Assembly (NCBI GenBank): GCA_021775965.1
Contig: JAJFGV010000105.1
Location: 1-64,000 of the forward strand
DNA length: 64,000 nucleotides
Direction: 5' to 3'
Source: Alphaproteobacteria bacterium
GTDB taxonomy: Bacteria; Pseudomonadota; Alphaproteobacteria; Micavibrionales; Micavibrionaceae
The translations under genes were made by a program, and so were the position numbers. Positions 1-64,000 of the stretch are shown piece after piece. Within the stretch, counting starts at the first letter, position 1. Each line of letters starts with the position of its first letter. Below the pieces are notes generated by a model that searched no databases, was not told the origin of the DNA, and saw nothing but the letters and a program-made list of their open reading frames with translations.

Positions 1-508
1 TCCTTGTGATGGCATTGAAACTGCCGAGTGCTGGGAACTCGCGTTAAACGCAACAGAAACACCGAGCATCATGGCCCTCACCAGACAAGGCCTGCCAACC
101 TTGCGTGAAGATTCAAAAGAAAATCTCTGCGCACGCGGTGCTTACATCCTGAAAGATTCTGATGGTGATCCTGACGTGACGCTCTTTGCCTCCGGCTCCG
201 AAGTTTCCATCGCTGTCGAAGCCGCCGAACAAATTGATGCCAATGTACGGATTGTTTCTGTGCCTTGTATGGATTTGTACTGGCAACAGGACAGCGAATA
301 CATCCAGAGCCTCATCTGTAACAAATCCGTCAAAGTCGGTATCGAAGCGGCCGTACGCCAGAGCTGGGACCGTCTCATCGGCGGACACTCAACCTTTATC
401 GGTATGGATGGTTTCGGCGCGTCCGCCCCGGCGGGTGACCTTTATAAACATTTCGGCATCACCGCCGAAGCCGTCGTTAAGGCTGTTAAAGGTAAAATAT
501 CACAGTAG
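1..508 (+). CDS. tkt: Transketolase, C-terminal part (5' end outside window)
   Basis: Transketolase moves two-carbon ketol units between sugar phosphates in the pentose phosphate pathway, using thiamine diphosphate. The open frame is already running at base 2 and reads PCDGIETAECWELAL, a stretch typical of the end of the pyrimidine-binding domain. MALTRQGLP follows from base 71, then the C-terminal transketolase domain (VTLFASGSEVSIAVEAAEQI, VVKAV). The ATG at 71 is therefore internal and not the start. About 168 codons are visible. gap and a class I aldolase follow within 6 kb, which fits the tkt-gap-fba grouping common in alphaproteobacteria, though other genes are interspersed here. Confidence 0.95.
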   Translation, partial: PCDGIETAECWELALNATETPSIMALTRQGLPTLREDSKENLCARGAYILKDSDGDPDVTLFASGSEVSIAVEAAEQIDANVRIVSVPCMDLYWQQDSEYIQSLICNKSVKVGIEAAVRQSWDRLIGGHSTFIGMDGFGASAPAGDLYKHFGITAEAVVKAVKGKISQ

Positions 509-513
509 TTATA

Positions 514-1476
514 GTGAGCCCAATGCCCAAACGAACCTATTCAGAAAAGACTGAGTTAAACAAAAGTTTTTTAAAAGAAAAACTACGGCACCTTTGGAAC
601 GGCGAACTCCCCTTCTCAACCGTTTTCTGGAGCTACTATGTCTTCGCAACCTTTTCTTTTGCTACTTTGTTTTGGATCGGAACAGCCGTAAATATATTTG
701 CTCCTCTTTTAGGTAGCCTTGTTAGTCTTCTGTGGTCTATATTTATGATCGTTCCCATGTGGAGAGCCGCTAAAAACCACCAAGGGTCTAAAGCTTGGGT
801 AACTTTCGGGTTAACAACATTTTTTCTAGGTTTGGTTACTCAAATACTAGTATTTATGCCGTATTCTCATACAAAAACTGACAACAGTAATAATTATAAA
901 CATGTTGATTATCAACGCGATGCAGACATCTTGCGTCTGCATGACCTTGTTTATATAGGAGAGCTGATAGAAGAATACTATGAACAAAAACAGCGTAATC
1001 CGCTTACTCATGACGGACAAAAACCTAAAGTCGTTTATATTTTAAGCAAGGAACAAGCTGCTACTGTTGAACATGATTACAGTAAATCTGATCCTATAGA
1101 TGTATCTCTTTTTATAAATGAACTCAAAGAGGGCCTAGGAAAAGAAATTATTTTGCCAATCGACCCACAAAGAGAAAAAGTGAACTCTAAGAACATTTTT
1201 TATACATATGAAATTCGTTCCAATGGATCTTATATCCTTTCGGCTTTTACACATCATGGATTTATGTTTGCAAAAAGGTTTAGCCAGCATAACAATAGAG
1301 TATCGATTGGCTCACATGCACTACCTAAAGAAAGTATATTTCTTTTAGATCAACTCAAAAAAGAAAAATACTTCCAAGAGGCTTTCAGCGCACCTCCTCT
1401 TAAACCAGGACACTTAGAAAGCATTAGAAAAGGTCTAGTGCAGGATATCGGTTATGGCTCGATACCTTTGAAATAA
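514..1476 (+). CDS. Unknown three-helix membrane protein
   Basis: I do not recognise the family. The protein (320 residues from a GTG at 514; 317 from the ATG at 523) has three hydrophobic segments at about residues 36-56, 58-82 and 96-116. A charged, probably soluble tail of about 200 residues follows, with no motif I can name. It begins 5 nt after the transketolase stop, so it may be co-transcribed with tkt. The coding sequence is visibly richer in A and T than its neighbours (many AAA, TTT and ATT codons), which suggests transfer or relaxed selection. The start choice is uncertain because neither candidate has a strong ribosome binding site. Confidence 0.7.
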   Translation: MSPMPKRTYSEKTELNKSFLKEKLRHLWNGELPFSTVFWSYYVFATFSFATLFWIGTAVNIFAPLLGSLVSLLWSIFMIVPMWRAAKNHQGSKAWVTFGLTTFFLGLVTQILVFMPYSHTKTDNSNNYKHVDYQRDADILRLHDLVYIGELIEEYYEQKQRNPLTHDGQKPKVVYILSKEQAATVEHDYSKSDPIDVSLFINELKEGLGKEIILPIDPQREKVNSKNIFYTYEIRSNGSYILSAFTHHGFMFAKRFSQHNNRVSIGSHALPKESIFLLDQLKKEKYFQEAFSAPPLKPGHLESIRKGLVQDIGYGSIPLK

Positions 1477-1488
1477 AAGAGGAAGCTT

Positions 1489-3036
1489 TTAGAAATACCA
1501 CTCGTATTCTAGAATTGCCTTCAGCGTTGCATCGGGCGCAGAATCAGATACCCCAAACAAAACCCCCACATCATAACCGAAATGCCCGAAATGCCCATAC
1601 GCGACCGGTCCAGCCATATGTTTTTGCTCGCTGTAGGAGCCGCCGTCACTGAGTGATCCAAAATCACTATGCACTTCAAAGCCCGGCTCGAATTGCTCAT
1701 CAAGGCGATACTTACTGCTCCAGGCAAAACCAGCCTCAGTGTCATCGCCCGAATCTTCACCAAATTCACGCTCCAAAACCAAATTCGTCGCGTGCGATGT
1801 CCGCCCAACATCCTTGGCCAGCAGTAACTTCACTTCCGCTGCATCAGAGCCGCCCGCCGTATTATATTTAAGCTCGGTCAGAACGCCGACATCAACAAAG
1901 TGCTCGCCCGGATTGGTCAACTGAAACTTATTTTCCCACTCAAGCTCCTTCGTCTCGGCATCTGCGCCGCTTGCACCGCTTTTTTCAAACTCAACCACAA
2001 ATTCGGTAAACCAATATTCCGTGACGCCATAACCAATCGCGCCCTTCTGCACCCACTTGCCATCAACATCACTATCGTCGTCGACCTCATAGCGCCCCTT
2101 CCACTCAACCTCCAGCTCGCCCTTTTCAACATAGGGTGTATATACCTTCTTGGTCGCCTGCGCCTGCCCCGGCATCATCATAAGCGCCGCAAAAATAACC
2201 GCCGCCGCTGTGCCTGCTGCATTTTTTGTATTGATCGTTTTTTGATCAGATAGTCTCATTAACATTATCAAAGTTCCCAAAGTTAGAAGATAAACAATAA
2301 GCTGAATAGCGGTCGGCCTTGCCGTATAACCAATCAAAGTCCCAAGACTTTGCCCGATAATACCGCCCTCCTCCAGCAACCATGAACTGTCCCAAACCGT
2401 TTGTGACAATCCCTCAAACGCTCCTGCCGCCACCAGAAATCCAGTCCCTTGCAACATCATGCCCGCCACCAGCAAAACCAAAAGCCAGCTAGTGACAATA
2501 AAGAACCAACGGATCGAAAGTTTGATCAGACCGAAATACAACGCACCACCAACAACCGCGCCGCCGATCAAACCAATCCCGGCACCACCAATAAGAGCGG
2601 CCCACGACATCCCTGATGCCAGCATGCCGTAGCTAAACAGCACAATCTCCGAGCCCTCACGCAAAATCGCCAGACCAATCACAAGTGACAAAGAAAAATA
2701 AGGAAGATCACCCGAAGCCACAGCTTCTCCAACCTTCATAAAATGCCCCTTCATTTCCCGCGCATGACGTTTCATCCAGAGAACTGTCCAGCCAATAAAA
2801 GCCGCCGCCGTAAACAAGATCGCAGCATTAAAATATTCCTGCCCCATGCCTTCAGCAAAATTTGAAATACCATCGGTAAACAGCGCCACCAGCGCCGAAC
2901 CGGCGAGGCCACCAGCAAAACCAAGACCAATCGCCTTGCCCCGCCCCGGAATCCCCCGCGTCGCCGCCAGCACAATGCCGACAATCAGGACAATTTCAAA
3001 TACTTCACGAAATACAACGATGGCGCTGGATAACAT
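1489..3036 (-). CDS. FTR1-family iron permease fused to a C-terminal barrel-like domain
   Basis: Residues 1-260 are an FTR1/EfeU-type high-affinity iron permease with several membrane helices. The two iron-handling REXXE-type motifs are visible: REVFE at 10-14 and REGSE at 126-130. Family members normally end soon after this domain. Here the frame continues through a second signal-peptide-like stretch (MRLSDQK at 260-266, a hydrophobic core at about 273-289, AQA before Thr295). It then runs on as about 220 residues of alternating acidic/aromatic beta-strand-like sequence that ends in YEWYF; a terminal Phe is typical of outer-membrane barrels. No stop or frameshift separates the two parts. A cupredoxin gene lies upstream in the same direction behind a Fur-type operator, so iron-starvation expression is likely. 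Confidence 0.85.
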   Translation of the reverse strand: MLSSAIVVFREVFEIVLIVGIVLAATRGIPGRGKAIGLGFAGGLAGSALVALFTDGISNFAEGMGQEYFNAAILFTAAAFIGWTVLWMKRHAREMKGHFMKVGEAVASGDLPYFSLSLVIGLAILREGSEIVLFSYGMLASGMSWAALIGGAGIGLIGGAVVGGALYFGLIKLSIRWFFIVTSWLLVLLVAGMMLQGTGFLVAAGAFEGLSQTVWDSSWLLEEGGIIGQSLGTLIGYTARPTAIQLIVYLLTLGTLIMLMRLSDQKTINTKNAAGTAAAVIFAALMMMPGQAQATKKVYTPYVEKGELEVEWKGRYEVDDDSDVDGKWVQKGAIGYGVTEYWFTEFVVEFEKSGASGADAETKELEWENKFQLTNPGEHFVDVGVLTELKYNTAGGSDAAEVKLLLAKDVGRTSHATNLVLEREFGEDSGDDTEAGFAWSSKYRLDEQFEPGFEVHSDFGSLSDGGSYSEQKHMAGPVAYGHFGHFGYDVGVLFGVSDSAPDATLKAILEYEWYF

Positions 3037-3071
3037 TTTTTACTTTCCTTCTCTCATTTATCAGGAGCAAA

Positions 3072-3178
3072 CTAAATTGTGACGTGGCAAGGCATTCAAA
3101 GCGAGGCGCGCGGAATGTACACTTTCGTACATGAGCACGCCGAGACTGAAGAATAACGCAGTCCACGGTGCAATTTAG
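3072..3178. repeat. Intergenic hairpin repeat, copy 1
   Basis: This is an imperfect palindrome of about 107 bp between the cupredoxin stop codon and the FTR1 gene. The outer arms pair (CTAAATTGTGACGTGG with CCACGGTGCAATTTAG), and an inner stem is capped by GTACACTTTCGTACATGAGC. The same cap and layout recur at 20978-21079 and 23568-23665 with different but again self-complementary outer arms. It begins 6 nt after the stop codon of the minus-strand cupredoxin gene, the usual place for a REP-like 3' processing or attenuation element. Confidence 0.8.
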
Positions 3179-3184
3179 GAAGCT

Positions 3185-3517
3185 CTACTTGGCGACGACT
3201 TTGCCTTGCGCGGTGTCCATATTAAACTCACCAAAGAACGGATACTCACCCGGCTTTAACGGACCGATAAAAACAATCCCCTTACCACCACCGCGAATAA
3301 TTTTTTCACGGTTCAATTCATAGCTCTCAAATTCTTCCGGTGTTTTGTCTTCGTTCATAACGATCAACTTCACTTTTTCACCGGCTGGCACTTCGACAAT
3401 CTCGGGAATGAATTTGTGATCTTTAATTCTTAAGGTAATTTCTTCAACGGCTTGCGCAGGTTGCGAAAACACCAAAACACCCAAAGCCAAAACTGGTAAT
3501 AATTTGATAAGTTTCAT
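3185..3517 (-). CDS. Periplasmic cupredoxin-like protein of the iron-uptake operon
   Basis: This is a 110-residue secreted protein. The signal peptide covers residues 1-23 (ends PAQA), followed by a single cupredoxin-like beta-sandwich (IKDHKFIPEIVEVPAGEKVKL, then PGEYPFFGEFNMDTAQG). The cysteine ligand of classical blue-copper proteins is absent and Gly occupies that loop, as in the cupredoxin-like partners commonly found beside FTR1 permeases. It therefore probably helps deliver or oxidise iron for the downstream FTR1 gene and is not an electron carrier. It is first in a two-gene minus-strand unit, with a Fur-type palindrome directly upstream. Confidence 0.85.
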   Translation of the reverse strand: MKLIKLLPVLALGVLVFSQPAQAVEEITLRIKDHKFIPEIVEVPAGEKVKLIVMNEDKTPEEFESYELNREKIIRGGGKGIVFIGPLKPGEYPFFGEFNMDTAQGKVVAK

Positions 3518-3531
3518 GATAACGTCCTTCT

Positions 3532-3573
3532 GTAAATGATAACCATTCGCAATTAAGAATGATTATCATTTAC
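3532..3573. promoter_or_regulatory. Fur-type operator (double palindrome)
   Basis: A 17-bp inverted repeat with one mismatch, GTAAATGATAACCATTC at 3532-3548 and GAATGATTATCATTTAC at 3557-3573, lies 15 nt upstream of the cupredoxin start. Both halves contain the GATAATCATT-like core of Fur boxes. The arrangement suggests iron-dependent repression of the cupredoxin-FTR1 operon. Confidence 0.85.
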
Positions 3574-3615
3574 ACCCGATTCTCTTTCGTCGTCAACAGG
3601 CAAAACCAAAAAATC

Positions 3616-3644
3616 TTGATTATTTAGCCTCTCTTCTCTATTTA
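3616..3644 (+). promoter_or_regulatory. Putative sigma-70 promoter of gap
   Basis: TTGATT (3616-3621) and TATTTA (3639-3644) are separated by 17 nt and lie about 40 nt upstream of the gap ATG. This was judged by eye from the hexamers and spacing. Confidence 0.5.
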
Positions 3645-3682
3645 ACTACCCAACGTACACAATCAGCAATGCAGGAGTAGTA

Positions 3683-4717
3683 ATGACCGCAAAAGTAGCA
3701 ATCAACGGATTTGGCCGTATCGGCCGTATGGTTTTCAGGGCACTCATAGAATCAGGCCGCGATGATATCGAAGTCGTCGCCATCAATGATCTGGCCCCAC
3801 TCGACACCAACCGTATGCTGCTTCAATACGATTCCGTTCACGGCCCATCCCCTTTTGAAGTCAAAATCGAAGGCGAAGACACGCTCATTGTTGACGGCAA
3901 AAAAATAAAAGTCGTGCAGGAACGTGACCCGGCCGCCCTGCCCTGGGGTGATATGGGTGTTGATATCGCTTTTGAATGCACAGGTATTTTTACCAAACGT
4001 GACGCCGCCTCCAAACATCTCGAAGCCGGCGCTAAAAAAGTTCTGATCTCCGCTCCCTCCACTGATGAAGACATCATGGTCGTATACGGCGTGAACTCCG
4101 ACAAACTCGAGGCCAGCCACCAAATCGTTTCCAATGCCTCCTGCACCACCAACTGCCTGGCCCCTATCGCTCATGTCCTTCACCAAACCATCGGCATTGA
4201 AAAAGGCTTCATGACCACGATCCACTCTTACACCGGCGATCAACGCATCGTTGACACCGCCCATAGCGATCCGCACCGTGCCCGCGCCGGGGCGCTTAAC
4301 ATGATTCCAACTTCAACCGGCGCCGCCAAAGCCGTCGGCAAAGTTCTACCGGAACTGAACGGTAAACTTGATGGCGTTTCAATGCGCGTGCCAACGCCGA
4401 ATGTTTCGGTTGTTGATTTGAAATTCATCCCGTCCAAAAACACCACGGTAGAAGAAATCAACGAAGCCGTCAGTGGTTTTGCTTCCGGCGATCTTGATGG
4501 CGTTCTCGGCGTTTATACCGATCCGCTGGTCTCCAGCGATTTCAACCACAACCCTCTGTCTTCGATCTTTGCTCTCAATGAGACCAAAGTCATCGCTGGC
4601 AATCTGGTACGGATCATGTCCTGGTACGACAATGAATGGGGCTTTTCCAATCGTATGCTGGATACCGCTGCGAAGATGCATGCTGTGGGTTATGCCGAGA
4701 AATCCGAAGCGGCATAA
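3683..4717 (+). CDS. gap: Glyceraldehyde-3-phosphate dehydrogenase, type I
   Basis: A cytosolic glycolytic/gluconeogenic enzyme that converts glyceraldehyde 3-phosphate, phosphate and NAD(P) to 1,3-bisphosphoglycerate. The 344-residue length is normal. The Rossmann motif NGFGRIGR is at residues 8-15, and the active-site signature SNASCTTN places the catalytic Cys at 154. The C-terminal WYDNEWGFSNRM is conserved. The ATG follows a GCAGGAGTAGTA ribosome binding site. In many alphaproteobacteria pgk follows gap; here the next genes are an opposite-strand short ORF and a winged-helix regulator, and the aldolase comes 1.3 kb later. Confidence 0.97.
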   Translation: MTAKVAINGFGRIGRMVFRALIESGRDDIEVVAINDLAPLDTNRMLLQYDSVHGPSPFEVKIEGEDTLIVDGKKIKVVQERDPAALPWGDMGVDIAFECTGIFTKRDAASKHLEAGAKKVLISAPSTDEDIMVVYGVNSDKLEASHQIVSNASCTTNCLAPIAHVLHQTIGIEKGFMTTIHSYTGDQRIVDTAHSDPHRARAGALNMIPTSTGAAKAVGKVLPELNGKLDGVSMRVPTPNVSVVDLKFIPSKNTTVEEINEAVSGFASGDLDGVLGVYTDPLVSSDFNHNPLSSIFALNETKVIAGNLVRIMSWYDNEWGFSNRMLDTAAKMHAVGYAEKSEAA

Positions 4718-4720
4718 GGC

Positions 4721-5017
4721 CTAGGAAGGTATGACTATAGGGTATTGAAAATAAACAGTAGACCTATTTTTTACCATCTTAACATTAAGCTTAACAATAT
4801 CACGCATGTCTTTATTTAACGATCCGCCTTTATTCAAAAAACCCTTATCGATAAGACGCCTTCGATGATCTTTAGTATGCGTATACTCAGAGTCATGCGC
4901 CCTATGAAAAAGCTCACGAATCGCCCCGGGGTTTTTATCATGAAGAATCTTTAAAGCATCAACGGCCGCAGCCGGAGATTTGAATTTGCCGTTTTGAAGT
5001 GGAGTGTCCTGCAACAT
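4721..5017 (-). CDS. Short protein of unknown function
   Basis: A 98-residue basic protein with no membrane segment and no family I recognise. It lies tail to tail with gap, 3 nt apart. The start is supported by an ACAGGAAAA-type ribosome binding site before the ATG at 5017. His, Lys and Arg are frequent in the middle (HRAHDSEYTHTKDHRRRL). The region between it and the next gene is strongly AT-rich, as around a pair of divergent promoters. It could still be a spurious ORF, but the binding site argues for a gene. Confidence 0.6.
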   Translation of the reverse strand: MLQDTPLQNGKFKSPAAAVDALKILHDKNPGAIRELFHRAHDSEYTHTKDHRRRLIDKGFLNKGGSLNKDMRDIVKLNVKMVKNRSTVYFQYPIVIPS

Positions 5018-5139
5018 GATTCAATTTTTCCTGTTTTAATTTTTCATAAGCTATACTTTTTCACGCTTACCGTCAACAAAATAAAACACAATAAAATCAA
5101 TATCTTAATATCCTTATACAGCCATAAAGCCTCATAAAT

Positions 5140-5169
5140 TTGAATATTATACCTATTTTATCGTATAAT
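5140..5169 (+). promoter_or_regulatory. Putative promoter for a leaderless mRNA
   Basis: TTGAAT (5140-5145) and a consensus TATAAT (5164-5169) are 18 nt apart. The expected transcription start, 7 nt after the -10, falls on the A of the ATG at 5176. No ribosome binding site precedes that ATG, which fits leaderless initiation. Confidence 0.55.
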
Positions 5170-5175
5170 CACCTC

Positions 5176-5736
5176 ATGGTAACGAATCTTGCAAAACGCG
5201 CTATGACAACGAAAGGTCAAAAGGCCTGCCTTGTGATCGACCATTTGGTCGAGGCTTTGGCTGGCGATCCGTCCTCATCCTTGCGCCGCGCCCTCATATT
5301 GGTCGATATCGATCAATATCCCGGCACCACACAAACCGGCATCATGGAGCGCCTGCACATCCACAAATCAGCCCTAAACCGCGAGATCGAATGGTTGTTC
5401 AATTATGGCTGCGTGATGGTAAGCGATGCCAAGCGCGATGGCCGCCTCAAAAAAATTGAAGTCTGCGGCTATTCAAAAACCGGACTCAAAGCCTCCCTCG
5501 ATTATTTTGATGGTGACCATGATAACCTCAAGGGTTTATTGGAAGATTTTGGTGACATACTAAAATTGGAAAAACCAACCCTGCGCGACGCAAAAATTAT
5601 TTCGACCCTTTATGAGAGAAAGAATGCCCCAAAACAAATGGTAATCGAAGGTCTGTACAACGCGCCGACGTCAACGAATAACAGAGCCATTAACAAACTG
5701 ATCGAAGAAGGCGTGGTAAGAACCGATGAATCTTGA
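5176..5736 (+). CDS. Winged-helix (MarR-like) transcription regulator
   Basis: The 186-residue protein has a winged-helix layout: TQTGIMERLHIHKSALNREIEWL looks like the recognition-helix region, followed by a wing (GCVMVSDAKRDGRLKKIEV). The ending (KQMVIEGLYNAPTSTNNRAI) may be a second HTH-like unit. MarR-like is an inference from this pattern, with no exact family assigned. The frame is open from a TTG at 5140, but that TTG coincides with the -35 hexamer, so the ATG at 5176 is preferred. A 56-codon ORF overlaps its end by 11 nt and is probably co-translated. Confidence 0.7.
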   Translation: MVTNLAKRAMTTKGQKACLVIDHLVEALAGDPSSSLRRALILVDIDQYPGTTQTGIMERLHIHKSALNREIEWLFNYGCVMVSDAKRDGRLKKIEVCGYSKTGLKASLDYFDGDHDNLKGLLEDFGDILKLEKPTLRDAKIISTLYERKNAPKQMVIEGLYNAPTSTNNRAINKLIEEGVVRTDES

Positions 5737-5896
5737 ATTAAACGATATTGCAATGGGATTAATGGATCGCAAGCTTAGCAATCGCTTCGATGGTGGCTCT
5801 GCTCTAAACAATGTGAATCCAATTTTTGCACTGGCTGTTGGATATGAAGGCCTTGAGCACATTGATCCATCTGCAACTCCTAAATTAGGACGCTAG
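5726..5896 (+). CDS. Possible 56-residue protein overlapping the winged-helix gene
   Basis: An ATG at 5726 opens a 56-codon frame ending at TAG 5894-5896 and overlapping the upstream stop by 11 nt, an arrangement typical of translational coupling. The product starts MNLELNDIAMGL and ends SATPKLGR; it has no clear membrane segment or known motif. The overlap and an ordinary amino acid mix are the only support. Confidence 0.4.
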   Translation: MNLELNDIAMGLMDRKLSNRFDGGSALNNVNPIFALAVGYEGLEHIDPSATPKLGR

Positions 5897-5987
5897 CACC
5901 CTCTTCCATTTTTTCTTGAAATCATTGCTATCCTTGGCTATACCTAGCCTACAAAATTTATATGCATAACGATGTAGGAGAAAAGCC

Positions 5988-6902
5988 ATGCCAAACCAAG
6001 ACCAACTCACCAAAATCACAAACGGCAAAGGTTTTATTGCAGCGCTCGACCAAAGCGGCGGCTCAACCCCCAAAGCCCTCAAAAACTACGGCGTCGATGA
6101 AAGCGAATATTCCGGCGATGACGAAATGTTCGCCAAGGTCCATGAAATGCGCAGCCGCATCATCACCGCCCCAGCTTTTAACGGCGAAAAAATCCTCGGC
6201 GCGATCCTGTTTGAAAAAACCATGGACGACAGCATCGACGGCACACCAACCGCGACCTATCTCTGGGACAGATTAAACGTCGTACCTTTCTTAAAAATCG
6301 ACAAAGGCCTCGCCGATGAAAATGACGGCGTACAGCTCATGAAACCAATGCCTGATCTTGATGCCCTGCTCACCCGCGCCAAAGCCGCCGGGATCTTCGG
6401 CACCAAAGAGCGCTCTGTCATCAACAGCGCAGACGCAAAAGGCATCGCCGCCATCGTCGCCCAGCAATTTGAAATCGGCGCGCAAGTCCTGGCCCATGAC
6501 CTCGTACCAATCCTTGAGCCAGAAATTAATATCAACGCAACCGACAAAGCCGAATGCGAAGCCATCATGAGAACTGAAATCCTCAAAAACCTCGACAGCG
6601 TGCCAGACGGCAAGCAAATCATGCTCAAATTAACCCTACCCGAAGAAGGTAATTTTTACGCCGAACTGATCGCCCATGACAAAGTCATGTTGGTTGTCGC
6701 CCTGTCCGGCGGCTATGATCTGACCGAGGCCTGCAACCGCCTGTCACAAAACACCAACATGGTCGCCAGCTTCTCCCGCGCCCTCAGCAACGACCTCCAG
6801 GCCTCGCAAAGCGATGAAGACTTTAACACCGCCCTGCAAAACGCCATCGACAAAATCTTCGGCGCGTCCGTGGGCGGTAACGCCAATTCACAAGCGGCCT
6901 GA
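5988..6902 (+). CDS. Fructose-bisphosphate aldolase, class I (bacterial type)
   Basis: A Schiff-base aldolase that splits fructose 1,6-bisphosphate into two triose phosphates in the cytosol. The 304-residue sequence opens with GKGFIAALDQSGGSTPKAL and continues with ILGAILFEKTMD and VPFLKIDKGL. That Lys-containing stretch and the length match the short class I aldolases of Gram-positive and some Gram-negative bacteria, and not the metal-dependent class II family. A GTAGGAG ribosome binding site precedes the ATG. The TGA stop overlaps the ATG of the next gene by one base (TGATG), so translation is probably coupled. Together with gap and tkt it forms the central carbon section of the window. Confidence 0.93.
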   Translation: MPNQDQLTKITNGKGFIAALDQSGGSTPKALKNYGVDESEYSGDDEMFAKVHEMRSRIITAPAFNGEKILGAILFEKTMDDSIDGTPTATYLWDRLNVVPFLKIDKGLADENDGVQLMKPMPDLDALLTRAKAAGIFGTKERSVINSADAKGIAAIVAQQFEIGAQVLAHDLVPILEPEININATDKAECEAIMRTEILKNLDSVPDGKQIMLKLTLPEEGNFYAELIAHDKVMLVVALSGGYDLTEACNRLSQNTNMVASFSRALSNDLQASQSDEDFNTALQNAIDKIFGASVGGNANSQAA

Positions 6903-7333
6903 TGCGCCAGCAATACCACTCAAAGAAAATCGATGGCAAAAATTATGTCTGGGACGTGCACAAGCTCGTTGAACACACCAAGGGCTTACCTGTCATCGAA
7001 ATGCCCCTCGAAGATATTCAGGAACTGAATGAAAATCACTGGTTTGGCGAAGGGTCCTGGCGCGAACCCATGGCACGCGACTTTGCTCTTCATGCTATGC
7101 TCATTAATGAATGCGACCTCAGTCATCCCATTATCCTGCATGCTGATGGGCGCATCATGGATGGCATGCATCGCTGCTGCAAGGCGCTGATTGAAGGCCG
7201 TAAAACAATTAGGGCTGTCCGCTTCGAAGAAGCGCCTGAGCCTGACCACATTGACCCGGACTGGGATACGTTGCCCTATAACGACAATTTCTGGGAAACC
7301 CTCAAGCGCTTCGGCTTGCCTTACAAAGAATAA
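6902..7333 (+). CDS. ParB/sulfiredoxin-fold domain protein
   Basis: A 143-residue soluble protein. The central stretch HPIILHADGRIMDGMHRCCKAL resembles the conserved strand-turn-helix of ParB-N/sulfiredoxin-fold domains (pattern hxxDGxHRhxAA). There is no HTH domain, so it is not a chromosome-partition ParB. Nucleotide binding is plausible by family analogy only. Its start overlaps the aldolase stop by one base, and the EndoU-like gene follows 8 nt downstream, so the three genes probably form one transcript. The functional link between them is unclear. Confidence 0.7.
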   Translation: MRQQYHSKKIDGKNYVWDVHKLVEHTKGLPVIEMPLEDIQELNENHWFGEGSWREPMARDFALHAMLINECDLSHPIILHADGRIMDGMHRCCKALIEGRKTIRAVRFEEAPEPDHIDPDWDTLPYNDNFWETLKRFGLPYKE

Positions 7334-7341
7334 AAAAAACC

Positions 7342-7776
7342 ATGTCTAATCCCCTACGATATTTCATCATCACAGCCCTGCTGATCGGCGGGCTGGCCTA
7401 TTACAACGGCGATCTTGACCAGATCAACACCCCTGCTATATCTTCGGACCCCACCATCTCCCCCCAGCGGCGCATCCATATTTTGCACGGTGATAAAACC
7501 GGCGGCGGACATAAATTCGGCGCCGGCAAGCCCTGCAAAAGCGAATTCCCGCAAGACTGGGACGAGAATGAAATCTTAGAAACCGTCACCATGATCGCCG
7601 CCAATGACAACGCCGACTGGCGACAGGAAGACAACGGCTATCATGTCACTGAGCAAACCGAAAATAATGTGAAAGTGCGTGTGGTTCTCGGACCAAACAA
7701 ACAGCGCGTCATCACCGCCTACCCAACCAATGTCCCGCGCAACCCCTGCCCGGCTGCGAATGATAATTGGCGTTAA
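7342..7776 (+). CDS. Membrane-anchored bacterial EndoU-type nuclease
   Basis: Residues 6-21 form a single hydrophobic helix that would anchor or export the protein; the rest (about 43-136) matches the bacterial EndoU nuclease pattern. RIHILHGDKTGGGHKFG at 44-60 supplies two conserved His (46 or 49, and 57), followed by FPQDWDENEILETV and the family-typical ITAYPT at 124-129 with Tyr127. Cys64 and Cys136 could form a disulfide outside the cytoplasm. In polymorphic toxins this domain is a C-terminal RNase warhead; here it stands alone, with no delivery domain and no co-directional immunity gene. Substrate and role are unknown. Confidence 0.75.
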   Translation: MSNPLRYFIITALLIGGLAYYNGDLDQINTPAISSDPTISPQRRIHILHGDKTGGGHKFGAGKPCKSEFPQDWDENEILETVTMIAANDNADWRQEDNGYHVTEQTENNVKVRVVLGPNKQRVITAYPTNVPRNPCPAANDNWR

Positions 7777-8015
7777 ATCTGAGGTGTCTCAGGATTTTCT
7801 GCTGAGTTGTTTTCAATAGAGTGCGTAGCGCGCCACAAATATACAGTACTATTAATTGAGTGCTGTATAGTTGCAACGAAGAAAAGAGCTCCCGGTATAA
7901 AAGTAGTAAAATTAAGCTGTGGCTTGCTTGCGGCATACAACATTAACCCTGCCCCGCCTAATGTTGCCACTAGCGAAAACGCTGTTCTAAGTTTCAATTT
8001 TTGCATTTCTTCCAT
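7773..8015 (-). CDS. Small two-helix membrane protein of unknown function
   Basis: An 80-residue protein with two hydrophobic segments (about residues 12-30 and 38-52) and a polar C-terminal tail. A GAGGTG ribosome binding site lies 6-11 nt upstream of the ATG at 8015, which supports a real gene. It is convergent with the EndoU-type gene and overlaps its stop by 4 nt. That orientation is unusual for an immunity partner, so I assign no function. Confidence 0.6.
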   Translation of the reverse strand: MEEMQKLKLRTAFSLVATLGGAGLMLYAASKPQLNFTTFIPGALFFVATIQHSINSTVYLWRATHSIENNSAENPETPQI

Positions 8016-8074
8016 ATCTACACCTCAAAAGTAACTCTATATGTGTGGTAGCAAGCCATTTAAATTATGTCAAC

Positions 8075-9091
8075 CTAAACCCCACCCGTCCACAAAACAT
8101 CCTCAATATCCTCAGCCCCACTCGCCAGCATCACCAACCGATCAACCCCCAGCGCATTCCCCCCACTCTCGGGCAAGCCATGCTCCAGCGCCGCCAGAAA
8201 ATCCTCATCCAGCGGATAACGCTCACCGTATAACTTCTCCTTCACATCCATCTCCTCGATGAACCGCGCCCGCTGCTCCGCCGCATCCGTCAGCTCACCA
8301 AACGCATTGCACAGCTCAACCCCGCAGACATACATCTCAAAGCGCTCAGCAAAACGTGCATCCTCCGGTTTGCGCCGCGACAAAGACGCCATCGACACCG
8401 GGTAATCATACAAAATACATGGCACATCCATGCCCAACTGCGGCTCGATACTCGAAGCCATCACTGCATGAAACAAATCATCCCAGGAATCGCCTTCGGC
8501 CACACGAATGCCCTTCTCTTTAACCGCCGCTGCAAAACCTTCCGTGTCCTCCAGATGCGCCGCCAGATCAATCCCGGCAAACCGCTCAAACGCCTCAGCC
8601 ACACTTATCCGCAGCCAATCCCCAAACGGATCACAGGTTTTTCCACCGAAACGATAAACCTCAATCCCCAGCGTTTCCGCCACGAACCGCAATAAACCCA
8701 CACAATCATCCATCATGTCACGATATCCCGCCTCGGCCCGGTACCATTCCAGCAACGTGAATTCGGGGCTGTGGAGCTTTGAGCCCTCGCCATTCCTGAA
8801 CACATGCGCCATCTGGTAAATCTTCGGGCACCCCGCCACCATCAGCTTCTTCATCGCGAATTCAGGACTGGTATGCAGATACATATCCCGCTCATGTTTG
8901 AGGTCCGTACCCAGAACTTCGGTCTTAAAGCCATGAATATGCGTGTCCATCACCGGTGTGACCTGTAAGATCGGCGTTTCGACCTCCCAGAAATCCTTTT
9001 CGTCGAAAAACGCGCGAATAGCCTTAATCACCCGCATCCTGATCTCCAGATGCGGCCTTTTGGCCTCAAAATTCTTCGGTTGCCACCACAT
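8075..9091 (-). CDS. epmA: EF-P lysine ligase homologue (EpmA/PoxA/GenX family)
   Basis: A stand-alone class II aminoacyl-tRNA-synthetase-like catalytic domain related to lysyl-tRNA synthetase without its tRNA-binding domain. In characterised members it attaches (beta-)lysine to a lysine of elongation factor P. The 338-residue length is near the usual 325. Motif 2 is seen as FRNGEGSKLHSPEFTLLEW and motif 3 as GNALGVDRLVML near the C-terminus. A lysine 2,3-aminomutase family gene at 24438, the usual partner, is also in the window; efp is not. The start codon has no Shine-Dalgarno sequence and lies 3 nt from a 67-bp inverted-repeat element that forms its leader. Confidence 0.9.
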   Translation of the reverse strand: MWWQPKNFEAKRPHLEIRMRVIKAIRAFFDEKDFWEVETPILQVTPVMDTHIHGFKTEVLGTDLKHERDMYLHTSPEFAMKKLMVAGCPKIYQMAHVFRNGEGSKLHSPEFTLLEWYRAEAGYRDMMDDCVGLLRFVAETLGIEVYRFGGKTCDPFGDWLRISVAEAFERFAGIDLAAHLEDTEGFAAAVKEKGIRVAEGDSWDDLFHAVMASSIEPQLGMDVPCILYDYPVSMASLSRRKPEDARFAERFEMYVCGVELCNAFGELTDAAEQRARFIEEMDVKEKLYGERYPLDEDFLAALEHGLPESGGNALGVDRLVMLASGAEDIEDVLWTGGV

Positions 9092-9094
9092 AAA

Positions 9095-9161
9095 AGTTAA
9101 TAGTTATGAGTTAATAGGAACAAGACTGTTTCTTTTAACTATTAACTTCTAACTTGTAACT
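9095..9161. repeat. Miniature copy of the 30-bp inverted-repeat element
   Basis: Two 30-bp arms (9095-9124 and 9132-9161) flank only 7 bp. The right arm, reverse-complemented, differs at about 3 of 30 positions and the left arm at about 4 of 30 from the arms of the larger element at 12420-12780. It looks like an internally deleted, MITE-like derivative. It sits 3 nt upstream of the epmA start codon. Confidence 0.8.
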
Positions 9162-9228
9162 AACAAAATGCTTGCAAATATGAGGGTTTCCAGCTAAATA
9201 ACCCCCTCAATCAAGAGGAGTTTAGACG

Positions 9229-9528
9229 ATGAAGGCCGAAACACACCCCGAATACCATGAAATTACCGTCGTGATGACGGATGGTACGGAATACAAAACC
9301 CGCAGCACCTTTGGCAAAGAAGGCGAAGTGCTCAAGCTTGACGTCGATCCTCTCAACCACCCGGCATGGCAGGGCGGCACCGGTAAAGTGATTGAAAAAG
9401 GCCAGCTCGACAAGTTCGAAGGCAAATACGGTTCATTCCTGACTGGCGCAGCCGGCGGCGACGACAAGAAAGCGGCTCCGAAAGAGGAAGAAGCCAAAGA
9501 AGCGCCTGTTGAAGACTCTAAAGAATAA
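9229..9528 (+). CDS. rpmE: 50S ribosomal protein L31
   Basis: A large-subunit ribosomal protein. [27 protein letters not shown] is the alphaproteobacterial L31 opening (HPxYHEI...V.MTDG...TRST), and HPAWQGG is also conserved. The CxxC zinc ligands of zinc-type L31 are absent, so it is the zinc-independent form. The core ends near residue 75; a tail of about 25 residues rich in Lys, Glu and Ala follows. A strong AGAGGAG ribosome binding site supports the ATG. Confidence 0.93.
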
Positions 9529-9530
9529 TA

Positions 9531-9559
9531 TTGACATAAATATGGAAACCCTGTACTGT
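9531..9559 (+). promoter_or_regulatory. Putative sigma-70 promoter
   Basis: TTGACA (9531-9536), a 17-nt spacer and TACTGT (9554-9559) lie between rpmE and the small gene at 9586, which has its own AACAGGGAGC ribosome binding site. Confidence 0.55.
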
Positions 9560-9585
9560 CTTACGAAATAACAGGGAGCAAAATA

Positions 9586-9777
9586 ATGAGAGAACCATCT
9601 GTAGAACCCACCCTAGCAGAACGCATTGAGCGTTCCGGAATAGCTCCATGGCTTGCAAAAGCCTTTGTTGTTGCTGCGCCTCTAGTTTTGTCCGGGCTGT
9701 TTTTAGACCACACAGCAAAGAATATGCCCGCTACAGTTGAAGAAGAACAACCTGACCCTACTTCCTCAATAAGCTAG
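9586..9777 (+). CDS. Small single-pass membrane protein, unknown
   Basis: A 63-residue protein with one hydrophobic segment (about residues 21-42) and an acidic, Pro/Thr-rich tail. I recognise no family. It has a good promoter candidate at 9531-9559 and a GGGAG ribosome binding site, which makes it likely to be expressed despite its size. It is convergent with valS. Confidence 0.55.
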   Translation: MREPSVEPTLAERIERSGIAPWLAKAFVVAAPLVLSGLFLDHTAKNMPATVEEEQPDPTSSIS

Positions 9778-9787
9778 ATAACAGTAA

Positions 9788-12415
9788 CTAAGCCGCTTCC
9801 AACTGCTTCAAAGCCTGAGACAGCTTACCGATCGTCTTCTCCGCCTCATCCTTACGCTTATTCTGCTCTTCAATAATTTCCTCGGGCGCATTGCTAATAA
9901 ATTGTTCATTACCAAGCTTTTGCTCTATCTTCTTAATGTCATCTGCGAGCTTATCAATCGCCGCACTCAGCCGCGCCCGCTCCTTATCCAGATCAATAAT
10001 ATCGGCAATCGGCATAATCAGCATGGTTTGATCAACCAGCGTCTGGATCGACCCTTTCGGCACATCCCCCTCCAGCATCTCGATGCTCTCGAGCCGCGCC
10101 ATTTGCCTGATAATCGCATCATAGGCCTTCAGCCCTTCCTGCGTATGATCACAAGCATCCTTGACCAGCAATTTGATCTTCGCCGCCGCCGGCACATTCA
10201 TATCGGCGCGCACGGAACGGATTTCCGAGATAAACCGGATCAGCCATTCTATTTTGACCGTCGCATCCGCGTGTTGTAACTCCGGCCCATAGTCCGGCCA
10301 GCTAGAAACAATCAGCTTCGCATTCTTTGGCTTGGCCGCCAGCTCTTCAGTGATAAACGGCATGAACGGATTGAGCAGGATAAATATCTGCTCCAGCATC
10401 CATCCGGTCGTCGCCCGCGTTTCATCCGCCAGCGCGTCCTTACCCCCCAGAACCGGCTTGGAAAACTCGAGATACCAGTCACAAAACGTCCCCCAGACAA
10501 ACTGATAAATCACCGCCGCCGCTTCGTTAAATTTATAACTACCAAGCGCCTCTTCCAACGCGACATTGGCATCACGCAAGCTGGAAATAATCCATTTGTT
10601 CAGCGTGTCCTCAACGGCCCCTGGATCAAAACCATCGACCACTTTGCATTCATTCATTTCGCAATACCGCGCCGCATTCCATAGCTTGGTGGCAAAATTA
10701 CGATAGCCTTTCAGGCGATCCTCGGACAGCTTAATATCCCGCCCCTGCGCCGCCATAGCCGTCAATGTAAACCGCAGCGCATCGGCGCCGTACTGGTCAA
10801 TCAATTCCAGCGGGTCCATGACATTGCCCTTGGATTTGGACATTTTCTGACCCGAAGAATCCCGCACCAGCGCGTGGATATAAACATCTTTAAACGGCGC
10901 CTCACCCATAAAGTGAATACCCATCATCATCATGCGGGAAACCCAAAAGGTAATAATATCAAATCCGGTAACCAGAACATCGCCAGGGTAATAACGCTCT
11001 ACTTCCGGTACATCCTCCGGCCAACCCAAAGTCGAAAACGGCCACAACGCCGAAGAAAACCACGTATCCAAAACATCTTCATCACGCGTCAACTTTACAC
11101 CCGCGCCCGCCTCGGCTTGCGCCTCTTCTTCACTTTCGGCGACATAGACATTCTTCTCCTCGTCATACCAAACCGGTATCTGATGCCCCCACCAAAGTTG
11201 GCGGCTGATGCACCATGGAAGCTGGTTTTCCAGCCAGTCAAAGTACATATTCTCATACTGCTTGGGGTGAAAGCTTGTCTTGCCACTGCGCACGGCTTCA
11301 AGCGCAGGCTTGGCCAAAGTCGGCGTATCAACATACCACTGATCGGTTAAATACGGCTCAATCACAACGCCGGAACGCTGACTGTACGGCACCGCATTTT
11401 TAATCGTTTCGACCTCTGCCAGCAAATCCATATCTTCCAGCTCGGCCAGAACTTTCTTACGCGCCTCTTCCCGCGTCAGCCCCTGATATTCTTTCGGCGC
11501 ATTTTCATTGATCTTCGCCTGCGTATCAAAAATATTTATCATCGGCAGATCGTTGCGCTTGCCAACCTCAAAGTCATTAAAGTCATGCGCCGGAGTAATC
11601 TTCACCGCGCCGCTGCCCTGCTCCGGGTCGGCGTGTTCATCGGCTACAATTGAAATCATACGGTCCGCAATCGGCAACGCCACAGACTTGCCGATCATAT
11701 GCTTATAACGCTCATCATCCGGATGCACAGCCACGGCCGTATCGCCCAACATCGTTTCAGGCCGCGTGGTCGCCACGGTAATAAACTCCGCCGTTTCCCC
11801 CTCAACCGGATAACGGATATGCCACATCTTGTTTTTTTGCTCTTTTTGCTCAACCTCCAGATCCGACACTGCCGTTTGCAGCTTCGGGTCCCAGTTCACC
11901 AGCCGCTTGTCACGATAGATCAATCCCTCTTTGTGCAGCTGGACAAAAACTTTTATAACAGCCTTGGACAGACCTTCATCCATTGTGAAACGCTCGCGCT
12001 CCCAATCCGGCGTGGTGCCCAGACGGCGCAACTGCTCGACAATTGTGCCGCCGGATTCTTCCTTCCATTCCCAGACCCGCTTAACGAAATCCTTGCGTCC
12101 CATCTCACGCCGCGATTTGCCTTCTTCACCCAGCGCCCGCTCCACCACCATCTGCGTCGCGATCCCGGCATGATCCGTCCCCGGCTGCCACAACGCATCG
12201 CGTCCCTTCATCCGGTGATAACGGGTCAAAATATCCTGCAATGTATGATTAAGTGCGTGGCCAATATGAAGCGAGCCCGTCACATTCGGCGGCGGCATCA
12301 TAATCGTGAAAGGCTGTTTATCGGACGCAGGATCGCAGGCAAAAGCCCCCGAGCTTTCCCAGTCCTTGTAATGCTTTTCCTCTATCTTTTTCGGGTCGAA
12401 AGTTTTATCGAGCAT
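9788..12415 (-). CDS. valS: Valyl-tRNA synthetase
   Basis: A class I synthetase that charges tRNA-Val. The 875-residue length is normal. HIGH is at residues 50-53 ([15 protein letters not shown]), the editing-domain stretch is around 215-290 ([24 protein letters not shown]), KMSKS is at 524-528, and the family-typical C-terminal coiled-coil arm is present ([16 protein letters not shown] onward). It is the last gene of the alphaproteobacterial pcm-tolC-popZ-valS series, but its immediate upstream region has been replaced by the inverted-repeat element at 12420-12780. The start codon lies 4 nt from the repeat arm and has no Shine-Dalgarno sequence. Confidence 0.97.
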
Positions 12416-12419
12416 TTTT

Positions 12420-12780
12420 AGTTAATAGTTAGGAGTTAATAGTTAGAAGAGGCTGAACTAATTTTTCAGCGACTTCATCAGACCACGGAGCATTTTGACT
12501 ATTTCCAGATAATTGTCATCATATTTTTTTGATTCAGAAAAACTCTGCAGCAGACTTGGCGCTCTTCGCCTGCCCCTCAACAATGTTGGCACAAATGCTT
12601 TTTGAAGATCTTCTTAGCTGTGACGTTAAAGAATACTGTTCTTCTTTAGGAAAATTCTTTGAAACTTTATGTATTTCTAGGGCAAGCGTATAAGACTTTT
12701 GATAAACATCAAGATCTTCATAGCTTTTCCACCCCATAAGATAAAATCATCTTCTAACTATTAACTTCTAACTATTAACT
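12420..12780. mobile_element. Terminal-inverted-repeat element with S23-family pseudogene
   Basis: 30-bp arms at 12420-12449 and 12751-12780 are inverted copies with a single mismatch; each is built from AGTTAATAGTTAG-type units. They enclose about 300 bp that hold a decayed four-helix-bundle (S23/IVP) gene. No clear target-site duplication is visible. One end overlaps the TAA stop of popZ and the other stops 4 nt before the valS start codon. The 9095-9161 repeat has the same arms without cargo. Mobility is inferred from the arms and the second copy; there is no transposase. Confidence 0.7.
12458..12737 (-). pseudogene. Decayed four-helix-bundle protein (S23/IVP family)
   Basis: The intact N-terminal frame (MGWKSYEDLDVYQKSYTLAL, then FPKEEQYSLTSQLRRSSKS, then ICANIVEGQ) is the signature of the S23 four-helix-bundle proteins first known from 23S rRNA intervening sequences. 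The frame stops after 67 residues at AAEFF; the family is usually about 115-125 long. Directly downstream in another frame, SESKKYDDNYLEIVKMLRGL followed by MKSLKN and a TAG at 12458-12460 matches the expected C-terminal helix. Roughly 25-30 middle residues are missing and the frame is shifted, so this is a deletion pseudogene. It lies inside the inverted-repeat element. Confidence 0.8.
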
Positions 12781-13325
12781 TAATCGTCCAGCGCCTGATC
12801 GGAAATCTTCTCAAGCTCTTTCTGTAGAAGGCGCTCAACCATCGGCGGCAGGTGCTTATCGACCCAGTCACGGACCAACGGTCGTACTAGCTCACGCACA
12901 ATCTGTTCAACAGTCACGCCGCCGCCTTCAACGGCGGTCTTGGAAGCCAGCTCGGTAAACGCCTCAAGCGCCGCATTCTCGGCATTATCAGTCAAAATAG
13001 AATCAACCTCAGCCTCCGGCTCTTTCATATCCACGATAACCTCTTCTTCAGGCTCTGGTTCCGGCTCGGGTGGTGGTGGTTCAGGCTCCGGCTCTGGTGG
13101 TGGCTCCGGTTCTGGCTCCGGCGCAGCCGCAACGGGCTCTGGTTCCGGATCGGCCTTTTCCGTCAATTCAATCGCATCATCCGCAGGCGCGGAGACAGGC
13201 TCTGCCGCTGCTTCTTCAGCAGGGGCATCCGTAGCCTCTTCGTCGTCATCGGAAATAATCTGTCTTATCGACGACAGAATTTCCTCAATCGACGGCTCCT
13301 CTTCACTTTCGCTACCTTCGGCCAT
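12780..13325 (-). CDS. popZ: Polar organizing protein PopZ (DUF2497)
   Basis: PopZ forms a matrix at the cell pole that anchors the centromere-ParB complex and recruits cell-cycle proteins in alphaproteobacteria. The 181-residue protein has the three expected parts: an N-terminal helix (PSIEEILSSIRQIISDDDEE), a long Pro/Glu-rich spacer (about residues 70-105, PEPEPEP-type) and a C-terminal helical assembly domain (VRELVRPLVRDWVDKHLPPM, VERLLQKELEKIS). It lies between tolC and valS as in related genomes. Its TAA stop overlaps the arm of the inverted-repeat element. Confidence 0.9.
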   Translation of the reverse strand: MAEGSESEEEPSIEEILSSIRQIISDDDEEATDAPAEEAAAEPVSAPADDAIELTEKADPEPEPVAAAPEPEPEPPPEPEPEPPPPEPEPEPEEEVIVDMKEPEAEVDSILTDNAENAALEAFTELASKTAVEGGGVTVEQIVRELVRPLVRDWVDKHLPPMVERLLQKELEKISDQALDD

Positions 13326-13409
13326 TTACGAAAAATATTCCTTTAGAATCGCAATCAAAGTGATAACTGAATCAGTTTCTTATATTGAACCACCCTTGTC
13401 AAAGAGGGA

Positions 13410-15143
13410 TTAGTCCGCAGACCCCACCCTATCCACACCCATATCAAAGATTCTTCGCGTAACATCCTCCAGATTTCCATCATACCCGATGGCATCACCG
13501 GGAAAACCAAGTCTTTCCGGCGTTAACTGGCCCAAAGTCGCCGCCAGAGAAAAACTGGCAACAATTTCATTTCTTCTGGCATTAACCAGCGCCGCCTGCG
13601 CATCGAGGAACTCCTGATTGGCATCCAATGCATCCAAGATGGTGCGCTGCCCGACCTCGGTTTCCGCCTCAACCCCTTCCTGTGCGATTCCTGACGCTTC
13701 CGCCTGGGCTGTACGCGAACGAATTTCGGCCTGCGCCGCTTGCAAGCTTTCCCAGTCGCTAATCGCCTGTTGGCGTGCCTGACGCCGTGTCTCAAGAATC
13801 TGAATATAACGCTGATTGGCGGTTTGCTTGGCCTGACGGACGCGTGAACGCACCGACCCCGCCTGATACAGCGGAATAGACGCCGACACCCCCACCGAAC
13901 GCGTTGTCTGTTCATCAATAAGACCCGGAGACGGGTCATAGCTCCGGTTCCACTGGCCAAATAATCCGACCGTCGGCAGCAATTCCCCGAACACATCCTC
14001 AACATCTTCTTCCGATGCCCTGTGTGCATACATCGCCGCCATCACCTGTGGGTTTGTTTGCTCGGCCAGCGCCGCGGCTTCATCCAGCGTTTCCGGTATC
14101 TCCAGCATCACCGAAGGCTCCTCGAGTTTTCCGGATGGCATACCAGTCACCTGCTCAAACACCGCCTGCGACCGGCGCAGATTTCCGCGCTCGGTAATCG
14201 CATCGGCATCGGCGCGCGCCAGCCGCGCTTTGGCCTGCGACACATCGGTACGCGTCAACTCACCAACCTCGAAACGATCCTGCGTTGCTTCAAGCTGCCG
14301 CGCAATAACCTCGCGGTTGTTCCAGCTCAGATCAAACAGAGCCTGATCGCGCACCACATCCATATAGGCCGTCGCCGTCGCCCGTAAAATATTCTGCTCT
14401 ACACCACTGAGCGATGCCGCTTGCGCTGCGATTGTATGCCGCGCCGCCGCCATTTCTGAAACCGTGCGGCCACCGCGAAACAACGGCTGATCCAGTGACA
14501 ACCCGACATCCTTGGAAGTCGACCCGTCACCGCCGCCAAAATTACTACCTTCAACATCGGTATTCGTAACGCTGGCATCGGCACTCACGGTCGGTTTCCA
14601 GCCGGACATGGCTTGCGGTAACAATTCATGCGTGGCTTTTAATTCCTGCCGCGCCGCCAACAAAGTCGGATTGCTTAAGTAAGCCTGGCGCAACACAGTC
14701 CCAAGACCCAGTGATTGCTCGGGAGACTCTTCAGGTTTTATTTCCACCATCACCTCTGATGGTTCTGGCACGACATCAGGAACCAAAACGTCTTCCCCTG
14801 ACCCTTGCTCCATTTGCGGCGGCGCCTGTGTTTCCACCTGTGTTGCTGTTATCCCTCTTGGATTGGGATGAATAATAATTTGCTTTTGTTCTTCCTCTAC
14901 GACCTCTTCTTTCACTTCCGGCACCACAGTAATTTCTTCTTCTGTTTTTATTTCTTCCTGAACCTCTTCGTCATCCCGGCTTCCCTGATCCAACATAACC
15001 TCTTGCCCAAACTGCGACTCTTCTTCGAATAACGGCTTCTCGGAAAATGACTCCAGCGCCCATCCTGACAACGGCAAACCAAGCACAAGCAAAACGCTCG
15101 TCAGAATCGTAATTATCCGCTGTTCAAACAAACGCGTTTTCAT
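13410..15143 (-). CDS. tolC: TolC-family outer membrane efflux/secretion channel
   Basis: An outer-membrane exit duct for type I secretion and efflux pumps. The signal peptide covers about residues 1-29 (ending SGWA). The TolC core (about 155-570) shows two repeated coiled-coil/barrel halves, including QPLFRGGRTVSEMAAARHTI and the equivalent ASIPLYQAGSVRSRVRQAKQ. Total length is 577, longer than the usual 430-480, because about 110 residues rich in Glu, Val and Pro are inserted between the signal peptide and the first helix. That acidic region is unusual and probably periplasmic. It lies between pcm and popZ. Confidence 0.92.
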   Translation of the reverse strand: MKTRLFEQRIITILTSVLLVLGLPLSGWALESFSEKPLFEEESQFGQEVMLDQGSRDDEEVQEEIKTEEEITVVPEVKEEVVEEEQKQIIIHPNPRGITATQVETQAPPQMEQGSGEDVLVPDVVPEPSEVMVEIKPEESPEQSLGLGTVLRQAYLSNPTLLAARQELKATHELLPQAMSGWKPTVSADASVTNTDVEGSNFGGGDGSTSKDVGLSLDQPLFRGGRTVSEMAAARHTIAAQAASLSGVEQNILRATATAYMDVVRDQALFDLSWNNREVIARQLEATQDRFEVGELTRTDVSQAKARLARADADAITERGNLRRSQAVFEQVTGMPSGKLEEPSVMLEIPETLDEAAALAEQTNPQVMAAMYAHRASEEDVEDVFGELLPTVGLFGQWNRSYDPSPGLIDEQTTRSVGVSASIPLYQAGSVRSRVRQAKQTANQRYIQILETRRQARQQAISDWESLQAAQAEIRSRTAQAEASGIAQEGVEAETEVGQRTILDALDANQEFLDAQAALVNARRNEIVASFSLAATLGQLTPERLGFPGDAIGYDGNLEDVTRRIFDMGVDRVGSAD

Positions 15144-15182
15144 CTCAGGTCCGTGATTTTTTCTTAGGAATTAAACGTGGGG

Positions 15183-15845
15183 TTAAAACGTAAAAGTGGG
15201 GTTGGGCGCAAAGCCCGGCAGGTAAGGAGAGCCTGCACTGAACAGATTATACGACGAAAACTGCCCATCGCCAAGGCTTTGGACCAGTGTTACCTGCCCC
15301 ACCCCTTCTCCCGGCTTTCTGACGATTGTGATCAAACGCCCGCCAGCCGCCAGTTGCCCGGCAATATCCGCAGGGATTTCGCTCACCGCGCCATTCATGA
15401 AAATAAGGTCAAACGGCGCATGTTCCGGGCTGCCTTTGGTCAAATTGCCCTTAAATGACACCACATTGCACACCGACAGCTCCTCCCAGAGCTTCGCCGC
15501 AATATTCAGATATTTCTGGCTTTCCTCCACCGCCACCACCGTTGTGGCCATTGGCGAGAGGATCGCGGACGAATAGCCCGTACCACCGCCGATATCAAGC
15601 ACAACATCAGAAGGTTTCGGCTCCACCGCCTGCACCATCTTGGCGTGAACAGCGGGCTCCAGCAGGAAACGCCCCTCACCCAGCGGCAAATCCTCATCTG
15701 TATAAGCCACGTTTTGCAGGGCTTTGGGCACAAACAACTCACGCGGCACGCTCTGGAAAGCCTCCAGCACATCTTCAGATACCACACCCGAGGTGTGGAT
15801 CTGGCCATCGACCATATTCGTACGCGCTTGTGAGAAATCAAACAT
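15183..15845 (-). CDS. pcm: Protein-L-isoaspartate O-methyltransferase family protein
   Basis: A SAM-dependent methyltransferase of the Pcm family, which repairs isoaspartyl residues in aged proteins. The 220-residue length matches. The SAM-binding motif I reads VVLDIGGGTGYSSAIL, and the N-terminal RTNMVDGQIHTSGV...VPRELFVP pattern matches the alphaproteobacterial branch normally found upstream of tolC. It is the first gene of the minus-strand pcm-tolC-popZ-valS series, with 39 nt to tolC. Whether this branch has true isoaspartate activity is not established by the sequence. Confidence 0.85.
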   Translation of the reverse strand: MFDFSQARTNMVDGQIHTSGVVSEDVLEAFQSVPRELFVPKALQNVAYTDEDLPLGEGRFLLEPAVHAKMVQAVEPKPSDVVLDIGGGTGYSSAILSPMATTVVAVEESQKYLNIAAKLWEELSVCNVVSFKGNLTKGSPEHAPFDLIFMNGAVSEIPADIAGQLAAGGRLITIVRKPGEGVGQVTLVQSLGDGQFSSYNLFSAGSPYLPGFAPNPTFTF

Positions 15846-15961
15846 AAGAAAAGCCCCGCTTTCGAGCGTTACAGACCCACCAAACTACCGAAATTTCAAT
15901 GATTTGGCTAGATAATTCTAGCTTTGCATACAATACCCAAATGGCAGCAACAGAGAAAGTG

Positions 15962-15991
15962 TTGACATAATTCAAAAGGCTGTGCTATATT
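15962..15991 (+). promoter_or_regulatory. Putative sigma-70 promoter of the MOSC gene
   Basis: TTGACA (15962-15967), an 18-nt spacer and TATATT (15986-15991). The MOSC ATG at 16026 follows a TTTGAGGAGC ribosome binding site. Confidence 0.65.
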
Positions 15992-16025
15992 TAAGTCACT
16001 TTTAAAAAGCTTTGAGGAGCTTCAA

Positions 16026-16931
16026 ATGACCATCACAATCGCAGAATGCTGGATATACCCCCTAAAATCCGCGCAAGGCATACGCGTTGATAAGCTGGAA
16101 CTCACAAGTAGAGGACCCATCAATGACAGACTGTGGATGCTGGTCCAGGATCAGGGAGCGAAGCATGGAAAATTTATATCCCAACGTGACAAAGGTTGTG
16201 AGAAACTATCAATTGTTGGCGCTCTACCGCAAAATGATGAAACGACAAAATTTGTACTTCCTGATGGCCAGCAAATATCAGTCAACAATTCAGGGCTGGC
16301 GCGTTATGACGGCCAGGTTACCGTACACAAAGATACATGCGATGCGCTGGATGCCGGTGATGAAGCGGCACAATTCTTTTCTAATTATCTAAACCAGGCC
16401 TGCAGATTGGTAAGAATGCCCGATGACTTTATCCGCCCCACCGACCCCAAATACTCACGACCGGGAGACAATGTCGGAGGTTATGCAGACGGCTTTTCCC
16501 TGCTCGCCACCAATCTTGCATCCCTGAGCAAACTGGCAGAGCACTTCCCTCAAAACACAAACGTAACGATGCAAGAGTTCAGACCCAACATGGTGTTAAA
16601 AGGCGCTGTGCCTTTTGAAGAAGATACTATTGGCCTGGCGAGAACAGAAAATGGTGTTGTACTAGGATTCACAAAACCCTGTGCCCGTTGTTCGATGACA
16701 ACAGTTGATCAAAGCACAGGAATTTCAACGTCAAACGAACCGATGACAACCCTCGCCAAAGCAAGAAACGGAAACGCGGAAGGCTTAGGAGGTGCATTTT
16801 TCGGACAAAACGTTATTCTCCGTGAATTGGGTTCCGGGATTATAAGAGTTGGAGACGAAGTAGAAATTCTGTCCAGACGTGAGCCCCACCCTGCCCTGCA
16901 AAATGCCGTCTTACGGTATGACGGACCATAG
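16026..16931 (+). CDS. MOSC-domain protein with N-terminal MOSC beta-barrel
   Basis: The 301-residue protein has an N-terminal beta-barrel (ECWIYPLKSAQGI...RGPINDRLWMLV) and a C-terminal MOSC domain (LLATNLASLSKL, FRPNMVL, and the conserved cysteine in FTKPCARCSMTTVD). MOSC domains bind sulfur or molybdenum cofactor and occur in molybdenum-cofactor sulfurases and in mARC/YcbX-type N-hydroxyl reductases, which this layout resembles. The YcbX ferredoxin tail is absent. It stands alone with its own promoter; the tRNA-Cys gene follows on the other strand. Confidence 0.88.
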   Translation: MTITIAECWIYPLKSAQGIRVDKLELTSRGPINDRLWMLVQDQGAKHGKFISQRDKGCEKLSIVGALPQNDETTKFVLPDGQQISVNNSGLARYDGQVTVHKDTCDALDAGDEAAQFFSNYLNQACRLVRMPDDFIRPTDPKYSRPGDNVGGYADGFSLLATNLASLSKLAEHFPQNTNVTMQEFRPNMVLKGAVPFEEDTIGLARTENGVVLGFTKPCARCSMTTVDQSTGISTSNEPMTTLAKARNGNAEGLGGAFFGQNVILRELGSGIIRVGDEVEILSRREPHPALQNAVLRYDGP

Positions 16932-16970
16932 AAAACGGCTTGCCAAGCCGAAGCCCGTAAGGGCGAAGGC

Positions 16971-17044
16971 TGGAGGCACGGACCGGAATCGAACCGGTCT
17001 ACACGGATTTGCAATCCGCTGCATAGCCACTCTGCCACCGCGCC
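16971..17044 (-). tRNA. tRNA-Cys (GCA)
   Basis: The reverse complement folds as a tRNA: acceptor GGCGCGG pairs with CCGTGCC, the anticodon loop TTGCAAA gives GCA (Cys), the T-loop is GGTTCGATTCC and the encoded end is TCCA. The length is 74 nt including CCA. Confidence 0.97.
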
Positions 17045-17098
17045 ATCGCCTAGATGAATAGTTGATATAGGCTTTATAAGTCAACTCCGCAAATAAAC

Positions 17099-17128
17099 TT
17101 GACATAACCTACCATCTCTTGCTAAAAC
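17099..17128 (+). promoter_or_regulatory. Putative sigma-70 promoter
   Basis: TTGACA (17099-17104) followed after 18 nt by TAAAAC (17123-17128), ahead of the gene at 17161. The -10 is a weak match. Confidence 0.4.
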
Positions 17129-17160
17129 CATTCAAACTATATGTCAAAGGAGTGTATACC

Positions 17161-17574
17161 ATGGATTACCAAATCGATTTAACTGCGTTTGTTTCGGGAA
17201 TTAAAAAAATATTCCGGGAAAACGGGTATGATGGAACGGTAACACCTAGCCCTACTTTAAGAGTTGAAGGTGCCAGCAAGCCTGCAGCAATCACCGCGAT
17301 AACCATTGCCAATCAACATGGTTTACAAAAGACATTTATCTTCACAGCCACCACATCATCTATCTTTCCAACAAGCTTCTCGGAAAAAAAACCTTCCAGC
17401 AATAGCATTCTTTCTATTGTAGAAACTGGAAAGGGCAACACGGAATCATTTGACTATGAAAGCCCTGATGAGACTGCCCTCTGCGCCCCTGAGATAACAG
17501 CCAAAAGAAACCCAGAACAAATTGAACATCTGGCCAAATATCTATATGCAAGAATGCTATTGGATATAGTTTGA
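17161..17574 (+). CDS. Protein of unknown function
   Basis: A 137-residue soluble protein starting MDYQIDLTAFVSGIKKIF. I recognise no family. The ATG at 17161 is chosen over the in-frame upstream start at 17119 because CAAAGGAGTGTATACC gives a good ribosome binding site directly before it. The middle is rich in Thr and Ser. It is a stand-alone gene between two tRNA genes, a common location for acquired DNA, though nothing else marks an island here. Confidence 0.65.
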   Translation: MDYQIDLTAFVSGIKKIFRENGYDGTVTPSPTLRVEGASKPAAITAITIANQHGLQKTFIFTATTSSIFPTSFSEKKPSSNSILSIVETGKGNTESFDYESPDETALCAPEITAKRNPEQIEHLAKYLYARMLLDIV

Positions 17575-17691
17575 CATGAGCCTCAAATCTACCTCTAAAA
17601 ACCCACAATGAGGGCCTGGCACAGCCCCAGCCAGCATTCTTTCAAATTGACTTTGCTTCCTCATTCTGTTTTCTGTATTCTTCCTTAGTGT

Positions 17692-17766
17692 TCCCCAGTA
17701 GCTCAGTGGTAGAGCAGGTGACTGTTAATCACTTTGTCGGAGGTTCGAATCCTTCCTGGGGAGCCA
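17692..17766 (+). tRNA. tRNA-Asn (GTT)
   Basis: Acceptor TCCCCAG pairs with CTGGGGA, the anticodon loop CTGTTAA gives GTT (Asn), the T-arm is GGAGGTTCGAATCCTTC and the encoded CCA ends at 17766. The length is 75 nt. Confidence 0.97.
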
Positions 17767-18039
17767 TTTACAACCGTATAAGTTTGACAATTCACCCCAA
17801 ACCCGCTACCAATGCGGCAGAGTTTGGCAAAAGCCCTCTATTAAGACGATTTTTTTTGAAAAAAATGTCTGCCTACTACGGCAATGCGTGAGAGCACACA
17901 AGACCTCACCTCTTTCAGCGAAGTTTAACTTTATAGTTTTTGTGCCTATTCAGGCTTTGAAATGCGACCCTTGCATTGCGCGGGGTGCACGCATAAGCGC
18001 GTCTATATAAGCGTTTGCAGAAACAGGAGGCATAAAAAT

Positions 18040-19158
18040 ATGCCCGTCGTTAATTTCTTAACACCACAAAAACCGCAACTTCAAGACAATCCCTCACCTA
18101 TAGAGAAGAAAATTTTTGATATTCATCCGGCGACATCTAAAAATGTGATCCGCCCCAAAATAAATAAATACATTGAAATCGTTACAATCCATGACCACTC
18201 AGCTGTCGGGGCAAGAAAAGTGAATCTTGGAATTAAACTAGATGATGTCGCAATTTCGGAGATCTTGTCTCAGCGCTATAAAACGGTGCGTATGACCATT
18301 ATTAAAACTGAAGCTGATTTAAAAAACCTGGTGGCAAAAAAACCAGACCTGGTTTTTTCAGGCACAGAATATTTTGATTTTTATGATGAAGAGAAGAAAC
18401 AACATAAAGACATATGGTTTTCCGATTATTTAGCCGAGCATCATATTGCCTATATTGGCTCGCCTTCAGAAATATACAAAAAAGCATACGACAAAGTTCA
18501 GGCGAAAGAAATTATAATGGATGCGGGCATTAACACTGCTTGTTTTTTCACAACCGAACCTGATGAGCTTACATTAGATCAGTCACTTCAGATCGATTTT
18601 CCTGTCTTTGTAAAGCCGGACAAAGGCGCTGACAGCGAAGGTGTAGATGCAAACTCTGTTGTTACTGATTTTGAAGGCTTGAAAGCAAAAGTATTGGATA
18701 TTTATAAAAATGAACAAAGCCGCTCTTTGGTAGAAAAATATTTACCAGGAAAGGAATATACTGTCGGTGTTTTTGAAGATTCTGCTGATGGAAAACTCAC
18801 GGCAATGCCGGTAGAAATCATTCCTGCTAAAAATGAAAATGGTGATCGTATTCTTGACTTCGACATAAAGAAAGAAGACGAAGAACAAGTTATTGAGGTA
18901 ACAAATCCGAAAATTCACAAATTAACATCTGACCTTGCCGTTAAGGCATTCAAGGCAATGAAAGCAAGATCACATGCACGGATTGATATTAAAATGGACG
19001 AACAGGGCGTGCCTTATTTTCTCGAAGCAAATCTAGTGCCAACACTAGGACAAAGCTATCTCTATAGTGCCTATGAATTTAATCAAAAAATGAGCTATGA
19101 GCATATGATCTATAAAATCACTGATAATGCCCTGACTCACCATCAAAACGGACGGTAA
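18040..19158 (+). CDS. ATP-grasp ligase (D-Ala-D-Ala ligase-like)
   Basis: The 372-residue protein has the ATP-grasp layout: an N-terminal domain with KPDLVFSGTEYF, a middle nucleotide-binding part (YKKAYDKVQAKEIIMDAGIN, FPVFVKPDKGADSEGVD) and a C-terminal catalytic part (HARIDIKMDEQGVPYFLEAN, with the metal-binding Asp/Glu/Asn pattern). It resembles the D-Ala-D-Ala ligase branch but is not in a cell-wall cluster, so another carboxylate-amine ligation is likely. The ATG at 18040 is chosen for its AGGAGG ribosome binding site. A SET-domain gene follows 45 nt after the stop. Composition is AT-richer than the housekeeping genes. Confidence 0.8.
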   Translation: MPVVNFLTPQKPQLQDNPSPIEKKIFDIHPATSKNVIRPKINKYIEIVTIHDHSAVGARKVNLGIKLDDVAISEILSQRYKTVRMTIIKTEADLKNLVAKKPDLVFSGTEYFDFYDEEKKQHKDIWFSDYLAEHHIAYIGSPSEIYKKAYDKVQAKEIIMDAGINTACFFTTEPDELTLDQSLQIDFPVFVKPDKGADSEGVDANSVVTDFEGLKAKVLDIYKNEQSRSLVEKYLPGKEYTVGVFEDSADGKLTAMPVEIIPAKNENGDRILDFDIKKEDEEQVIEVTNPKIHKLTSDLAVKAFKAMKARSHARIDIKMDEQGVPYFLEANLVPTLGQSYLYSAYEFNQKMSYEHMIYKITDNALTHHQNGR

Positions 19159-19203
19159 ATGCCGCGCGCATTAAGGCCATACTCACACAAAAAGGAACAA
19201 GAC

Positions 19204-19686
19204 ATGCAAACCAAAGTTGAAATGAGATCATGCGCTGAAAGAGGAGATGGTATCTTTTCCACCACAGCCTTTAAAGCCGGAGACACGATCATGACGGGCA
19301 TTATTCAGGAAGTACTGAAAGGCAACCACTCTCACGCTTCACAGATTGGCGAAAATCAATATGTGTTTCATGCTGGCCTCATCAGCAAAGTTAATCATTC
19401 CTGCAATCCCAATTGCGGAATCCGTGTGAATGACATGGGCGGTCATGATTTCATTGCCATGAAAGATGGATCCTCGGACGAAGAAATAACCTTCGATTAT
19501 GCGATGAGAAATTACGGCATAGATCATTTCCCGGAGGAATGCATGTGTGGCTCCAGCAATTGCCGTGGCTCTGTAACAGGATGGCAGGCTCTTTCGGACG
19601 ATAAGAAAAAAGAATATCAGGATTTTGCCGCCCCTTATCTTTTTGCGCTTGATGACAAGATCAGGGACCAAAGAGAAAACAACTAA
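19204..19686 (+). CDS. SET-domain protein (putative protein lysine methyltransferase)
   Basis: A 160-residue stand-alone SET domain. Diagnostic motifs are NHSCNPNCGI, EITFDYAMRNY (SAM and active-site Tyr region) and a post-SET-like cysteine cluster CMCGSSNCRG. SET proteins transfer methyl groups from SAM, usually to lysine; the bacterial target is unknown. The ATG at 19204 is preferred because AAAAAGGAAC precedes it, although the frame is open from 19159, directly against the ATP-grasp stop. Tight linkage to the ATP-grasp ligase suggests a two-enzyme modification or biosynthesis pathway. Confidence 0.82.
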   Translation: MQTKVEMRSCAERGDGIFSTTAFKAGDTIMTGIIQEVLKGNHSHASQIGENQYVFHAGLISKVNHSCNPNCGIRVNDMGGHDFIAMKDGSSDEEITFDYAMRNYGIDHFPEECMCGSSNCRGSVTGWQALSDDKKKEYQDFAAPYLFALDDKIRDQRENN

Positions 19687-19731
19687 ACATTGTCCATATT
19701 TTAAGGCAAGCGCTCTACAACGGGCGATTAA

Positions 19732-19774
19732 TCAGGGTTCAAATGATGGGTTCGCCACACATCTTGAACCCTGA
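19732..19774. repeat. Perfect 11-bp inverted repeat (stem-loop)
   Basis: TCAGGGTTCAA (19732-19742) and TTGAACCCTGA (19764-19774) are exact inverted copies. An inner GATG/CATC pair extends the stem. The repeat lies between the SET gene and the cyclase. No T-run follows, so it could be an operator or an mRNA stem and not a classical terminator. Confidence 0.6.
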
Positions 19775-19829
19775 GTTATTCTGTATTTTCCCAATTCCAC
19801 CGCCTCCTAACCCATGCTACACTCCCCTT

Positions 19830-20969
19830 ATGAGTACCAACAAAACCCTCCTCATCATCGGCCTGATCGTCCTCAACATGCTCCCGCTCGTTGGCGCTCA
19901 TTTTGAGTTTTGGTCCTGGCATAGCGGCCTTTATCTTTACTGGGCGGAATGCGCCCTGCTCGGCGCATCGATCTTTTTTGCCTTTACCAAACACCTGTTC
20001 GTCTTTTTCCTGTTATTGCTGCCGGCCGTTCTGATTGTTTATTTCACCGAAGGCAATCTCTGGGGCGATCTCAAAACACCGGTGACGTTCTGGTGCACCT
20101 ACTCCCTGTTCTGGCTGGCCTATTTTGAACTTAAAAACACAAGATTTGGCACCCGCATTCATCGCCTGCACCCCATCAAACAATTCATCATCTACCTCAT
20201 CGTGATGTCGCTAAGCATTGCTGTCAGCTTCGCCGCCACAATGACCATCTACAATGAATGGGATTTGGTACCGAAAGTACCACCCCATATCTACCATGTT
20301 TTCCTGGCGATAGCCGTCGCCATTCCAACCCTGATGATTGGTCTTTTCAAAATCATCCATATGATTGGCGCGCGCCATTTCGTGCATTTTCTTTTGGGCA
20401 CGTACCACCGCCCGGTTGAAAAAAGCCGTGTTGTTTTGTTCCTGGATATGGTCGGCTCTACAAAAATGGCGGAAAAGCTCGAGCCAAAAGAAGGCATGCG
20501 CCTGATCGCCAGTTTTATTTTCGACGCCAGCGTCATCATCCGCCAACATGGCGGCGATATCTTGAATTACACCGGTGACGGGCTGGTTGTCGTCTGGCCA
20601 CTTGGCCAGGCGGATAAGGCCATGGGCTGCGTTTACGCCATGCGCCGGCGCTTTGATAAAATTCGCCCCTCCTATCAAAAGGAATTCGGCATCAAACCTT
20701 ATTTCCGCATGGGACTACATGCCGGACGCGTTGTCATCAGCCAAATCGGTGAGGAAAAACTGTTCCTCGGCCTTTATGGCGATACCGTCAACACCGCCGC
20801 AAGGCTCGAAGCCATGAACAAAGAACTCGACACCAGAGTTCTCGTATCGGGTTCCGTTGCGCAATGGCTGTCGCCCCGATGGACCGCCCGGCTAGAATCC
20901 AAAGGCCTACAGGAAATCCGCGGGCGCGAGGAAATGGTAGAGGTTTACACGCTGCGCGTTACGGATTAA
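19830..20969 (+). CDS. Membrane-bound class III adenylate/guanylate cyclase
   Basis: The 379-residue protein has an N-terminal membrane part with about six helices (residues 1-180) and a C-terminal class III cyclase domain. FLDMVGST carries the first metal Asp, GDILNYTGDGLVVVW is the second metal site region, and YGDTVNTAARLE is the typical late motif. The product is probably cAMP. The start at 19830 (MSTNKTLL) is chosen over an upstream ATG because the extra residues are Pro-rich and unlike a leader. sseA follows in the same direction after a hairpin repeat. Confidence 0.85.
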   Translation: MSTNKTLLIIGLIVLNMLPLVGAHFEFWSWHSGLYLYWAECALLGASIFFAFTKHLFVFFLLLLPAVLIVYFTEGNLWGDLKTPVTFWCTYSLFWLAYFELKNTRFGTRIHRLHPIKQFIIYLIVMSLSIAVSFAATMTIYNEWDLVPKVPPHIYHVFLAIAVAIPTLMIGLFKIIHMIGARHFVHFLLGTYHRPVEKSRVVLFLDMVGSTKMAEKLEPKEGMRLIASFIFDASVIIRQHGGDILNYTGDGLVVVWPLGQADKAMGCVYAMRRRFDKIRPSYQKEFGIKPYFRMGLHAGRVVISQIGEEKLFLGLYGDTVNTAARLEAMNKELDTRVLVSGSVAQWLSPRWTARLESKGLQEIRGREEMVEVYTLRVTD

Positions 20970-20977
20970 AAAACAAT

Positions 20978-21079
20978 AGTCGTTCCGCTTTGCTTTTACA
21001 CAAGGCATGAGGAGCGACGCGTACACTCTTCGTACGTGAGCGACGAAATAACGCTGTGTAAAGGCAAATGGAAACGGCT
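20978..21079. repeat. Intergenic hairpin repeat, copy 2
   Basis: The outer arms AGTCGTTCCGCTTTGCTTTT(ACAC) and (GTGT)AAAGGCAAATGGAAACGGCT pair imperfectly, and the inner cap is GTACACTCTTCGTACGTGAGC. It starts 8 nt after the cyclase stop and ends 2 nt before the sseA ATG, so the right arm covers the sseA ribosome-binding region. It has the same plan as the copies at 3072 and 23568. Confidence 0.8.
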
Positions 21080-21081
21080 AG

Positions 21082-21948
21082 ATGATCGAAGAAACAATCA
21101 GAAGCGGCATTATCGAAGCCATCAACCTGCATACCCTTCTTGCCGACTCTTCCGTCAAGCTGGTCGATGCCACTTTTGTAATGCCCGGCTCTGCCGATAA
21201 CCCGCACGCGGCTTGGCAACAAAAACGCATAGGCAATGCCACCTTCTTCGATGTCGATGACATCGCCGACCACAGCACCGACCTGCCCCACATGCTGCCA
21301 TCAGCAGAAGAATTCGAAAGCAAAGTCTCCGCCCTTGGTATCGGCAATGATGACTTCGTCGTCGTTTACGGTCAGTCCGGCATGGTGATGGGTCCGGCGC
21401 GGGCCTGGTGGATGCTTCGCGCGATGGGCCATGATAAAGTCTGCGTCCTGAATGGCGGCCTGCCCGCCTGGCTCTATGACGGTTACGAACTCAACACCAA
21501 TCCACCGGAAACGCCACCCCCGTCTGAATTCAAAGCGAAATTACGCCTGGACCTGGTCACCACAATGAAGGGGGTCAGCAATGCCGTCACCGCGCAAAAC
21601 GCAACCATCTTTGATGCCCGCCCGCCTCCACGCTTTAACGGCACCGCCGCCGAGCCCCGCGAAGGCCTGAAATCCGGCCATATACCGGGCAGCAAGAACA
21701 TCCCGGCCGGCGCCCTCATTCAGATGAAAAACGGCAAGCTCAGAGAAAGAGAGGATCTGTACCAATTCTTCATCGACTCGGGCTACAAGCCCAATACCCC
21801 CGCCATTACCACCTGCGGCAGCGGTGTGACCGCCTGCGTCATCGCCCTTGCGCTTCACAACCAGGGCTTCCCGGCTTCTGTCTATGACGGGTCATGGGCT
21901 GAATGGGGACAAGAACTATTACAGACAGAAGTGGAAACAAGTAAATAA
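21082..21948 (+). CDS. sseA: 3-mercaptopyruvate/thiosulfate sulfurtransferase
   Basis: A two-domain rhodanese that transfers sulfane sulfur through a persulfide on Cys245. The active loop CGSGVT matches the 3-mercaptopyruvate sulfurtransferase type and not the CRKGVT of thiosulfate enzymes. The 288 residues comprise an inactive N-terminal rhodanese domain (VKLVDATFVMPGS...VVVYGQSG) and a catalytic C-terminal one (ATIFDARPPPRFNG...GHIPGSKNIP). There is no clear Shine-Dalgarno sequence; the hairpin repeat abuts the start, so translation may depend on its opening or on coupling. Confidence 0.92.
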   Translation: MIEETIRSGIIEAINLHTLLADSSVKLVDATFVMPGSADNPHAAWQQKRIGNATFFDVDDIADHSTDLPHMLPSAEEFESKVSALGIGNDDFVVVYGQSGMVMGPARAWWMLRAMGHDKVCVLNGGLPAWLYDGYELNTNPPETPPPSEFKAKLRLDLVTTMKGVSNAVTAQNATIFDARPPPRFNGTAAEPREGLKSGHIPGSKNIPAGALIQMKNGKLREREDLYQFFIDSGYKPNTPAITTCGSGVTACVIALALHNQGFPASVYDGSWAEWGQELLQTEVETSK

Positions 21949-22138
21949 AAGAAATTGAAGTAATCAAAAAGAAGAATACCTGTCTTTATTCTTACTTTTT
22001 TACTAAAGTAAAATTAAATCTTTATTAAAACCAAGAAAGTATACCTTCCTTTATTCTTAGACTATACTTATTTTGTTAACGATTATTACAGATCGTTCCG
22101 CTTTTGGCATTTTTTTTCGAAAAACCTGTGCTTTTTTC
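21949..22138. other. AT-rich intergenic stretch with two related hairpins
   Basis: There is no gene here. Two similar segments, AGAATACCTGTCTTTATTCTT (about 21974-21994) and AGTATACCTTCCTTTATTCTT (about 22038-22058), lie about 64 bp apart. The first can fold as AAGAATA/TATTCTT followed by a T-rich run and may terminate sseA. The second pairs AAGTATA with a later TATACTT. Confidence 0.45.
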
Positions 22139-22167
22139 TTGCACTAATTTCGGATGTGGCATATAAC
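22139..22167 (+). promoter_or_regulatory. Sigma-70-like promoter of a candidate sRNA
   Basis: TTGCAC (22139-22144), a 17-nt spacer and TATAAC (22162-22167). The expected start is near 22174. Confidence 0.65.
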
Positions 22168-22173
22168 AATACT

Positions 22174-22233
22174 ACACACCCTCTATTACCGCCGTTTGTC
22201 CGGAGCACCCCAAAGGTCTCCGGACCTTTTTTT
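22174..22233 (+). ncRNA. Candidate small RNA (about 60 nt)
   Basis: A well-spaced promoter (22139-22167) and an intrinsic terminator (22198-22233) bracket about 60 nt without an ORF. The predicted transcript begins with an unstructured pyrimidine-rich stretch containing CCCTCTATTACC and ends in the terminator hairpin. It matches no RNA family I can name. It could instead be an attenuated leader of the genes at 22388. Confidence 0.5.
22198..22233 (+). terminator. Intrinsic terminator
   Basis: GTCCGGAG (22198-22205) and CTCCGGAC (22218-22225) form a perfect 8-bp stem with a 12-nt loop, followed by CTTTTTTTG. Confidence 0.9.
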
Positions 22234-22387
22234 GCCTAAAGTATAAGCACTAATGATGTGTCCAACCCCCCTAAAATCGTCATCCCGTTGGCGAGGCATC
22301 TTCGCCTCGCTAAAACAAACGGGATCCATATGTCAGCCCGCTCTTTGTGGGCTGTCTTTATATTAGCCCCCTAAAGGAGTAACCAAA
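22234..22387. other. Intergenic hairpins upstream of the 22388 gene
   Basis: There is no gene here. A nested palindrome near 22281-22326 (ATCCCGTT, GGCGAGGC/GCCTCGC, then ACGGGAT) is followed by a CAGCCC/GGGCTG hairpin at 22334-22354 with a weak T-rich tail. The downstream gene has a CTAAAGGAG ribosome binding site. Confidence 0.5.
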
Positions 22388-22747
22388 ATGACTGAGAACG
22401 CCCCCAACCCCATAGAACTACGCAAAAATATCCCCGCAACCCTCAAAACCTTCACTCTCGCGATTGAGGACGGCATGAACACGCCCATCGATAAACTGGA
22501 CATTGAGGCCTATCTCATGCGTCAGGCCAATACGCTGGATACTGTGTCCCGCGTCATGTTGGCCCACAGCCTTGCCGATCCGGCCAAAGCCTCACCCGTG
22601 ATGATCCGCACCGCGCTTGATGCCATGCAAATGTGTGGCAAAACCCTGTCACGGCTGAATGAGATCAATTGGCATAAGAAAGCCCATGAAGAGCACCACA
22701 ATTACGGAAATATAGAATCTGCGGAACGAACTATAAAGGAGACATAA
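22388..22747 (+). CDS. Protein of unknown function
   Basis: A 119-residue soluble helical protein starting MTENAPNPIELRKNIPATLK. A strong AAAGGAG ribosome binding site precedes it. I recognise no family. It ends 2 nt before the next short gene, so the two form an operon. The pair resembles small conserved genes sometimes seen near phage terminase-like genes in alphaproteobacteria, but no other phage gene is nearby. Confidence 0.7.
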   Translation: MTENAPNPIELRKNIPATLKTFTLAIEDGMNTPIDKLDIEAYLMRQANTLDTVSRVMLAHSLADPAKASPVMIRTALDAMQMCGKTLSRLNEINWHKKAHEEHHNYGNIESAERTIKET

Positions 22748-22749
22748 TC

Positions 22750-22959
22750 ATGGCTCGGAACTGGACCCCGGAAGAACGCAAAAAACAATCAGATAAAGTT
22801 AAGGATTGGAAGCCCTGGCAAGACTCCACCGGCCCCAAAACCCCCGAAGGCAAAGAAACCAGCAAACACAACGCCACCAAACACGGCCTCTTTACGGAGG
22901 AAGGTGTCGCCTTCCGCCGCACGATCAAGGGTTTGGGCGAGATTTTGGATGGGCTTTAA
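22750..22959 (+). CDS. Short Lys-rich protein of unknown function
   Basis: A 69-residue basic protein: MARNWTPEERKKQSDKVKDW, then a STGPKTPEGKETSKHNATKHG stretch. The TGPKTPEGK...N..KHG pattern recurs in many short bacterial ORFs and is probably a nucleic-acid-related module, although its function is not known to me. Its start lies 2 nt after the preceding stop, and the upstream gene's end (AAAGGAGACATAATC) carries its ribosome binding site. Confidence 0.65.
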   Translation: MARNWTPEERKKQSDKVKDWKPWQDSTGPKTPEGKETSKHNATKHGLFTEEGVAFRRTIKGLGEILDGL

Positions 22960-23030
22960 TTTTTTTATTTACAAAACACCTGAGATAGTTTACGTAAGTT
23001 TTATAAGAAACTAATAGTTGGAGTAACACA

Positions 23031-23555
23031 ATGAGACCTACAGTCACAAATATAGTGCTAACCTCTCTCCTGAGCCTTTTGGTTAGCGCCAAGAGCCTAG
23101 GATCAGTTGAAGCTGCGCAGCCTCAGCCCCTTCGAGGTGATAACACAGAAGAGAACACCGTCCTTGCGCCATTTATTACAGCAACAAGCGGTTGTAGTCT
23201 CGATGACCATCGAGTCCACGTTATCACTACGGACTTCGTCACGGCCACTACTCCTACTGATCCACTACAAGCGGCTCTTGAAATAGCAAATATACACGCG
23301 CGCACATTTATAGGCCCCTTTAAAGACGATATGAGAAGTGCATTTTTAGGAGTTAAGTCTGAGGTTGCAGAGCAAAGACGTGATGACGCAGTTACCTATC
23401 ATCACGAAAATAGATTGACTGGTCTTAGAGCTGTTTTAGCGGCAAGAGTAGGCCCTAGTGCAACAGTAGAAAACTTAGGCCACAGCATAGTAGCCGATGA
23501 TATAATTGATCCGCAATGTGTCGAGGAACGTCACGCTTTGCAAATCGAGAGCTAA
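23031..23555 (+). CDS. Secreted protein of unknown function
   Basis: The 174-residue protein has a signal peptide (about residues 1-28, ending VEAA). The mature part contains two Cys (in SGCSLDD and DPQCVEE) that could pair in the periplasm. I recognise no family. A GTTGGAG ribosome binding site supports the ATG. A hairpin repeat lies about 12 nt after its stop, then tRNA-Arg on the opposite strand. Confidence 0.65.
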   Translation: MRPTVTNIVLTSLLSLLVSAKSLGSVEAAQPQPLRGDNTEENTVLAPFITATSGCSLDDHRVHVITTDFVTATTPTDPLQAALEIANIHARTFIGPFKDDMRSAFLGVKSEVAEQRRDDAVTYHHENRLTGLRAVLAARVGPSATVENLGHSIVADDIIDPQCVEERHALQIES

Positions 23556-23567
23556 CCATTCAAAGAG

Positions 23568-23665
23568 AAATGAGCCGAAAGTCGTATGCTTCGAGAACCG
23601 GCGCGGAACGTAGTCTTCCTACGTGAGCACCGGAAGCGCAGAAGCATACGATTTGCAGGCCATTT
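23568..23665. repeat. Intergenic hairpin repeat, copy 3
   Basis: Outer arms at 23568-23592 (ending GTCGTATGCTTC) and 23641-23665 (starting GAAGCATACGAT) are complementary over about 25 bp with few mismatches. The cap ACGTAGTCTTCCTACGTGAGC matches those of the copies at 3072 and 20978. It lies 12 nt downstream of a stop codon. Confidence 0.8.
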
Positions 23666-23680
23666 ATCGAAGAATGAAAA

Positions 23681-23757
23681 TGGTGCGCCCGGCAGGACTC
23701 GAACCTGCAACCCCCGGTTTAGAAAACCGGTGCTCTATCCGGTTGAGCTACGGGCGC
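23681..23757 (-). tRNA. tRNA-Arg (TCT)
   Basis: On the reverse strand, acceptor GCGCCCG pairs with CGGGCGC, the D-arm is AGCTCAACCGGATAGAGC, the anticodon loop TTTCTAA gives TCT (Arg), the T-arm is GCAGGTTCGAGTCCTGC and the encoded CCA ends at 23681. The length is 77 nt. Confidence 0.97.
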
Positions 23758-23807
23758 GTTGTTTGAATTATTATAGGATTGAATGGCTGGAAGCAAAAGT
23801 ATTCTGA

Positions 23808-24131
23808 CTACTTGCTGGTTTGCCCCTCTTCCACCGGCACATACTTAAAATTATCACCATAATTGCGTGGCTTTACTTTGCGCCCCTGCGCCGGCAACAA
23901 CGTGTAATCCCAGCCCTTGCCTGCGGCATATTTCACCGCATCATCGGCGCTGGCAAATTTGAGTTTCACCTGATTCAATGTGTCGCCAGATTGCGTCCAG
24001 CCCATCAATGATTCGGGTGTTCGCGCTGAAGTCGGCTCATACTCAAGCACCCAGCTTTCGGTTTTTGCCCCAAGTCCTGCACGTCCCGATTGCATCGCAT
24101 TTTTCGCCGGTTTATAGATTTTAACTTTCAT
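23808..24131 (-). CDS. NADH dehydrogenase accessory subunit, NDUFS4-like
   Basis: A 107-residue protein of the ETC complex I (NDUFS4, 18-kDa subunit) family, an accessory subunit shared by alphaproteobacteria and mitochondria. Typical stretches are KIYKPAKNAMQSGRAG, WVLEYEP, LMGWTQSGDTLNQVKLKF and the C-terminal PRNYGDNF. It is a single gene next to tRNA-Arg. Its presence is one of the better taxonomic markers for an alphaproteobacterium in this window. Confidence 0.9.
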   Translation of the reverse strand: MKVKIYKPAKNAMQSGRAGLGAKTESWVLEYEPTSARTPESLMGWTQSGDTLNQVKLKFASADDAVKYAAGKGWDYTLLPAQGRKVKPRNYGDNFKYVPVEEGQTSK

Positions 24132-24437
24132 TTTTTAACGCCGCTCCCGTCTTTGAGAAATTATTACTAATCACTCTAACGCAAACAACGCGCGGCTTCC
24201 AAAACAATCTTCAAGTATTCACTTCGCAGGCGCAACAATTTGTGCAGGTGCGAAAAGAATGACGTAATCTATACTGTCCGTATGCTGCAGTGAACAACAA
24301 AAACTCAAGTAAAAGTTTGACTTCGGCACCCTTAAAAATAGATAATCCATAACTGTATCGGGGGCTGTGTATAACCCTGTGAGTATAAGTTTGATCCTGC
24401 GTAGCTCCTAAAATTATTTAAAGGAAAACAGTCGGAA
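24132..24437. other. Divergent intergenic region between the NDUFS4-like gene and kamA
   Basis: No gene is seen. It holds the putative kamA promoter (24317-24346) and a single DnaA-box-like TGTGTATAA at 24366-24374. The 13-bp GGCACCCTTAAAA at 24325-24337 recurs at 63987-63999, also behind a TTTGAC. Confidence 0.5.
24317..24346 (+). promoter_or_regulatory. Putative promoter of the lysine aminomutase gene
   Basis: TTGACT (24317-24322), an 18-nt spacer containing GGCACCCTTAAAA, and GATAAT (24341-24346). The gene has an AAAGGAAAAC ribosome binding site at about 24421. Confidence 0.5.
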
Positions 24438-26066
24438 ATGGCTTCGAAAACTATAGGCGACAATAGTCGCATCAGAACGGACGAACGCGTCCCCAGATCC
24501 AACATGAAACCCGTGCGGCCTCTGCGCGGCCGTTTCACGCATAGCCGCGTGTCCGAATTGCTGACCGCCATTCACGGCGAAGAAGAATACAAAAAAATGC
24601 AGGACTCCGGTGTCGACAAACGCATGATGTTCGGCACCAATCCACACTACCAGGCCCTCGTGGTCGGCGAAGAGCTACGCGACATCGAAGGCAATGTGCT
24701 GGTACCTAAAATGCCACCAAGCAAATCCATCGGCGCGCTAATTTTGCCGCGCCTCGAGGAAACCTTTTCGCTGGAGGGCGCCAAAGACCCGTCCAACCAA
24801 ATGAATTACACGCCCGATGACGACGAAGTCTACGGCAAAATCCTGCACAAATATGATGAGATCGTTCTGGCGTATGCCTCTCCGGTCTGCTCCGCGCATT
24901 GCCGCTATTGCTACCGCCTTGACCTGTTCAACAAGGACACCGGCAAGATGGGCTGTAGTCCCGAAGAGCTGCGCGATTACATTGTAAACTACAACACAAA
25001 GCTGAAAGAAAACGGCGACATTGATCCTGAAACCGGCGATCGTCGCTACCCAATCCGCGAAGTGCTACTTTCCGGCGGCGATCCGATGGTTCTTACCAAC
25101 GCGATGATCTACCGCTTCCTGGTGGCTGCCGGCGAAGCGGGCGTCAGCATCCTGCGCATCGGTTCAAAAGAATGGGCCTTCCGCCCCGAGCGTTTCGACG
25201 AACAATTTGCCGAAACATTAAAAATCGTGCATGAAAAATATCCGCACATGCACATCAATTTTGTTTCGCACATCTCGCACCCGGATGAATTCCTACTGCG
25301 TGATGATGATGGCAATTACATCCCCAATGACGGCGGTGCCGGCTACAAATGGATGGACATCAGCCGCGAAGCCGTCCAAAGAATGTTGCGTCTTGGCTTC
25401 ACCACGATTGAAAACCAGACACCGATTATTTCGAAAGTGAATGACGACGCCGAAGCCTTGCGCATTTTGCACGAAGAAATCCGCCGCATGGGCATCAAAC
25501 CAAAATATCTTTTCCAGGGCCGCGACATCGAAGGCCACAAAGCCTTCTCCGTTCCTGTCGAACAGGCCTGGAAAATTCACAACGACGCGATGAAGGGCCT
25601 GTCCGATACCTGTCGCTCCCGTTTTGCCATGTCAACCGAATGGGGCAAGATGGAAGTCATGAGTGTTATTGATCCGATCGCGCTGCCCGAAGACCGCAGC
25701 GCCCTACCCGGTCGTTTGTTTCACGTTCTCGATGAAGTTCTGGCCGACGGACTGATTGTTTTTAAAGCGCATCGCTCACCACACGAAGCCGAGTCACAAG
25801 GCGATCTTATCATCGCCAAACGCAACCCTGAAGCATTGTGGATCAGCGGTTACGAAGACCGCATCATTTACGATAGCCGCGCCCAAAAAGACGACAAATA
25901 TGACGGGCTGATTGAAATGCTTCTGATGGCGATGAGCTCAAACGTGTTTGAAAAATTCCTCGTCGGCAAAGACGGCGAACATATCGGCCTCGGCGCCGCC
26001 AATGATCCGGATAAAGAAAAAGAAGCAAAAAAAGCTGAAGAAGCACGCGAAAAAGTCACGGCTTGA
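24438..26066 (+). CDS. Lysine 2,3-aminomutase family radical SAM protein (divergent)
   Basis: A radical SAM enzyme of the KamA family, whose members isomerise lysine to beta-lysine with PLP and a 4Fe-4S cluster. The cluster motif CSAHCRYC places Cys at 151, 155 and 158; LLSGGDPMVL at about 210-219 and the HISHPDEF region follow. The PLP lysine normally sits in a PGGGGK motif; here the aligned stretch reads MSTEWGKMEVM with Lys404, so the Gly-rich part is lost. The length (542) exceeds KamA (about 420) and EpmB (about 340), with an extra N-terminal 100 residues and a Lys/Glu-rich tail. It may supply beta-lysine to the epmA homologue, but another substrate is possible. Confidence 0.85.
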   Translation: MASKTIGDNSRIRTDERVPRSNMKPVRPLRGRFTHSRVSELLTAIHGEEEYKKMQDSGVDKRMMFGTNPHYQALVVGEELRDIEGNVLVPKMPPSKSIGALILPRLEETFSLEGAKDPSNQMNYTPDDDEVYGKILHKYDEIVLAYASPVCSAHCRYCYRLDLFNKDTGKMGCSPEELRDYIVNYNTKLKENGDIDPETGDRRYPIREVLLSGGDPMVLTNAMIYRFLVAAGEAGVSILRIGSKEWAFRPERFDEQFAETLKIVHEKYPHMHINFVSHISHPDEFLLRDDDGNYIPNDGGAGYKWMDISREAVQRMLRLGFTTIENQTPIISKVNDDAEALRILHEEIRRMGIKPKYLFQGRDIEGHKAFSVPVEQAWKIHNDAMKGLSDTCRSRFAMSTEWGKMEVMSVIDPIALPEDRSALPGRLFHVLDEVLADGLIVFKAHRSPHEAESQGDLIIAKRNPEALWISGYEDRIIYDSRAQKDDKYDGLIEMLLMAMSSNVFEKFLVGKDGEHIGLGAANDPDKEKEAKKAEEAREKVTA

Positions 26067-26097
26067 CTTAAGTGATTATTACACCTAGTGCTTAGGC

Positions 26098-26289
26098 ATG
26101 AAAAACGAAACCTCTATAAAGATTGACACAACAATTGAGAAGGCAATTCCATGTCTTGCAGCGTTATCGATAGCTTTCTTTTTCTATCTTGCTTCGCTTT
26201 CTCCTGATTCACACGCTAGCAATCCCCAGCCTTCTTCTGATGATGGGCAACCCTGCGCCGCTGCACCTCAAACTCCAGCGAACAACTGA
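26098..26289 (+). CDS. Possible small secreted or membrane protein
   Basis: A 63-residue ORF with one hydrophobic segment (about residues 17-36), then a Ser/Pro-rich tail (NPQPSSDDGQPCAAAPQTP). There is no strong ribosome binding site. It abuts the end of the convergent nrsF-type gene with no gap. Plausible but weakly supported. Confidence 0.4.
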   Translation: MKNETSIKIDTTIEKAIPCLAALSIAFFFYLASLSPDSHASNPQPSSDDGQPCAAAPQTPANN

Positions 26290-26922
26290 TCACCACCGGA
26301 ATACAAACCGCGCACCGGCACCCAGCAACACCCCGAAAGCAATAAACGGCAACAGGTGATACACCCCGGCATGACCGACTGTGTCCATGATGCATGTAAA
26401 ACGCAAACCGACATAACCCAGCGCACCAACGCTGAGCGCATTCATAACGCCCATCAAAAACGGTCGCGTTGTTGCACCTTTGGTGCTCATAAAAATCACA
26501 GCGGCGGCCGGTACAAATCCCATCAGCGCCGCGTCGTTAAAACAATGATCCCAGTGCAGCTCCGGCATGATAAATCCATCGGTATACGCCCGCACACCGC
26601 ACCAAAATAAAAACGCGCCCAGCAGCGTCAGCGGCACCGCCACCAGCCACTTGACCCCGCGCATATCGGGAACGCAGAGCCACGCCGATGCTAATACCGC
26701 GCTAAATGACACAGCGCTCATCGCACCAATTTCAAAAAGGAAAGCACCATCTTTAAACTTGCTCGCAAGGTCCGGACGAATACCGAGATAATTCACCACA
26801 CCGGTCATATACGCCAGCGCCAAAAACACCCATGGCAACACCCGCACAAACGGATGCGCCAGTCGCTTGCGCGGCTGCAACCCTTCGGTTAAATCATCGA
26901 TTAATGTTTCTGTATTGCTCAC
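26290..26922 (-). CDS. NrsF-family (DUF1109) membrane anti-sigma factor
   Basis: A 210-residue integral membrane protein with about six helices and the DUF1109/NrsF layout. Its start overlaps the upstream ECF sigma gene by 4 nt. In Caulobacter this family holds an ECF sigma factor inactive until metal or oxidative stress. Candidate sensing cysteines are in LCVPD, FWCGVRAY, HWDHCFND and RFTCIMD. The WDHCFND stretch is the most conserved-looking. Confidence 0.85.
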   Translation of the reverse strand: MSNTETLIDDLTEGLQPRKRLAHPFVRVLPWVFLALAYMTGVVNYLGIRPDLASKFKDGAFLFEIGAMSAVSFSAVLASAWLCVPDMRGVKWLVAVPLTLLGAFLFWCGVRAYTDGFIMPELHWDHCFNDAALMGFVPAAAVIFMSTKGATTRPFLMGVMNALSVGALGYVGLRFTCIMDTVGHAGVYHLLPFIAFGVLLGAGARFVFRW

Positions 26923-27482
26923 TGTAACTGGTCCTTCAATTTCTTCGTTGTGCGGTGCGCTGACACTTTCACGGCGCTCACGCTCATTCCCATTTCATTG
27001 GCCACTTCTTTGGCGCTATAACCTTCAATCTTCATCATTTGAAACACCTTGCGCTGCTTTACCGGCAATTCGGCCAGTGCGCTTTCTATATCTTTTAATT
27101 CGCCCGCATGGGGTGCATTGGTTACATGCGAAGCCATAAAATCTGCATTATCCAGTGATGTTTTCTTATCCCCGCGAGAGCTGTAATGCTTGCGCAGAAA
27201 ATCAGTTCTGCGGAAATTCACAATCGCCATCATCCAGGGCTTAAACGGCCTATCCGGGCTGTACGTATTGAGCGATTTATGGACGGAAATCAGCACCTCT
27301 TGCGCGATATCATCGGCCCAGTCGGGATTGGCCAAACCACCGACAATGACATTCCTGATATAGGGCGCGATATCACTGAGCAGCGCATTATAGGCGCGTT
27401 TATCGCCGCCCTGCGCCGCAATGGCCCATTCTTGCCAGATTTCGCCCTGAGAGGCTTCCTTGTTGGTATTAGAAGGTTTCAT
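26919..27482 (-). CDS. ECF-type RNA polymerase sigma factor
   Basis: The 187-residue sigma factor has region 2 (DDIAQEVLISVHKSLNTYSP...FKPWMMAIVNFRRTDFLRKH) and region 4 (LAELPVKQRKVFQMMKIEGYSAKEVANEMGMSVSAVKVSAHRTTKKL). Pairing with a downstream NrsF-type anti-sigma factor assigns it to that ECF group. It starts only 17 nt after tRNA-Pro on the same strand with a GAAAGGTG ribosome binding site, so it is probably transcribed by read-through from the tRNA promoter and not from its own autoregulated promoter. Confidence 0.92.
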   Translation of the reverse strand: MKPSNTNKEASQGEIWQEWAIAAQGGDKRAYNALLSDIAPYIRNVIVGGLANPDWADDIAQEVLISVHKSLNTYSPDRPFKPWMMAIVNFRRTDFLRKHYSSRGDKKTSLDNADFMASHVTNAPHAGELKDIESALAELPVKQRKVFQMMKIEGYSAKEVANEMGMSVSAVKVSAHRTTKKLKDQLQ

Positions 27483-27499
27483 GACACCTTTCTAAAAAA

Positions 27500-27576
27500 T
27501 GGTCGGAGCGAGAGGATTCGAACCTCCGACCCCCTGGTCCCAAACCAGGTGCGCTACCAAACTGCGCCACGCTCCG
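27500..27576 (-). tRNA. tRNA-Pro (TGG)
   Basis: On the reverse strand, acceptor CGGAGCG pairs with CGCTCCG, the anticodon loop TTTGGGA gives TGG (Pro), the T-arm is TCGGAGGTTCGAATCCTCT and the encoded CCA ends at 27500. The length is 77 nt. Confidence 0.97.
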
Positions 27577-27641
27577 TTCACTGACTATATTTCAGTAATC
27601 GCGTAATGTAGTGATTTAGTCGTCTGAAATCAAAACAAAAA

Positions 27642-28091
27642 TCACCATTTGACCGTATCGCCAATATTAATGCCCAATTCAGAGGCTTTTCCACCATTAA
27701 TCTCGAGAACAGCCGCCGCCGAACCTTGAGAGAGAATGCCTGTTTTATCCAGCGGCAGCGCCATCTGGTGAATATGATGGATTTTACCACCCCCCTTAAT
27801 AAAGATGATATCGAGCGGAATAAGGGTGTTTTTCATCCAAAATGACCGCGGTGCCTCATTCGGAAAAATGAACAGCATCCCGGCATCTGGCGCCAACTCT
27901 GTGCGGTTCATCAGCCCTTTTGCCATCTCTTCCGGTGTCACTGCCAATTCGATATTAAAACGATGCGTGGCACCATCAACTGTATGAATTGTCGCCACCG
28001 GATTGGATTTAGAATCCGTGACCGCGAAGGCAACCAGCGGAATAGCAACGGCACAAAAAAGGCCTAGTAATATCCTAAGTTTCAGGCTCAT
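27642..28091 (-). CDS. DUF192 family secreted protein
   Basis: The 149-residue protein has a signal peptide (about residues 1-23) followed by a DUF192 domain, recognisable from MAKGLMNRTEL, GMLFIF and FWMKNTLIPLDIIFI. The family is widespread and of uncertain function, usually extracytoplasmic. Its start overlaps the end of the CBS gene by 17 nt, so translation is likely coupled within the abc-hydrolase-CBS-DUF192 unit. Confidence 0.9.
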   Translation of the reverse strand: MSLKLRILLGLFCAVAIPLVAFAVTDSKSNPVATIHTVDGATHRFNIELAVTPEEMAKGLMNRTELAPDAGMLFIFPNEAPRSFWMKNTLIPLDIIFIKGGGKIHHIHQMALPLDKTGILSQGSAAAVLEINGGKASELGINIGDTVKW

Positions 28092-28542
28092 CCTGGACGC
28101 GCTCCATCTCGTCTATAATGGATTGCTCCACAATCATGCCCAACAATTTACCGCCTTCTCTTTCAACAACCAAAACCGGCGCGCCTTTATGGACCAGCAA
28201 ATTCACGCCTTCCCAAAGCGGCGTTTCCGGGTGAACAATATTGGCCTTGCGATCCATCAAATCACCAACTTTGAGCGGTTTAATTTTCTTGAGCCGTTTG
28301 GCCACGCCCGGCGCAGCGCCAATTTTAATATCCATCTGCAAGCCATCACCCGTGGTGAATTCAACCGGCAATAAATTCTTGAGCAAACTCTGTATGCTCA
28401 AAACCCCTTCCAGCTCACCCGCATCATTGACCACCGGCACGGCATCAATCTCGTGTTTGCGCAAGACCTCCATTGCCTCGCCAACTTCCTGGTCGGCTTT
28501 GACGGTAATCAGCTGTTCAATCATCGATGAATGGCATGGCAT
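28075..28542 (-). CDS. CBS-domain pair protein
   Basis: A 155-residue protein made of two CBS motifs (IEQLITVKADQEVGEAMEVL...VVNDAGELEGVLS and VGDLMDRKANIVHPETPLWE...VVEREGGKLLGMI). Such modules bind adenine nucleotides and regulate partners. No effector domain is present. The start may be the ATG at 28542 or the in-frame one at 28524. It lies 3 nt after the hydrolase stop in the same direction. Confidence 0.88.
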   Translation of the reverse strand: MPCHSSMIEQLITVKADQEVGEAMEVLRKHEIDAVPVVNDAGELEGVLSIQSLLKNLLPVEFTTGDGLQMDIKIGAAPGVAKRLKKIKPLKVGDLMDRKANIVHPETPLWEGVNLLVHKGAPVLVVEREGGKLLGMIVEQSIIDEMERVQDEPET

Positions 28543-28545
28543 GGT

Positions 28546-29385
28546 TTAACGCTCCTGTTGTTCAGCACTATTTGTGGCAGAAAAATCGATCCCACTCAAG
28601 AAATCAAGAATATGTCTTTCCGCCCCATACTCATAAATATTATTATGCGCGGCATTCTCAAGCTCTACAAAGGTTTTCGGCTGAACCGCCGCCTGATACA
28701 ATTTGCGGGCAAAACGGATCGGAATTGTGCTGTCTTTTTCCCCATGAACAATCAGCAGCGGCGCTTTAATGGCCGCAATTTTGTCAGTGCTGCGATATTG
28801 ATCCTTCATCAGCCACTTCACAGGCATAAAGAAATAAATGCTCTGCGCCACATCGGCAATCGTGCTATACGGCGCTTCCAGCACCACAGCGCCAACCATG
28901 TGCTCAGTAGCCATCTGCACCGCCACGCCACTGCCCAGAGATTCACCGTAGAGGACCGTTTCCACATCCTTCTCGCCCAGCCAATCCAGATAAGCCCGCG
29001 CGTCCTGATATAACCCCTGCTCGCTCACCGTGCCCGGATTGCCGCCATAGCCACGATATTCGGCCAACAACAACCCATAACCTGCCCTGACAAACCCGGC
29101 CATTTTCCCCAGCCGGTCGCCGTAATGCCCGGCATTGCCGTGGAAATTAACGATCACCGGCTTCCCCGGCTCTGACGGCGCGATATACCAGCCCTCCAGA
29201 TCCAGCCCGTCTTCCGTGCTCACCCGCACGATTTCAACCACATCCTGCGCTCCATACGCCGCCGGATCAGGCCGCTCTGTGGCCGGGAAATACATCATAT
29301 TGCGCTGATTGAAATACATGAATCCCAGCGCAATCACATACACAAGCGCCGCTGTCGTTAGAAAACCTGTCACTTTGGTGCTCAT
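28546..29385 (-). CDS. Membrane-anchored alpha/beta hydrolase
   Basis: The 279-residue protein has an N-terminal anchor (about residues 7-24) and an alpha/beta-hydrolase fold. FHGNAGHYGDR forms the oxyanion region, the nucleophile is Ser149 in GESLGSG, the acid is Asp218 in GEKDSTIP and the base is His247 in AAHNNIYE. It resembles the ABHD13/BEM46 type; the substrate is unknown, possibly lipid. Its ATG overlaps the stop of the upstream ABC exporter gene by 4 nt, indicating translational coupling. Confidence 0.9.
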   Translation of the reverse strand: MSTKVTGFLTTAALVYVIALGFMYFNQRNMMYFPATERPDPAAYGAQDVVEIVRVSTEDGLDLEGWYIAPSEPGKPVIVNFHGNAGHYGDRLGKMAGFVRAGYGLLLAEYRGYGGNPGTVSEQGLYQDARAYLDWLGEKDVETVLYGESLGSGVAVQMATEHMVGAVVLEAPYSTIADVAQSIYFFMPVKWLMKDQYRSTDKIAAIKAPLLIVHGEKDSTIPIRFARKLYQAAVQPKTFVELENAAHNNIYEYGAERHILDFLSGIDFSATNSAEQQER

Positions 29386-31139
29386 CCCCTCAATCCGGCG
29401 CTATACATCTTGGCGTAAAAACCATCAGCTTTCAGCAAGCTCTCATGCGTGCCGGTTTCAACGATCTTGCCCTGATCGAGCACAATGATCTGATCCGCTG
29501 ATTGAACCGTCGAAAGCCTATGCGCAATCACCAGTGTTGTCCGCCCTTTCTCCAGCGCTTCCAACGCCTTTTGCACCGCCTTTTCAGATTCATTATCCAG
29601 CGCTGATGTCGCCTCATCCAGCAACAAAATCGGTGCATCACGCAAAATCGCCCGCGCAATCGCAATCCGTTGCCGCTGCCCACCGGACAGCTTCACGCCG
29701 TTTTCACCAACCAGCGTTTTATAGCCTTCCGTGAAATCTTTAATAAACTCATGCGCCGCCGCGGCCTGAGCTGCTTTTTCAATCTCGTCTTGAGACGCGC
29801 CCTCCCGCCCATAAGCAATATTGGCGGCCACGGTATTGTCGAAAATCGTAATATCCTGCGACACCAACGCGATATGCTGGCGCAAACTTTCCAGCGTTAA
29901 ATCCTGCACGTTCTGACCATCAATCGTAATGCCCCCGCTGGTCACATCATAAAAGCGCGGGATCAAATTAATAATCGTGCTTTTACCACCACCGGACGGC
30001 CCGACCAGCGCCGTCACCTTGCCCGGCTTGGCCTGGAAGCTTATTCTATTCAAAGCCTTCGCATCGGTTTCTTCATACTGAAATTCAACATCATTAAAGG
30101 CAATCTCCGGCTTGCGTACATCCAGCCCTTTCGCCCCCTTTTTCTCCTGCACACCCGGTGGACGATCGAGCATTTCAAACACCCGCTCGGTCGCACCAAG
30201 CCCAACCTGCAGGGAGTTATTCAGCTTGGCCAGCTTCTTCATCGGTTCATAGGCCAGTATAAACGCGGCAATAAAAGACCCCAAATCCCCGGCGCTCATA
30301 TGACCGCCACTGACCTGATACCCGCCATAAATAATCACCCCGGCAAAAGCAAAACCGATAATAATTTCATTGATCGGTGTGGAAAGGTTCCGCACACGTA
30401 CGGTCTTGATATTCAAATCACGCACATTATTGATGACACTACCGGCGCGTTTGCTTTCGTAATCCTCCATGCCATAGGCCTGCACCTGCCGAATGCCCTG
30501 AAAAATCTGCGATAAAATATCGGACAACCCCGCCAACTCATCCTGCGTGCGGTTGGAAATCTTGCGCAGCTGCCGCCCGATATAAGCCACCACAGTAGCG
30601 ATAAAAGGAAAGATCCCGAACGCCACCAATGTCAATTTCCAGTCGGTATAAAACATCAGCGCCACCAGGAAAATCAGCGTTAGTAGGCTCTTGCCAAACC
30701 CCGTAAGTGTATCGGACACCGCCGCCCGCATGACGTTCACATCATTGATCACCCGCGAGATCAGCTGGCCACTTGGGTTGCCATGAAAGAATGTCAGATC
30801 AAGGATCATAAAATGCCCGAACAGATCACGCTGAATATCGGCAATGATCGACTGGCTGATCTTGCCCATCAAAATGGTATGAACATAGGTTGCCAGCCCG
30901 CGCACGATAAACGTGGCCAAAACCGCCAGCGCCACCATGACAATCATGTCCTTATTCCCGGCCAGCAAAACATCATCCATGATCGGCTGCATCAGCTTGG
31001 CGATACCCGCCGTCATACCCGCCGCAATCGCCATGAATACGACCGCCAACATCACAGAACCCAAATAGGGTTTTAAATAGGTGTAAAACAGCCGCTTCAC
31101 GAGAAGGGCTGTCGATTGTTTCGGCGCTGCAGCAGTCAT
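29382..31139 (-). CDS. ABC exporter, MsbA-like (lipid A/multidrug type)
   Basis: A 585-residue half-transporter with an N-terminal six-helix domain (YLGSVMLAVVFMAIAAGM onward) and a C-terminal ATPase. Walker A is GPSGGGKST, the signature is LSGGQRQRIAIARA, and Walker B is ILLLDEATSALD. Sequence and length fit MsbA-type lipid flippases, but multidrug exporters look alike. The frame is open to 31322, which would overlap the divergent patatin gene; the ATG at 31139 is chosen because a GAGAGA ribosome binding site precedes it and the residues before it are not membrane-like. Confidence 0.88.
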   Translation of the reverse strand: MTAAAPKQSTALLVKRLFYTYLKPYLGSVMLAVVFMAIAAGMTAGIAKLMQPIMDDVLLAGNKDMIVMVALAVLATFIVRGLATYVHTILMGKISQSIIADIQRDLFGHFMILDLTFFHGNPSGQLISRVINDVNVMRAAVSDTLTGFGKSLLTLIFLVALMFYTDWKLTLVAFGIFPFIATVVAYIGRQLRKISNRTQDELAGLSDILSQIFQGIRQVQAYGMEDYESKRAGSVINNVRDLNIKTVRVRNLSTPINEIIIGFAFAGVIIYGGYQVSGGHMSAGDLGSFIAAFILAYEPMKKLAKLNNSLQVGLGATERVFEMLDRPPGVQEKKGAKGLDVRKPEIAFNDVEFQYEETDAKALNRISFQAKPGKVTALVGPSGGGKSTIINLIPRFYDVTSGGITIDGQNVQDLTLESLRQHIALVSQDITIFDNTVAANIAYGREGASQDEIEKAAQAAAAHEFIKDFTEGYKTLVGENGVKLSGGQRQRIAIARAILRDAPILLLDEATSALDNESEKAVQKALEALEKGRTTLVIAHRLSTVQSADQIIVLDQGKIVETGTHESLLKADGFYAKMYSAGLRG

Positions 31140-31197
31140 ATTCGTGTCTCTCGGCATGGTCGTTGTGTTATAATGAATATAGGGGAAATCGCAAGCT

Positions 31198-32187
31198 ATG
31201 ACAGATAAAAACGATCCAAACGAGCCCGATAAGTCAATATTTTCAGCCGATAACGGCCAGCCCGGGATCGGCCTGGTACTGGGCGGCGGCCTCGCGCGCG
31301 GTTTTGCCCATATTGGCGTCATCAGATGTCTAAAAAAACACGGTATTTACCCCAGTATTGTCACCGGCACATCCATCGGCGCGGTGGTCGGGGCGGCTTA
31401 CCTAGCGGGAAAACTCAATGAACTGGAGGATTGGTCCCTGACCCTGAACCGTTTGCGGGTTTTGTCCTATCTTGATTTTCGTGTGCGCAGCGCCGGACTA
31501 ATCGGCGGCAAAAAACTAACCTCTGTTCTCGAGGATAGTTTTGGCGACATGCAGATAGAAGACCTGCCGCATCCTTTTATTGCCATCGCCGCCGATCTGG
31601 TCACAGGTCACGAGGTCTGGCTGCGCAAGGGCAACCTAGTCGAAGCGATGACCGCTTCTTTTGCCCTGCCCGGCGTGTTTCCACCGGTTGAGCGCAATCA
31701 CCGCCTTTTGATTGATGGCGCGCTGGTCAACCCTTGCCCGGTATCGCCGTGTCAGGCCATGGGCGCGCGCATGACAATTGCCGTTGATCTCAATACCGAC
31801 CTGATTGGCAAGGCCGTCAAGCCGGGACAGAATTTCCAGACCATCGCCGGTTTTGATTTGTTTAACGATGCCGATGTTCCGCCCGCCAAACAAAAACCGT
31901 TCAAAAGTTTTTCCCTCACCCGCCGCCTGTTCCGACGCGAAAACAACGACCCCAGCCTGTTTGGCGTGATGGTTTCGGCGCTCGGTATTATTCAGGACCG
32001 CCTGACCCGTTCGCGTCTCGCCGGTGATCCGCCGGACATTCACATCAAACCGCAAATCGGTCATATCGGATTGCTGGAATTTGAAAAAGCCAAAGAGCTG
32101 ATTGAACTAGGCGAAGAAGCCGCCGAACGCGCCATGCCAGATATCAAAGCAGCGATGAGTGTATTGTTACCGCCGACTACGGTATAG
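31198..32187 (+). CDS. Patatin-like phospholipase (RssA/YchK type)
   Basis: The 329-residue protein has an N-terminal patatin domain. The oxyanion motif is GGGLARG at 29-35, the nucleophile is Ser59 in GTSIG and the catalytic Asp173 is in DGAL. There is no signal peptide or membrane helix, so it is probably cytoplasmic. It is divergent from the MsbA-like gene, with a short shared promoter region of about 60 nt. Confidence 0.9.
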   Translation: MTDKNDPNEPDKSIFSADNGQPGIGLVLGGGLARGFAHIGVIRCLKKHGIYPSIVTGTSIGAVVGAAYLAGKLNELEDWSLTLNRLRVLSYLDFRVRSAGLIGGKKLTSVLEDSFGDMQIEDLPHPFIAIAADLVTGHEVWLRKGNLVEAMTASFALPGVFPPVERNHRLLIDGALVNPCPVSPCQAMGARMTIAVDLNTDLIGKAVKPGQNFQTIAGFDLFNDADVPPAKQKPFKSFSLTRRLFRRENNDPSLFGVMVSALGIIQDRLTRSRLAGDPPDIHIKPQIGHIGLLEFEKAKELIELGEEAAERAMPDIKAAMSVLLPPTTV

Positions 32188-32234
32188 GCAAAATATTTAT
32201 TGCCATAACCTAAATCCCTCTATATAAATACCTG

Positions 32235-32492
32235 ATGAGTATTGGAATAACACTTTCTTTTTGTAAAGAAGTAAAAAAACAAAACCCCTGTGAAGGCAAG
32301 GGTTATGGCCGTTATGCCATTGTCACTGACGACAATGGTGCGCGCCAATTTGTTGAATATACCAATCTTATGAAGTTAGATCTATTGGACAATATCTTGG
32401 TGGCCAAAGAAGTAATGTCTACATTTCCCAACCATGTCTGGACAGGAATGCTGCCTGACTTAACTTACTTACCTGATTACTGCCCAAATTAA
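32235..32492 (+). CDS. Short protein of unknown function
   Basis: An 85-residue protein with Cys at residues 10, 19 and 83 and no membrane segment. It starts 47 nt after the patatin stop with no clear ribosome binding site. An AT-rich TATATAAAT lies just upstream. I recognise no family. Confidence 0.5.
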   Translation: MSIGITLSFCKEVKKQNPCEGKGYGRYAIVTDDNGARQFVEYTNLMKLDLLDNILVAKEVMSTFPNHVWTGMLPDLTYLPDYCPN

Positions 32493-32504
32493 AAACACCA
32501 ATAT

Positions 32505-33449
32505 CTACTTCGTCGCAGCTCTCTTCTTATGCTTACGATCCGGCAATGCCTTACCCCAGCTGAGCTTATGCACCATGTATTTCGGACGCACGCCGTTATG
32601 TTGTGCCACCAGAATATTCAGCGCCTTGTTCAGCTCCGCCGGGTTGGTCACACCCTTAAAAACCGGCCTGTGCAGCCCGCTACGCACCAGACAGGTGTCC
32701 ATATTGGCCAGCTCTCCACCCAGCATGTCATGCGCCATGGTATCGCCGATCACAATCGTCTGACCGGGGTAAATTTCTTTTTCCTGGAGCATCTGAATGC
32801 AGTGATTGAAAATCGGTTGATGTGGCTTGCCGATGTAATACACCACACCGCCATAATCCTGATAGCGCCGCGCCAGTGTTCCCGGCCCCATAATATTGCC
32901 GCCACCCATCACGCCAAGACTGTCAGGATTGGCACAAATCGCTTTCAACGAACGCCGCGCACCTTCTTTCAAAACTTTCTCGTAATGCTCAATCGTCATG
33001 CCCGGTGAATCGGCGCCACTGACCAGCAAAAATGTCGCGTCCTTGATATCGTCAACGACCTCAACATCCAGCCCCTCAACAATCGAGCGGTCACCGCCGC
33101 GGCTGATGAGGTAGCATTTATTGCCTAAATTCTCGAAATACTTGTCATCCTGGTTTTTGATCCCCTGCCAGGTCAGCTCGCCAGACGTCACGATTTCGTC
33201 GTATAATTTGTGGCTGATGCCAATTTCTTCGAGGCGCTCTTTATTGGTTTCCGCCCGTTTGCCCGAATTGGACAGGATAATAATGTATTTATGGCGGTTC
33301 CGCAGCTCTTTCAGGCAATCCACCACGCCGTCATAGGGCTTTTCACCATCATGGAGCACGCCCCACTGGTCGATAATAAAGCCCATATAACTGTCTGAAA
33401 TATCAGAGATTCCCTGACAAAACTTGGTCGTAACACTTTGTGCGCCCAT
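32505..33449 (-). CDS. HAD-superfamily hydrolase, class IIA (NagD-like)
   Basis: A 314-residue cytosolic phosphatase-like protein. Motif I is FIIDQWGVLHDG (the first Asp would be the nucleophile, with Trp where many members have DxDG), motif II is IILSNSGKRAET and motif IV is VIGDTMAHDMLGG. The IIA cap domain lies between motifs II and III. This set matches the TIGR01459-type branch common in alphaproteobacteria; the substrate is unknown. A basic KKRAATK tail ends the protein. Confidence 0.9.
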   Translation of the reverse strand: MGAQSVTTKFCQGISDISDSYMGFIIDQWGVLHDGEKPYDGVVDCLKELRNRHKYIIILSNSGKRAETNKERLEEIGISHKLYDEIVTSGELTWQGIKNQDDKYFENLGNKCYLISRGGDRSIVEGLDVEVVDDIKDATFLLVSGADSPGMTIEHYEKVLKEGARRSLKAICANPDSLGVMGGGNIMGPGTLARRYQDYGGVVYYIGKPHQPIFNHCIQMLQEKEIYPGQTIVIGDTMAHDMLGGELANMDTCLVRSGLHRPVFKGVTNPAELNKALNILVAQHNGVRPKYMVHKLSWGKALPDRKHKKRAATK

Positions 33450-33539
33450 GGCCTACATCACTCCCCTATTAAAACTCATAGATCTTACCACTATTCCTTT
33501 TTAACAGGAAGATGGTTAAGCAGGGATTAATAAGGTTTT

Positions 33540-34049
33540 TTATAAGGAGACAGGAGTGGCCTCTGGGTAGACTTGCCCATAAATCGGCATTCCATGAGCC
33601 TGTAACATACTTAATACAAAGGGGTCTTTCTCCTCTTCATATGCTTCTTTTGTAATTGATTGTCCAGAATAGCACTCAAAGTTAAAATTAATGTCGTGTT
33701 GTAAAAATTTACGAACCAGCGTGCGATTGCTCTTGCCAAGAACAGCATGCAAACCATAATTGGCGTTGGCTCCATGTGACAGCAAAAAATCACACATCTT
33801 CTCATCTTCCTTTTCTGCTACTTGATATAAAGCATGGTCTATAAGCCGGTCACCACAGGTGTCCTTGGACAAGCCATACCCTGCTTCTATCTCTTGGCTT
33901 AAAATATTGGTATTACCTATCAACGCTGCTGCTACAAATGTATAGTCTTCGCCCATACCCGACATGTTTCTCATCTCGTATGCAGCTTCATGAAACTCAT
34001 TGATTGTAAGTGTTATTGTCTTCTCACCGGGATCATTTGTGTCAGTCAT
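33540..34049 (-). CDS. Ankyrin-repeat-like protein
   Basis: A 169-residue soluble protein. DHALYQVAEKEDEKMCDFLLSHGANANYGLHAVLGKSNRTLVRKFLQHDINFNF shows the ankyrin-like spacing of helix pairs ending in LL..GA..N; about three degenerate repeats are likely. A CGAGGAG ribosome binding site precedes the ATG. It is probably a protein-binding module; the partner is unknown. AT-rich compared with its neighbours. Confidence 0.65.
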   Translation of the reverse strand: MTDTNDPGEKTITLTINEFHEAAYEMRNMSGMGEDYTFVAAALIGNTNILSQEIEAGYGLSKDTCGDRLIDHALYQVAEKEDEKMCDFLLSHGANANYGLHAVLGKSNRTLVRKFLQHDINFNFECYSGQSITKEAYEEEKDPFVLSMLQAHGMPIYGQVYPEATPVSL

Positions 34050-34087
34050 GTTTTACTCCTCGTTACGCATCTCTTGTCTATGACTAT

Positions 34088-37000
34088 CTAGGCCGCCTTT
34101 GCCACAGCCTTACCTAATTTCGACTCCCGCCCGGCGACCTGGCATAAAAAGCTATATAGCTTGCCGGTTTCGCTGGAGCCAAAGGTCGAGCTCAGCAACG
34201 CGCCATGGTCATTTTCGACCGCCTGTTCGTAAAGCTCCTCAAACTGGCGGATATAGCGCTGCACAAAGGTACGGAATTCGCCGTCTTTGGTGAATTTAGT
34301 CCGGGCCTTATCGAGCGGCATTTTATCGCCCAGCTCTGCCAGCCGCCGCGTAAAGGCTGAAATATCACCACGCTGAAACGCTTTCCAGGTTTTTTCAGAA
34401 ATATCACCCTCCAACATACGCGTCAGATCAACCGACATGGAATGCAGGCTTTCAACAATGAACTTGGCTGATGACAAAAACGCCTCGCGTTGACTGCGGG
34501 TTTCGGATTTTTGTATCTCAGCCGCCTGATGCGCCGCATCCTGTGATGCCTTGAAGAGCGACTCCGATTGCCTCCCGAAACTACTCGCCGCTTTCTGCGC
34601 TGTCTCCAAAGCGCGACTGGAAACCGTAAGCAACCGATCAGCTTCCTGCGCCAGATCCTTGCGTGATTTTTCAACTTTGCTCGTCACGTCATTCGCCGCC
34701 TTGCCGATGTCATCAACATGCGACACCAGAACTGACACAGATTTGCTCAAACGCTCTGCTGTATGCATTGACGTATCCGCCACGCTCGCCGCCTGCGATT
34801 TTAATTCGCTGCCATAGCGCTCCGATGTTTGTAGCGAGCTCTGCATTTGCTCGGCCACTTCGCGCGCCCGAATGGAAAAACTATCGCCGGATTTTTTAAG
34901 CTCATGCAATGTTGCCTCTGCGCGTTGCAAAAGATTTTCCGCTTCGCCCTGAACGCTTTTCATCAACTCTTCGGTATAAGCCGCGGTTTCGGCAGCGGCC
35001 TTGTTCAGGACCACGCTTTCATCATGGGCCTTGGCCCCGGCCTTTTCAAAGCCTTCAGACGCCCGCGCTGCCGTCAGTTCAACCACAGCCGCCTGTTTGC
35101 TAAACCCATCTCCGGCCCCCGCAAGCTGCGCCACAGCCTGCCCTACGGACGCCGACAGCTCATGAAATTGCTCATTGATAGCCTTCTGAATTGTTTCAAC
35201 CTTGAGCAAAGCCTGATCGGTAATCAAATGAATATCCGATGACTGGTCATCCAGAGAAGAGGTAATCTCACGCATTTTCTTTTCCGCCGAGCGCGATGCA
35301 CTTTCGATATCCTCAACGCGGCTTTTCAAATGATCGCTTGAGGTGCGCAAAACATCCGCCGCCTCATCAGACCCTTCTTTAAGAGAATGTAACCGATCAT
35401 CAAAAACAATGCCGATCTCCTGCAGCTTGGCAAGATTGCTGTCCGTTGAACTTTGAAAGCCTGTTTTCAAAACAGCAAAACGATCATGCGCCTCTTCCGC
35501 TTGTTCGATAGCCTTAAGGTAAACCGGCTCAATTTCCGTCGCCGTATTCTCCAACGCCTCCTTGATTGAACCAACCGACTCAAGTGCCGTATCCGCGTGA
35601 TCTTTCAGCATCGTGATTTTGCCATCCAGCGTGTCGTCAATCCCCCTAAGTTGTGCAAAGGCACGACCTGTAAATTCCGTGATTTCTTCACAGCGCCCGG
35701 CAATGCTTTGTTCCAGGTTTGAGACATCCTCAACGGCTGTTTTCGACAGCCTGCCAAGCGTTTGCGCCTGAGTATCCAGGGCCTCACTGACCTCCATAAT
35801 GCCTTCAATGGACCCCGTCACCTGCACGGATAATTCATCTTTTTGCTTGGCCATTTGTTCATTAATCGTGCGCGCCTGCCCGGCAATTTGACCCGACAAT
35901 GTTGAAATTTCCTGCGCCTGACCGCGCAAAGTTGTGCGAATGGTTTCTGCGCTTTCCGTTGCCTTCTCGCTGGCCTCGTTCAGATCATTCACACGCCTGC
36001 GCAAAACATTTTCGATCTCTTCATGGCGCGTACTGGCTTCACTAACCGCAGTATTAATGTCACGCAACGGATGCTCAAGCGCTTCACGCACTTCCTCAAC
36101 CCGCTCGGTCAATGTTGTGCCAGCAAGATTAATTTTCTCGTTCTGCTCATCGATAACGCTGGAAAGCTCTTCCATATGCGAATGGGCTGTTTTCGAAACA
36201 TTTTCCACCTGCGCCAGCGAAGTTTCCAGCATCGTCACAATTTCTTTAATATGCTCAACATTGCCTGCGCCCGCTTCGTTCAAATCATGAACATGTTTTT
36301 GCGTGCTCTCAATAAGAGAGCCGGCGCGGTCTTTGGCGCTCTGCGTTGATTTTTCCAACGAGTCGATAGCGCGGCGCACGGCAGAGCTGATGGTTTCTGC
36401 CCCCGATACCGCGACAGACAATGCCTCACCCAATTTATTAGAAGCAAACTCACCCGCTTCCTCAATCGCATCGGCCTGTTTGGTGATGCCCTGAATGGTG
36501 TTACCAAGCGCCTCGGTTTTCTCACCAATGCGCTCTTCCAGTCCCTCGGTTTTTATCATCACGTGATCGACAGATTCATACAGCTGATCAACACTGCCGC
36601 TAATCGTCTCAGCAATTTTCTCTGCCTGATCGGCCACAGCTTGTGCGCCTTTATCCAGCTCTTCTCGGTGATGCTGGATAGTTTCAGTGGATTTGGTCAT
36701 CGCCTGCACGGTACGATCTGTTACGCCTTCCAAATTTTCAACCTGGCTTTTAACCATTTCGCCAAGACGATTGGTTTCCTGCGTCACATGTTCGGCTGCC
36801 TCGCTGAGGCCCTCGGTATAGCCATCAAAACGCGTCCCGAGATCTTCCAGACGCACCGCCGTATCATCAACGGACTCACTCAGCGAGTCATAGCTTTCGG
36901 ATAAATGATCTTTGATCTCCTGGCTTTTTTCGTTGGCGCGATCGGCTGCCTCCAGAATTTTATCAGCGCCCTTGCCCATCGCGGATTCAATTTCTCCAGC

Positions 37001-37828
37001 CCGCTCGAGCACGCTTAACGTGGCCTGGTCCCAAGCCTCAGCCCCGGCCTGCGTTTTTTCATCAATGTTGCTCGTGCGCTGTTCAATCTCTTCGGTCAGA
37101 GCAACCAGCTTACCGGCGCGGTCCTGCAAACCTTCGGCCAGTCGATCAATATGAAACTCGGCCTTTTTCGAGACACCGGAAAAATCACGGATCTCCGCGC
37201 GCAAACCCTGCCGCGCGCGCTGCAATGATTTCAGCACCGCCTTGGATGACGTGGACACTTCTGCAGCCTGACGACACAAACGCTCGATATCTTTGTTGAT
37301 GATGCCGGCATTCTCCTGCTCCGGCAGCAACATGCTCTGCAACTCTTCGCGCAAAGACGCGGCGTAAAGCTGAACATCTGCGCCACGATTAAAGGTCATG
37401 ACGAGCAGCCAGAGCAGCGCCGGCGGCGCAAAGACTCCGGCAATAAACCCACCAAGTTCATGCGGTGCCAGTGAAAATGCTGATGGATTTACAAGCGCAT
37501 AAGACACACAAAAACCAAGCCAGATAGCGGTTAAAACCGCACCCACAAGATAAAGTATGGCCGTGCGCGAATTATTTTTAATCTGTGGCGCTGCTGTGAC
37601 CTTAGCGGCAGGTTGGTTCAGAAGCAAAACCGGCTCTTGCTCATTGGCAGCTTCAGGCTTGTCGCTTTCAGTCGCTGAAATCCGCAAACCACCAAGCCCC
37701 GATATTTTCCCGCGCATCTCTTCCAGTTTCGTCGCACGTACATTCGGCGCGGCATCGGGCATCGTTGGAGCCTCTTTCTGCTTTTCGTCTTTGTTCTTTT
37801 TTGACTTGATGGCGGAAAGACCCTTCAT
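34088..37828 (-). CDS. Giant membrane-anchored coiled-coil protein (TipN-like in layout)
   Basis: The 1246-residue protein has an N-terminal charged region (about 90 residues), two membrane helices at about 90-110 and 125-145, roughly 950 residues of nearly continuous coiled coil, and a compact C-terminal domain (SEKTWKAFQRGDISAFTRRL, FRTFVQRYIRQFEELYEQAV). The ATG at 37828 is chosen for its AAAGGAGTTG ribosome binding site; an upstream in-frame start has none. The layout recalls polar cell-cycle scaffolds such as TipN. This is inferred from architecture only. It is not a chemoreceptor, as no HAMP or signalling hairpin is seen. Confidence 0.8.
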   Translation of the reverse strand: MKGLSAIKSKKNKDEKQKEAPTMPDAAPNVRATKLEEMRGKISGLGGLRISATESDKPEAANEQEPVLLLNQPAAKVTAAPQIKNNSRTAILYLVGAVLTAIWLGFCVSYALVNPSAFSLAPHELGGFIAGVFAPPALLWLLVMTFNRGADVQLYAASLREELQSMLLPEQENAGIINKDIERLCRQAAEVSTSSKAVLKSLQRARQGLRAEIRDFSGVSKKAEFHIDRLAEGLQDRAGKLVALTEEIEQRTSNIDEKTQAGAEAWDQATLSVLERAGEIESAMGKGADKILEAADRANEKSQEIKDHLSESYDSLSESVDDTAVRLEDLGTRFDGYTEGLSEAAEHVTQETNRLGEMVKSQVENLEGVTDRTVQAMTKSTETIQHHREELDKGAQAVADQAEKIAETISGSVDQLYESVDHVMIKTEGLEERIGEKTEALGNTIQGITKQADAIEEAGEFASNKLGEALSVAVSGAETISSAVRRAIDSLEKSTQSAKDRAGSLIESTQKHVHDLNEAGAGNVEHIKEIVTMLETSLAQVENVSKTAHSHMEELSSVIDEQNEKINLAGTTLTERVEEVREALEHPLRDINTAVSEASTRHEEIENVLRRRVNDLNEASEKATESAETIRTTLRGQAQEISTLSGQIAGQARTINEQMAKQKDELSVQVTGSIEGIMEVSEALDTQAQTLGRLSKTAVEDVSNLEQSIAGRCEEITEFTGRAFAQLRGIDDTLDGKITMLKDHADTALESVGSIKEALENTATEIEPVYLKAIEQAEEAHDRFAVLKTGFQSSTDSNLAKLQEIGIVFDDRLHSLKEGSDEAADVLRTSSDHLKSRVEDIESASRSAEKKMREITSSLDDQSSDIHLITDQALLKVETIQKAINEQFHELSASVGQAVAQLAGAGDGFSKQAAVVELTAARASEGFEKAGAKAHDESVVLNKAAAETAAYTEELMKSVQGEAENLLQRAEATLHELKKSGDSFSIRAREVAEQMQSSLQTSERYGSELKSQAASVADTSMHTAERLSKSVSVLVSHVDDIGKAANDVTSKVEKSRKDLAQEADRLLTVSSRALETAQKAASSFGRQSESLFKASQDAAHQAAEIQKSETRSQREAFLSSAKFIVESLHSMSVDLTRMLEGDISEKTWKAFQRGDISAFTRRLAELGDKMPLDKARTKFTKDGEFRTFVQRYIRQFEELYEQAVENDHGALLSSTFGSSETGKLYSFLCQVAGRESKLGKAVAKAA

Positions 37829-38013
37829 GGGGACAACTCCTTTTCCTGAGCTAGAGGTTGATTCGTTTTTTTGTAAGAGATTCCGATGATTTACCCATGT
37901 TCCCTCACCCCGCGCAACAAGGATGCAACCTGAGTTATACAAGGCTGTGGGTATTTTATGGGCTTATGGGGTGTAAGCTAGGGGTTTAAACGGGTTCAGC
38001 TATGTGGATAAAA

Positions 38014-39477
38014 TCAGGCGGCTTTGATCTTGGCGATATACTCTCGTACATCCCGCTTGATCTCCGGCGCCAGCAAATACAACCCGATAATATTCGGGAT
38101 GGTCATGGCAAATACCCCAGCATCGGTGAACAGGATCACGCTATCCAAACTGGAGGATGCCCCGACGACGATAAAGAGCAGGAAAATAACCTTAAAGATA
38201 TTACCAACCCATTCATATTCGCCAAACAAATAGGTGAAACTTTTGACCCCATAATAAGACCAGGCAATCATCGTGGAATAGGCAAACAGGAACACTGTCA
38301 GACACAGCACCAGAGGAAACCAGGATATCCCGGCTGCAAAGGCGCGCGAGGTTAACTCAACGCCTTCCATACCACTGCCGCTTTCGTAAGCGCCGGTCAC
38401 CGTAATCACCAGCGCCGTGACCAGACAAATAACAATCGTATCGATAAACGGCCCCAACATACCAACAAACCCTTGCGAAACCGGCTCATTGGTTTTAGCG
38501 GCAGAATGCGCGATCGCCGCCGTTCCAAACCCTGACTCATTGGAAAAAGATGCGCGTTGTACACCCATCAGCAAAGCGCCCATAAGACCGCCGATCCCGG
38601 CTTGCACGCCAAAAGCACTTTCAAAAATCGTCACAAAGGCTTGTGGAACTTGATCGGCGTGAAGTCCGATCACCGTCAGCCCGGCGAGCAAGTAAACAAC
38701 ACCCATAATCGGTACGATCTTACTGGCCACGGCGGCAATTGATTTAATCCCGCCAATAATTACAAGCCCCACCAGAATGGCCATCCCCAAACCAAACAAC
38801 CAGCCTTTATCTGCAAAAAAACTTTCTGCCCCGCCGGTCACGTTCAGAACCTGCTGATAGGCCTGATTGGTCTGGAACAAGCTGGCGGCCCCCAACGTGC
38901 CAAAAATACAACAAACCGCAAAAACGGACGCCATGATGCGGCCAACATGGGGGATATTCCGATTATCGAATGCATCGCGTATGTAATACATCGGGCCGCC
39001 GGATATTTTCTCTGGATCACTCGGGTCGGGATGCTGACGATATTTTACCCCCATCATCACCTCGGCGAATTTGGTCGACATCCCAAAAAAGCCCATGACC
39101 ACCATCCACAGGGCTGCCCCGGGCCCACCGACGGAAACCGCCACTGCCACACCCGCAATATTACCAAGCCCAACGGTACCGGAAAGAGATGTTGTGAGTG
39201 CCTGAAAGCGACTGATCTGTCCATCGCTTTCACCGGGCTTGTCATGCTTGCCACACACCAACTCAATAGCATGCTTAAAAAAACGAATATTGATGAAGCC
39301 GAGATAGAGCGTAAAAAATAGCGCTGCAAGAACCAGCCAAATCAAAATGACTTTAACGTCTTGCCCACCTATGAAGGGAACAGAATAAAAAACGACAGAA
39401 GCTATGGCTTCGCTGAACGGTTGAACAAAAGCATCTATCTTTGCGTCAATTCCTGTGACTTCAGCTTCAACTTCCAT
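38014..39477 (-). CDS. Sodium:alanine/glycine symporter (AGCS family)
   Basis: A cytoplasmic-membrane amino acid carrier of about 487 residues and 10-11 helices. The AGCS hallmark FQALTTSLSGTVGLGNIAGVAVAVSVGGPGAALWM is complete, and later ISGGPMYYIRDAF and ESGFGTAAIAHSAAKT are conserved. The frame opens at a GTG at 39489, but the ATG at 39477 (MEVEAEVTGI) is the more likely start. It is monocistronic. A perfect DnaA-box-like TGTGGATAA lies just downstream at 38003, overlapping nothing else. Confidence 0.93.
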   Translation of the reverse strand: MEVEAEVTGIDAKIDAFVQPFSEAIASVVFYSVPFIGGQDVKVILIWLVLAALFFTLYLGFINIRFFKHAIELVCGKHDKPGESDGQISRFQALTTSLSGTVGLGNIAGVAVAVSVGGPGAALWMVVMGFFGMSTKFAEVMMGVKYRQHPDPSDPEKISGGPMYYIRDAFDNRNIPHVGRIMASVFAVCCIFGTLGAASLFQTNQAYQQVLNVTGGAESFFADKGWLFGLGMAILVGLVIIGGIKSIAAVASKIVPIMGVVYLLAGLTVIGLHADQVPQAFVTIFESAFGVQAGIGGLMGALLMGVQRASFSNESGFGTAAIAHSAAKTNEPVSQGFVGMLGPFIDTIVICLVTALVITVTGAYESGSGMEGVELTSRAFAAGISWFPLVLCLTVFLFAYSTMIAWSYYGVKSFTYLFGEYEWVGNIFKVIFLLFIVVGASSSLDSVILFTDAGVFAMTIPNIIGLYLLAPEIKRDVREYIAKIKAA

Positions 39478-39565
39478 AGCATACCCCACTTACTTGCACA
39501 TACATGCGTACTAGAATAACGAGAAATGTGTCTTTTGAAAGAAAAAACAGATCAAAGATGCCTTT

Positions 39566-40066
39566 TTAGCCCCCTTTTTGCGCCGAAGCACATAACGGCT
39601 TCGATACTGGATGCGACGGAAAGATCGTCGCTGCCCATTTGCGTACATCGTTATATCCCAGCCCTGATGCCTTTTCAATGCGTGGTGCGTAACGAGCGCA
39701 GAACATATCTGGACGCATACGCGCCGCATCGTTGGAAATTTTATTGGCAAACACAGTCCGCAATGTATTCAATTTTGCTTCCGGGTTAACGTCACCGCTG
39801 GATTTATAATGTTTCAGCAACACCCGCTCATAGGCGGCAAAAAGATTTTCATGCACGGATGTAAAATCGCGATAAGCCAGATACAAATTCTTACCGTTGG
39901 CCGTGGCCTTGTGCTGGCAATTCAAACCGATCACCATCAGCTCACTGTGGATACGAATGCCCTGCTCAGCCTCGGCTTCTTTAGCCGCAAAACATTGCAC
40001 GGCATAGGCGGGGCTTATATTGGCCAGCAGAAAAACACTGCAGGCTAAAAACTTCAAAACTCTCAT
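39566..40066 (-). CDS. Secreted protein of unknown function
   Basis: The 166-residue protein has a signal peptide (about 1-22, ending AYA). The mature part has four Cys (in VQCFAAKE, GLNCQHKA, MFCARYA and PLCASAQ) that could form two disulfides in the periplasm. I recognise no family. Its start lies 13 nt after the stop of the 2-hydroxyacid dehydrogenase gene, so the two may be co-transcribed. Confidence 0.75.
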   Translation of the reverse strand: MRVLKFLACSVFLLANISPAYAVQCFAAKEAEAEQGIRIHSELMVIGLNCQHKATANGKNLYLAYRDFTSVHENLFAAYERVLLKHYKSSGDVNPEAKLNTLRTVFANKISNDAARMRPDMFCARYAPRIEKASGLGYNDVRKWAATIFPSHPVSKPLCASAQKGG

Positions 40067-40079
40067 TGCCTTCTTATCC

Positions 40080-41021
40080 TTATTGGTACGGCGTTAATAA
40101 CGGCTCACCTTCAAAATGTGCCCGCAAATTGCGGATCACCAATTGTCCCATTTCCGTTCTGGTTTCAATCGTCGCCGATCCGATATGAGGCAGCAAAACC
40201 ACATTATCCATGGTCAGCATCGCCTCCGGCACATGCGGCTCAGCCGCAAAAACATCAAGGCCTGCCCCCGCTATAGCCTGATTTCGTAAAATAATCAACA
40301 AATCTTCTTCGTTAACCACCGAACCTCTCGCAATATTAACCAGAAACCCCTTCGAACCTAAAGCCTCAAGCACCCCGTAATTCACAAGATTCTTTGTCTC
40401 CTCACCACCAGTGCAACTGACAACCAAAAAATCCGCCGCTGAAGCCATCTCCGTGAGATCCGCGTAATATTCATAGGGCTGGTCCTGCTTTTCCTCGCGC
40501 CCGTGATAGATAATGTTCATATCAAACGCCGCCAACCGCCGCGCTATCGCCTGGCCGATCCGTCCCAAACCAACAATACCAGCGGTTTTACCAGCCATAG
40601 TCGTACCCAGCGGCAATGGCCCGTTTTGCCATTTACTCACACGTACAAACATATCCCCCTCAACAATTCGCCGCGCCAGCGCCAGTACCAGAGACACCGC
40701 GATATCTGCCGTATCATTGGTCAGCACATCGGGCGTATAGGTCACGGCAATATCGCGCGCCGCCGCGGCTTCAATATTGATATTGTTCACGCCAACACCG
40801 AACTGGGCGATGATTTCAAGATTGGGCAGTGCCTCAATCAGGCTCTCGCTCACCCGCGTAGCATTATAGGTCGAAAGAATGGCAACGATATTATCGCGCT
40901 CTTCTTTAATGGTGGCCTCGGGGTCGCGCTGCTTCCACAGGCGAATGACCCTAAAATGCGTCTCCAACTCTGACATTTCATCAGGGAGAAGGCTTTGCAT
41001 GGCCAAAACAGTTTTTTGCAT
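40080..41021 (-). CDS. D-isomer-specific 2-hydroxyacid dehydrogenase
   Basis: A 313-residue NAD(P)-dependent reductase of glyoxylate/hydroxypyruvate type. The Rossmann motif is GIVGLGRIGQAIARRL, the catalytic Arg lies in VNIARGSVVNEEDL, and the Glu and His are in DVFAAEPHVPE and LLPHIGSAT. The ATG at 41021 is taken because an upstream TTG would run past the divergent miaB start. The precise substrate (glyoxylate, hydroxypyruvate or other) is not readable from the sequence. Confidence 0.9.
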   Translation of the reverse strand: MQKTVLAMQSLLPDEMSELETHFRVIRLWKQRDPEATIKEERDNIVAILSTYNATRVSESLIEALPNLEIIAQFGVGVNNINIEAAAARDIAVTYTPDVLTNDTADIAVSLVLALARRIVEGDMFVRVSKWQNGPLPLGTTMAGKTAGIVGLGRIGQAIARRLAAFDMNIIYHGREEKQDQPYEYYADLTEMASAADFLVVSCTGGEETKNLVNYGVLEALGSKGFLVNIARGSVVNEEDLLIILRNQAIAGAGLDVFAAEPHVPEAMLTMDNVVLLPHIGSATIETRTEMGQLVIRNLRAHFEGEPLLTPYQ

Positions 41022-41064
41022 GAGGCTTGATTTCCCAGTGGTTTTTATGGTTTCTACTGTAGCC

Positions 41065-42432
41065 ATGACCAAAGACGCAAACAAGAAACTTTATATCAAA
41101 ACCTGGGGCTGCCAGATGAACAGCTATGACAGTAACCGTATGGCCGATATTCTCGGCCCTCTGGGGTATAAAACTGTGGATAGCCCTGTGGATGCCGATA
41201 TGGTGATCCTCAATACCTGCCATATCCGCGAGAAAGCCACCGACAAAGTGTTTTCCGATCTCGGGCGCATTCGCCCCCACAAAGATAAGAATGAAAATAT
41301 GCTGATTGCCGTCGCGGGCTGCGTCGCGCAAGCTGAAGGTGAATATATCCTAGAGCGCGCACCCTATGTCGATATGGTGTTCGGGCCGCAAACCTATCAC
41401 GAACTGCCAGAAATGGTCGCCAAAGCCATAAATTCATACGGCGATAACCGCATTGTGAACACAGAATTCCCGGCAGAGTCCAAATTCGATTTCCTCCCCG
41501 AAGAACACAATTCACAAGGCCCCGCAGCGTTTCTATCCATTCAAGAAGGGTGCGATAAGTTCTGTACGTTTTGTGTTGTGCCCTATACACGTGGTGCAGA
41601 ATATTCACGCTCTATCAATGAGATACTAGATGAAGCTAAGAAATTAGTTGATAACGGGGCGCTGGAAATTACCCTGCTGGGTCAAAACGTCAACGCCTTT
41701 CATGGTGAAGGGCCGGACAGCAAAACCTGGGGGCTGAGCCAGCTAATCCGCAAGGTCGCTGAGATTGATGGGTTGGAGCGCATTCGCTACACCACCTCCC
41801 ATCCCCGTGACATGGATAACGATCTGATAGACGTACATGGCGAAATTGATAAATTGATGCCCTTCTTGCATTTGCCCGTCCAAAGCGGCTCAGACAGCAT
41901 TCTTGAATCCATGAACCGCAAACACACCAGCGATCATTACCGCGATATCATCGCCAAATTACGCAAGGCCCGCCCCGATCTGGCGCTATCTTCCGACTTT
42001 ATTGTCGGCTTTCCCGGCGAAACAGAAGAAAACTTCGAGGAAACCATGCAATTGGTGCGTGATGTTGGCTTTGCCTCGGTCTATTCATTCAAATACAGCG
42101 CCCGTCCCGGCACACCTGGCGCCAATATGCAGAACCTTGTCAGTGACAAAATTGCCACAGAACGCCTCGCCCGCCTGCAGGGCCTGATTAACGAACAACA
42201 ACGTGACTTTAACAAACGCAGCGAAGGCCTTGTTATGCCCATCCTTTTCGACCGCAAAGGCAAAAAACCTGGCCAAATTCAAGGCCGCTCCCCCTGGAAC
42301 CAATCTGTGTACGTACAGGGCAATGAACGCCTTTTGGGCCATATTATCGACGTTGAAATCACTGATGGTTATGACAGCTCCCTCACCGGGACTATCAAAA
42401 CCAAAGAAACCGTAATGCAATCAGCATCTTAA
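41065..42432 (+). CDS. miaB: tRNA-2-methylthio-N6-dimethylallyladenosine synthase
   Basis: A methylthiotransferase that modifies A37 of tRNAs reading UNN codons. The 455-residue length is normal. The N-terminal UPF0004 domain has cluster ligands Cys16, Cys52 and Cys86; the radical SAM motif is Cys163, Cys167, Cys170 (GCDKFCTFCVVPYTRG); a TRAM domain ends the protein. The ATG at 41065 gives the family-typical start (KLYIKTWGCQMNSYDS); the longer open frame upstream is discarded. It heads the conserved miaB-phoH-ybeY-corC-lnt series. Confidence 0.96.
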   Translation: MTKDANKKLYIKTWGCQMNSYDSNRMADILGPLGYKTVDSPVDADMVILNTCHIREKATDKVFSDLGRIRPHKDKNENMLIAVAGCVAQAEGEYILERAPYVDMVFGPQTYHELPEMVAKAINSYGDNRIVNTEFPAESKFDFLPEEHNSQGPAAFLSIQEGCDKFCTFCVVPYTRGAEYSRSINEILDEAKKLVDNGALEITLLGQNVNAFHGEGPDSKTWGLSQLIRKVAEIDGLERIRYTTSHPRDMDNDLIDVHGEIDKLMPFLHLPVQSGSDSILESMNRKHTSDHYRDIIAKLRKARPDLALSSDFIVGFPGETEENFEETMQLVRDVGFASVYSFKYSARPGTPGANMQNLVSDKIATERLARLQGLINEQQRDFNKRSEGLVMPILFDRKGKKPGQIQGRSPWNQSVYVQGNERLLGHIIDVEITDGYDSSLTGTIKTKETVMQSAS

Positions 42433-42517
42433 ATAAATTCCATTTCTTATGTTTTTCTTTAGAAATATAGCCTAAAAATGAAGAAGAGCAGTCAATTCAT
42501 GCGTAAACAGCAAGGGT

Positions 42518-43516
42518 TTGGAATTTTTGACCGATAAAAACATATCAAACCGGGTTTTAGAGTTCGATAACAACGATCTGTTGCCCCTTCTTTTTGGCGA
42601 GCACAATGCCCATTTGGGCTATCTTGAAAACAAACTGGACATCACCATTGCCGATCGCGGCAACATACTAACGCTTTCCGGCGGCAAACAGGCCGTCAAA
42701 ACTGCCGAACATGTTCTGCAATCGCTGTGGCAAAAGCTTGATGAAAATCAAAACATCGGTATTGCCGAGATTGACGCCGCCATCCGTTTCATAGAAGAAG
42801 ATAAGAAGAACGGGACATCTTTTAACAAAAAAGCCAAAGCCAATGGAAAAAAGAGCGGTAGTGAAATTTTGATCAAAACCAAGAAAAAAGACGTGGCCCC
42901 GCGCTCACCGAACCAGGCCGCCTATATCGAAGCCATTCAAAACAACGAACTGGTCTTTGGCCTCGGCCCGGCCGGCACCGGCAAAACCTATCTCGCCGTG
43001 GCTGTCGGCGTTTCCATGTATCTCGAGGGCAAGGTTGAAAAGCTGGTTTTTTGCCGTCCAGCGCTTGAAGCTGGTGAAAAACTCGGCTTCCTACCCGGCG
43101 ATATGCAGGAAAAAGTCGACCCGTATTTACGCCCAATTTATGATGCCATGCACGACATGATGCCCTGGGATACGATCATGAGCAAAATCGAGAGCGGCGA
43201 TATCGAGATCGCACCACTGGCCTTTATGCGCGGACGCACACTGTCCAATGCGTTTGTGATACTGGATGAAGCCCAAAACACTACAGCAACCCAGATGAAG
43301 ATGATCCTCACAAGAATGGGGGAATCCTCACGTATGGTAATTACCGGTGATATTACGCAAACCGACCTGCCAAATGGTATTAAATCCGGCCTGCGCGATG
43401 CCACGGAGATCCTTGAAGGCGAAGACGGCATCTCCTTTGTGACCTTCGAAAATAAGGATGTTGTCCGTCATCCACTCGTCAGCAAAATTATCAACGCTTA
43501 TGACCGACACAAATAA
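42518..43516 (+). CDS. phoH: PhoH-like ATPase (YbeZ)
   Basis: A cytosolic 332-residue PhoH-family ATPase linked to RNA metabolism and usually encoded beside ybeY. Walker A is GPAGTGKT at 150-157, with SPNQAAYIEAI before it and the Walker B region VILDEAQNTT after. The best start is a TTG at 42518 after AGCAAGGG; no ATG is suitably placed. Its 3' end overlaps ybeY by 17 nt. Confidence 0.93.
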   Translation: MEFLTDKNISNRVLEFDNNDLLPLLFGEHNAHLGYLENKLDITIADRGNILTLSGGKQAVKTAEHVLQSLWQKLDENQNIGIAEIDAAIRFIEEDKKNGTSFNKKAKANGKKSGSEILIKTKKKDVAPRSPNQAAYIEAIQNNELVFGLGPAGTGKTYLAVAVGVSMYLEGKVEKLVFCRPALEAGEKLGFLPGDMQEKVDPYLRPIYDAMHDMMPWDTIMSKIESGDIEIAPLAFMRGRTLSNAFVILDEAQNTTATQMKMILTRMGESSRMVITGDITQTDLPNGIKSGLRDATEILEGEDGISFVTFENKDVVRHPLVSKIINAYDRHK

Positions 43517-43976
43517 TTTCGAAATAGATATCGCTGTTCACGAAGAGAAATGGGAAAGCGCCCTGCCCGGCCTGTGCGACCTTACAAAGGAAGCCGTTAA
43601 CAAGACCCTGAGCCTCACTGAAACCACAGCAACTGAGATCAGCATCGTTTTTGCTAACGACACCTTCATTCAGGACCTCAACAACCGCTATCGCGGCAAG
43701 GACAAACCAACCAATGTTCTATCCTTTCCGCAAGATGACGATGACAGCCTTGGCGATATTGTTCTAGCTTTGGAGACGATTGAAAAAGAAGCCATCGATC
43801 AAAACAAGACGCTAAACGCGCATACAAAACACCTGATTGTTCACGGTACCTTGCATTTATTGGGGCTGGACCACGAAAATAAAACCGACGCCGCAGAGAT
43901 GGAAGCGCTGGAAATTAAAGTGCTTAAGGCTCTGGGCATAAAAAATCCCTATGAAATTACGCAATCCGTGCCATAA
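43500..43976 (+). CDS. ybeY: Endoribonuclease YbeY, rRNA maturation factor
   Basis: A metal-dependent RNase needed for 16S rRNA 3' processing and ribosome quality control. The 158-residue protein contains the zinc motif HGTLHLLGLDHE (HGxLHLxGxDH) and NNRYRGKDKPTNVLSFP. The ATG at 43500 is preferred over the upstream in-frame start because it gives the usual length. It overlaps phoH by 17 nt and its TAA shares one base with the corC ATG. Confidence 0.95.
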   Translation: MTDTNNFEIDIAVHEEKWESALPGLCDLTKEAVNKTLSLTETTATEISIVFANDTFIQDLNNRYRGKDKPTNVLSFPQDDDDSLGDIVLALETIEKEAIDQNKTLNAHTKHLIVHGTLHLLGLDHENKTDAAEMEALEIKVLKALGIKNPYEITQSVP

Positions 43977-44923
43977 TGAACATGTTGAAGATGACAGAAG
44001 AAAACCCAGCAGAAGCAGAAGAACCTTCGAGTATGACGCCCCTGAAGTCAGGGGATGCAGAGCACCGTCACGGCAACGGCAATGGCCACAAATCTTTTCT
44101 CAATCGTATCGTCAACAGCCTGAAGGGCAAGTCAGACACCAGCCTGCGCGAAACCCTTGAAGAATATATCGAGGAAGAGCCAGAAGACAGCGCGCCCGAT
44201 TCCGTTTCCGCCCATGAAAAAGCTCTGCTCGCAAATATCCTGAAGCTACGCGACCTTAAAGTGGTCGATGTTATGATTCCGCGCGCCGATATTGTTTCGA
44301 TTGAAGTCGGCACCACACAAAAAGAGCTTCTTGAGCTATTGGCCGAAAAACAACACAGCCGCCTGCCTGTTTACAAGGAAACGCTGGACCATGTTCTGGG
44401 CACTATTCATATCAAGGATATCCTTGCCACACTGGCCAAGGGTGAAAAGGTCAAAGTTAATAAGCTGGTCCGCGACATTCCAATTGTTTCCCCGTCCATG
44501 CATGCCCTCGATCTGCTGCTGCAAATGCGCGAAAGCCGCAAGCACATGGCGCTGGTTGTTGATGAGTTCGGCGGCATTGACGGGCTCGTTGCCATTGGTG
44601 ATGTCATTGAAGCCATTGTCGGTGAAATTGATGATGAATACGACCCTGATGATACACCGCAATTGATCCAAAGCCCGGATGGCTCGGTTCTGGCTGATGC
44701 CCGCGTTGATATTGAAGAGTTCGAAGAAAAATACGGACGCTTATTATCTGACGAAGACCGCGAAGAAAGCGACACGCTGGGTGGTCTGGTCTTTGCGCTG
44801 GCCGGCCGCATCCCGGGCCGCGGCGAGGTCCTAAAGCATGAAAATGGCATGGTGTTTGAAGTGCTGGATGCCGGCCCGCGCCACATCAATCAAATCCGTA
44901 TCCGTAATATACCTACGGCCTAA
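43976..44923 (+). CDS. corC: CBS-domain protein of the CorC/HlyC family
   Basis: A 315-residue soluble member of the CorC/TlyC family. The N-terminus is disordered and polar (about residues 1-60), followed by the conserved LKLRDLKVVDVMIPRADIVSIE lead into two CBS motifs, and a C-terminal CorC_HlyC transporter-associated domain (VEEFEEKYGRLLSDED...GRIPGRGEVL). It lacks the DUF21 membrane domain. It is translationally coupled to ybeY, and lnt follows 20 nt later, the standard order in alphaproteobacteria. Confidence 0.93.
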   Translation: MNMLKMTEENPAEAEEPSSMTPLKSGDAEHRHGNGNGHKSFLNRIVNSLKGKSDTSLRETLEEYIEEEPEDSAPDSVSAHEKALLANILKLRDLKVVDVMIPRADIVSIEVGTTQKELLELLAEKQHSRLPVYKETLDHVLGTIHIKDILATLAKGEKVKVNKLVRDIPIVSPSMHALDLLLQMRESRKHMALVVDEFGGIDGLVAIGDVIEAIVGEIDDEYDPDDTPQLIQSPDGSVLADARVDIEEFEEKYGRLLSDEDREESDTLGGLVFALAGRIPGRGEVLKHENGMVFEVLDAGPRHINQIRIRNIPTA

Positions 44924-44943
44924 TCCGTGCTTATAATGCCCGC

Positions 44944-46485
44944 ATGGATATAAACGCCATTAAAAACGGTCCGCATTCATTCCTGCCGCGCATGGCAGAA
45001 TGCTTAGTGCTGGGTGCTATATCCGCTGCCTCGATGGCCCCGATGAATTACTGGTTCGTGCTTTTTGCCGGACTGGGCCTGTTCTACATTATCCTGTCAC
45101 AAAGCACGTCGCCGCTACATTCCTTTGCCTGGGGCTGGGCCTTTGGCGCCGGTTATTTTATCGCGAGCCTGTCATGGATCGGCAATGCGCTTTTAATCGA
45201 TGGCAATCCCTATCTCTGGGCATGGCCGCTGGCAGTTGTCGGGTTTCAAAGTGCGCTGGCCTTTTTCCCAGCCTTTGCCTGCCTGGCCATTCATTACACA
45301 TGCAAGCTCAAAACTTTTGGTGGGTTTCTTGGCTTTGTTGGTTTGTTGGCGCTATCGGAATGGTTGCGGGGCCATATCTTCACAGGATTCCCATGGAATC
45401 TTTACGCCTATAGCTGGGTTGATATCCTACCCATCGTACAGGTTGTTTCCTTTAGCAACGCCTATTTTCTAACCCTGCTAACGATATTCTGGATGGCGTT
45501 ACCGGGCTTTCTTTACCTATCGGGCCAAACACGAAAAAACAAAGTCATTATAACCACTCTCGCTCTAGCTTCATTTGTGGCTTGTTACGGGTACGGATCA
45601 TGGCGGCTGCAAACCCATGACACCACATATCATGAAAATATTTCCCTGCGCATTGTCCAGCCCAATATCGCGCAGGCGGACAAATGGAACCGCGCAAAAA
45701 TGGTGAACCATTATTATAAGCATCTTGGTTTGTCGCAACCTGATGGCTCGGAAGAAAAGACAACCTATATTATCTGGCCAGAAACAACATTAAGCGAATG
45801 GTTCATGAAAGATCGTTCTTCGTTATTGGCATTACAAAACACGCTGGCCTCCTATCCCGGCAACGCTTATTTAATGTCCGGAGTCTTGCGTTACATTCCC
45901 GAACCAAAATCATATTTCAATTCATTTCTTATGATCGACAAACAAGGAGACGTGCTCCAGAGCTACGATAAATCACACCTTGTCCCTTTCGGTGAATATA
46001 TGCCTTACCAAAAATGGATTCCCTTTGGGCCCGTTTCCAAATTTACCGGGCTCAAACCGGGTGACGGTATTCAAAGCTTCGAAACCCCTGAAGGTCTGAA
46101 ATATAGTCCACTAATCTGCTACGAAATTATTTTCCCCGGCAAAACCATCAACCGCACAGAAGAAAAGCCCGACATCATAATCAATGTCACCAATGATTCG
46201 TGGTACGGCGTGAGCGGCGGCCCTTATCAACATTTTATCCACGCTGTTTTCAGAGCCGTGGAAGAAGGAATCCCGGTTGCTAGATCCGCAAACACGGGCT
46301 TTTCCGGCCTTATAGACCCATTTGGCCGTATTCTGTACCAATCTGGTCTTTTTCAAGAAAACTCGAAAAGCCTTTTACTCCCCAGAAAAACCAGCGTTTT
46401 TCGAAAGAATGCCATCTTCGAGAATGCAATTTTTTTCGCTTTGGTGTTCACTTTTGCCTTGTGTGGAGTGGTAAAAAGGCGTTGA
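44944..46485 (+). CDS. lnt: Apolipoprotein N-acyltransferase
   Basis: An inner-membrane enzyme that adds the third acyl chain to lipoproteins. The 513 residues comprise N-terminal helices to about 215 and a nitrilase-like periplasmic domain with the catalytic triad Glu280 (WPETT), Lys343 (YDKSHLVPFGEYMP) and Cys392 (LICYEIIFP). A final helix lies near 490-508. Complete and apparently functional. Confidence 0.95.
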   Translation: MDINAIKNGPHSFLPRMAECLVLGAISAASMAPMNYWFVLFAGLGLFYIILSQSTSPLHSFAWGWAFGAGYFIASLSWIGNALLIDGNPYLWAWPLAVVGFQSALAFFPAFACLAIHYTCKLKTFGGFLGFVGLLALSEWLRGHIFTGFPWNLYAYSWVDILPIVQVVSFSNAYFLTLLTIFWMALPGFLYLSGQTRKNKVIITTLALASFVACYGYGSWRLQTHDTTYHENISLRIVQPNIAQADKWNRAKMVNHYYKHLGLSQPDGSEEKTTYIIWPETTLSEWFMKDRSSLLALQNTLASYPGNAYLMSGVLRYIPEPKSYFNSFLMIDKQGDVLQSYDKSHLVPFGEYMPYQKWIPFGPVSKFTGLKPGDGIQSFETPEGLKYSPLICYEIIFPGKTINRTEEKPDIIINVTNDSWYGVSGGPYQHFIHAVFRAVEEGIPVARSANTGFSGLIDPFGRILYQSGLFQENSKSLLLPRKTSVFRKNAIFENAIFFALVFTFALCGVVKRR

Positions 46486-46650
46486 TTTACACGCAATGCT
46501 TGAATTTTTTAAAAAGCATCATACTTAAGGTTAGTTGCATGCCTTGGTAATCATACTGTATTGCTGGGCGTGCGCTCTGGCGTTAGAGGTAGGTTGCAGA
46601 TACTAGCTTCGCTGCATAAAGCCGCAAATGTTTAGTGGGAACGAGTAAAA

Positions 46651-47091
46651 ATGGCCGGTAAACCACCAAGAAAAACCAAAGGGACACCCGATCCTGTCGA
46701 TGTCCATGTTGGACAGCGCCTGCGTGTGCGCCGTTCATTACAAGGTATGAGTCAAGAAAAACTGGCCGGTCAAATCAACCTGACATTCCAGCAAATTCAA
46801 AAATATGAACGCGGCACAAACAGAATCAGCGCCGGACGCCTTTACCAGTTCAGCAAAATCCTTGATGTCCCTGTTAGTTATTTCTATGAACAATTTGGAG
46901 GAACTTCTGATTCAGCCACCATGGCACATGGGTTTTCAGATAATGAGCAGGATGAATTTGGCGGTGAAGACGTCATGCAAAAGAAAGAGACGCTCGACCT
47001 GATCAAAATCTACTACGCCATTAAAGAGCCCGAGAAGCGTAAAAATATCGTCAAATTTATTAAATCCATGGCCGATAGCACAGATACTTAG
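46651..47091 (+). CDS. XRE-family helix-turn-helix regulator
   Basis: The 146-residue protein has an HTH_3 domain at about residues 19-75 (VGQRLRVRRSLQGMSQEKLA, FQQIQKYERGTNRISAGRLY, then FSKILDVPVSYFYE). A polar C-terminal half ends in a helical segment. Its place just before metK is conserved in many alphaproteobacteria. An ACGAG-type ribosome binding site precedes the ATG. Targets are unknown. Confidence 0.92.
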   Translation: MAGKPPRKTKGTPDPVDVHVGQRLRVRRSLQGMSQEKLAGQINLTFQQIQKYERGTNRISAGRLYQFSKILDVPVSYFYEQFGGTSDSATMAHGFSDNEQDEFGGEDVMQKKETLDLIKIYYAIKEPEKRKNIVKFIKSMADSTDT

Positions 47092-47210
47092 GGCAAAAGC
47101 CTCAAATAATGGCGAATTATCCTTGAACACATATCGCTTTGCGACTAACCTTCCTCATTGTTTCATAATATGAATATATTGTTATCACCCGTATGATGGG
47201 AGTTTAAGCC

Positions 47211-48440
47211 ATGCCAGGACAAGCTATGCAAAAACAACAGTCACAACCAGGACAAGAAGCCAGCCACGATCTCAAAGATTATATCTTCACAAGCGAATCC
47301 GTTTCGGAAGGACATCCGGACAAGGTATGCGATCGTGTATCAGACGCTGTTGTTGATTTATATCTAGGCGCAGACCCCCAATCACGTGTCGCCGTCGAAA
47401 CAATGGTGACAACTGACGCTGTCATTATTGCCGGTGAAACACGCGGGCCGGACTCAATTACGCATGACGACATCGAACGTGTCGCCCGTGAAGCCATCAA
47501 ATCAATCGGCTATGAGCAAGAAGGCTTTCACTGGAAAACAGTCAATGTCGACGTCAAAGTTCACAAACAATCCGTTGATATCGCACAAGGCGTTGATGCT
47601 GGAACCGGCATAGACACCAACGAAGGCGCCGGCGATCAGGGTATTATGTTTGGCTATGCCTGCCGCGAAACGGATGTCTTGATGCCTGCTGCCATCCATT
47701 ACTCACACGCCATCCTCCAGGCGCTGGCCGAAGCCCGCCGCGCCGGTGAAATAAAAGGCATTGAGCCAGATTCAAAATCGCAAGTGACGCTGGAGTACAA
47801 AAACGACATGCCCGTCCGTGCAACATCAGTTGTAGTTTCAACCCAACACGCCGATGGCCTGAGCCAAGAAGAAGTAAAAGAAATCGTCCGCCCTTACGTT
47901 GAAAAAGTTTTACCCGAAGGCTGGATGTGTCCCGAAGAAGAATTCTACGTCAACCCGACAGGACGCTTTGTGATTGGTGGCCCGGTTGGTGATTGTGGTT
48001 TGACGGGTCGTAAAATTATCGTCGACACTTACGGCGGCGCAGCCCCACATGGTGGTGGTGCGTTCTCCGGCAAAGATCCAACAAAAGTTGATCGCTCGGC
48101 CGCTTACGTTGCGCGCTACCTGGCCAAAAATGTTGTCGCTGCCGGTTATGCCGAAGGCTGCACCATTCAACTGGCTTATGCGATTGGTGTTTCCAAACCG
48201 CTGTCAGTTTATCTCAACACCCACGGCACAGGCACCGCGCCGGAAGAAGAGCTGATCAAGGCCCTACAGGAACTGGTTGATCTTTCACCCGGCGGCATTC
48301 GCAAACACCTGAACCTCCATCGTCCGATTTATGAACGCACCGCAGCTTACGGACATTTTGGCCGCCAGCCGGAAGCTGATGGCGGCTTTTCGTGGGAAAA
48401 AACCGACCTTGTTGAGTCCTTGCAGAAAATCGTTGGCTGA
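47211..48440 (+). CDS. metK: S-adenosylmethionine synthetase
   Basis: Makes SAM from methionine and ATP in the cytosol. The 409-residue length is slightly above the usual 385-400 because of a Gln-rich N-terminal extension of about 20 residues. Signatures are [16 protein letters not shown], the ATP motif [12 protein letters not shown], and [19 protein letters not shown]. The 119-bp leader shows no SAM riboswitch that I recognise. trmB begins inside its last codons. Confidence 0.96.
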
Positions 48441-49122
48441 GCAGCCGGAACATCAACAACGCCGACTCTATGGACGCCGTCAAAGCCGCCCGCTAAATAC
48501 GCAGAGGCAGGAGGCATTTGATACGCTGATGCCCAGGATTCAGATTGAACTTACCCCTGCTCTCGACCCGAAATCCTTATTCTCAAAGCCAAAATCCGAG
48601 CACTGGCTAGAGATTGGCTTTGGCAATGGCGAACACCTCGCCGCGCTGATGGCAGCCCATCCTGAAAACGGCTATATCGGCGTTGAGCCTTATATCAACG
48701 GCATGGCGGCTTTCCTCAAAGACATCAAAGACGAACCATGTGACAACATCCGCGTATTAATGGATGATGCGATCCTGCTCTGTGAAAATCTGATCGATGA
48801 CTGCCTTGATGGCATTTATGTGCTCAATCCCGACCCCTGGCCAAAAACCCGGCATCACAAACGCCGGATCATCAGCCGCGATAATCTTGATATCTTTACC
48901 CGCATTTTAAAACCCGGCGGCCAATTAATCATGAGCACCGATGTCGATGGCCTCGCTGAATGGATGGTCACGCAAAGCTCTATCCACCCTGCCTTTGAAT
49001 GGACGGCCCAAAGCGCCGATGACTGGCGCAAAACCCCCGAAAACTGGATTACCACGCGCTATGAAACAAAAGGCGCAAAAGGGGCAAGCAGGATGAGTTA
49101 CTTGATTTTTCAGCGAAATTAA
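48433..49122 (+). CDS. trmB: tRNA (guanine-N7)-methyltransferase
   Basis: A SAM-dependent enzyme that makes m7G46 in tRNA. The 229-residue protein has [14 protein letters not shown] (motif I) and the family signature [17 protein letters not shown]. The family-typical opening RRLYGRRQ comes 9 codons after a TTG at 48433, which overlaps metK by 8 nt; that TTG is taken as the start. The longer upstream frame inside metK is rejected. Confidence 0.93.
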
Positions 49123-49130
49123 CAAAAAGC

Positions 49131-49159
49131 TTGCCAAATTCTGCTGGCATGCCTATATT
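49131..49159 (+). promoter_or_regulatory. Putative sigma-70 promoter of the rimP-nusA-infB operon
   Basis: TTGCCA (49131-49136), a 17-nt spacer and TATATT (49154-49159). The predicted start is near 49166, upstream of the hairpin at 49184-49216. Confidence 0.65.
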
Positions 49160-49183
49160 CCACACAAATAAACCCGGACTGTA

Positions 49184-49216
49184 AGGGTGGGCTCATAAAG
49201 AGGCCCGCCTTTTTTA
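49184..49216 (+). terminator. Terminator/attenuator in the rimP leader
   Basis: The GGTGGGCT/GGCCCGCC-type stem (one T-G wobble and a small asymmetry) is followed by TTTTTT. It lies between the putative operon promoter and rimP, so it may act as an attenuator as well as terminating trmB. Confidence 0.75.
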
Positions 49217-49247
49217 TTGGCCAAAAGGGAAAAAGAGCCGGAAGAAT

Positions 49248-49745
49248 ATGAAAGCAACGCCACAAGAGAACAGAATAACGGAAATAGTCGCTCCGGTGAT
49301 TAAAGATCTGGGCTACGGACTGGTTTGCGTCAAAATTGTTGGTGATAGCGGTAACCAGACTGTACGAATTATGGCTGAGAACATAGAAACAAAACGCCTG
49401 GGCATTAATGATTGCACCAAGATAAGCAAAGCCGTTTCAGCCATTTTGGATGTCGAAGATCCAATCAGCAGCGCCTATAACCTTGAGGTTAGCTCACCTG
49501 GCATTGATCGACCACTAATCAAAGAACAAGATTTTGAAGAATATTCCGGCTTTGAAGCCAAACTGGAAACGATGACACCAACCGAGACCGGCCAAAAACG
49601 TTTCCGCGGCAAACTAAAAGGAATGAAAGACAGCATGGTTTTAATTGATACCGATGACGGAGAAATAGAAATCCCCTTCGGGTCATTAAGCAAAGCGAAA
49701 CTGGTTTTAACCGATGAACTAATCAAAGCGACAGCGCAGATCTAG
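49248..49745 (+). CDS. rimP: Ribosome maturation factor RimP
   Basis: A 165-residue factor for 30S subunit assembly. The N-terminal domain reads IVAPVIKDLGYGLVCVKI...TVRIMAE, with the conserved YNLEVSSPGIDRPL; the C-terminal SH3-like domain ends AKLVL. It is the first gene of the translation operon, and nusA starts 18 nt downstream with an AGAGGAACG ribosome binding site. Confidence 0.94.
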   Translation: MKATPQENRITEIVAPVIKDLGYGLVCVKIVGDSGNQTVRIMAENIETKRLGINDCTKISKAVSAILDVEDPISSAYNLEVSSPGIDRPLIKEQDFEEYSGFEAKLETMTPTETGQKRFRGKLKGMKDSMVLIDTDDGEIEIPFGSLSKAKLVLTDELIKATAQI

Positions 49746-49763
49746 AGAAAGAGGAACGTAAAG

Positions 49764-51347
49764 ATGGAACTGTTACAAGTAGCCGATACCGTAGCGAGAG
49801 AAAAAAATATTGACCGTGAGATTGTTATCTCGGCCATGGAGGAAGCCATTCAAAAAGCTGGCCGCTCCAAATACGGCCATGAGCAAGACATTCGCGCCGT
49901 CATTGATCGCAAGTCAGGCGAGATTACACTCAAACGCTATCGCGAAGTGATCGAAAACGAAGAAGAAATTGAAAACGAAGTGGCACAGCTTACCGTTGAA
50001 CAAGCGCAGAAAATTAAACCCGGCTCTGCCATCGGTGATTTCCTGATCGATGATCTGCCACCACTTGATTTTGGCCGCATCGCGGCGCAAACCGCCAAAC
50101 AGGTTATCATGCAAAAAGTGCGCGAAGCCGAACGCGCCCGCCAATACGAAGAATTCAAAGATCGCGTTGGTGAGGTTATCAACGGCGCGGTTAAACGTGT
50201 TGAATACGGCAATGCCACGATCGATGTTCAGGGCCGCGCCGAAGCGCTTCTTCGTCGTGACGAAGCCCTGCCGCGCGAGCATTTCAACAACAATGACCGC
50301 GTTCGCGCCATTATCTATGAGGTGCGTGAAGAAGCCCGCGGACCACAGATATTCCTGTCACGGACTCACCCCGAATTTATGGCCAAGCTGTTCACACAGG
50401 AAGTGCCGGAAATTTATGATGGTATTATTGAGATCAAAGGCGTTGCCCGCGATGCCGGTAGCCGTGCCAAAATTGCCGTCTCCTCGAAAGACAGCTCTAT
50501 CGACCCTGTCGGCGCTTGTGTTGGTATGCGCGGTAGTCGCGTGCAAGCCGTTGTGAATGAATTGTCAGGCGAAAAAATTGACATTGTTCCATGGTCTGAC
50601 GATGTGGCGACTTTCGTTGTGAATGCCCTGCAGCCTGCGGCTGTTGCCAAGGTTGTCCTCGACGAAGACACCAAGCGTATGGACGTCGTTGTGCCTGATG
50701 AGCAGCTGAGCCTGGCCATTGGCCGTCGTGGACAAAATGTTCGCCTGGCGTCAATCCTGACAGGTTGGGATATTGACATCATGACCGAAGCCGAGGAATC
50801 CGAGCGCCGCGCGCAAGAATTCGCAACCCGTTCAGAGCTATTCAAGGAAGCCATGGATGTTGATGATGTTATTTCTCATCTGTTGGTTGCTGAAGGATTT
50901 TCAAAAATCGAGGAAATCGTCGACACACCTGTTGAAGAACTGAACCAGATCGAAGGCTTTGAAGAAGAACTGTCTCAGGAACTTCAAAACCGCGCTATAT
51001 CCTTCCTCGAAGAAAAAGAAAAAGAGCTGCAGAAAAAACAGGAAGAACTTGGCATTCAGGATGATCTGATTACGCTTGAAGGACTAACACCTGCACAGGC
51101 ATTGCTACTGGGCGAGAATGAAATCAAAACCCGCGATGACCTTGCTGACCTTGCTGGCGATGAATTAATCGACATTCTTGGCGTTGGCAAGATTACATCA
51201 AAAGCTGCCGATGATCTGATCATGAAGGCCAGAGCGCACTGGTTTGCCGACGAAGACAAAGCGGCTGAAGAAGCGGCCGCAGCCGAAGCGCTGGAAAACA
51301 CTGAAGATGAGGCTGCCTTGCCCGAAGCAAAGGCGGCTGGTGAATAA
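49764..51347 (+). CDS. nusA: Transcription termination/antitermination factor NusA
   Basis: A 527-residue RNA polymerase-binding factor. It has an N-terminal domain (VAREKNIDREIVISAMEEAI), an S1 domain (about 135-200), two KH domains (GACVGMRGSRVQAVVNEL...VVPDEQLSLAIGRRGQNVRLA), and two C-terminal helix-hairpin-helix repeats (about 365-490) as in other proteobacteria. The tail is Ala/Glu-rich. infB starts 12 nt after it. The ylxR (DUF448) gene usually found between nusA and infB in alphaproteobacteria is absent. Confidence 0.96.
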   Translation: MELLQVADTVAREKNIDREIVISAMEEAIQKAGRSKYGHEQDIRAVIDRKSGEITLKRYREVIENEEEIENEVAQLTVEQAQKIKPGSAIGDFLIDDLPPLDFGRIAAQTAKQVIMQKVREAERARQYEEFKDRVGEVINGAVKRVEYGNATIDVQGRAEALLRRDEALPREHFNNNDRVRAIIYEVREEARGPQIFLSRTHPEFMAKLFTQEVPEIYDGIIEIKGVARDAGSRAKIAVSSKDSSIDPVGACVGMRGSRVQAVVNELSGEKIDIVPWSDDVATFVVNALQPAAVAKVVLDEDTKRMDVVVPDEQLSLAIGRRGQNVRLASILTGWDIDIMTEAEESERRAQEFATRSELFKEAMDVDDVISHLLVAEGFSKIEEIVDTPVEELNQIEGFEEELSQELQNRAISFLEEKEKELQKKQEELGIQDDLITLEGLTPAQALLLGENEIKTRDDLADLAGDELIDILGVGKITSKAADDLIMKARAHWFADEDKAAEEAAAAEALENTEDEAALPEAKAAGE

Positions 51348-51359
51348 ACTGGACAAAAT

Positions 51360-53828
51360 ATGAGTGAAACAAAAGACAAAGAAAAGCCGAAGAAAACACT
51401 GAGCCTGTCCGGCAAGACACTTGGCGTGCCAGGGGGCGCAACAGCGCCGCCGCGTCAAAATGTAACTCAGGGCCGAAGCGGTGCAACTGTCGCTGTAGAA
51501 GTGCGCCGTAAAAGAGCACCGGGATCTCCCGGTGAAGATGACACAGAAGGCAACAAGCAACGCCAGTTAACGCAGGAAGAAAAAGAATCAAGAGCGAAAG
51601 CCTTGCGGGACTCCACTGCTGAGGGCGGAAGCAGAAAATCGACATTGCCAAAACGGCGCACGACTATTGAGTCAAAAGAAGCTGAAAACAAAACCAAACA
51701 AGACGAACAAAAGAAAAAAGAAGAAAAAGAACAACCCCTATCTGAAGAAGAAAAGCGTCAACTTGCCGCCGATGCCAGCATTAATCCAGAAGATGCGGCA
51801 CTACAAAATGCACGGCGTGAGAAAGTACACGGCGAAGATGCGCCCGCAAGCGTTCGCGACAAGCTTAAAAAAGCCGAAGCCAAAGCGCCGGCAAAGCCCA
51901 AGACTGATGACCGCCGCGGCAAAAGAATTACCGTTACCCAGGCACTTAACAAAGATTACGAACGCGACCGCAGCCGCTCTCTTGCTGCCCAAAAACGCGC
52001 TAGAGAAAAAGCCCGCATGGCGGCACAAGGAAGCCTGGAGCCGCCCAAAAAAGTTATGCGCGAAGTTGTTATTCCCGAAACGATTACGGTACAGGAACTT
52101 GCAAACCGCATGACCGAACCAGTGCGCGAGGTTATAAAATCCCTTATGAAGATGGATGTTATGGCCACGGTGACGGATGTAATCGATGCTGATACTGCCG
52201 AGCTGGTGATTGGTGAATTTGGCCATACGCTCAAGCGGGTTACCGAAGCCGATGTTGAGATCGGCCTGGATGGTGTTGAGGATGACAAGAAGGACCTCAA
52301 GCCACGCCCGCCTGTTGTAACCATTATGGGCCATGTCGATCACGGAAAAACATCCCTTTTGGATGCCCTGCGTGAAACCGATGTCGTCGCCAAAGAAGCT
52401 GGTGGCATTACCCAGCATATCGGTGCTTACCAGGTCACCATGAAATCCGGCGATAAAATTACATTCCTGGATACACCCGGCCACGCGGCATTTACCGAGA
52501 TGCGCGCACGCGGCGCCAATGTAACTGATATCGTTATTATCGTCGTTGCCGCCAATGACAGTATCATGCCGCAAACCATTGAAGCCATCAGCCACGCCAA
52601 AGCCGCTGAAGTTCCGATTATCATAGCCATAAATAAGATTGACTTGCCAGACGCCAACCCTGCGAAAGTGAAGCAGGATCTTTTGCAGTATGAAATTGTT
52701 GTCGAGGATCTGGGCGGTGATGTTTTGTGTCTCGAAGTATCAGCCATTAAAAAAACCAACCTCGATAAGCTTGAGGAAACTATTCTACTACAATCCGAAC
52801 TCCTCGAAATTAAAGCCAATCCAAACCGCGCAGCACAAGGCGTTGTCGTCGAAGCCAAGCTTGAAAAAGGCCGCGGCCCCGTCGCCACAGTCCTGATCCA
52901 GCGCGGAACCTTGCGCATTGGCGATGTCTTTGTCGCTGGCGCTGAATCAGGGAAAGTCCGCGCTCTGATTGACGATCATGGCAACAACATTAAAGAAGGT
53001 ATTCCCGGCCAGCCTGTCGAAGTGCTTGGCCTTGATGCAGCGCCGGACGCTGGCGACAGCTTCAGCGTTGTAAAAGACGAAGGCCGCGCCCGTGAAATTA
53101 GCGAATACCGCGAGCGTAAACGCAAACAGATGCAGGCTGCCCAAGCCGTACAGGGCCGCACCACGATGGATCAACTTCTTGCACAACGCTCCGAAGGTGA
53201 AAAAACCGTTCTACCTGTCATTATTAAAGCCGATGTTCACGGCTCCGTCGAAGCCATTGTCGGCTCACTGGACAAAGTGACAGAAGAAAACGAAGACATT
53301 GTTGTTCAGGTTCTCCACCACGGTGTCGGTGGTATCACTGAATCTGATGTCACCCTGGCCAATGCATCTAACGCTCTGATTATCGGCTTTAACGTCCGCG
53401 CCAATGCACAGGCCCGCGCGCTCGCTGCACGTGAAGGCGTAAATATGCGCTATTACAACGTGATTTATAACGTGATTGATGACGCCAAAGCCCTGCTCAG
53501 CGGCATGTTGGCACCGAGCGAGCGTGAAGAATATCTTGGCCAGGCCAAAGTCCTACAGGTCTTCAATATTACCAAAGTCGGTAAAATTGCTGGCTGCATG
53601 GTTGAAATGGGCATGGTCAAGCGCGGCGCCAAAGTGCGTCTGCTGCGTGACGATGTTGTTATCCTTGATGGCGGCACACTCAAAACTCTGAAACGTCATC
53701 AGGATGAAGTCAAAGAAGTTAAAGAAGGAAACGAGTGCGGCATGGCGTTCGAAAACTATGATGACATCAAAGATGGCGATGTCATCGAATGCTACGAGGT
53801 TATCGCAGAAGCCCGCACGGTTGAGTAA
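51360..53828 (+). CDS. infB: Translation initiation factor IF-2
   Basis: An 822-residue GTPase that brings initiator tRNA to the 30S subunit. A charged, low-complexity N-terminal region fills about residues 1-230; the IF2_N module ([15 protein letters not shown]) precedes the G domain with G1 GHVDHGKT at 324-331, DTPGHAAF (G3) and NKIDLPD (G4). The remaining IF2 domains reach the C-terminus. It continues the operon to rbfA, 29 nt away. Confidence 0.97.
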
Positions 53829-53857
53829 GGTGCTTTTGAGCACCCCGGATATTCATC

Positions 53858-54250
53858 ATGAAATCACACAGCAAATCACAGCCATCACAACGTCAGCTCC
53901 GCGTCGGAGAGCAGCTCCGCCATATCATTGCGGACACCTTGCTACGCGGGCATTTCCACCATGAAGCACTTATAGATGCCAGCAAGGTCACCGTAACTGA
54001 AGTGCGCATTAGCCCCGACCTTAAAAACGCGACAGCCTATGTGATTGTCATGGGTGACGGAAATATCGAAGACTTTTTACCACCTTTGAATGAAGACGCA
54101 TCCGTCTTTCAAAAAGAAATTAACCGCCAGTCGAATTTAAAGTTCACACCAAAAGTCAGGTTTACAACCGACACGTCATTTGAAAATTCACAACGCATCG
54201 AAAAACTTTTGCATGAAATTAATCATGCTGAAGATTCAAAAGAGTCCTGA
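53858..54250 (+). CDS. rbfA: Ribosome-binding factor A
   Basis: A 130-residue KH-like factor for 30S maturation. RVGEQLRHIIADTL, VTVTEVRISPDLKNATAYV and the C-terminal LKFTPKVRFTTDTSFENSQR pattern are typical. There is no clear Shine-Dalgarno sequence; a GTGCTTTTGAGCAC palindrome lies between the infB stop and this start. It ends 2 nt before truB. Confidence 0.94.
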   Translation: MKSHSKSQPSQRQLRVGEQLRHIIADTLLRGHFHHEALIDASKVTVTEVRISPDLKNATAYVIVMGDGNIEDFLPPLNEDASVFQKEINRQSNLKFTPKVRFTTDTSFENSQRIEKLLHEINHAEDSKES

Positions 54251-54252
54251 CC

Positions 54253-55176
54253 ATGGGCCGCCGCCGCAAGGGTGATAAGGTTGATGGATGGATCAACCTC
54301 GATAAACCACCCGGCATGACCTCAACGCAGGCCGTTGGAAAAATCCGCCGCATCATGAACGCGCAAAAGGTCGGTCACGCCGGGACACTTGACCCGCTGG
54401 CCACCGGCATTTTGCCTATCGCCCTTGGCGAAGCCACGAAAACCGTGCCCTTTGCTCAGGATCGCCTCAAAACTTACGTGTTTACTGTCCAGTGGGGCGA
54501 GCAGCGCGATACCGATGACGGCGAAGGCGATGTGATCGAAACCTCAGACAATCGCCCGACCAAAGAGCAAATTGAATCCATTCTTGATAAATACACTGGC
54601 AACATCGAACAAACCCCACCAAAATTCTCAGCCATTAAAGTTGATGGCAAACGCGCCTATGATCTGGCCCGCGCCGGTGAAGACGTCGAGCTTAAATCCC
54701 GCATTGTTTACATTGAATCTTTGCAGCTCATAGACACCCGCACCGACGAAGCTGACTTCGAAGTCATCTGCGGCAAGGGCACATACATCCGCTCTCTGGC
54801 ACGCGATATGGCCCTGGAATTGGGCACTTGCGGCTATATAAAAGCGCTGAGACGCACCAAAGTCGGGCCTTTTCATGAGGACAACGCGATTTCTCTGGAC
54901 AAACTCGAGGAATTGGACGATATTGCCGCAGCTTTGTTGCCTCTTGAGACCGCGCTGGACGACATCCCGGCCCTGGCCATAAAAGAAGCCGAAATGGCAA
55001 AGCTGAAAAACGGGCAAGCTTTAAGCTTTATTGCCAAACCTGATTTCAAACGTTTAGAGGAAACAGGTCTGGCGATCAGTGATCAAACCGCCCTCGCCCT
55101 CTACAAAGGCAAACCGATTGCACTTGTGGAGATTAGAGGACCGGAAGTAAAACCCGTAAAAGTGTTGAACCTATAA
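54253..55176 (+). CDS. truB: tRNA pseudouridine-55 synthase
   Basis: Makes pseudouridine 55 in the T-loop of tRNAs. The 307-residue protein carries the catalytic motif [16 protein letters not shown] with nucleophile Asp47, then [15 protein letters not shown] and [12 protein letters not shown]. It is followed by rpsO 14 nt later with an AAAGGAGAAGG ribosome binding site. Confidence 0.96.
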
Positions 55177-55190
55177 CAAAGGAGAAGGCG

Positions 55191-55460
55191 ATGTCGATGG
55201 AAGTAGCTAAAAAAGCAGAAATCGTTGAAAAATACGCCACAAAAAAAGGCGATACCGGCTCACCTGAAGTTCAGGTTGCCATCCTAACCAGCCGCATTGC
55301 CGAATTATCCGGACATATGGAAGTTCACAAAAAGGATTTTCACTCACGCCATGGTTTACTAGCAATGGTTGCCAAGCGCCGGAAATTGCTGGATTACCTG
55401 AAGAAAAAGAATGAAGGCCGCTACCAGGAACTGATTAAGAGCTTGGGTATCAGGCGTTAA
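55191..55460 (+). CDS. rpsO: 30S ribosomal protein S15
   Basis: An 89-residue primary 16S rRNA-binding protein. [16 protein letters not shown] and [20 protein letters not shown] are the S15 signatures. It is the last gene of the rimP operon, closed by the intrinsic terminator at 55476-55500. In most relatives pnp follows directly; here two minus-strand genes intervene. Confidence 0.97.
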
Positions 55461-55472
55461 TTAAAAAGAATT

Positions 55473-55997
55473 TTAAAGGGCCGCCCATGCGGCCTTTTGT
55501 CTTGCTTCCTTATCTATTTCTATTTTTAGCCATTCTAATAATCGCAATGCGCACTGACCAAACAAAAAATACATCACTTTCTTGTTACCAACACCTGACA
55601 AGGAAATTTCTCTTATCAAAATACGCCCAAAATAATGTTTCCAACTCAAAACTTCTTTCGTTTTAAATCTACAAATAATTTTTTTGTTTTCATCTGTTAA
55701 GTGGCTATAAATATTAATATATGGCCTCCAAAGAAACGGAAGAACAGGATTAGACCACATAAATACGTCCGACCCTGTTTGAAAACTGATCAAAAGATCC
55801 AAAACATAAAAACCCTTTGGCAACTCGTCTTGATTTTGTAGTCTGGGCAAAGGAACATGATCGCTCACCCATTCTTCTATTCTCTGATCTGTTTTCCCAT
55901 TATCAAAGGATAACAAGTCCTCAATAGCACTCTTAAACTTACTGTTAGGGACTACAGCAATCTTATCTAGAAAAATAGATGGTCTGTTCTTGGGCAT
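55473..55997 (-). CDS. Protein of unknown function
   Basis: A 174-residue, AT-rich gene whose product is basic and rich in Trp, Phe and Leu, with no obvious signal peptide. I recognise no family. It starts directly after gpmA on the same strand (adjacent, no gap) and its end overlaps the rpsO terminator. Its composition differs from the surrounding housekeeping genes, which suggests an inserted gene between rpsO and pnp. Confidence 0.65.
   Translation of the reverse strand: MPKNRPSIFLDKIAVVPNSKFKSAIEDLLSFDNGKTDQRIEEWVSDHVPLPRLQNQDELPKGFYVLDLLISFQTGSDVFMWSNPVLPFLWRPYINIYSHLTDENKKIICRFKTKEVLSWKHYFGRILIREISLSGVGNKKVMYFLFGQCALRLLEWLKIEIDKEARQKAAWAAL
55476..55500 (+). terminator. Intrinsic terminator after rpsO
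   Basis: The GGCCGC (55479-55484)/GCGGCC (55489-55494) stem has a CCAT loop and is followed by TTTTG. The A-run before it lets it act in both directions, so it may also serve the convergent gene at 55473. Confidence 0.85.
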
Positions 55998-56642
55998 TTA
56001 AGCCGCCTCTTTACCTTCCAAAAAATACCGCTTCTGTATCTCTCCGCCTTCCATTTCAAACACCAGCGGCACGCCGGTTGGCATTTCGGCTTCGTTGATA
56101 CTCTCTGGTGTTTCGGCGCCGATAATAATCAGCATCGCCCGCAGCGAATTGCCATGCGCCGCCATCAGGATATTCTCCCCGCCTTCGACCAGTGGTTTAA
56201 TATTCGCCTCATAATAAGGGCGCACACGATTTTCAACGACATCCTTCAGGCATTCCCCGCCCGGCGGCGGCGTATCGTATGAACGGCGCCAAATATGAAC
56301 CTGCTCATCTCCGTATTTCTCGCGCGTCTCATCCTTATTCAGCCCCGTCAAATCACCGTAATCACGCTCACGCAGATCATCATGCCGCACCATCTCCGCA
56401 AACAAATCCCCCTGCCCGGCTTCATTCAAGGCAATCTCGGCCGTTCTGTTGGCCCGTATCTGCGTCGAGCTGAAAACCTTATCAAAGCTAATCCCGGCAT
56501 TGCTAAGCAACTTCCCGGCATTTTTCGCCTCTTCCTCGCCCTTTTCAGTCAAATCGACGTCATGAAACCCGGTAAAGCGGTTTTCAAGGTTCCACTGGCT
56601 CTGGCCATGGCGCAATAACACTAGATAATTCATTGATTTCAC
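55998..56642 (-). CDS. gpmA: 2,3-bisphosphoglycerate-dependent phosphoglycerate mutase
   Basis: A glycolytic enzyme that interconverts 3- and 2-phosphoglycerate through a phosphohistidine. The 214-residue protein has the catalytic LRHGQSQWNLENRFTGF (His12 when counted from the first Met), RDDLRERDYGDLTGLNK-like EHYG equivalents and AAHGNSLRA (second His). It is slightly shorter than the E. coli enzyme (250), as in other alphaproteobacteria. The start could be the ATG at 56642 or the one three codons later. Confidence 0.93.
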   Translation of the reverse strand: MKSMNYLVLLRHGQSQWNLENRFTGFHDVDLTEKGEEEAKNAGKLLSNAGISFDKVFSSTQIRANRTAEIALNEAGQGDLFAEMVRHDDLRERDYGDLTGLNKDETREKYGDEQVHIWRRSYDTPPPGGECLKDVVENRVRPYYEANIKPLVEGGENILMAAHGNSLRAMLIIIGAETPESINEAEMPTGVPLVFEMEGGEIQKRYFLEGKEAA

Positions 56643-56892
56643 CCATTCTTTGGTTTTTCGGTTAAGAAGTTAATTAAAACTAATCTTTGACTTTTACAAC
56701 GGAAAATGGCATATATGCGCCAAATCGAAGGTTAGCCGGTGTCAGGTTTCCGGTTGACTGTTAAAAGCAGACCACCTTAACCCCTCTGTTTTTTGCTGTC
56801 CGCCGAAATCTCTCCCCGAACACCCTTCATAACACAACAGCCTCTTTTCAGGTGAAAAGGGCTGTAAATACTATGAAAAGGATAGAATTATA
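56643..56892 (+). promoter_or_regulatory. pnp leader with hairpin
   Basis: A 250-bp leader. A TTGACT at 56687-56692 with CATATA at 56710-56715 is a possible promoter. A strong hairpin, CAGCCTCTTTTCA paired with TGAAAAGGGCTG (56838-56864), lies about 30 nt before the pnp ATG. In enterobacteria a leader hairpin is cleaved by RNase III for PNPase autoregulation; the same logic is inferred here. Confidence 0.55.
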
Positions 56893-59028
56893 ATGTTTAA
56901 CGTATACAAAAAAGAAATTGATTTTGCGGGTAAGACTTTAACCCTGGAAACAGGAAAAATCGCCCGCCAGGCTGATGGCGCCGTATTGGCAACCATTGGC
57001 GAAACATCCGTGCTTTGTACGGTTGTTGGTGCAAAATCCCTGCGCGAAGGCCAGGACTTTTTCCCTCTTGGTGTTTTCTACCAGGAAAAAACCTATGCAG
57101 CCGGCAAAATCCCAGGTGGGTTTTTCAAACGCGAAGGCCGTCCATCGGAAAAAGAAACACTCACATCACGTCTTATTGACCGCCCTGTTCGTCCATTGTT
57201 TCCAAAAGGATTCATGAACGAAGTGCAAATCATTGCCACAGTTATTTCTCATGACCTTGAGAACGACCCGGACATGATTGCCATGTGTGGTTGCTCCGCG
57301 GCGCTGACGATTTCAGGTCTGCCGTTTATGGGCCCGATTGGTGGTGCGCGCGTTGGTTATAAAGACGGCCAATACATCATCAATCCGCCAATGCACGAAC
57401 TTGCAGACGGCGATCTTGATCTGGTTGTTGCCGGAACACAAGAAGGCGTGATGATGGTTGAATCAGAAGCACAACAATTGCCCGAAGACATTATGCTGGG
57501 CGCCGTACGCGCCGGTCATGAAGCTTACCAAAGCGTCATTAATGGCATTATTGATCTGGCTGAAATGTGCGCGAAAGAGCCTTGGGATATTCCCGAGACA
57601 CCTGAGCCCATCACCAAAATGGCCGAAGCCCTTAAAGTAAAATATGCCAAGGATGTTGAAGAAGCCTATAGCTTTACAGACAAAGTTAAGCGCCAAACGG
57701 CCCTGGCTAAAATCCGCGCCCAAGCTGCCGAAGAATTCACTGATGAAGAAAACGGTATCACAGGCGGCACAGTCGGCGGAAAATTCAAATCTCTTGAAGC
57801 TGACCTTGTTCGTGGCAATATCATCAAAACCGGCAGCCGCATTGACGGACGTGACACCAAGACAGTCCGTCAAATTGTTGCCGAAGTTGGCACTCTACCC
57901 CGCACGCATGGCTCTGCTTTGTTCACACGCGGCGAAACACAAGCGCTTGTTGTAACGACGCTTGGTACCGGTCAGGATGAACAGATCGTTGACGCCCTTG
58001 AAGGTGAATACCGCTCTGCCTTCATGCTGCATTACAACTTCCCTCCATACTCGGTTGGTGAAGCTGGCCGCATGATGGGTGCCGGACGCCGCGAAATTGG
58101 CCATGGTAAACTGGCATGGCGCGCTATTCGTCCGCTTCTGCCTAGCGCCGAAGACTTCCCTTACACCATCCGTATTGTGTCCGAGATTACCGAGTCTAAC
58201 GGCTCGTCTTCTATGGCCACAGTTTGCGGCGCATCCCTTGCGATGATGGATGCCGGTGTGCCTTTGGCCAAACCGGTTGCCGGAATTGCCATGGGTCTGA
58301 TCAAGGAAGGCGATGACTTCGCCGTTCTATCCGACATTCTAGGTGATGAAGATCATCTTGGCGACATGGACTTTAAAGTTGCCGGAACGGATGAAGGGAT
58401 TACATCTCTGCAGATGGATATCAAGATTACTTCGATTACCGAAGAAATCATGACCATCGCTCTGGCGCAAGCCAAAGAGGCCCGCGTTCACATTCTTGGT
58501 GAAATGGCCAAAGCCCTGACCGAAGCCCGTGGAGAGCTGAACCCGAACGCACCACAAATCGTGACGCTGAAGGTTCCAACCGACAAAATCCGCGACATCA
58601 TTGGTACGGGCGGTAAAGTTATCCGCGAAATCACGGAAACAACCGGCGCCAAAATCGATATTGATGATGACGGCACCGTTAAGGTTTCTGCTGTTAATCA
58701 GGAATCAATTGACGGCGCTGTCGACTGGATCAAAGGCCTGACCGAAGAACCGGAAGTTGGCAAAGTCTATGACGGTAAAGTTGTGAAGACTGTCGACTTC
58801 GGTGCATTCGTGAACTTCATGGGCGCCAAAGACGGCCTCGTGCATATTTCCGAGCTTGCCGATCACCGTGTGGGTCAAACCACTGACGTCGTCAACGAAG
58901 GCGATGCGGTCAAAGTCATCGTGCTTGGCATGGATGATCGCGGCAAGGTCAAACTATCAATGAAACGCGTCGATCAGGAAACCGGCGCCGAGATCGAAGG
59001 CGAAGGCAAGAAAAAAGCCAATGGCTAA
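56893..59028 (+). CDS. pnp: Polyribonucleotide nucleotidyltransferase (PNPase)
   Basis: A phosphorolytic 3'-5' exoribonuclease and degradosome component. The 711-residue protein has two RNase PH domains ([20 protein letters not shown] in the first; [20 protein letters not shown] in the second), a KH domain (about 555-615, [20 protein letters not shown]) and an S1 domain (about 625-695, [20 protein letters not shown]). A Lys/Gly tail ends the protein. An AAAGGAT-type ribosome binding site precedes the ATG. Confidence 0.97.
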
Positions 59029-59040
59029 ATTTAGTTAATT

Positions 59041-59107
59041 GTCATTCTGAGGCGAAGCCGAAGAATCTCCTTAATTTACGAGATCCTTCACTTCGTTCAG
59101 GATGACA
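59041..59107. repeat. GTCATTCTGAGG-type palindromic repeat
   Basis: A 67-bp imperfect palindrome with arms GTCATTCTGAGGCGAAG and CTTCGTTCAGGATGACAG, and an inner AGAATCTC/GAGATCCTT pair. This sequence type occurs between genes in many unrelated bacteria. It lies 13 nt after the pnp stop and may act as a 3' end. Confidence 0.8.
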
Positions 59108-59121
59108 GTTATTATCTGCAT

Positions 59122-59868
59122 ATGACCTTAAAAATTCCTAAAATCATCGGCCACAGAGGCTGCGCCGCTTACGCCCCGGAAAACACGCTGGAGGGGCTGC
59201 ACACCGCCGCCGATATGGGTGTCGAGTGGGTGGAATTTGATGTAAAGTTAACCAAAGACCATATCCCTGTCCTGTTTCATGACGACACATTAGAGCGCAC
59301 CACAAATGGCCACGGTCTTGTCGCTGAAACCACGTATGAAGATATCAAACAACTCGAAGCCGGAAGCTGGTTCGGCGACAGCTTCGCCGGCATTAAAATC
59401 CCGACACTGGAGGAAGCAATTGATGTTCTCATTGACCGCAATTTAGGACTGAACCTGGAAATAAAACCCTGCCCCGGTCGCGAAAAAGAAACAGCAGAAG
59501 TTGCACTGGATATACTCTCACAATATTGGGACGATCATGAAAGATTGTTAATCTCCAGCTTTTCACATGTCAGCGTGGAAGTTGCCCGTGATATGGCGAC
59601 GGACTGGTATCGTGATCTTGTACTGCCGCCCGAGTGGCCCGAAAACTGGGCAGAACTCGCTGATTATCTGGATGTCTCCGCAATAGGGGTAGAGGGAAAC
59701 AACTGCACACGTGACCAAATTAATGAATTATTAGCCCTCAAAAAACCAATCATGGCCTATACGATTAACGATCCGGATCGTGCACGTTTGTTACAAAGCT
59801 GGGGCGTCGACAGCTTTTTCTCCGACGCCCCGGATGTGGTTAAGGATGGATTGCTGACGGTGCATTAA
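59122..59868 (+). CDS. Glycerophosphodiester phosphodiesterase (UgpQ-like)
   Basis: Hydrolyses glycerophosphodiesters to glycerol 3-phosphate and an alcohol. The 248-residue protein has no signal peptide, so it is cytosolic. The catalytic and metal residues lie in IGHRGCAAYAPENT (His11), WVEFDVKLT (Glu38, Asp40) and LFHDDTLERTTNG (His53). It overlaps the convergent gene at 59865 by 4 nt. Confidence 0.93.
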   Translation: MTLKIPKIIGHRGCAAYAPENTLEGLHTAADMGVEWVEFDVKLTKDHIPVLFHDDTLERTTNGHGLVAETTYEDIKQLEAGSWFGDSFAGIKIPTLEEAIDVLIDRNLGLNLEIKPCPGREKETAEVALDILSQYWDDHERLLISSFSHVSVEVARDMATDWYRDLVLPPEWPENWAELADYLDVSAIGVEGNNCTRDQINELLALKKPIMAYTINDPDRARLLQSWGVDSFFSDAPDVVKDGLLTVH

Positions 59869-60083
59869 GTACCGTTGGTTTCAAATCCCAGATGAGGGCC
59901 AGAAACCTCTGAGTGACCACTTTCTCCCACCACTTCATGGGCTGATTTCGCATTAAGTTCTTGTTGCGTATGGGGCACACTATTTCTTAATATTGAGTCC
60001 AATATTTGATCACCAATTTCTTCCCCTTGCTTCTTAAGCCCACCTTTATCGTTAAATAATGGTACTTGAGTTGACTCTGCCAT
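59865..60083 (-). CDS. Short protein of unknown function
   Basis: A 72-residue polar protein with no membrane segment and no known family. A strong ACAAGGAGAAG ribosome binding site precedes the ATG at 60083. It is tail to tail with the phosphodiesterase gene. The composition (Gly, Glu, Ser, His) suggests a largely disordered protein. Confidence 0.6.
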   Translation of the reverse strand: MAESTQVPLFNDKGGLKKQGEEIGDQILDSILRNSVPHTQQELNAKSAHEVVGESGHSEVSGPHLGFETNGT

Positions 60084-60224
60084 TTTCTCTTCTCCTTGTA
60101 ATTTTATTGCTCAAATTGAACGTTTTGTGGTTTATATATTCTCAATTCATAATATTATTGAAAATATCTGTCAAGAAAAATCAGACAAGAGGCATAAAAA
60201 TATGCATAAAAGCAATAATATTAC

Positions 60225-61046
60225 TCAGGAACCGCTGCCATTCTTGGCTAATTCCTTGAGATTCTCATGTGGCGGCATGCCAACGGCGTTAAAGCCGCAA
60301 TCAACGTAATGGGTTTCCCCCGTCACCGCACCGGATAAATCAGACAGCAGATACAAACTCGTCCCACCAAGCTCTTCCATCTCAACCGGACGCCGCAGCG
60401 GCGAAGTCAGTGTATTATACTTAAACGTTGTCCGCGCACCACCAATCACCGCACCCGCTAATGTGCGCATCGGCCCGGCGGAAATCGCATTCACGCGCAC
60501 ACCGTCCGGCCCAAGATCAGCGGCCAAATACCGCACAGACGCCTCAAGTGCCGCTTTAGCCACACCCATGACATTATAATTTGGCATGACTTTTTCTGCG
60601 CCGTAATAAGTAAGCGTCACCGCGCTGCCACCTTCTTTCATTAAATCCTTCGCCCGGCGCATAACGGACGTAAAAGAGTAACAAGAGATATGCATGGTCT
60701 TGAGAAAGTTATCGAGCGTTGTATCAACGTAGCGCCCCTGCAGCTCATCTTTGTTTGAAAACGCAATCGCATGAACAACAAAATCCAGCGCTCCCCATTC
60801 TTTCTTGATCACCTCAAAAACGTTATCAAGATCCTCTTCCGACGATGCATCACAATCCAAAACGATGTTCGATCCTACACTTTCCGCCAACGGTTTTACG
60901 CGCTTTCCGAATGCATCACCCTGATAGGTAAACGCAAGCTCAGCGCCCTGTTCATGAAGCGCTTTGGCCATACCCCAGGCAATGGAGTGGTCATTGGCAA
61001 CCCCCATAATCAGGCCGCGTTTTCCTTTCATAAGATCATTCATCAT
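60225..61046 (-). CDS. fabI: Enoyl-[acyl-carrier-protein] reductase (NADH)
   Basis: The last step of fatty acid elongation; the target of triclosan-type inhibitors in other bacteria. The 273-residue short-chain dehydrogenase-type protein has cofactor motif [16 protein letters not shown] and catalytic Tyr157/Lys164 in the FabI YX6K pattern (NYNVMGVAK). It overlaps fabB by 11 nt and is the third gene of the fabA-fabB-fabI operon, the standard unit for unsaturated fatty acid synthesis in alphaproteobacteria. Confidence 0.96.
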
Positions 61047-62256
61047 ATTTGCTCATGGCTAGCGTGCAATTCGTACCGCCAAAGCCAAATGAATTCGACA
61101 GAACCGTTTGATGCGTAACATCATCAATCCGTTCCTGCGCAATCGGCATGCCCTGCGCACCTTCATCCAGCGTCTCGATGTTAATGCTCGGCGCTACAAA
61201 ATTATTTTGCATCATCAGCAGACAATAAATTGCTTCCTGCACACCGGTCGCCCCCAGCGAATGGCCGGTCATCGATTTGGTTGCACTGATATGGGGAATG
61301 TCCTTGCCGTCAAACACCTCACGGATCGCATTGAGCTCACCTATATCACCAACCGGCGTCGAAGTACCATGCGTATTGATATACGTCACCGGCGTTGTAA
61401 CTGTCTCCAAAGCCTTTAACATCGCCCGTTTGCCACCCTCACCACTGGGTGCCACCATGTCATGGCCGTCCGATGTTGCGCCGTATCCTGTAATTTCACC
61501 ATAAATTTTAGCCCCGCGCGCCTTGGCACGCTCCAGCTCTTCCAGAACCACAATACCGCCGCCGCCGGAAATAACAAAGCCATCACGATTGGCGTCATAG
61601 GCCCGCGCGGCCTTGTCCGGCGTGTCATTATATTTGGAACTCATCGCGCCCATCGCATCGAACAAAACCGAGAGCGTCCAATCCAGTTCCTCGCCACCGC
61701 CAGCAAACATCACATCCTGCTTGCCCCACTGAATCTGCTCGGCTGCATTACCTATGCAATGCGCCGACGTTGAACACGCCGAAGAAATCGTATAGTTCAC
61801 GCCTTTAATTTTAAAATTGGTTGAGGCCGTCGCCGATGTCGTTGAACACATCGCCTTGGGAACCGCAAACGGCCCTACACGTTTTGGCCCTTTCTCTCGC
61901 GCAATATCGGCAGCAGCCACCTGCGCCCGCGTCGATGGCCCGCCAGAGCCAACAACAATACCGGTACGCTCATTCGACACATCGCTTTCTTCCAGACCGG
62001 AGTCAGCAATCGCCTGCTCCATCGAAAGGTGAACATAACCCGCCGCATCGCCCATAAAACGCCAAAGGCGCTTATCTATAGCTTCGGCAAGATCAATGTC
62101 CGGCTTGCCGTGAATTTGCGAGCGAAATCCCATCTCGGCATATTCCGGCGCCGCAACAATACCGCTGCGCCCAGCCTTCAGGGATTCCAGAACCGATGGA
62201 ACATCATTTCCAATGCAGGAGACAACCCCCATACCTGTGATCACAACGCGGCGCAT
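61036..62256 (-). CDS. fabB: 3-oxoacyl-[acyl-carrier-protein] synthase I
   Basis: A condensing enzyme required for elongating the unsaturated branch. The 406-residue protein has the Cys-His-His triad Cys161 ([12 protein letters not shown]), His296 ([11 protein letters not shown]) and His332 ([12 protein letters not shown]), with Lys327. The ATG at 62256 is chosen over an upstream in-frame ATG because AAAGGA precedes it and [10 protein letters not shown] is the family opening. It starts 4 nt after the fabA stop. Confidence 0.96.
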
Positions 62257-62260
62257 ATAC

Positions 62261-62806
62261 TTATCCTTTAGAATTATCGAACAGGCCAACTTTCATATCT
62301 TTGGCCTCATAGATCAGTTCACCATCGGCGAACATTTTGCCATCACCAACGCCCAGAACCAGCTTGCGGTTAATCAGACGCTTGATATCGACAACATATT
62401 TCACCAGCTTTGTTTCAGGTAGAACTTGCCCGGTTAATTTCAACTCGCCAAGGCCCAGCGCCCGGCCCGATCCCGGCGCCCCCGTCCAGCCCAGAAAGAA
62501 CCCGGTGAGCTGCCACAGCGCATCAAGACCCAGACAACCCGGCATCACCGGATCGCCCTGAAAATGACAGTCAAAAAACCAGATGTCGGGTTTGATATCG
62601 AATTCTGCCTCAATCAGGCCTTTGCCATACTCACCACCTTCGGCAGAAACATTGGTGATGCGGTCGAACATCAACATCGGCGGCAGAGGCAATTGCGCAT
62701 TGCCGGGGCCAAATAACTTGCCCTCCCCACACTCAATAATGTCATCGTAGGAATAGCTGGGTTTTGGTTCGAAAGTCATAACTTGCTTCACATCTGCTGT
62801 GGTCAT
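62261..62806 (-). CDS. fabA: 3-hydroxydecanoyl-ACP dehydratase/isomerase
   Basis: Introduces the cis double bond at the C10 stage. The 181-residue hot-dog-fold protein has catalytic His81 in [14 protein letters not shown] and Asp95 in LGLDALWQL. It is the first gene of the fab operon. In many alphaproteobacteria a fur/irr gene sits upstream; here an unknown Cys-rich protein occupies that place. Confidence 0.96.
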
Positions 62807-62849
62807 TACAGAGTGATTTATACGAGGTTATGAAAGGGCGTTCAAGGGC

Positions 62850-63824
62850 TTAAACAGACAGAGCTTCCTGTTCCAAACAGATAAATTTATAGGTTTCTGT
62901 CATCGCCGCCATGGCCAGGGGTTTCGCGATGGCGGGCTCCAGCTCGGGAAGCGCTCCACCGGCAGCCACAGCGACCATTCGGCCAGCCGCTTTGGCGCAG
63001 GCCACAGCCTGCTCATACGGATTATCCAGACGAATAGCCTGAAAAAAACTTGTGCAATACGGCTCCATGGCGTTTGTCAGGCTCACGGGCGCATTGATCG
63101 GAATATCATTGGCCGGCAAGCCAAAGCGCCAGTCACTGCCCGCGGGAACGCCCAAACGAATAGCCTCCTGCGTCATAACATAGGCCACCTGATCGAGGTT
63201 TTCCGGGATATCTGCCCCCATAAAGAACATACAGCTCTCTGTATTCATAGACGTCGCCAGACGCCGGCCGGCTACACCGCTTAAGCTCGCCACACAATCA
63301 CCGAGGCACCAGCCTTCTTTAGCCACTTTTTTCTCAATAACGATGTCACATAATTCCTGCGCCGCAATTTCATAGCTCATACACCGCGTCACGCATTCAA
63401 TCAAAAGCCGTAGGGATTCAGAGCGCGGCTGGCCATCTTCTTCCCAGCTGACCAATATATTATGAACAATAACCAGCACCAGATCATGGAATTCAAACAC
63501 ACAATCCAGCCATTCCTCGAAAAAGCCCCGCGCAGCATGACGGCCGCGCTCGGTCTCAAAATCTATAATATGCGCCGGTGGCAAAGCTTTGGCGGCCAAT
63601 GGCCCGGCGGACGGCCCACAATCCAGCATCCGTGAAAGCCGGTTCAAACTGGCCTGCATGGTTTCATCTGGCTCATCAAAAATCAGATACGTTTCGACCA
63701 AAACGCCAGCCATATGCTGGATCACCTGCATGGCATCGGTGCCCCGCTCCGGGTCCGTGGCCAGATCAATCAACCCGGCATAAAGACGGGCCCCCATTTC
63801 TGGTTTGTTGGTCAGTGCAAACAT
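62850..63824 (-). CDS. Cys-rich protein of unknown function
   Basis: A 324-residue, mostly helical soluble protein. It has about ten cysteines (for example WCLGDCVAS, SCMFF, CTSF, ACAKA and FICLEQ) but no regular CxxC metal motif. No signal peptide is seen. I recognise no family. It lies 44 nt upstream of fabA in the same direction and might share its transcript. The DNA upstream of its start has origin-like features. Confidence 0.7.
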   Translation of the reverse strand: MFALTNKPEMGARLYAGLIDLATDPERGTDAMQVIQHMAGVLVETYLIFDEPDETMQASLNRLSRMLDCGPSAGPLAAKALPPAHIIDFETERGRHAARGFFEEWLDCVFEFHDLVLVIVHNILVSWEEDGQPRSESLRLLIECVTRCMSYEIAAQELCDIVIEKKVAKEGWCLGDCVASLSGVAGRRLATSMNTESCMFFMGADIPENLDQVAYVMTQEAIRLGVPAGSDWRFGLPANDIPINAPVSLTNAMEPYCTSFFQAIRLDNPYEQAVACAKAAGRMVAVAAGGALPELEPAIAKPLAMAAMTETYKFICLEQEALSV

Positions 63825-63860
63825 AATGTCTAATTTCTTGAAAAACCTACCCGCAGGGAC

Positions 63861-63970
63861 TGTGGATAAGCTTGTGGAAAAAGTGCCGAATCAACGACCT
63901 AACAAGAGTAAGCGAATTCGGGACTCGCGTAAACAACACAAATATATTTTTTATTAAATATTATTATTTA
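63861..63970. other. Origin-like segment (DnaA box, GANTC sites, AT-only run)
   Basis: A perfect DnaA box TGTGGATAA at 63861-63869 is followed by a weaker TGTGGAAAA. Two CcrM-type GANTC sites (GAATC at 63888, GACTC at 63922) and a 31-bp run of only A and T (63940-63970) follow. Together these resemble part of an alphaproteobacterial oriC, but the region continues beyond the window and no other box cluster is visible. Confidence 0.35.
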
Positions 63971-63978
63971 CATAGAAA

Positions 63979-63999
63979 TTTGACAGGGCACCCTTAAAA
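63979..63999 (+). promoter_or_regulatory. Possible promoter for a gene to the right
   Basis: TTTGACA followed by GGCACCCTTAAAA (63987-63999). The same 13 bp follow TTTGAC at the kamA promoter (24316-24337). The -10 would lie just beyond the window edge. Confidence 0.35.
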
Positions 64000-64000
64000 G

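Follow-up and report, generated by a model that had tools for sequence, protein, structure and literature searches.

Results

An FTR1 permease and a predicted barrel in one frame

In the window, which is the whole stretch of 64,000 nucleotides analysed here, an FTR1 iron permease and a predicted outer-membrane barrel are encoded in one reading frame and are joined by a predicted internal signal peptide. It is probable that the product is a polyprotein, which would be cut by signal peptidase I to give an iron permease and an outer-membrane partner, under iron control, with the cleavage and the transport as the steps that we infer. The features of the gene are listed below.

1489 to 3036, minus strand: FTR1-barrel fusion gene, 515 codons plus stop; an ATG-to-stop frame, with the same fusion in 27 genomes
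2257 to 3036, minus strand: FTR1 iron permease part, residues 1-260 (Pfam PF03239; REVFE at residue 10, REGSE at residue 126)
2155 to 2256, minus strand: linker and predicted internal signal peptide, residues 261-294, with a basic n-region, the hydrophobic core AAAVIFAALMMM and the c-region PGQAQA
1492 to 2154, minus strand: mature part, residues 295-515, predicted by AlphaFold2 to be a 12-strand outer-membrane barrel; C-terminal Trp-Tyr-Phe

The earlier note had described this frame, and its 515 codons were borne out at these positions, on the minus strand, which it had left unstated. Both REXXE-type motifs, the AQA site (residues 292-294), Met260 (2259-2257) and the aromatic-aromatic-Phe ending, which is WYF at the C-terminus of the protein, were found as it had described them. 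In a Pfam search with the fusion protein, PF03239 (FTR1) matched residues 1-288 (115.8 bits; cut-off 25.3). The EfeU equivalog NF041756 was not reached by the same protein (114.4 bits against an NCBIfam cut-off of 255), and a sequence search of the solved structures gave no relative of the FTR1 part at E<=1. The loop charges of the FTR1 part, judged by eye, fit a topology with the N-terminus outside, seven transmembrane segments and the C-terminus inside.

Two genes joined merely by a sequencing or assembly error were one of the cases that the earlier note had named as fatal to its reading. No point supporting such an error was found, and it is contradicted by the relatives: a single frame holds FTR1 and the barrel in 27 genomes, of which 16 belong to the window's class and the other 11 to a second class, with the family code f194, which may be the Zetaproteobacteria. 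The single frame was checked in all 27; G753 is cut by a contig end, leaving 26 complete fusions. Within the window's family, full-length fusions were present in 8 of 104 genomes (G000, G018, G036, G066, G092, G093, G094 and G099). Searches with a barrel profile, which covered partly overlapping sets of 142 genomes of the order, 385 of the class and 398 of the phylum, added same-class fusions in G122, G125, G130, G135, G197, G256, G415 and G512, as well as the eleven of family code f194. The named fused relatives were Micavibrio sp. DHS20C02 (93% identity over the best segment), OFTM66 (85%) and Micavibrio sp. UBA5703 (77%), and the fusion also recurs in OFTM260, at about 45-46% identity to the window protein over the best segment. 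Furthermore, differences in the linker among four genomes of the window's genus fell on codon positions 3, 1 and 2 in the numbers 87, 36 and 29 (counted pairwise over six non-independent pairs), so the linker is under coding-type substitution in this genus. With so many genomes sharing the fusion, an assembly artefact does not account for the window's frame, and a joining error is virtually out of the question. The fusion is one of several states of FTR1 in the class: in a sample of 240 class genomes, 34 of which had FTR1, the 30 FTR1 loci obtained comprised 3 fused to the barrel, 2 fused to a four-Cys domain (see below) and 25 fused to neither.

Predicted fold of the C-terminal part

The domain that follows AQA has 221 residues. 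The AlphaFold2 model of this mature part, built from a 31-sequence alignment, has 12 strands with a mean pLDDT of 94.8 and a pTM of 0.88, and the part is thus predicted to fold as a closed antiparallel 12-strand barrel, which would be located in the outer membrane. A soluble non-barrel domain was rejected on the strength of this model. In structural comparison, the closest fold was FapF (5o65; Z 22.2, 2.5 A over 213 residues), followed by the COG4313 channel 4rl8 (Z 21.7), KdgM (Z 19.1) and the copper protein PcoB (Z 12.8), with 10-14% identity to the FapF and COG4313 channels. FapF has additional N-terminal parts. The C-terminal residue of the 26 complete fusions was Phe in 22, Tyr in one and Leu or Asn in three.

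The search of barrel families and the strand prediction proposed in the earlier note thus gave a predicted 12-strand barrel and, among families, only a sub-threshold match to OMP_b-brl (PF13505), for which the whole protein scored 16.7 bits and the part from Met260 19 bits against a cut-off of 28.7. The window barrel therefore resembles the 12-strand channels of the FapF, COG4313 and Phenol_MetA_deg kinds in fold, but its mature part had no Pfam match at E<=0.01, to PF13557 (Phenol_MetA_deg) or any other family. PF13557 was reached at this threshold by 4 of 31 barrel relatives (best E 3.2e-5), and a PDB sequence search with the barrel profile gave no relative at E<=1. Since the best fold match, FapF, is a polypeptide exporter, iron as the substrate cannot be derived from the fold. 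The full-length AlphaFold2 model (pTM 0.46, with pLDDT below 50 at residues 266-295) was too weak to give the relative placement of the FTR1 and barrel halves.

The internal signal peptide and its cleavage

In all 27 fusions the linker starts net-positive and goes on to a hydrophobic 12-mer, and a small-x-Ala triplet stands immediately before the barrel. The triplet is AxA in 25 of them, TQA in G631 and SYA in G541. The length and sequence of the linker are variable; in the window its n-region has three positive charges and one negative. In the alignment, the N-terminal signal of barrels encoded as separate genes falls onto the linker stretch of the fusions. As the loop charges of the FTR1 part fit an inside C-terminus, the linker would lie on the cytoplasmic side, as is required of a signal peptide. 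The FTR1 C-terminus would then be cytoplasmic, an orientation that is read from charges and goes with a positive linker in every one of the 27 fusions. Judging from these sequence features, cleavage by signal peptidase I after AQA is likely.

Two other fates of the junction were considered. If the chain were not cut, the hydrophobic stretch would span the membrane as an eighth helix and hold a periplasmic domain on the permease, and anchors with the N-terminus inside do resemble signal peptides. However, the hydrophobic core is short, with a small-x-Ala site within a few residues in all 27 fusions, the same stretch is the N-terminal signal of the separate homologues, and what follows is predicted to be a membrane barrel, mostly with a terminal Phe. 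An uncut tether is therefore very improbable.

The other fate, offered in the earlier note as a start at Met260, is internal initiation: ribosomes would restart at Met258 or Met260, and the barrel precursor would be made as a protein of its own, headed by a signal peptide of the usual N-terminal type. All four genomes of the window's genus keep ATGs here, their Shine-Dalgarno energies lie between -4.2 and -5.5 kcal/mol, and the best start codon (ATG, GTG or TTG) of each linker has a median of -4.2 kcal/mol over the 27 fusions. When the linker ATGs are taken together, however, their median of -2.4 kcal/mol (n=53) is about that of chance ATGs inside FTR1 (-2.45, n=278). The starts of whole genes are stronger, with medians of -6.3 for FTR1 (n=27), -5.8 for the cupredoxin (n=41) and -5.8 for separate barrels (n=47); the last two values lean low because the best of several candidate starts was taken, and a few loci were counted twice. 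Nine of the 27 fusions have no ATG 20-45 residues ahead of the cut site, where GTG and TTG codons do occur. Furthermore, the frame runs through both halves without a stop, which means that a fused product arises in any case. The chance-level energies and the nine fusions lacking an ATG led us to reject an internal start as the general mechanism, and as an account of the window gene we regard it as quite improbable. From the energies in the window's genus, an additional internal start may be possible there.

Of the two alternatives in the earlier note, the start at Met260 is thus weakly supported and the signal-peptidase-cut polyprotein well supported. The latter is backed by the structure prediction, the internal signals in 27 of 27 fusions, the N-terminal signals of the separate homologues and the exchange of cargo described below, and cleavage would be its central step. 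A comparable arrangement is known in the FbcH cytochrome b/c1 precursor of Bradyrhizobium, a polytopic inner-membrane protein with an internal signal that is cut by signal peptidase into two proteins, the second of which stays anchored in the inner membrane. The window fusion likewise has a polytopic inner-membrane part followed by an internal signal. It differs in the second part, which is a predicted outer-membrane barrel.

A different cargo behind FTR1

In two genomes with the genus code of the fused G512, namely G238 (L208, 1501-2631) and G346 (L203, 1132-2262), FTR1 leads into an internal signal with ARA or AMA at its end, and behind this comes a different domain of about 78 residues with four cysteines. 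The four-Cys part of G238 had no Pfam match above cut-off, and the barrel of this genome is a separate gene about 3.8 kb downstream. Homologues of the four-Cys domain outside an FTR1 frame were found in G195 (99 codons) and G324, each with its own signal-peptide-like start, which in G324 appears only when an internal Met of a longer frame is taken as the first residue. The domain was matched in only these 4 of the 289 genomes searched.

Cupredoxin, Fur-like sites and iron genes

A cupredoxin gene lies upstream of the fusion on the same strand, and it is putatively the first gene of an operon with it. The features of this region are listed below.

3185 to 3517, minus strand: cupredoxin-like exported protein of 110 residues, with a signal-peptide-like start ending in AQA (PF13473, 105 bits against a cut-off of 27)
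3532 to 3550, plus strand: second Fur-box-like half GTAAATGATAACCATTCGC, inverted relative to the first and read by eye in the sequence
3555 to 3573, minus strand: Fur-box-like site upstream of the cupredoxin, 15 of 19 matches to the Fur-box consensus, with 0 of 200 shuffles as good

A same-strand cupredoxin was found upstream of the fusion in 26 of 27 cases, and several acidic residues are common to twelve aligned cupredoxins. Beside the unfused FTR1 of G071 (L016, 732-1457), the cupredoxin carries an N-terminal DUF6746 domain, which may be a further partner for FTR1 in the periplasm. Other members of the family likewise have long cupredoxin genes, of 235-285 codons.

Fur-box-like sites were scanned from 250 bases before to 30 bases after the called start, with 200 shuffles for each locus and a consensus that was not learned from this lineage; G693 and G238 were left out for their short upstream DNA. 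A site at p<=0.05 was found in 23 of 26 fusion loci, with no significant site at G036, G130 and G599, and in 20 of 31 separate FTR1 loci. The score was below 14/19 in 6 of the 26 fusion loci, and the best site overlaps the called start in G018, G634, G618 and G197. The genome of the window (completeness 99.2) has one FTR1 and one TonB-dependent receptor barrel match, and searches of it gave no match for P19/FtrA (PF10634) or FeoB_C.

Permease and barrel as separate genes

The window locus is flanked by the end of a transketolase gene and by a GAPDH gene that is divergent from the cupredoxin. Between the transketolase and the fusion there is also a 320-codon frame (window 514-1476), without a confident Pfam match; O-antigen_lig scored 16.7 bits, below its cut-off of 31. 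The same place between transketolase and GAPDH (named by Pfam in G000, G036 and G041, and by clustering elsewhere) is occupied by cupredoxin and fusion in G000, G092, G093, G094 and G036, and by a lone barrel with its own signal in G040, G041 and G044; in G040 and G041 the interval also has further genes of 139-301 codons. Similarly, the barrel lies near transketolase in G043 and G045, and rpoN adjoins a separate barrel in G019 and the fusion in G099. Close FTR1 relatives without the fusion are present in G026, G034, G019 and G020, so FTR1 and barrel are separable. G026 and G034 are not among the 51 genomes with a match in the barrel-profile search.

Phylogenetic trees require 9 changes between the fused and the separate state in the FTR1 tree (59 rows) and 12 in the barrel tree (73 rows), counted in either direction, as fusion or fission. 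These are quick trees with SH-aLRT as the sole support, and at least five of the changes in each fall on well-supported (starred) branches. A single gain of the fusion without later change does not fit these numbers.

The arrangement was sorted for 105 of 130 barrel matches at E<=1e-20; for many of them the flanks were 1.5 kb on each side, and a farther FTR1 would be missed. The fused barrels numbered 27, those with a same-strand FTR1 neighbour 11 (in three gene orders), those with a cupredoxin only 5, those with an FTR1 nearby on the other strand 2 (one of them distant), and those with no FTR1 or cupredoxin neighbour in the flanks covered 60. The barrel family is thus wider than this system and not tied to FTR1 overall.

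Some single loci illustrate other surroundings. In G006 (L059, 4055-5725), a distant FTR1 (E 4e-14) is divergent from a barrel of this family. A cupredoxin, a barrel and a cytochrome b561-like gene stand in a row without FTR1 at L045 4434-6102. At L053, L054 and L055, paralogous barrels have pdxS/pdxT-like (vitamin B6) genes as neighbours (identified through Pfam in L055 and through clustering in L053 and L054), so the barrel family may have other roles, or its neighbours may simply be conserved. In the plasmid collection, one place covering at least 80% of the query was found in only two records, both of Hydrogenophaga sp. PBL-H3. In one of them (L241, 3001-4680) FTR1 and barrel are separate, the barrel is interrupted by a stop, and they lie upstream of GDT1 and DmeF metal transporters.

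These counts bear on a third alternative, in which the barrel is still exported but takes no part in iron uptake and would be, for instance, a general channel, or one for copper or polypeptides, that shares a transcript with FTR1 by chance. The best folds (FapF and the COG4313 channel), the further match to PcoB and the 60 of 105 relatives that showed no FTR1 or cupredoxin neighbour in the flanks covered speak for it. Against it, barrels linked to FTR1 and cupredoxin are found repeatedly, in several gene orders and across two classes, and Fur-box-like sites are present at the fusion loci. We consider this alternative unlikely, and an iron-specific role of the barrel plausible.

Comparison with known systems and proposed route

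FTR1-type permeases are thought to depend on the oxidation of iron by a periplasmic partner. In EfeUOB, EfeU is an FTR1 permease like the window protein, which differs in falling short of the EfeU cut-off (114.4 against 255), and the window cupredoxin resembles the domain of EfeO. In FtrABCD of Brucella and Bordetella, the portion of the report consulted describes FtrB as a periplasmic cupredoxin proposed to be the ferrous oxidase and FtrC as an FTR1-family permease (PMC11966278). The window locus is similar in having a cupredoxin beside an FTR1-family inner-membrane permease. It differs in that the P19-like FtrA has no match in the window's genome, and in that its permease has a fused barrel, whereas no outer-membrane part is named for FtrABCD in that portion (PMC11966278). 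For the p19/FTR1 cluster of Campylobacter, the authors remark that an outer-membrane receptor does not seem to be encoded and cite an assumed one; the window gene, in contrast, includes a barrel. Models of FTR1 iron uptake likewise appear without an outer-membrane component in the part consulted of PMC6083913. FTR1, cupredoxins, 12-strand channels and internal signals are all of known kinds, and no description of the permease-barrel fusion, or of an FTR1 system with a barrel of this type, was found among the titles and abstract openings of the literature searched.

Most simply, the barrel can be read as the outer-membrane component lacking in the FTR1 models. According to the polyprotein reading preferred here, one precursor would be made from the fusion gene, and its FTR1 part would insert in the inner membrane with seven helices and a cytoplasmic C-terminus. 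The positive linker and the hydrophobic stretch would act as an internal signal peptide and send the remaining chain through Sec, and signal peptidase I would cut after AQA (residue 294). The products would be an inner-membrane iron permease and a freed 12-strand barrel, made 1:1 from one precursor, and the barrel would be inserted in the outer membrane by BAM. The upstream cupredoxin may be an iron oxidase or an iron carrier comparable to FtrB or EfeO. Together these parts would form a Fur-controlled three-part route, with the barrel in the outer membrane, the cupredoxin in the periplasm and FTR1 in the inner membrane. The suggestion in the earlier note that the gene links both membranes holds in the sense of co-production; for a physical bridge, nothing suggests one after cleavage.

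A broader proposal, about as likely as not, is that FTR1-cupredoxin uptake has its own overlooked outer-membrane iron channel, that in many bacteria this channel would follow the permease in a polyprotein cut by signal peptidase and so be delivered co-translationally, and that the C-terminus of FTR1 would be a launch site for exported partners exchanged in evolution.

The module offers a testable candidate for the outer-membrane step of FTR1 iron uptake. If the polyprotein reading is true, nature would here produce an inner-membrane and an outer-membrane protein from a single frame, with the latter sent via the route of membrane proteins. As the arrangement occurs in many related bacteria, it points to a possible way for a common iron-uptake system to get across the outer membrane.
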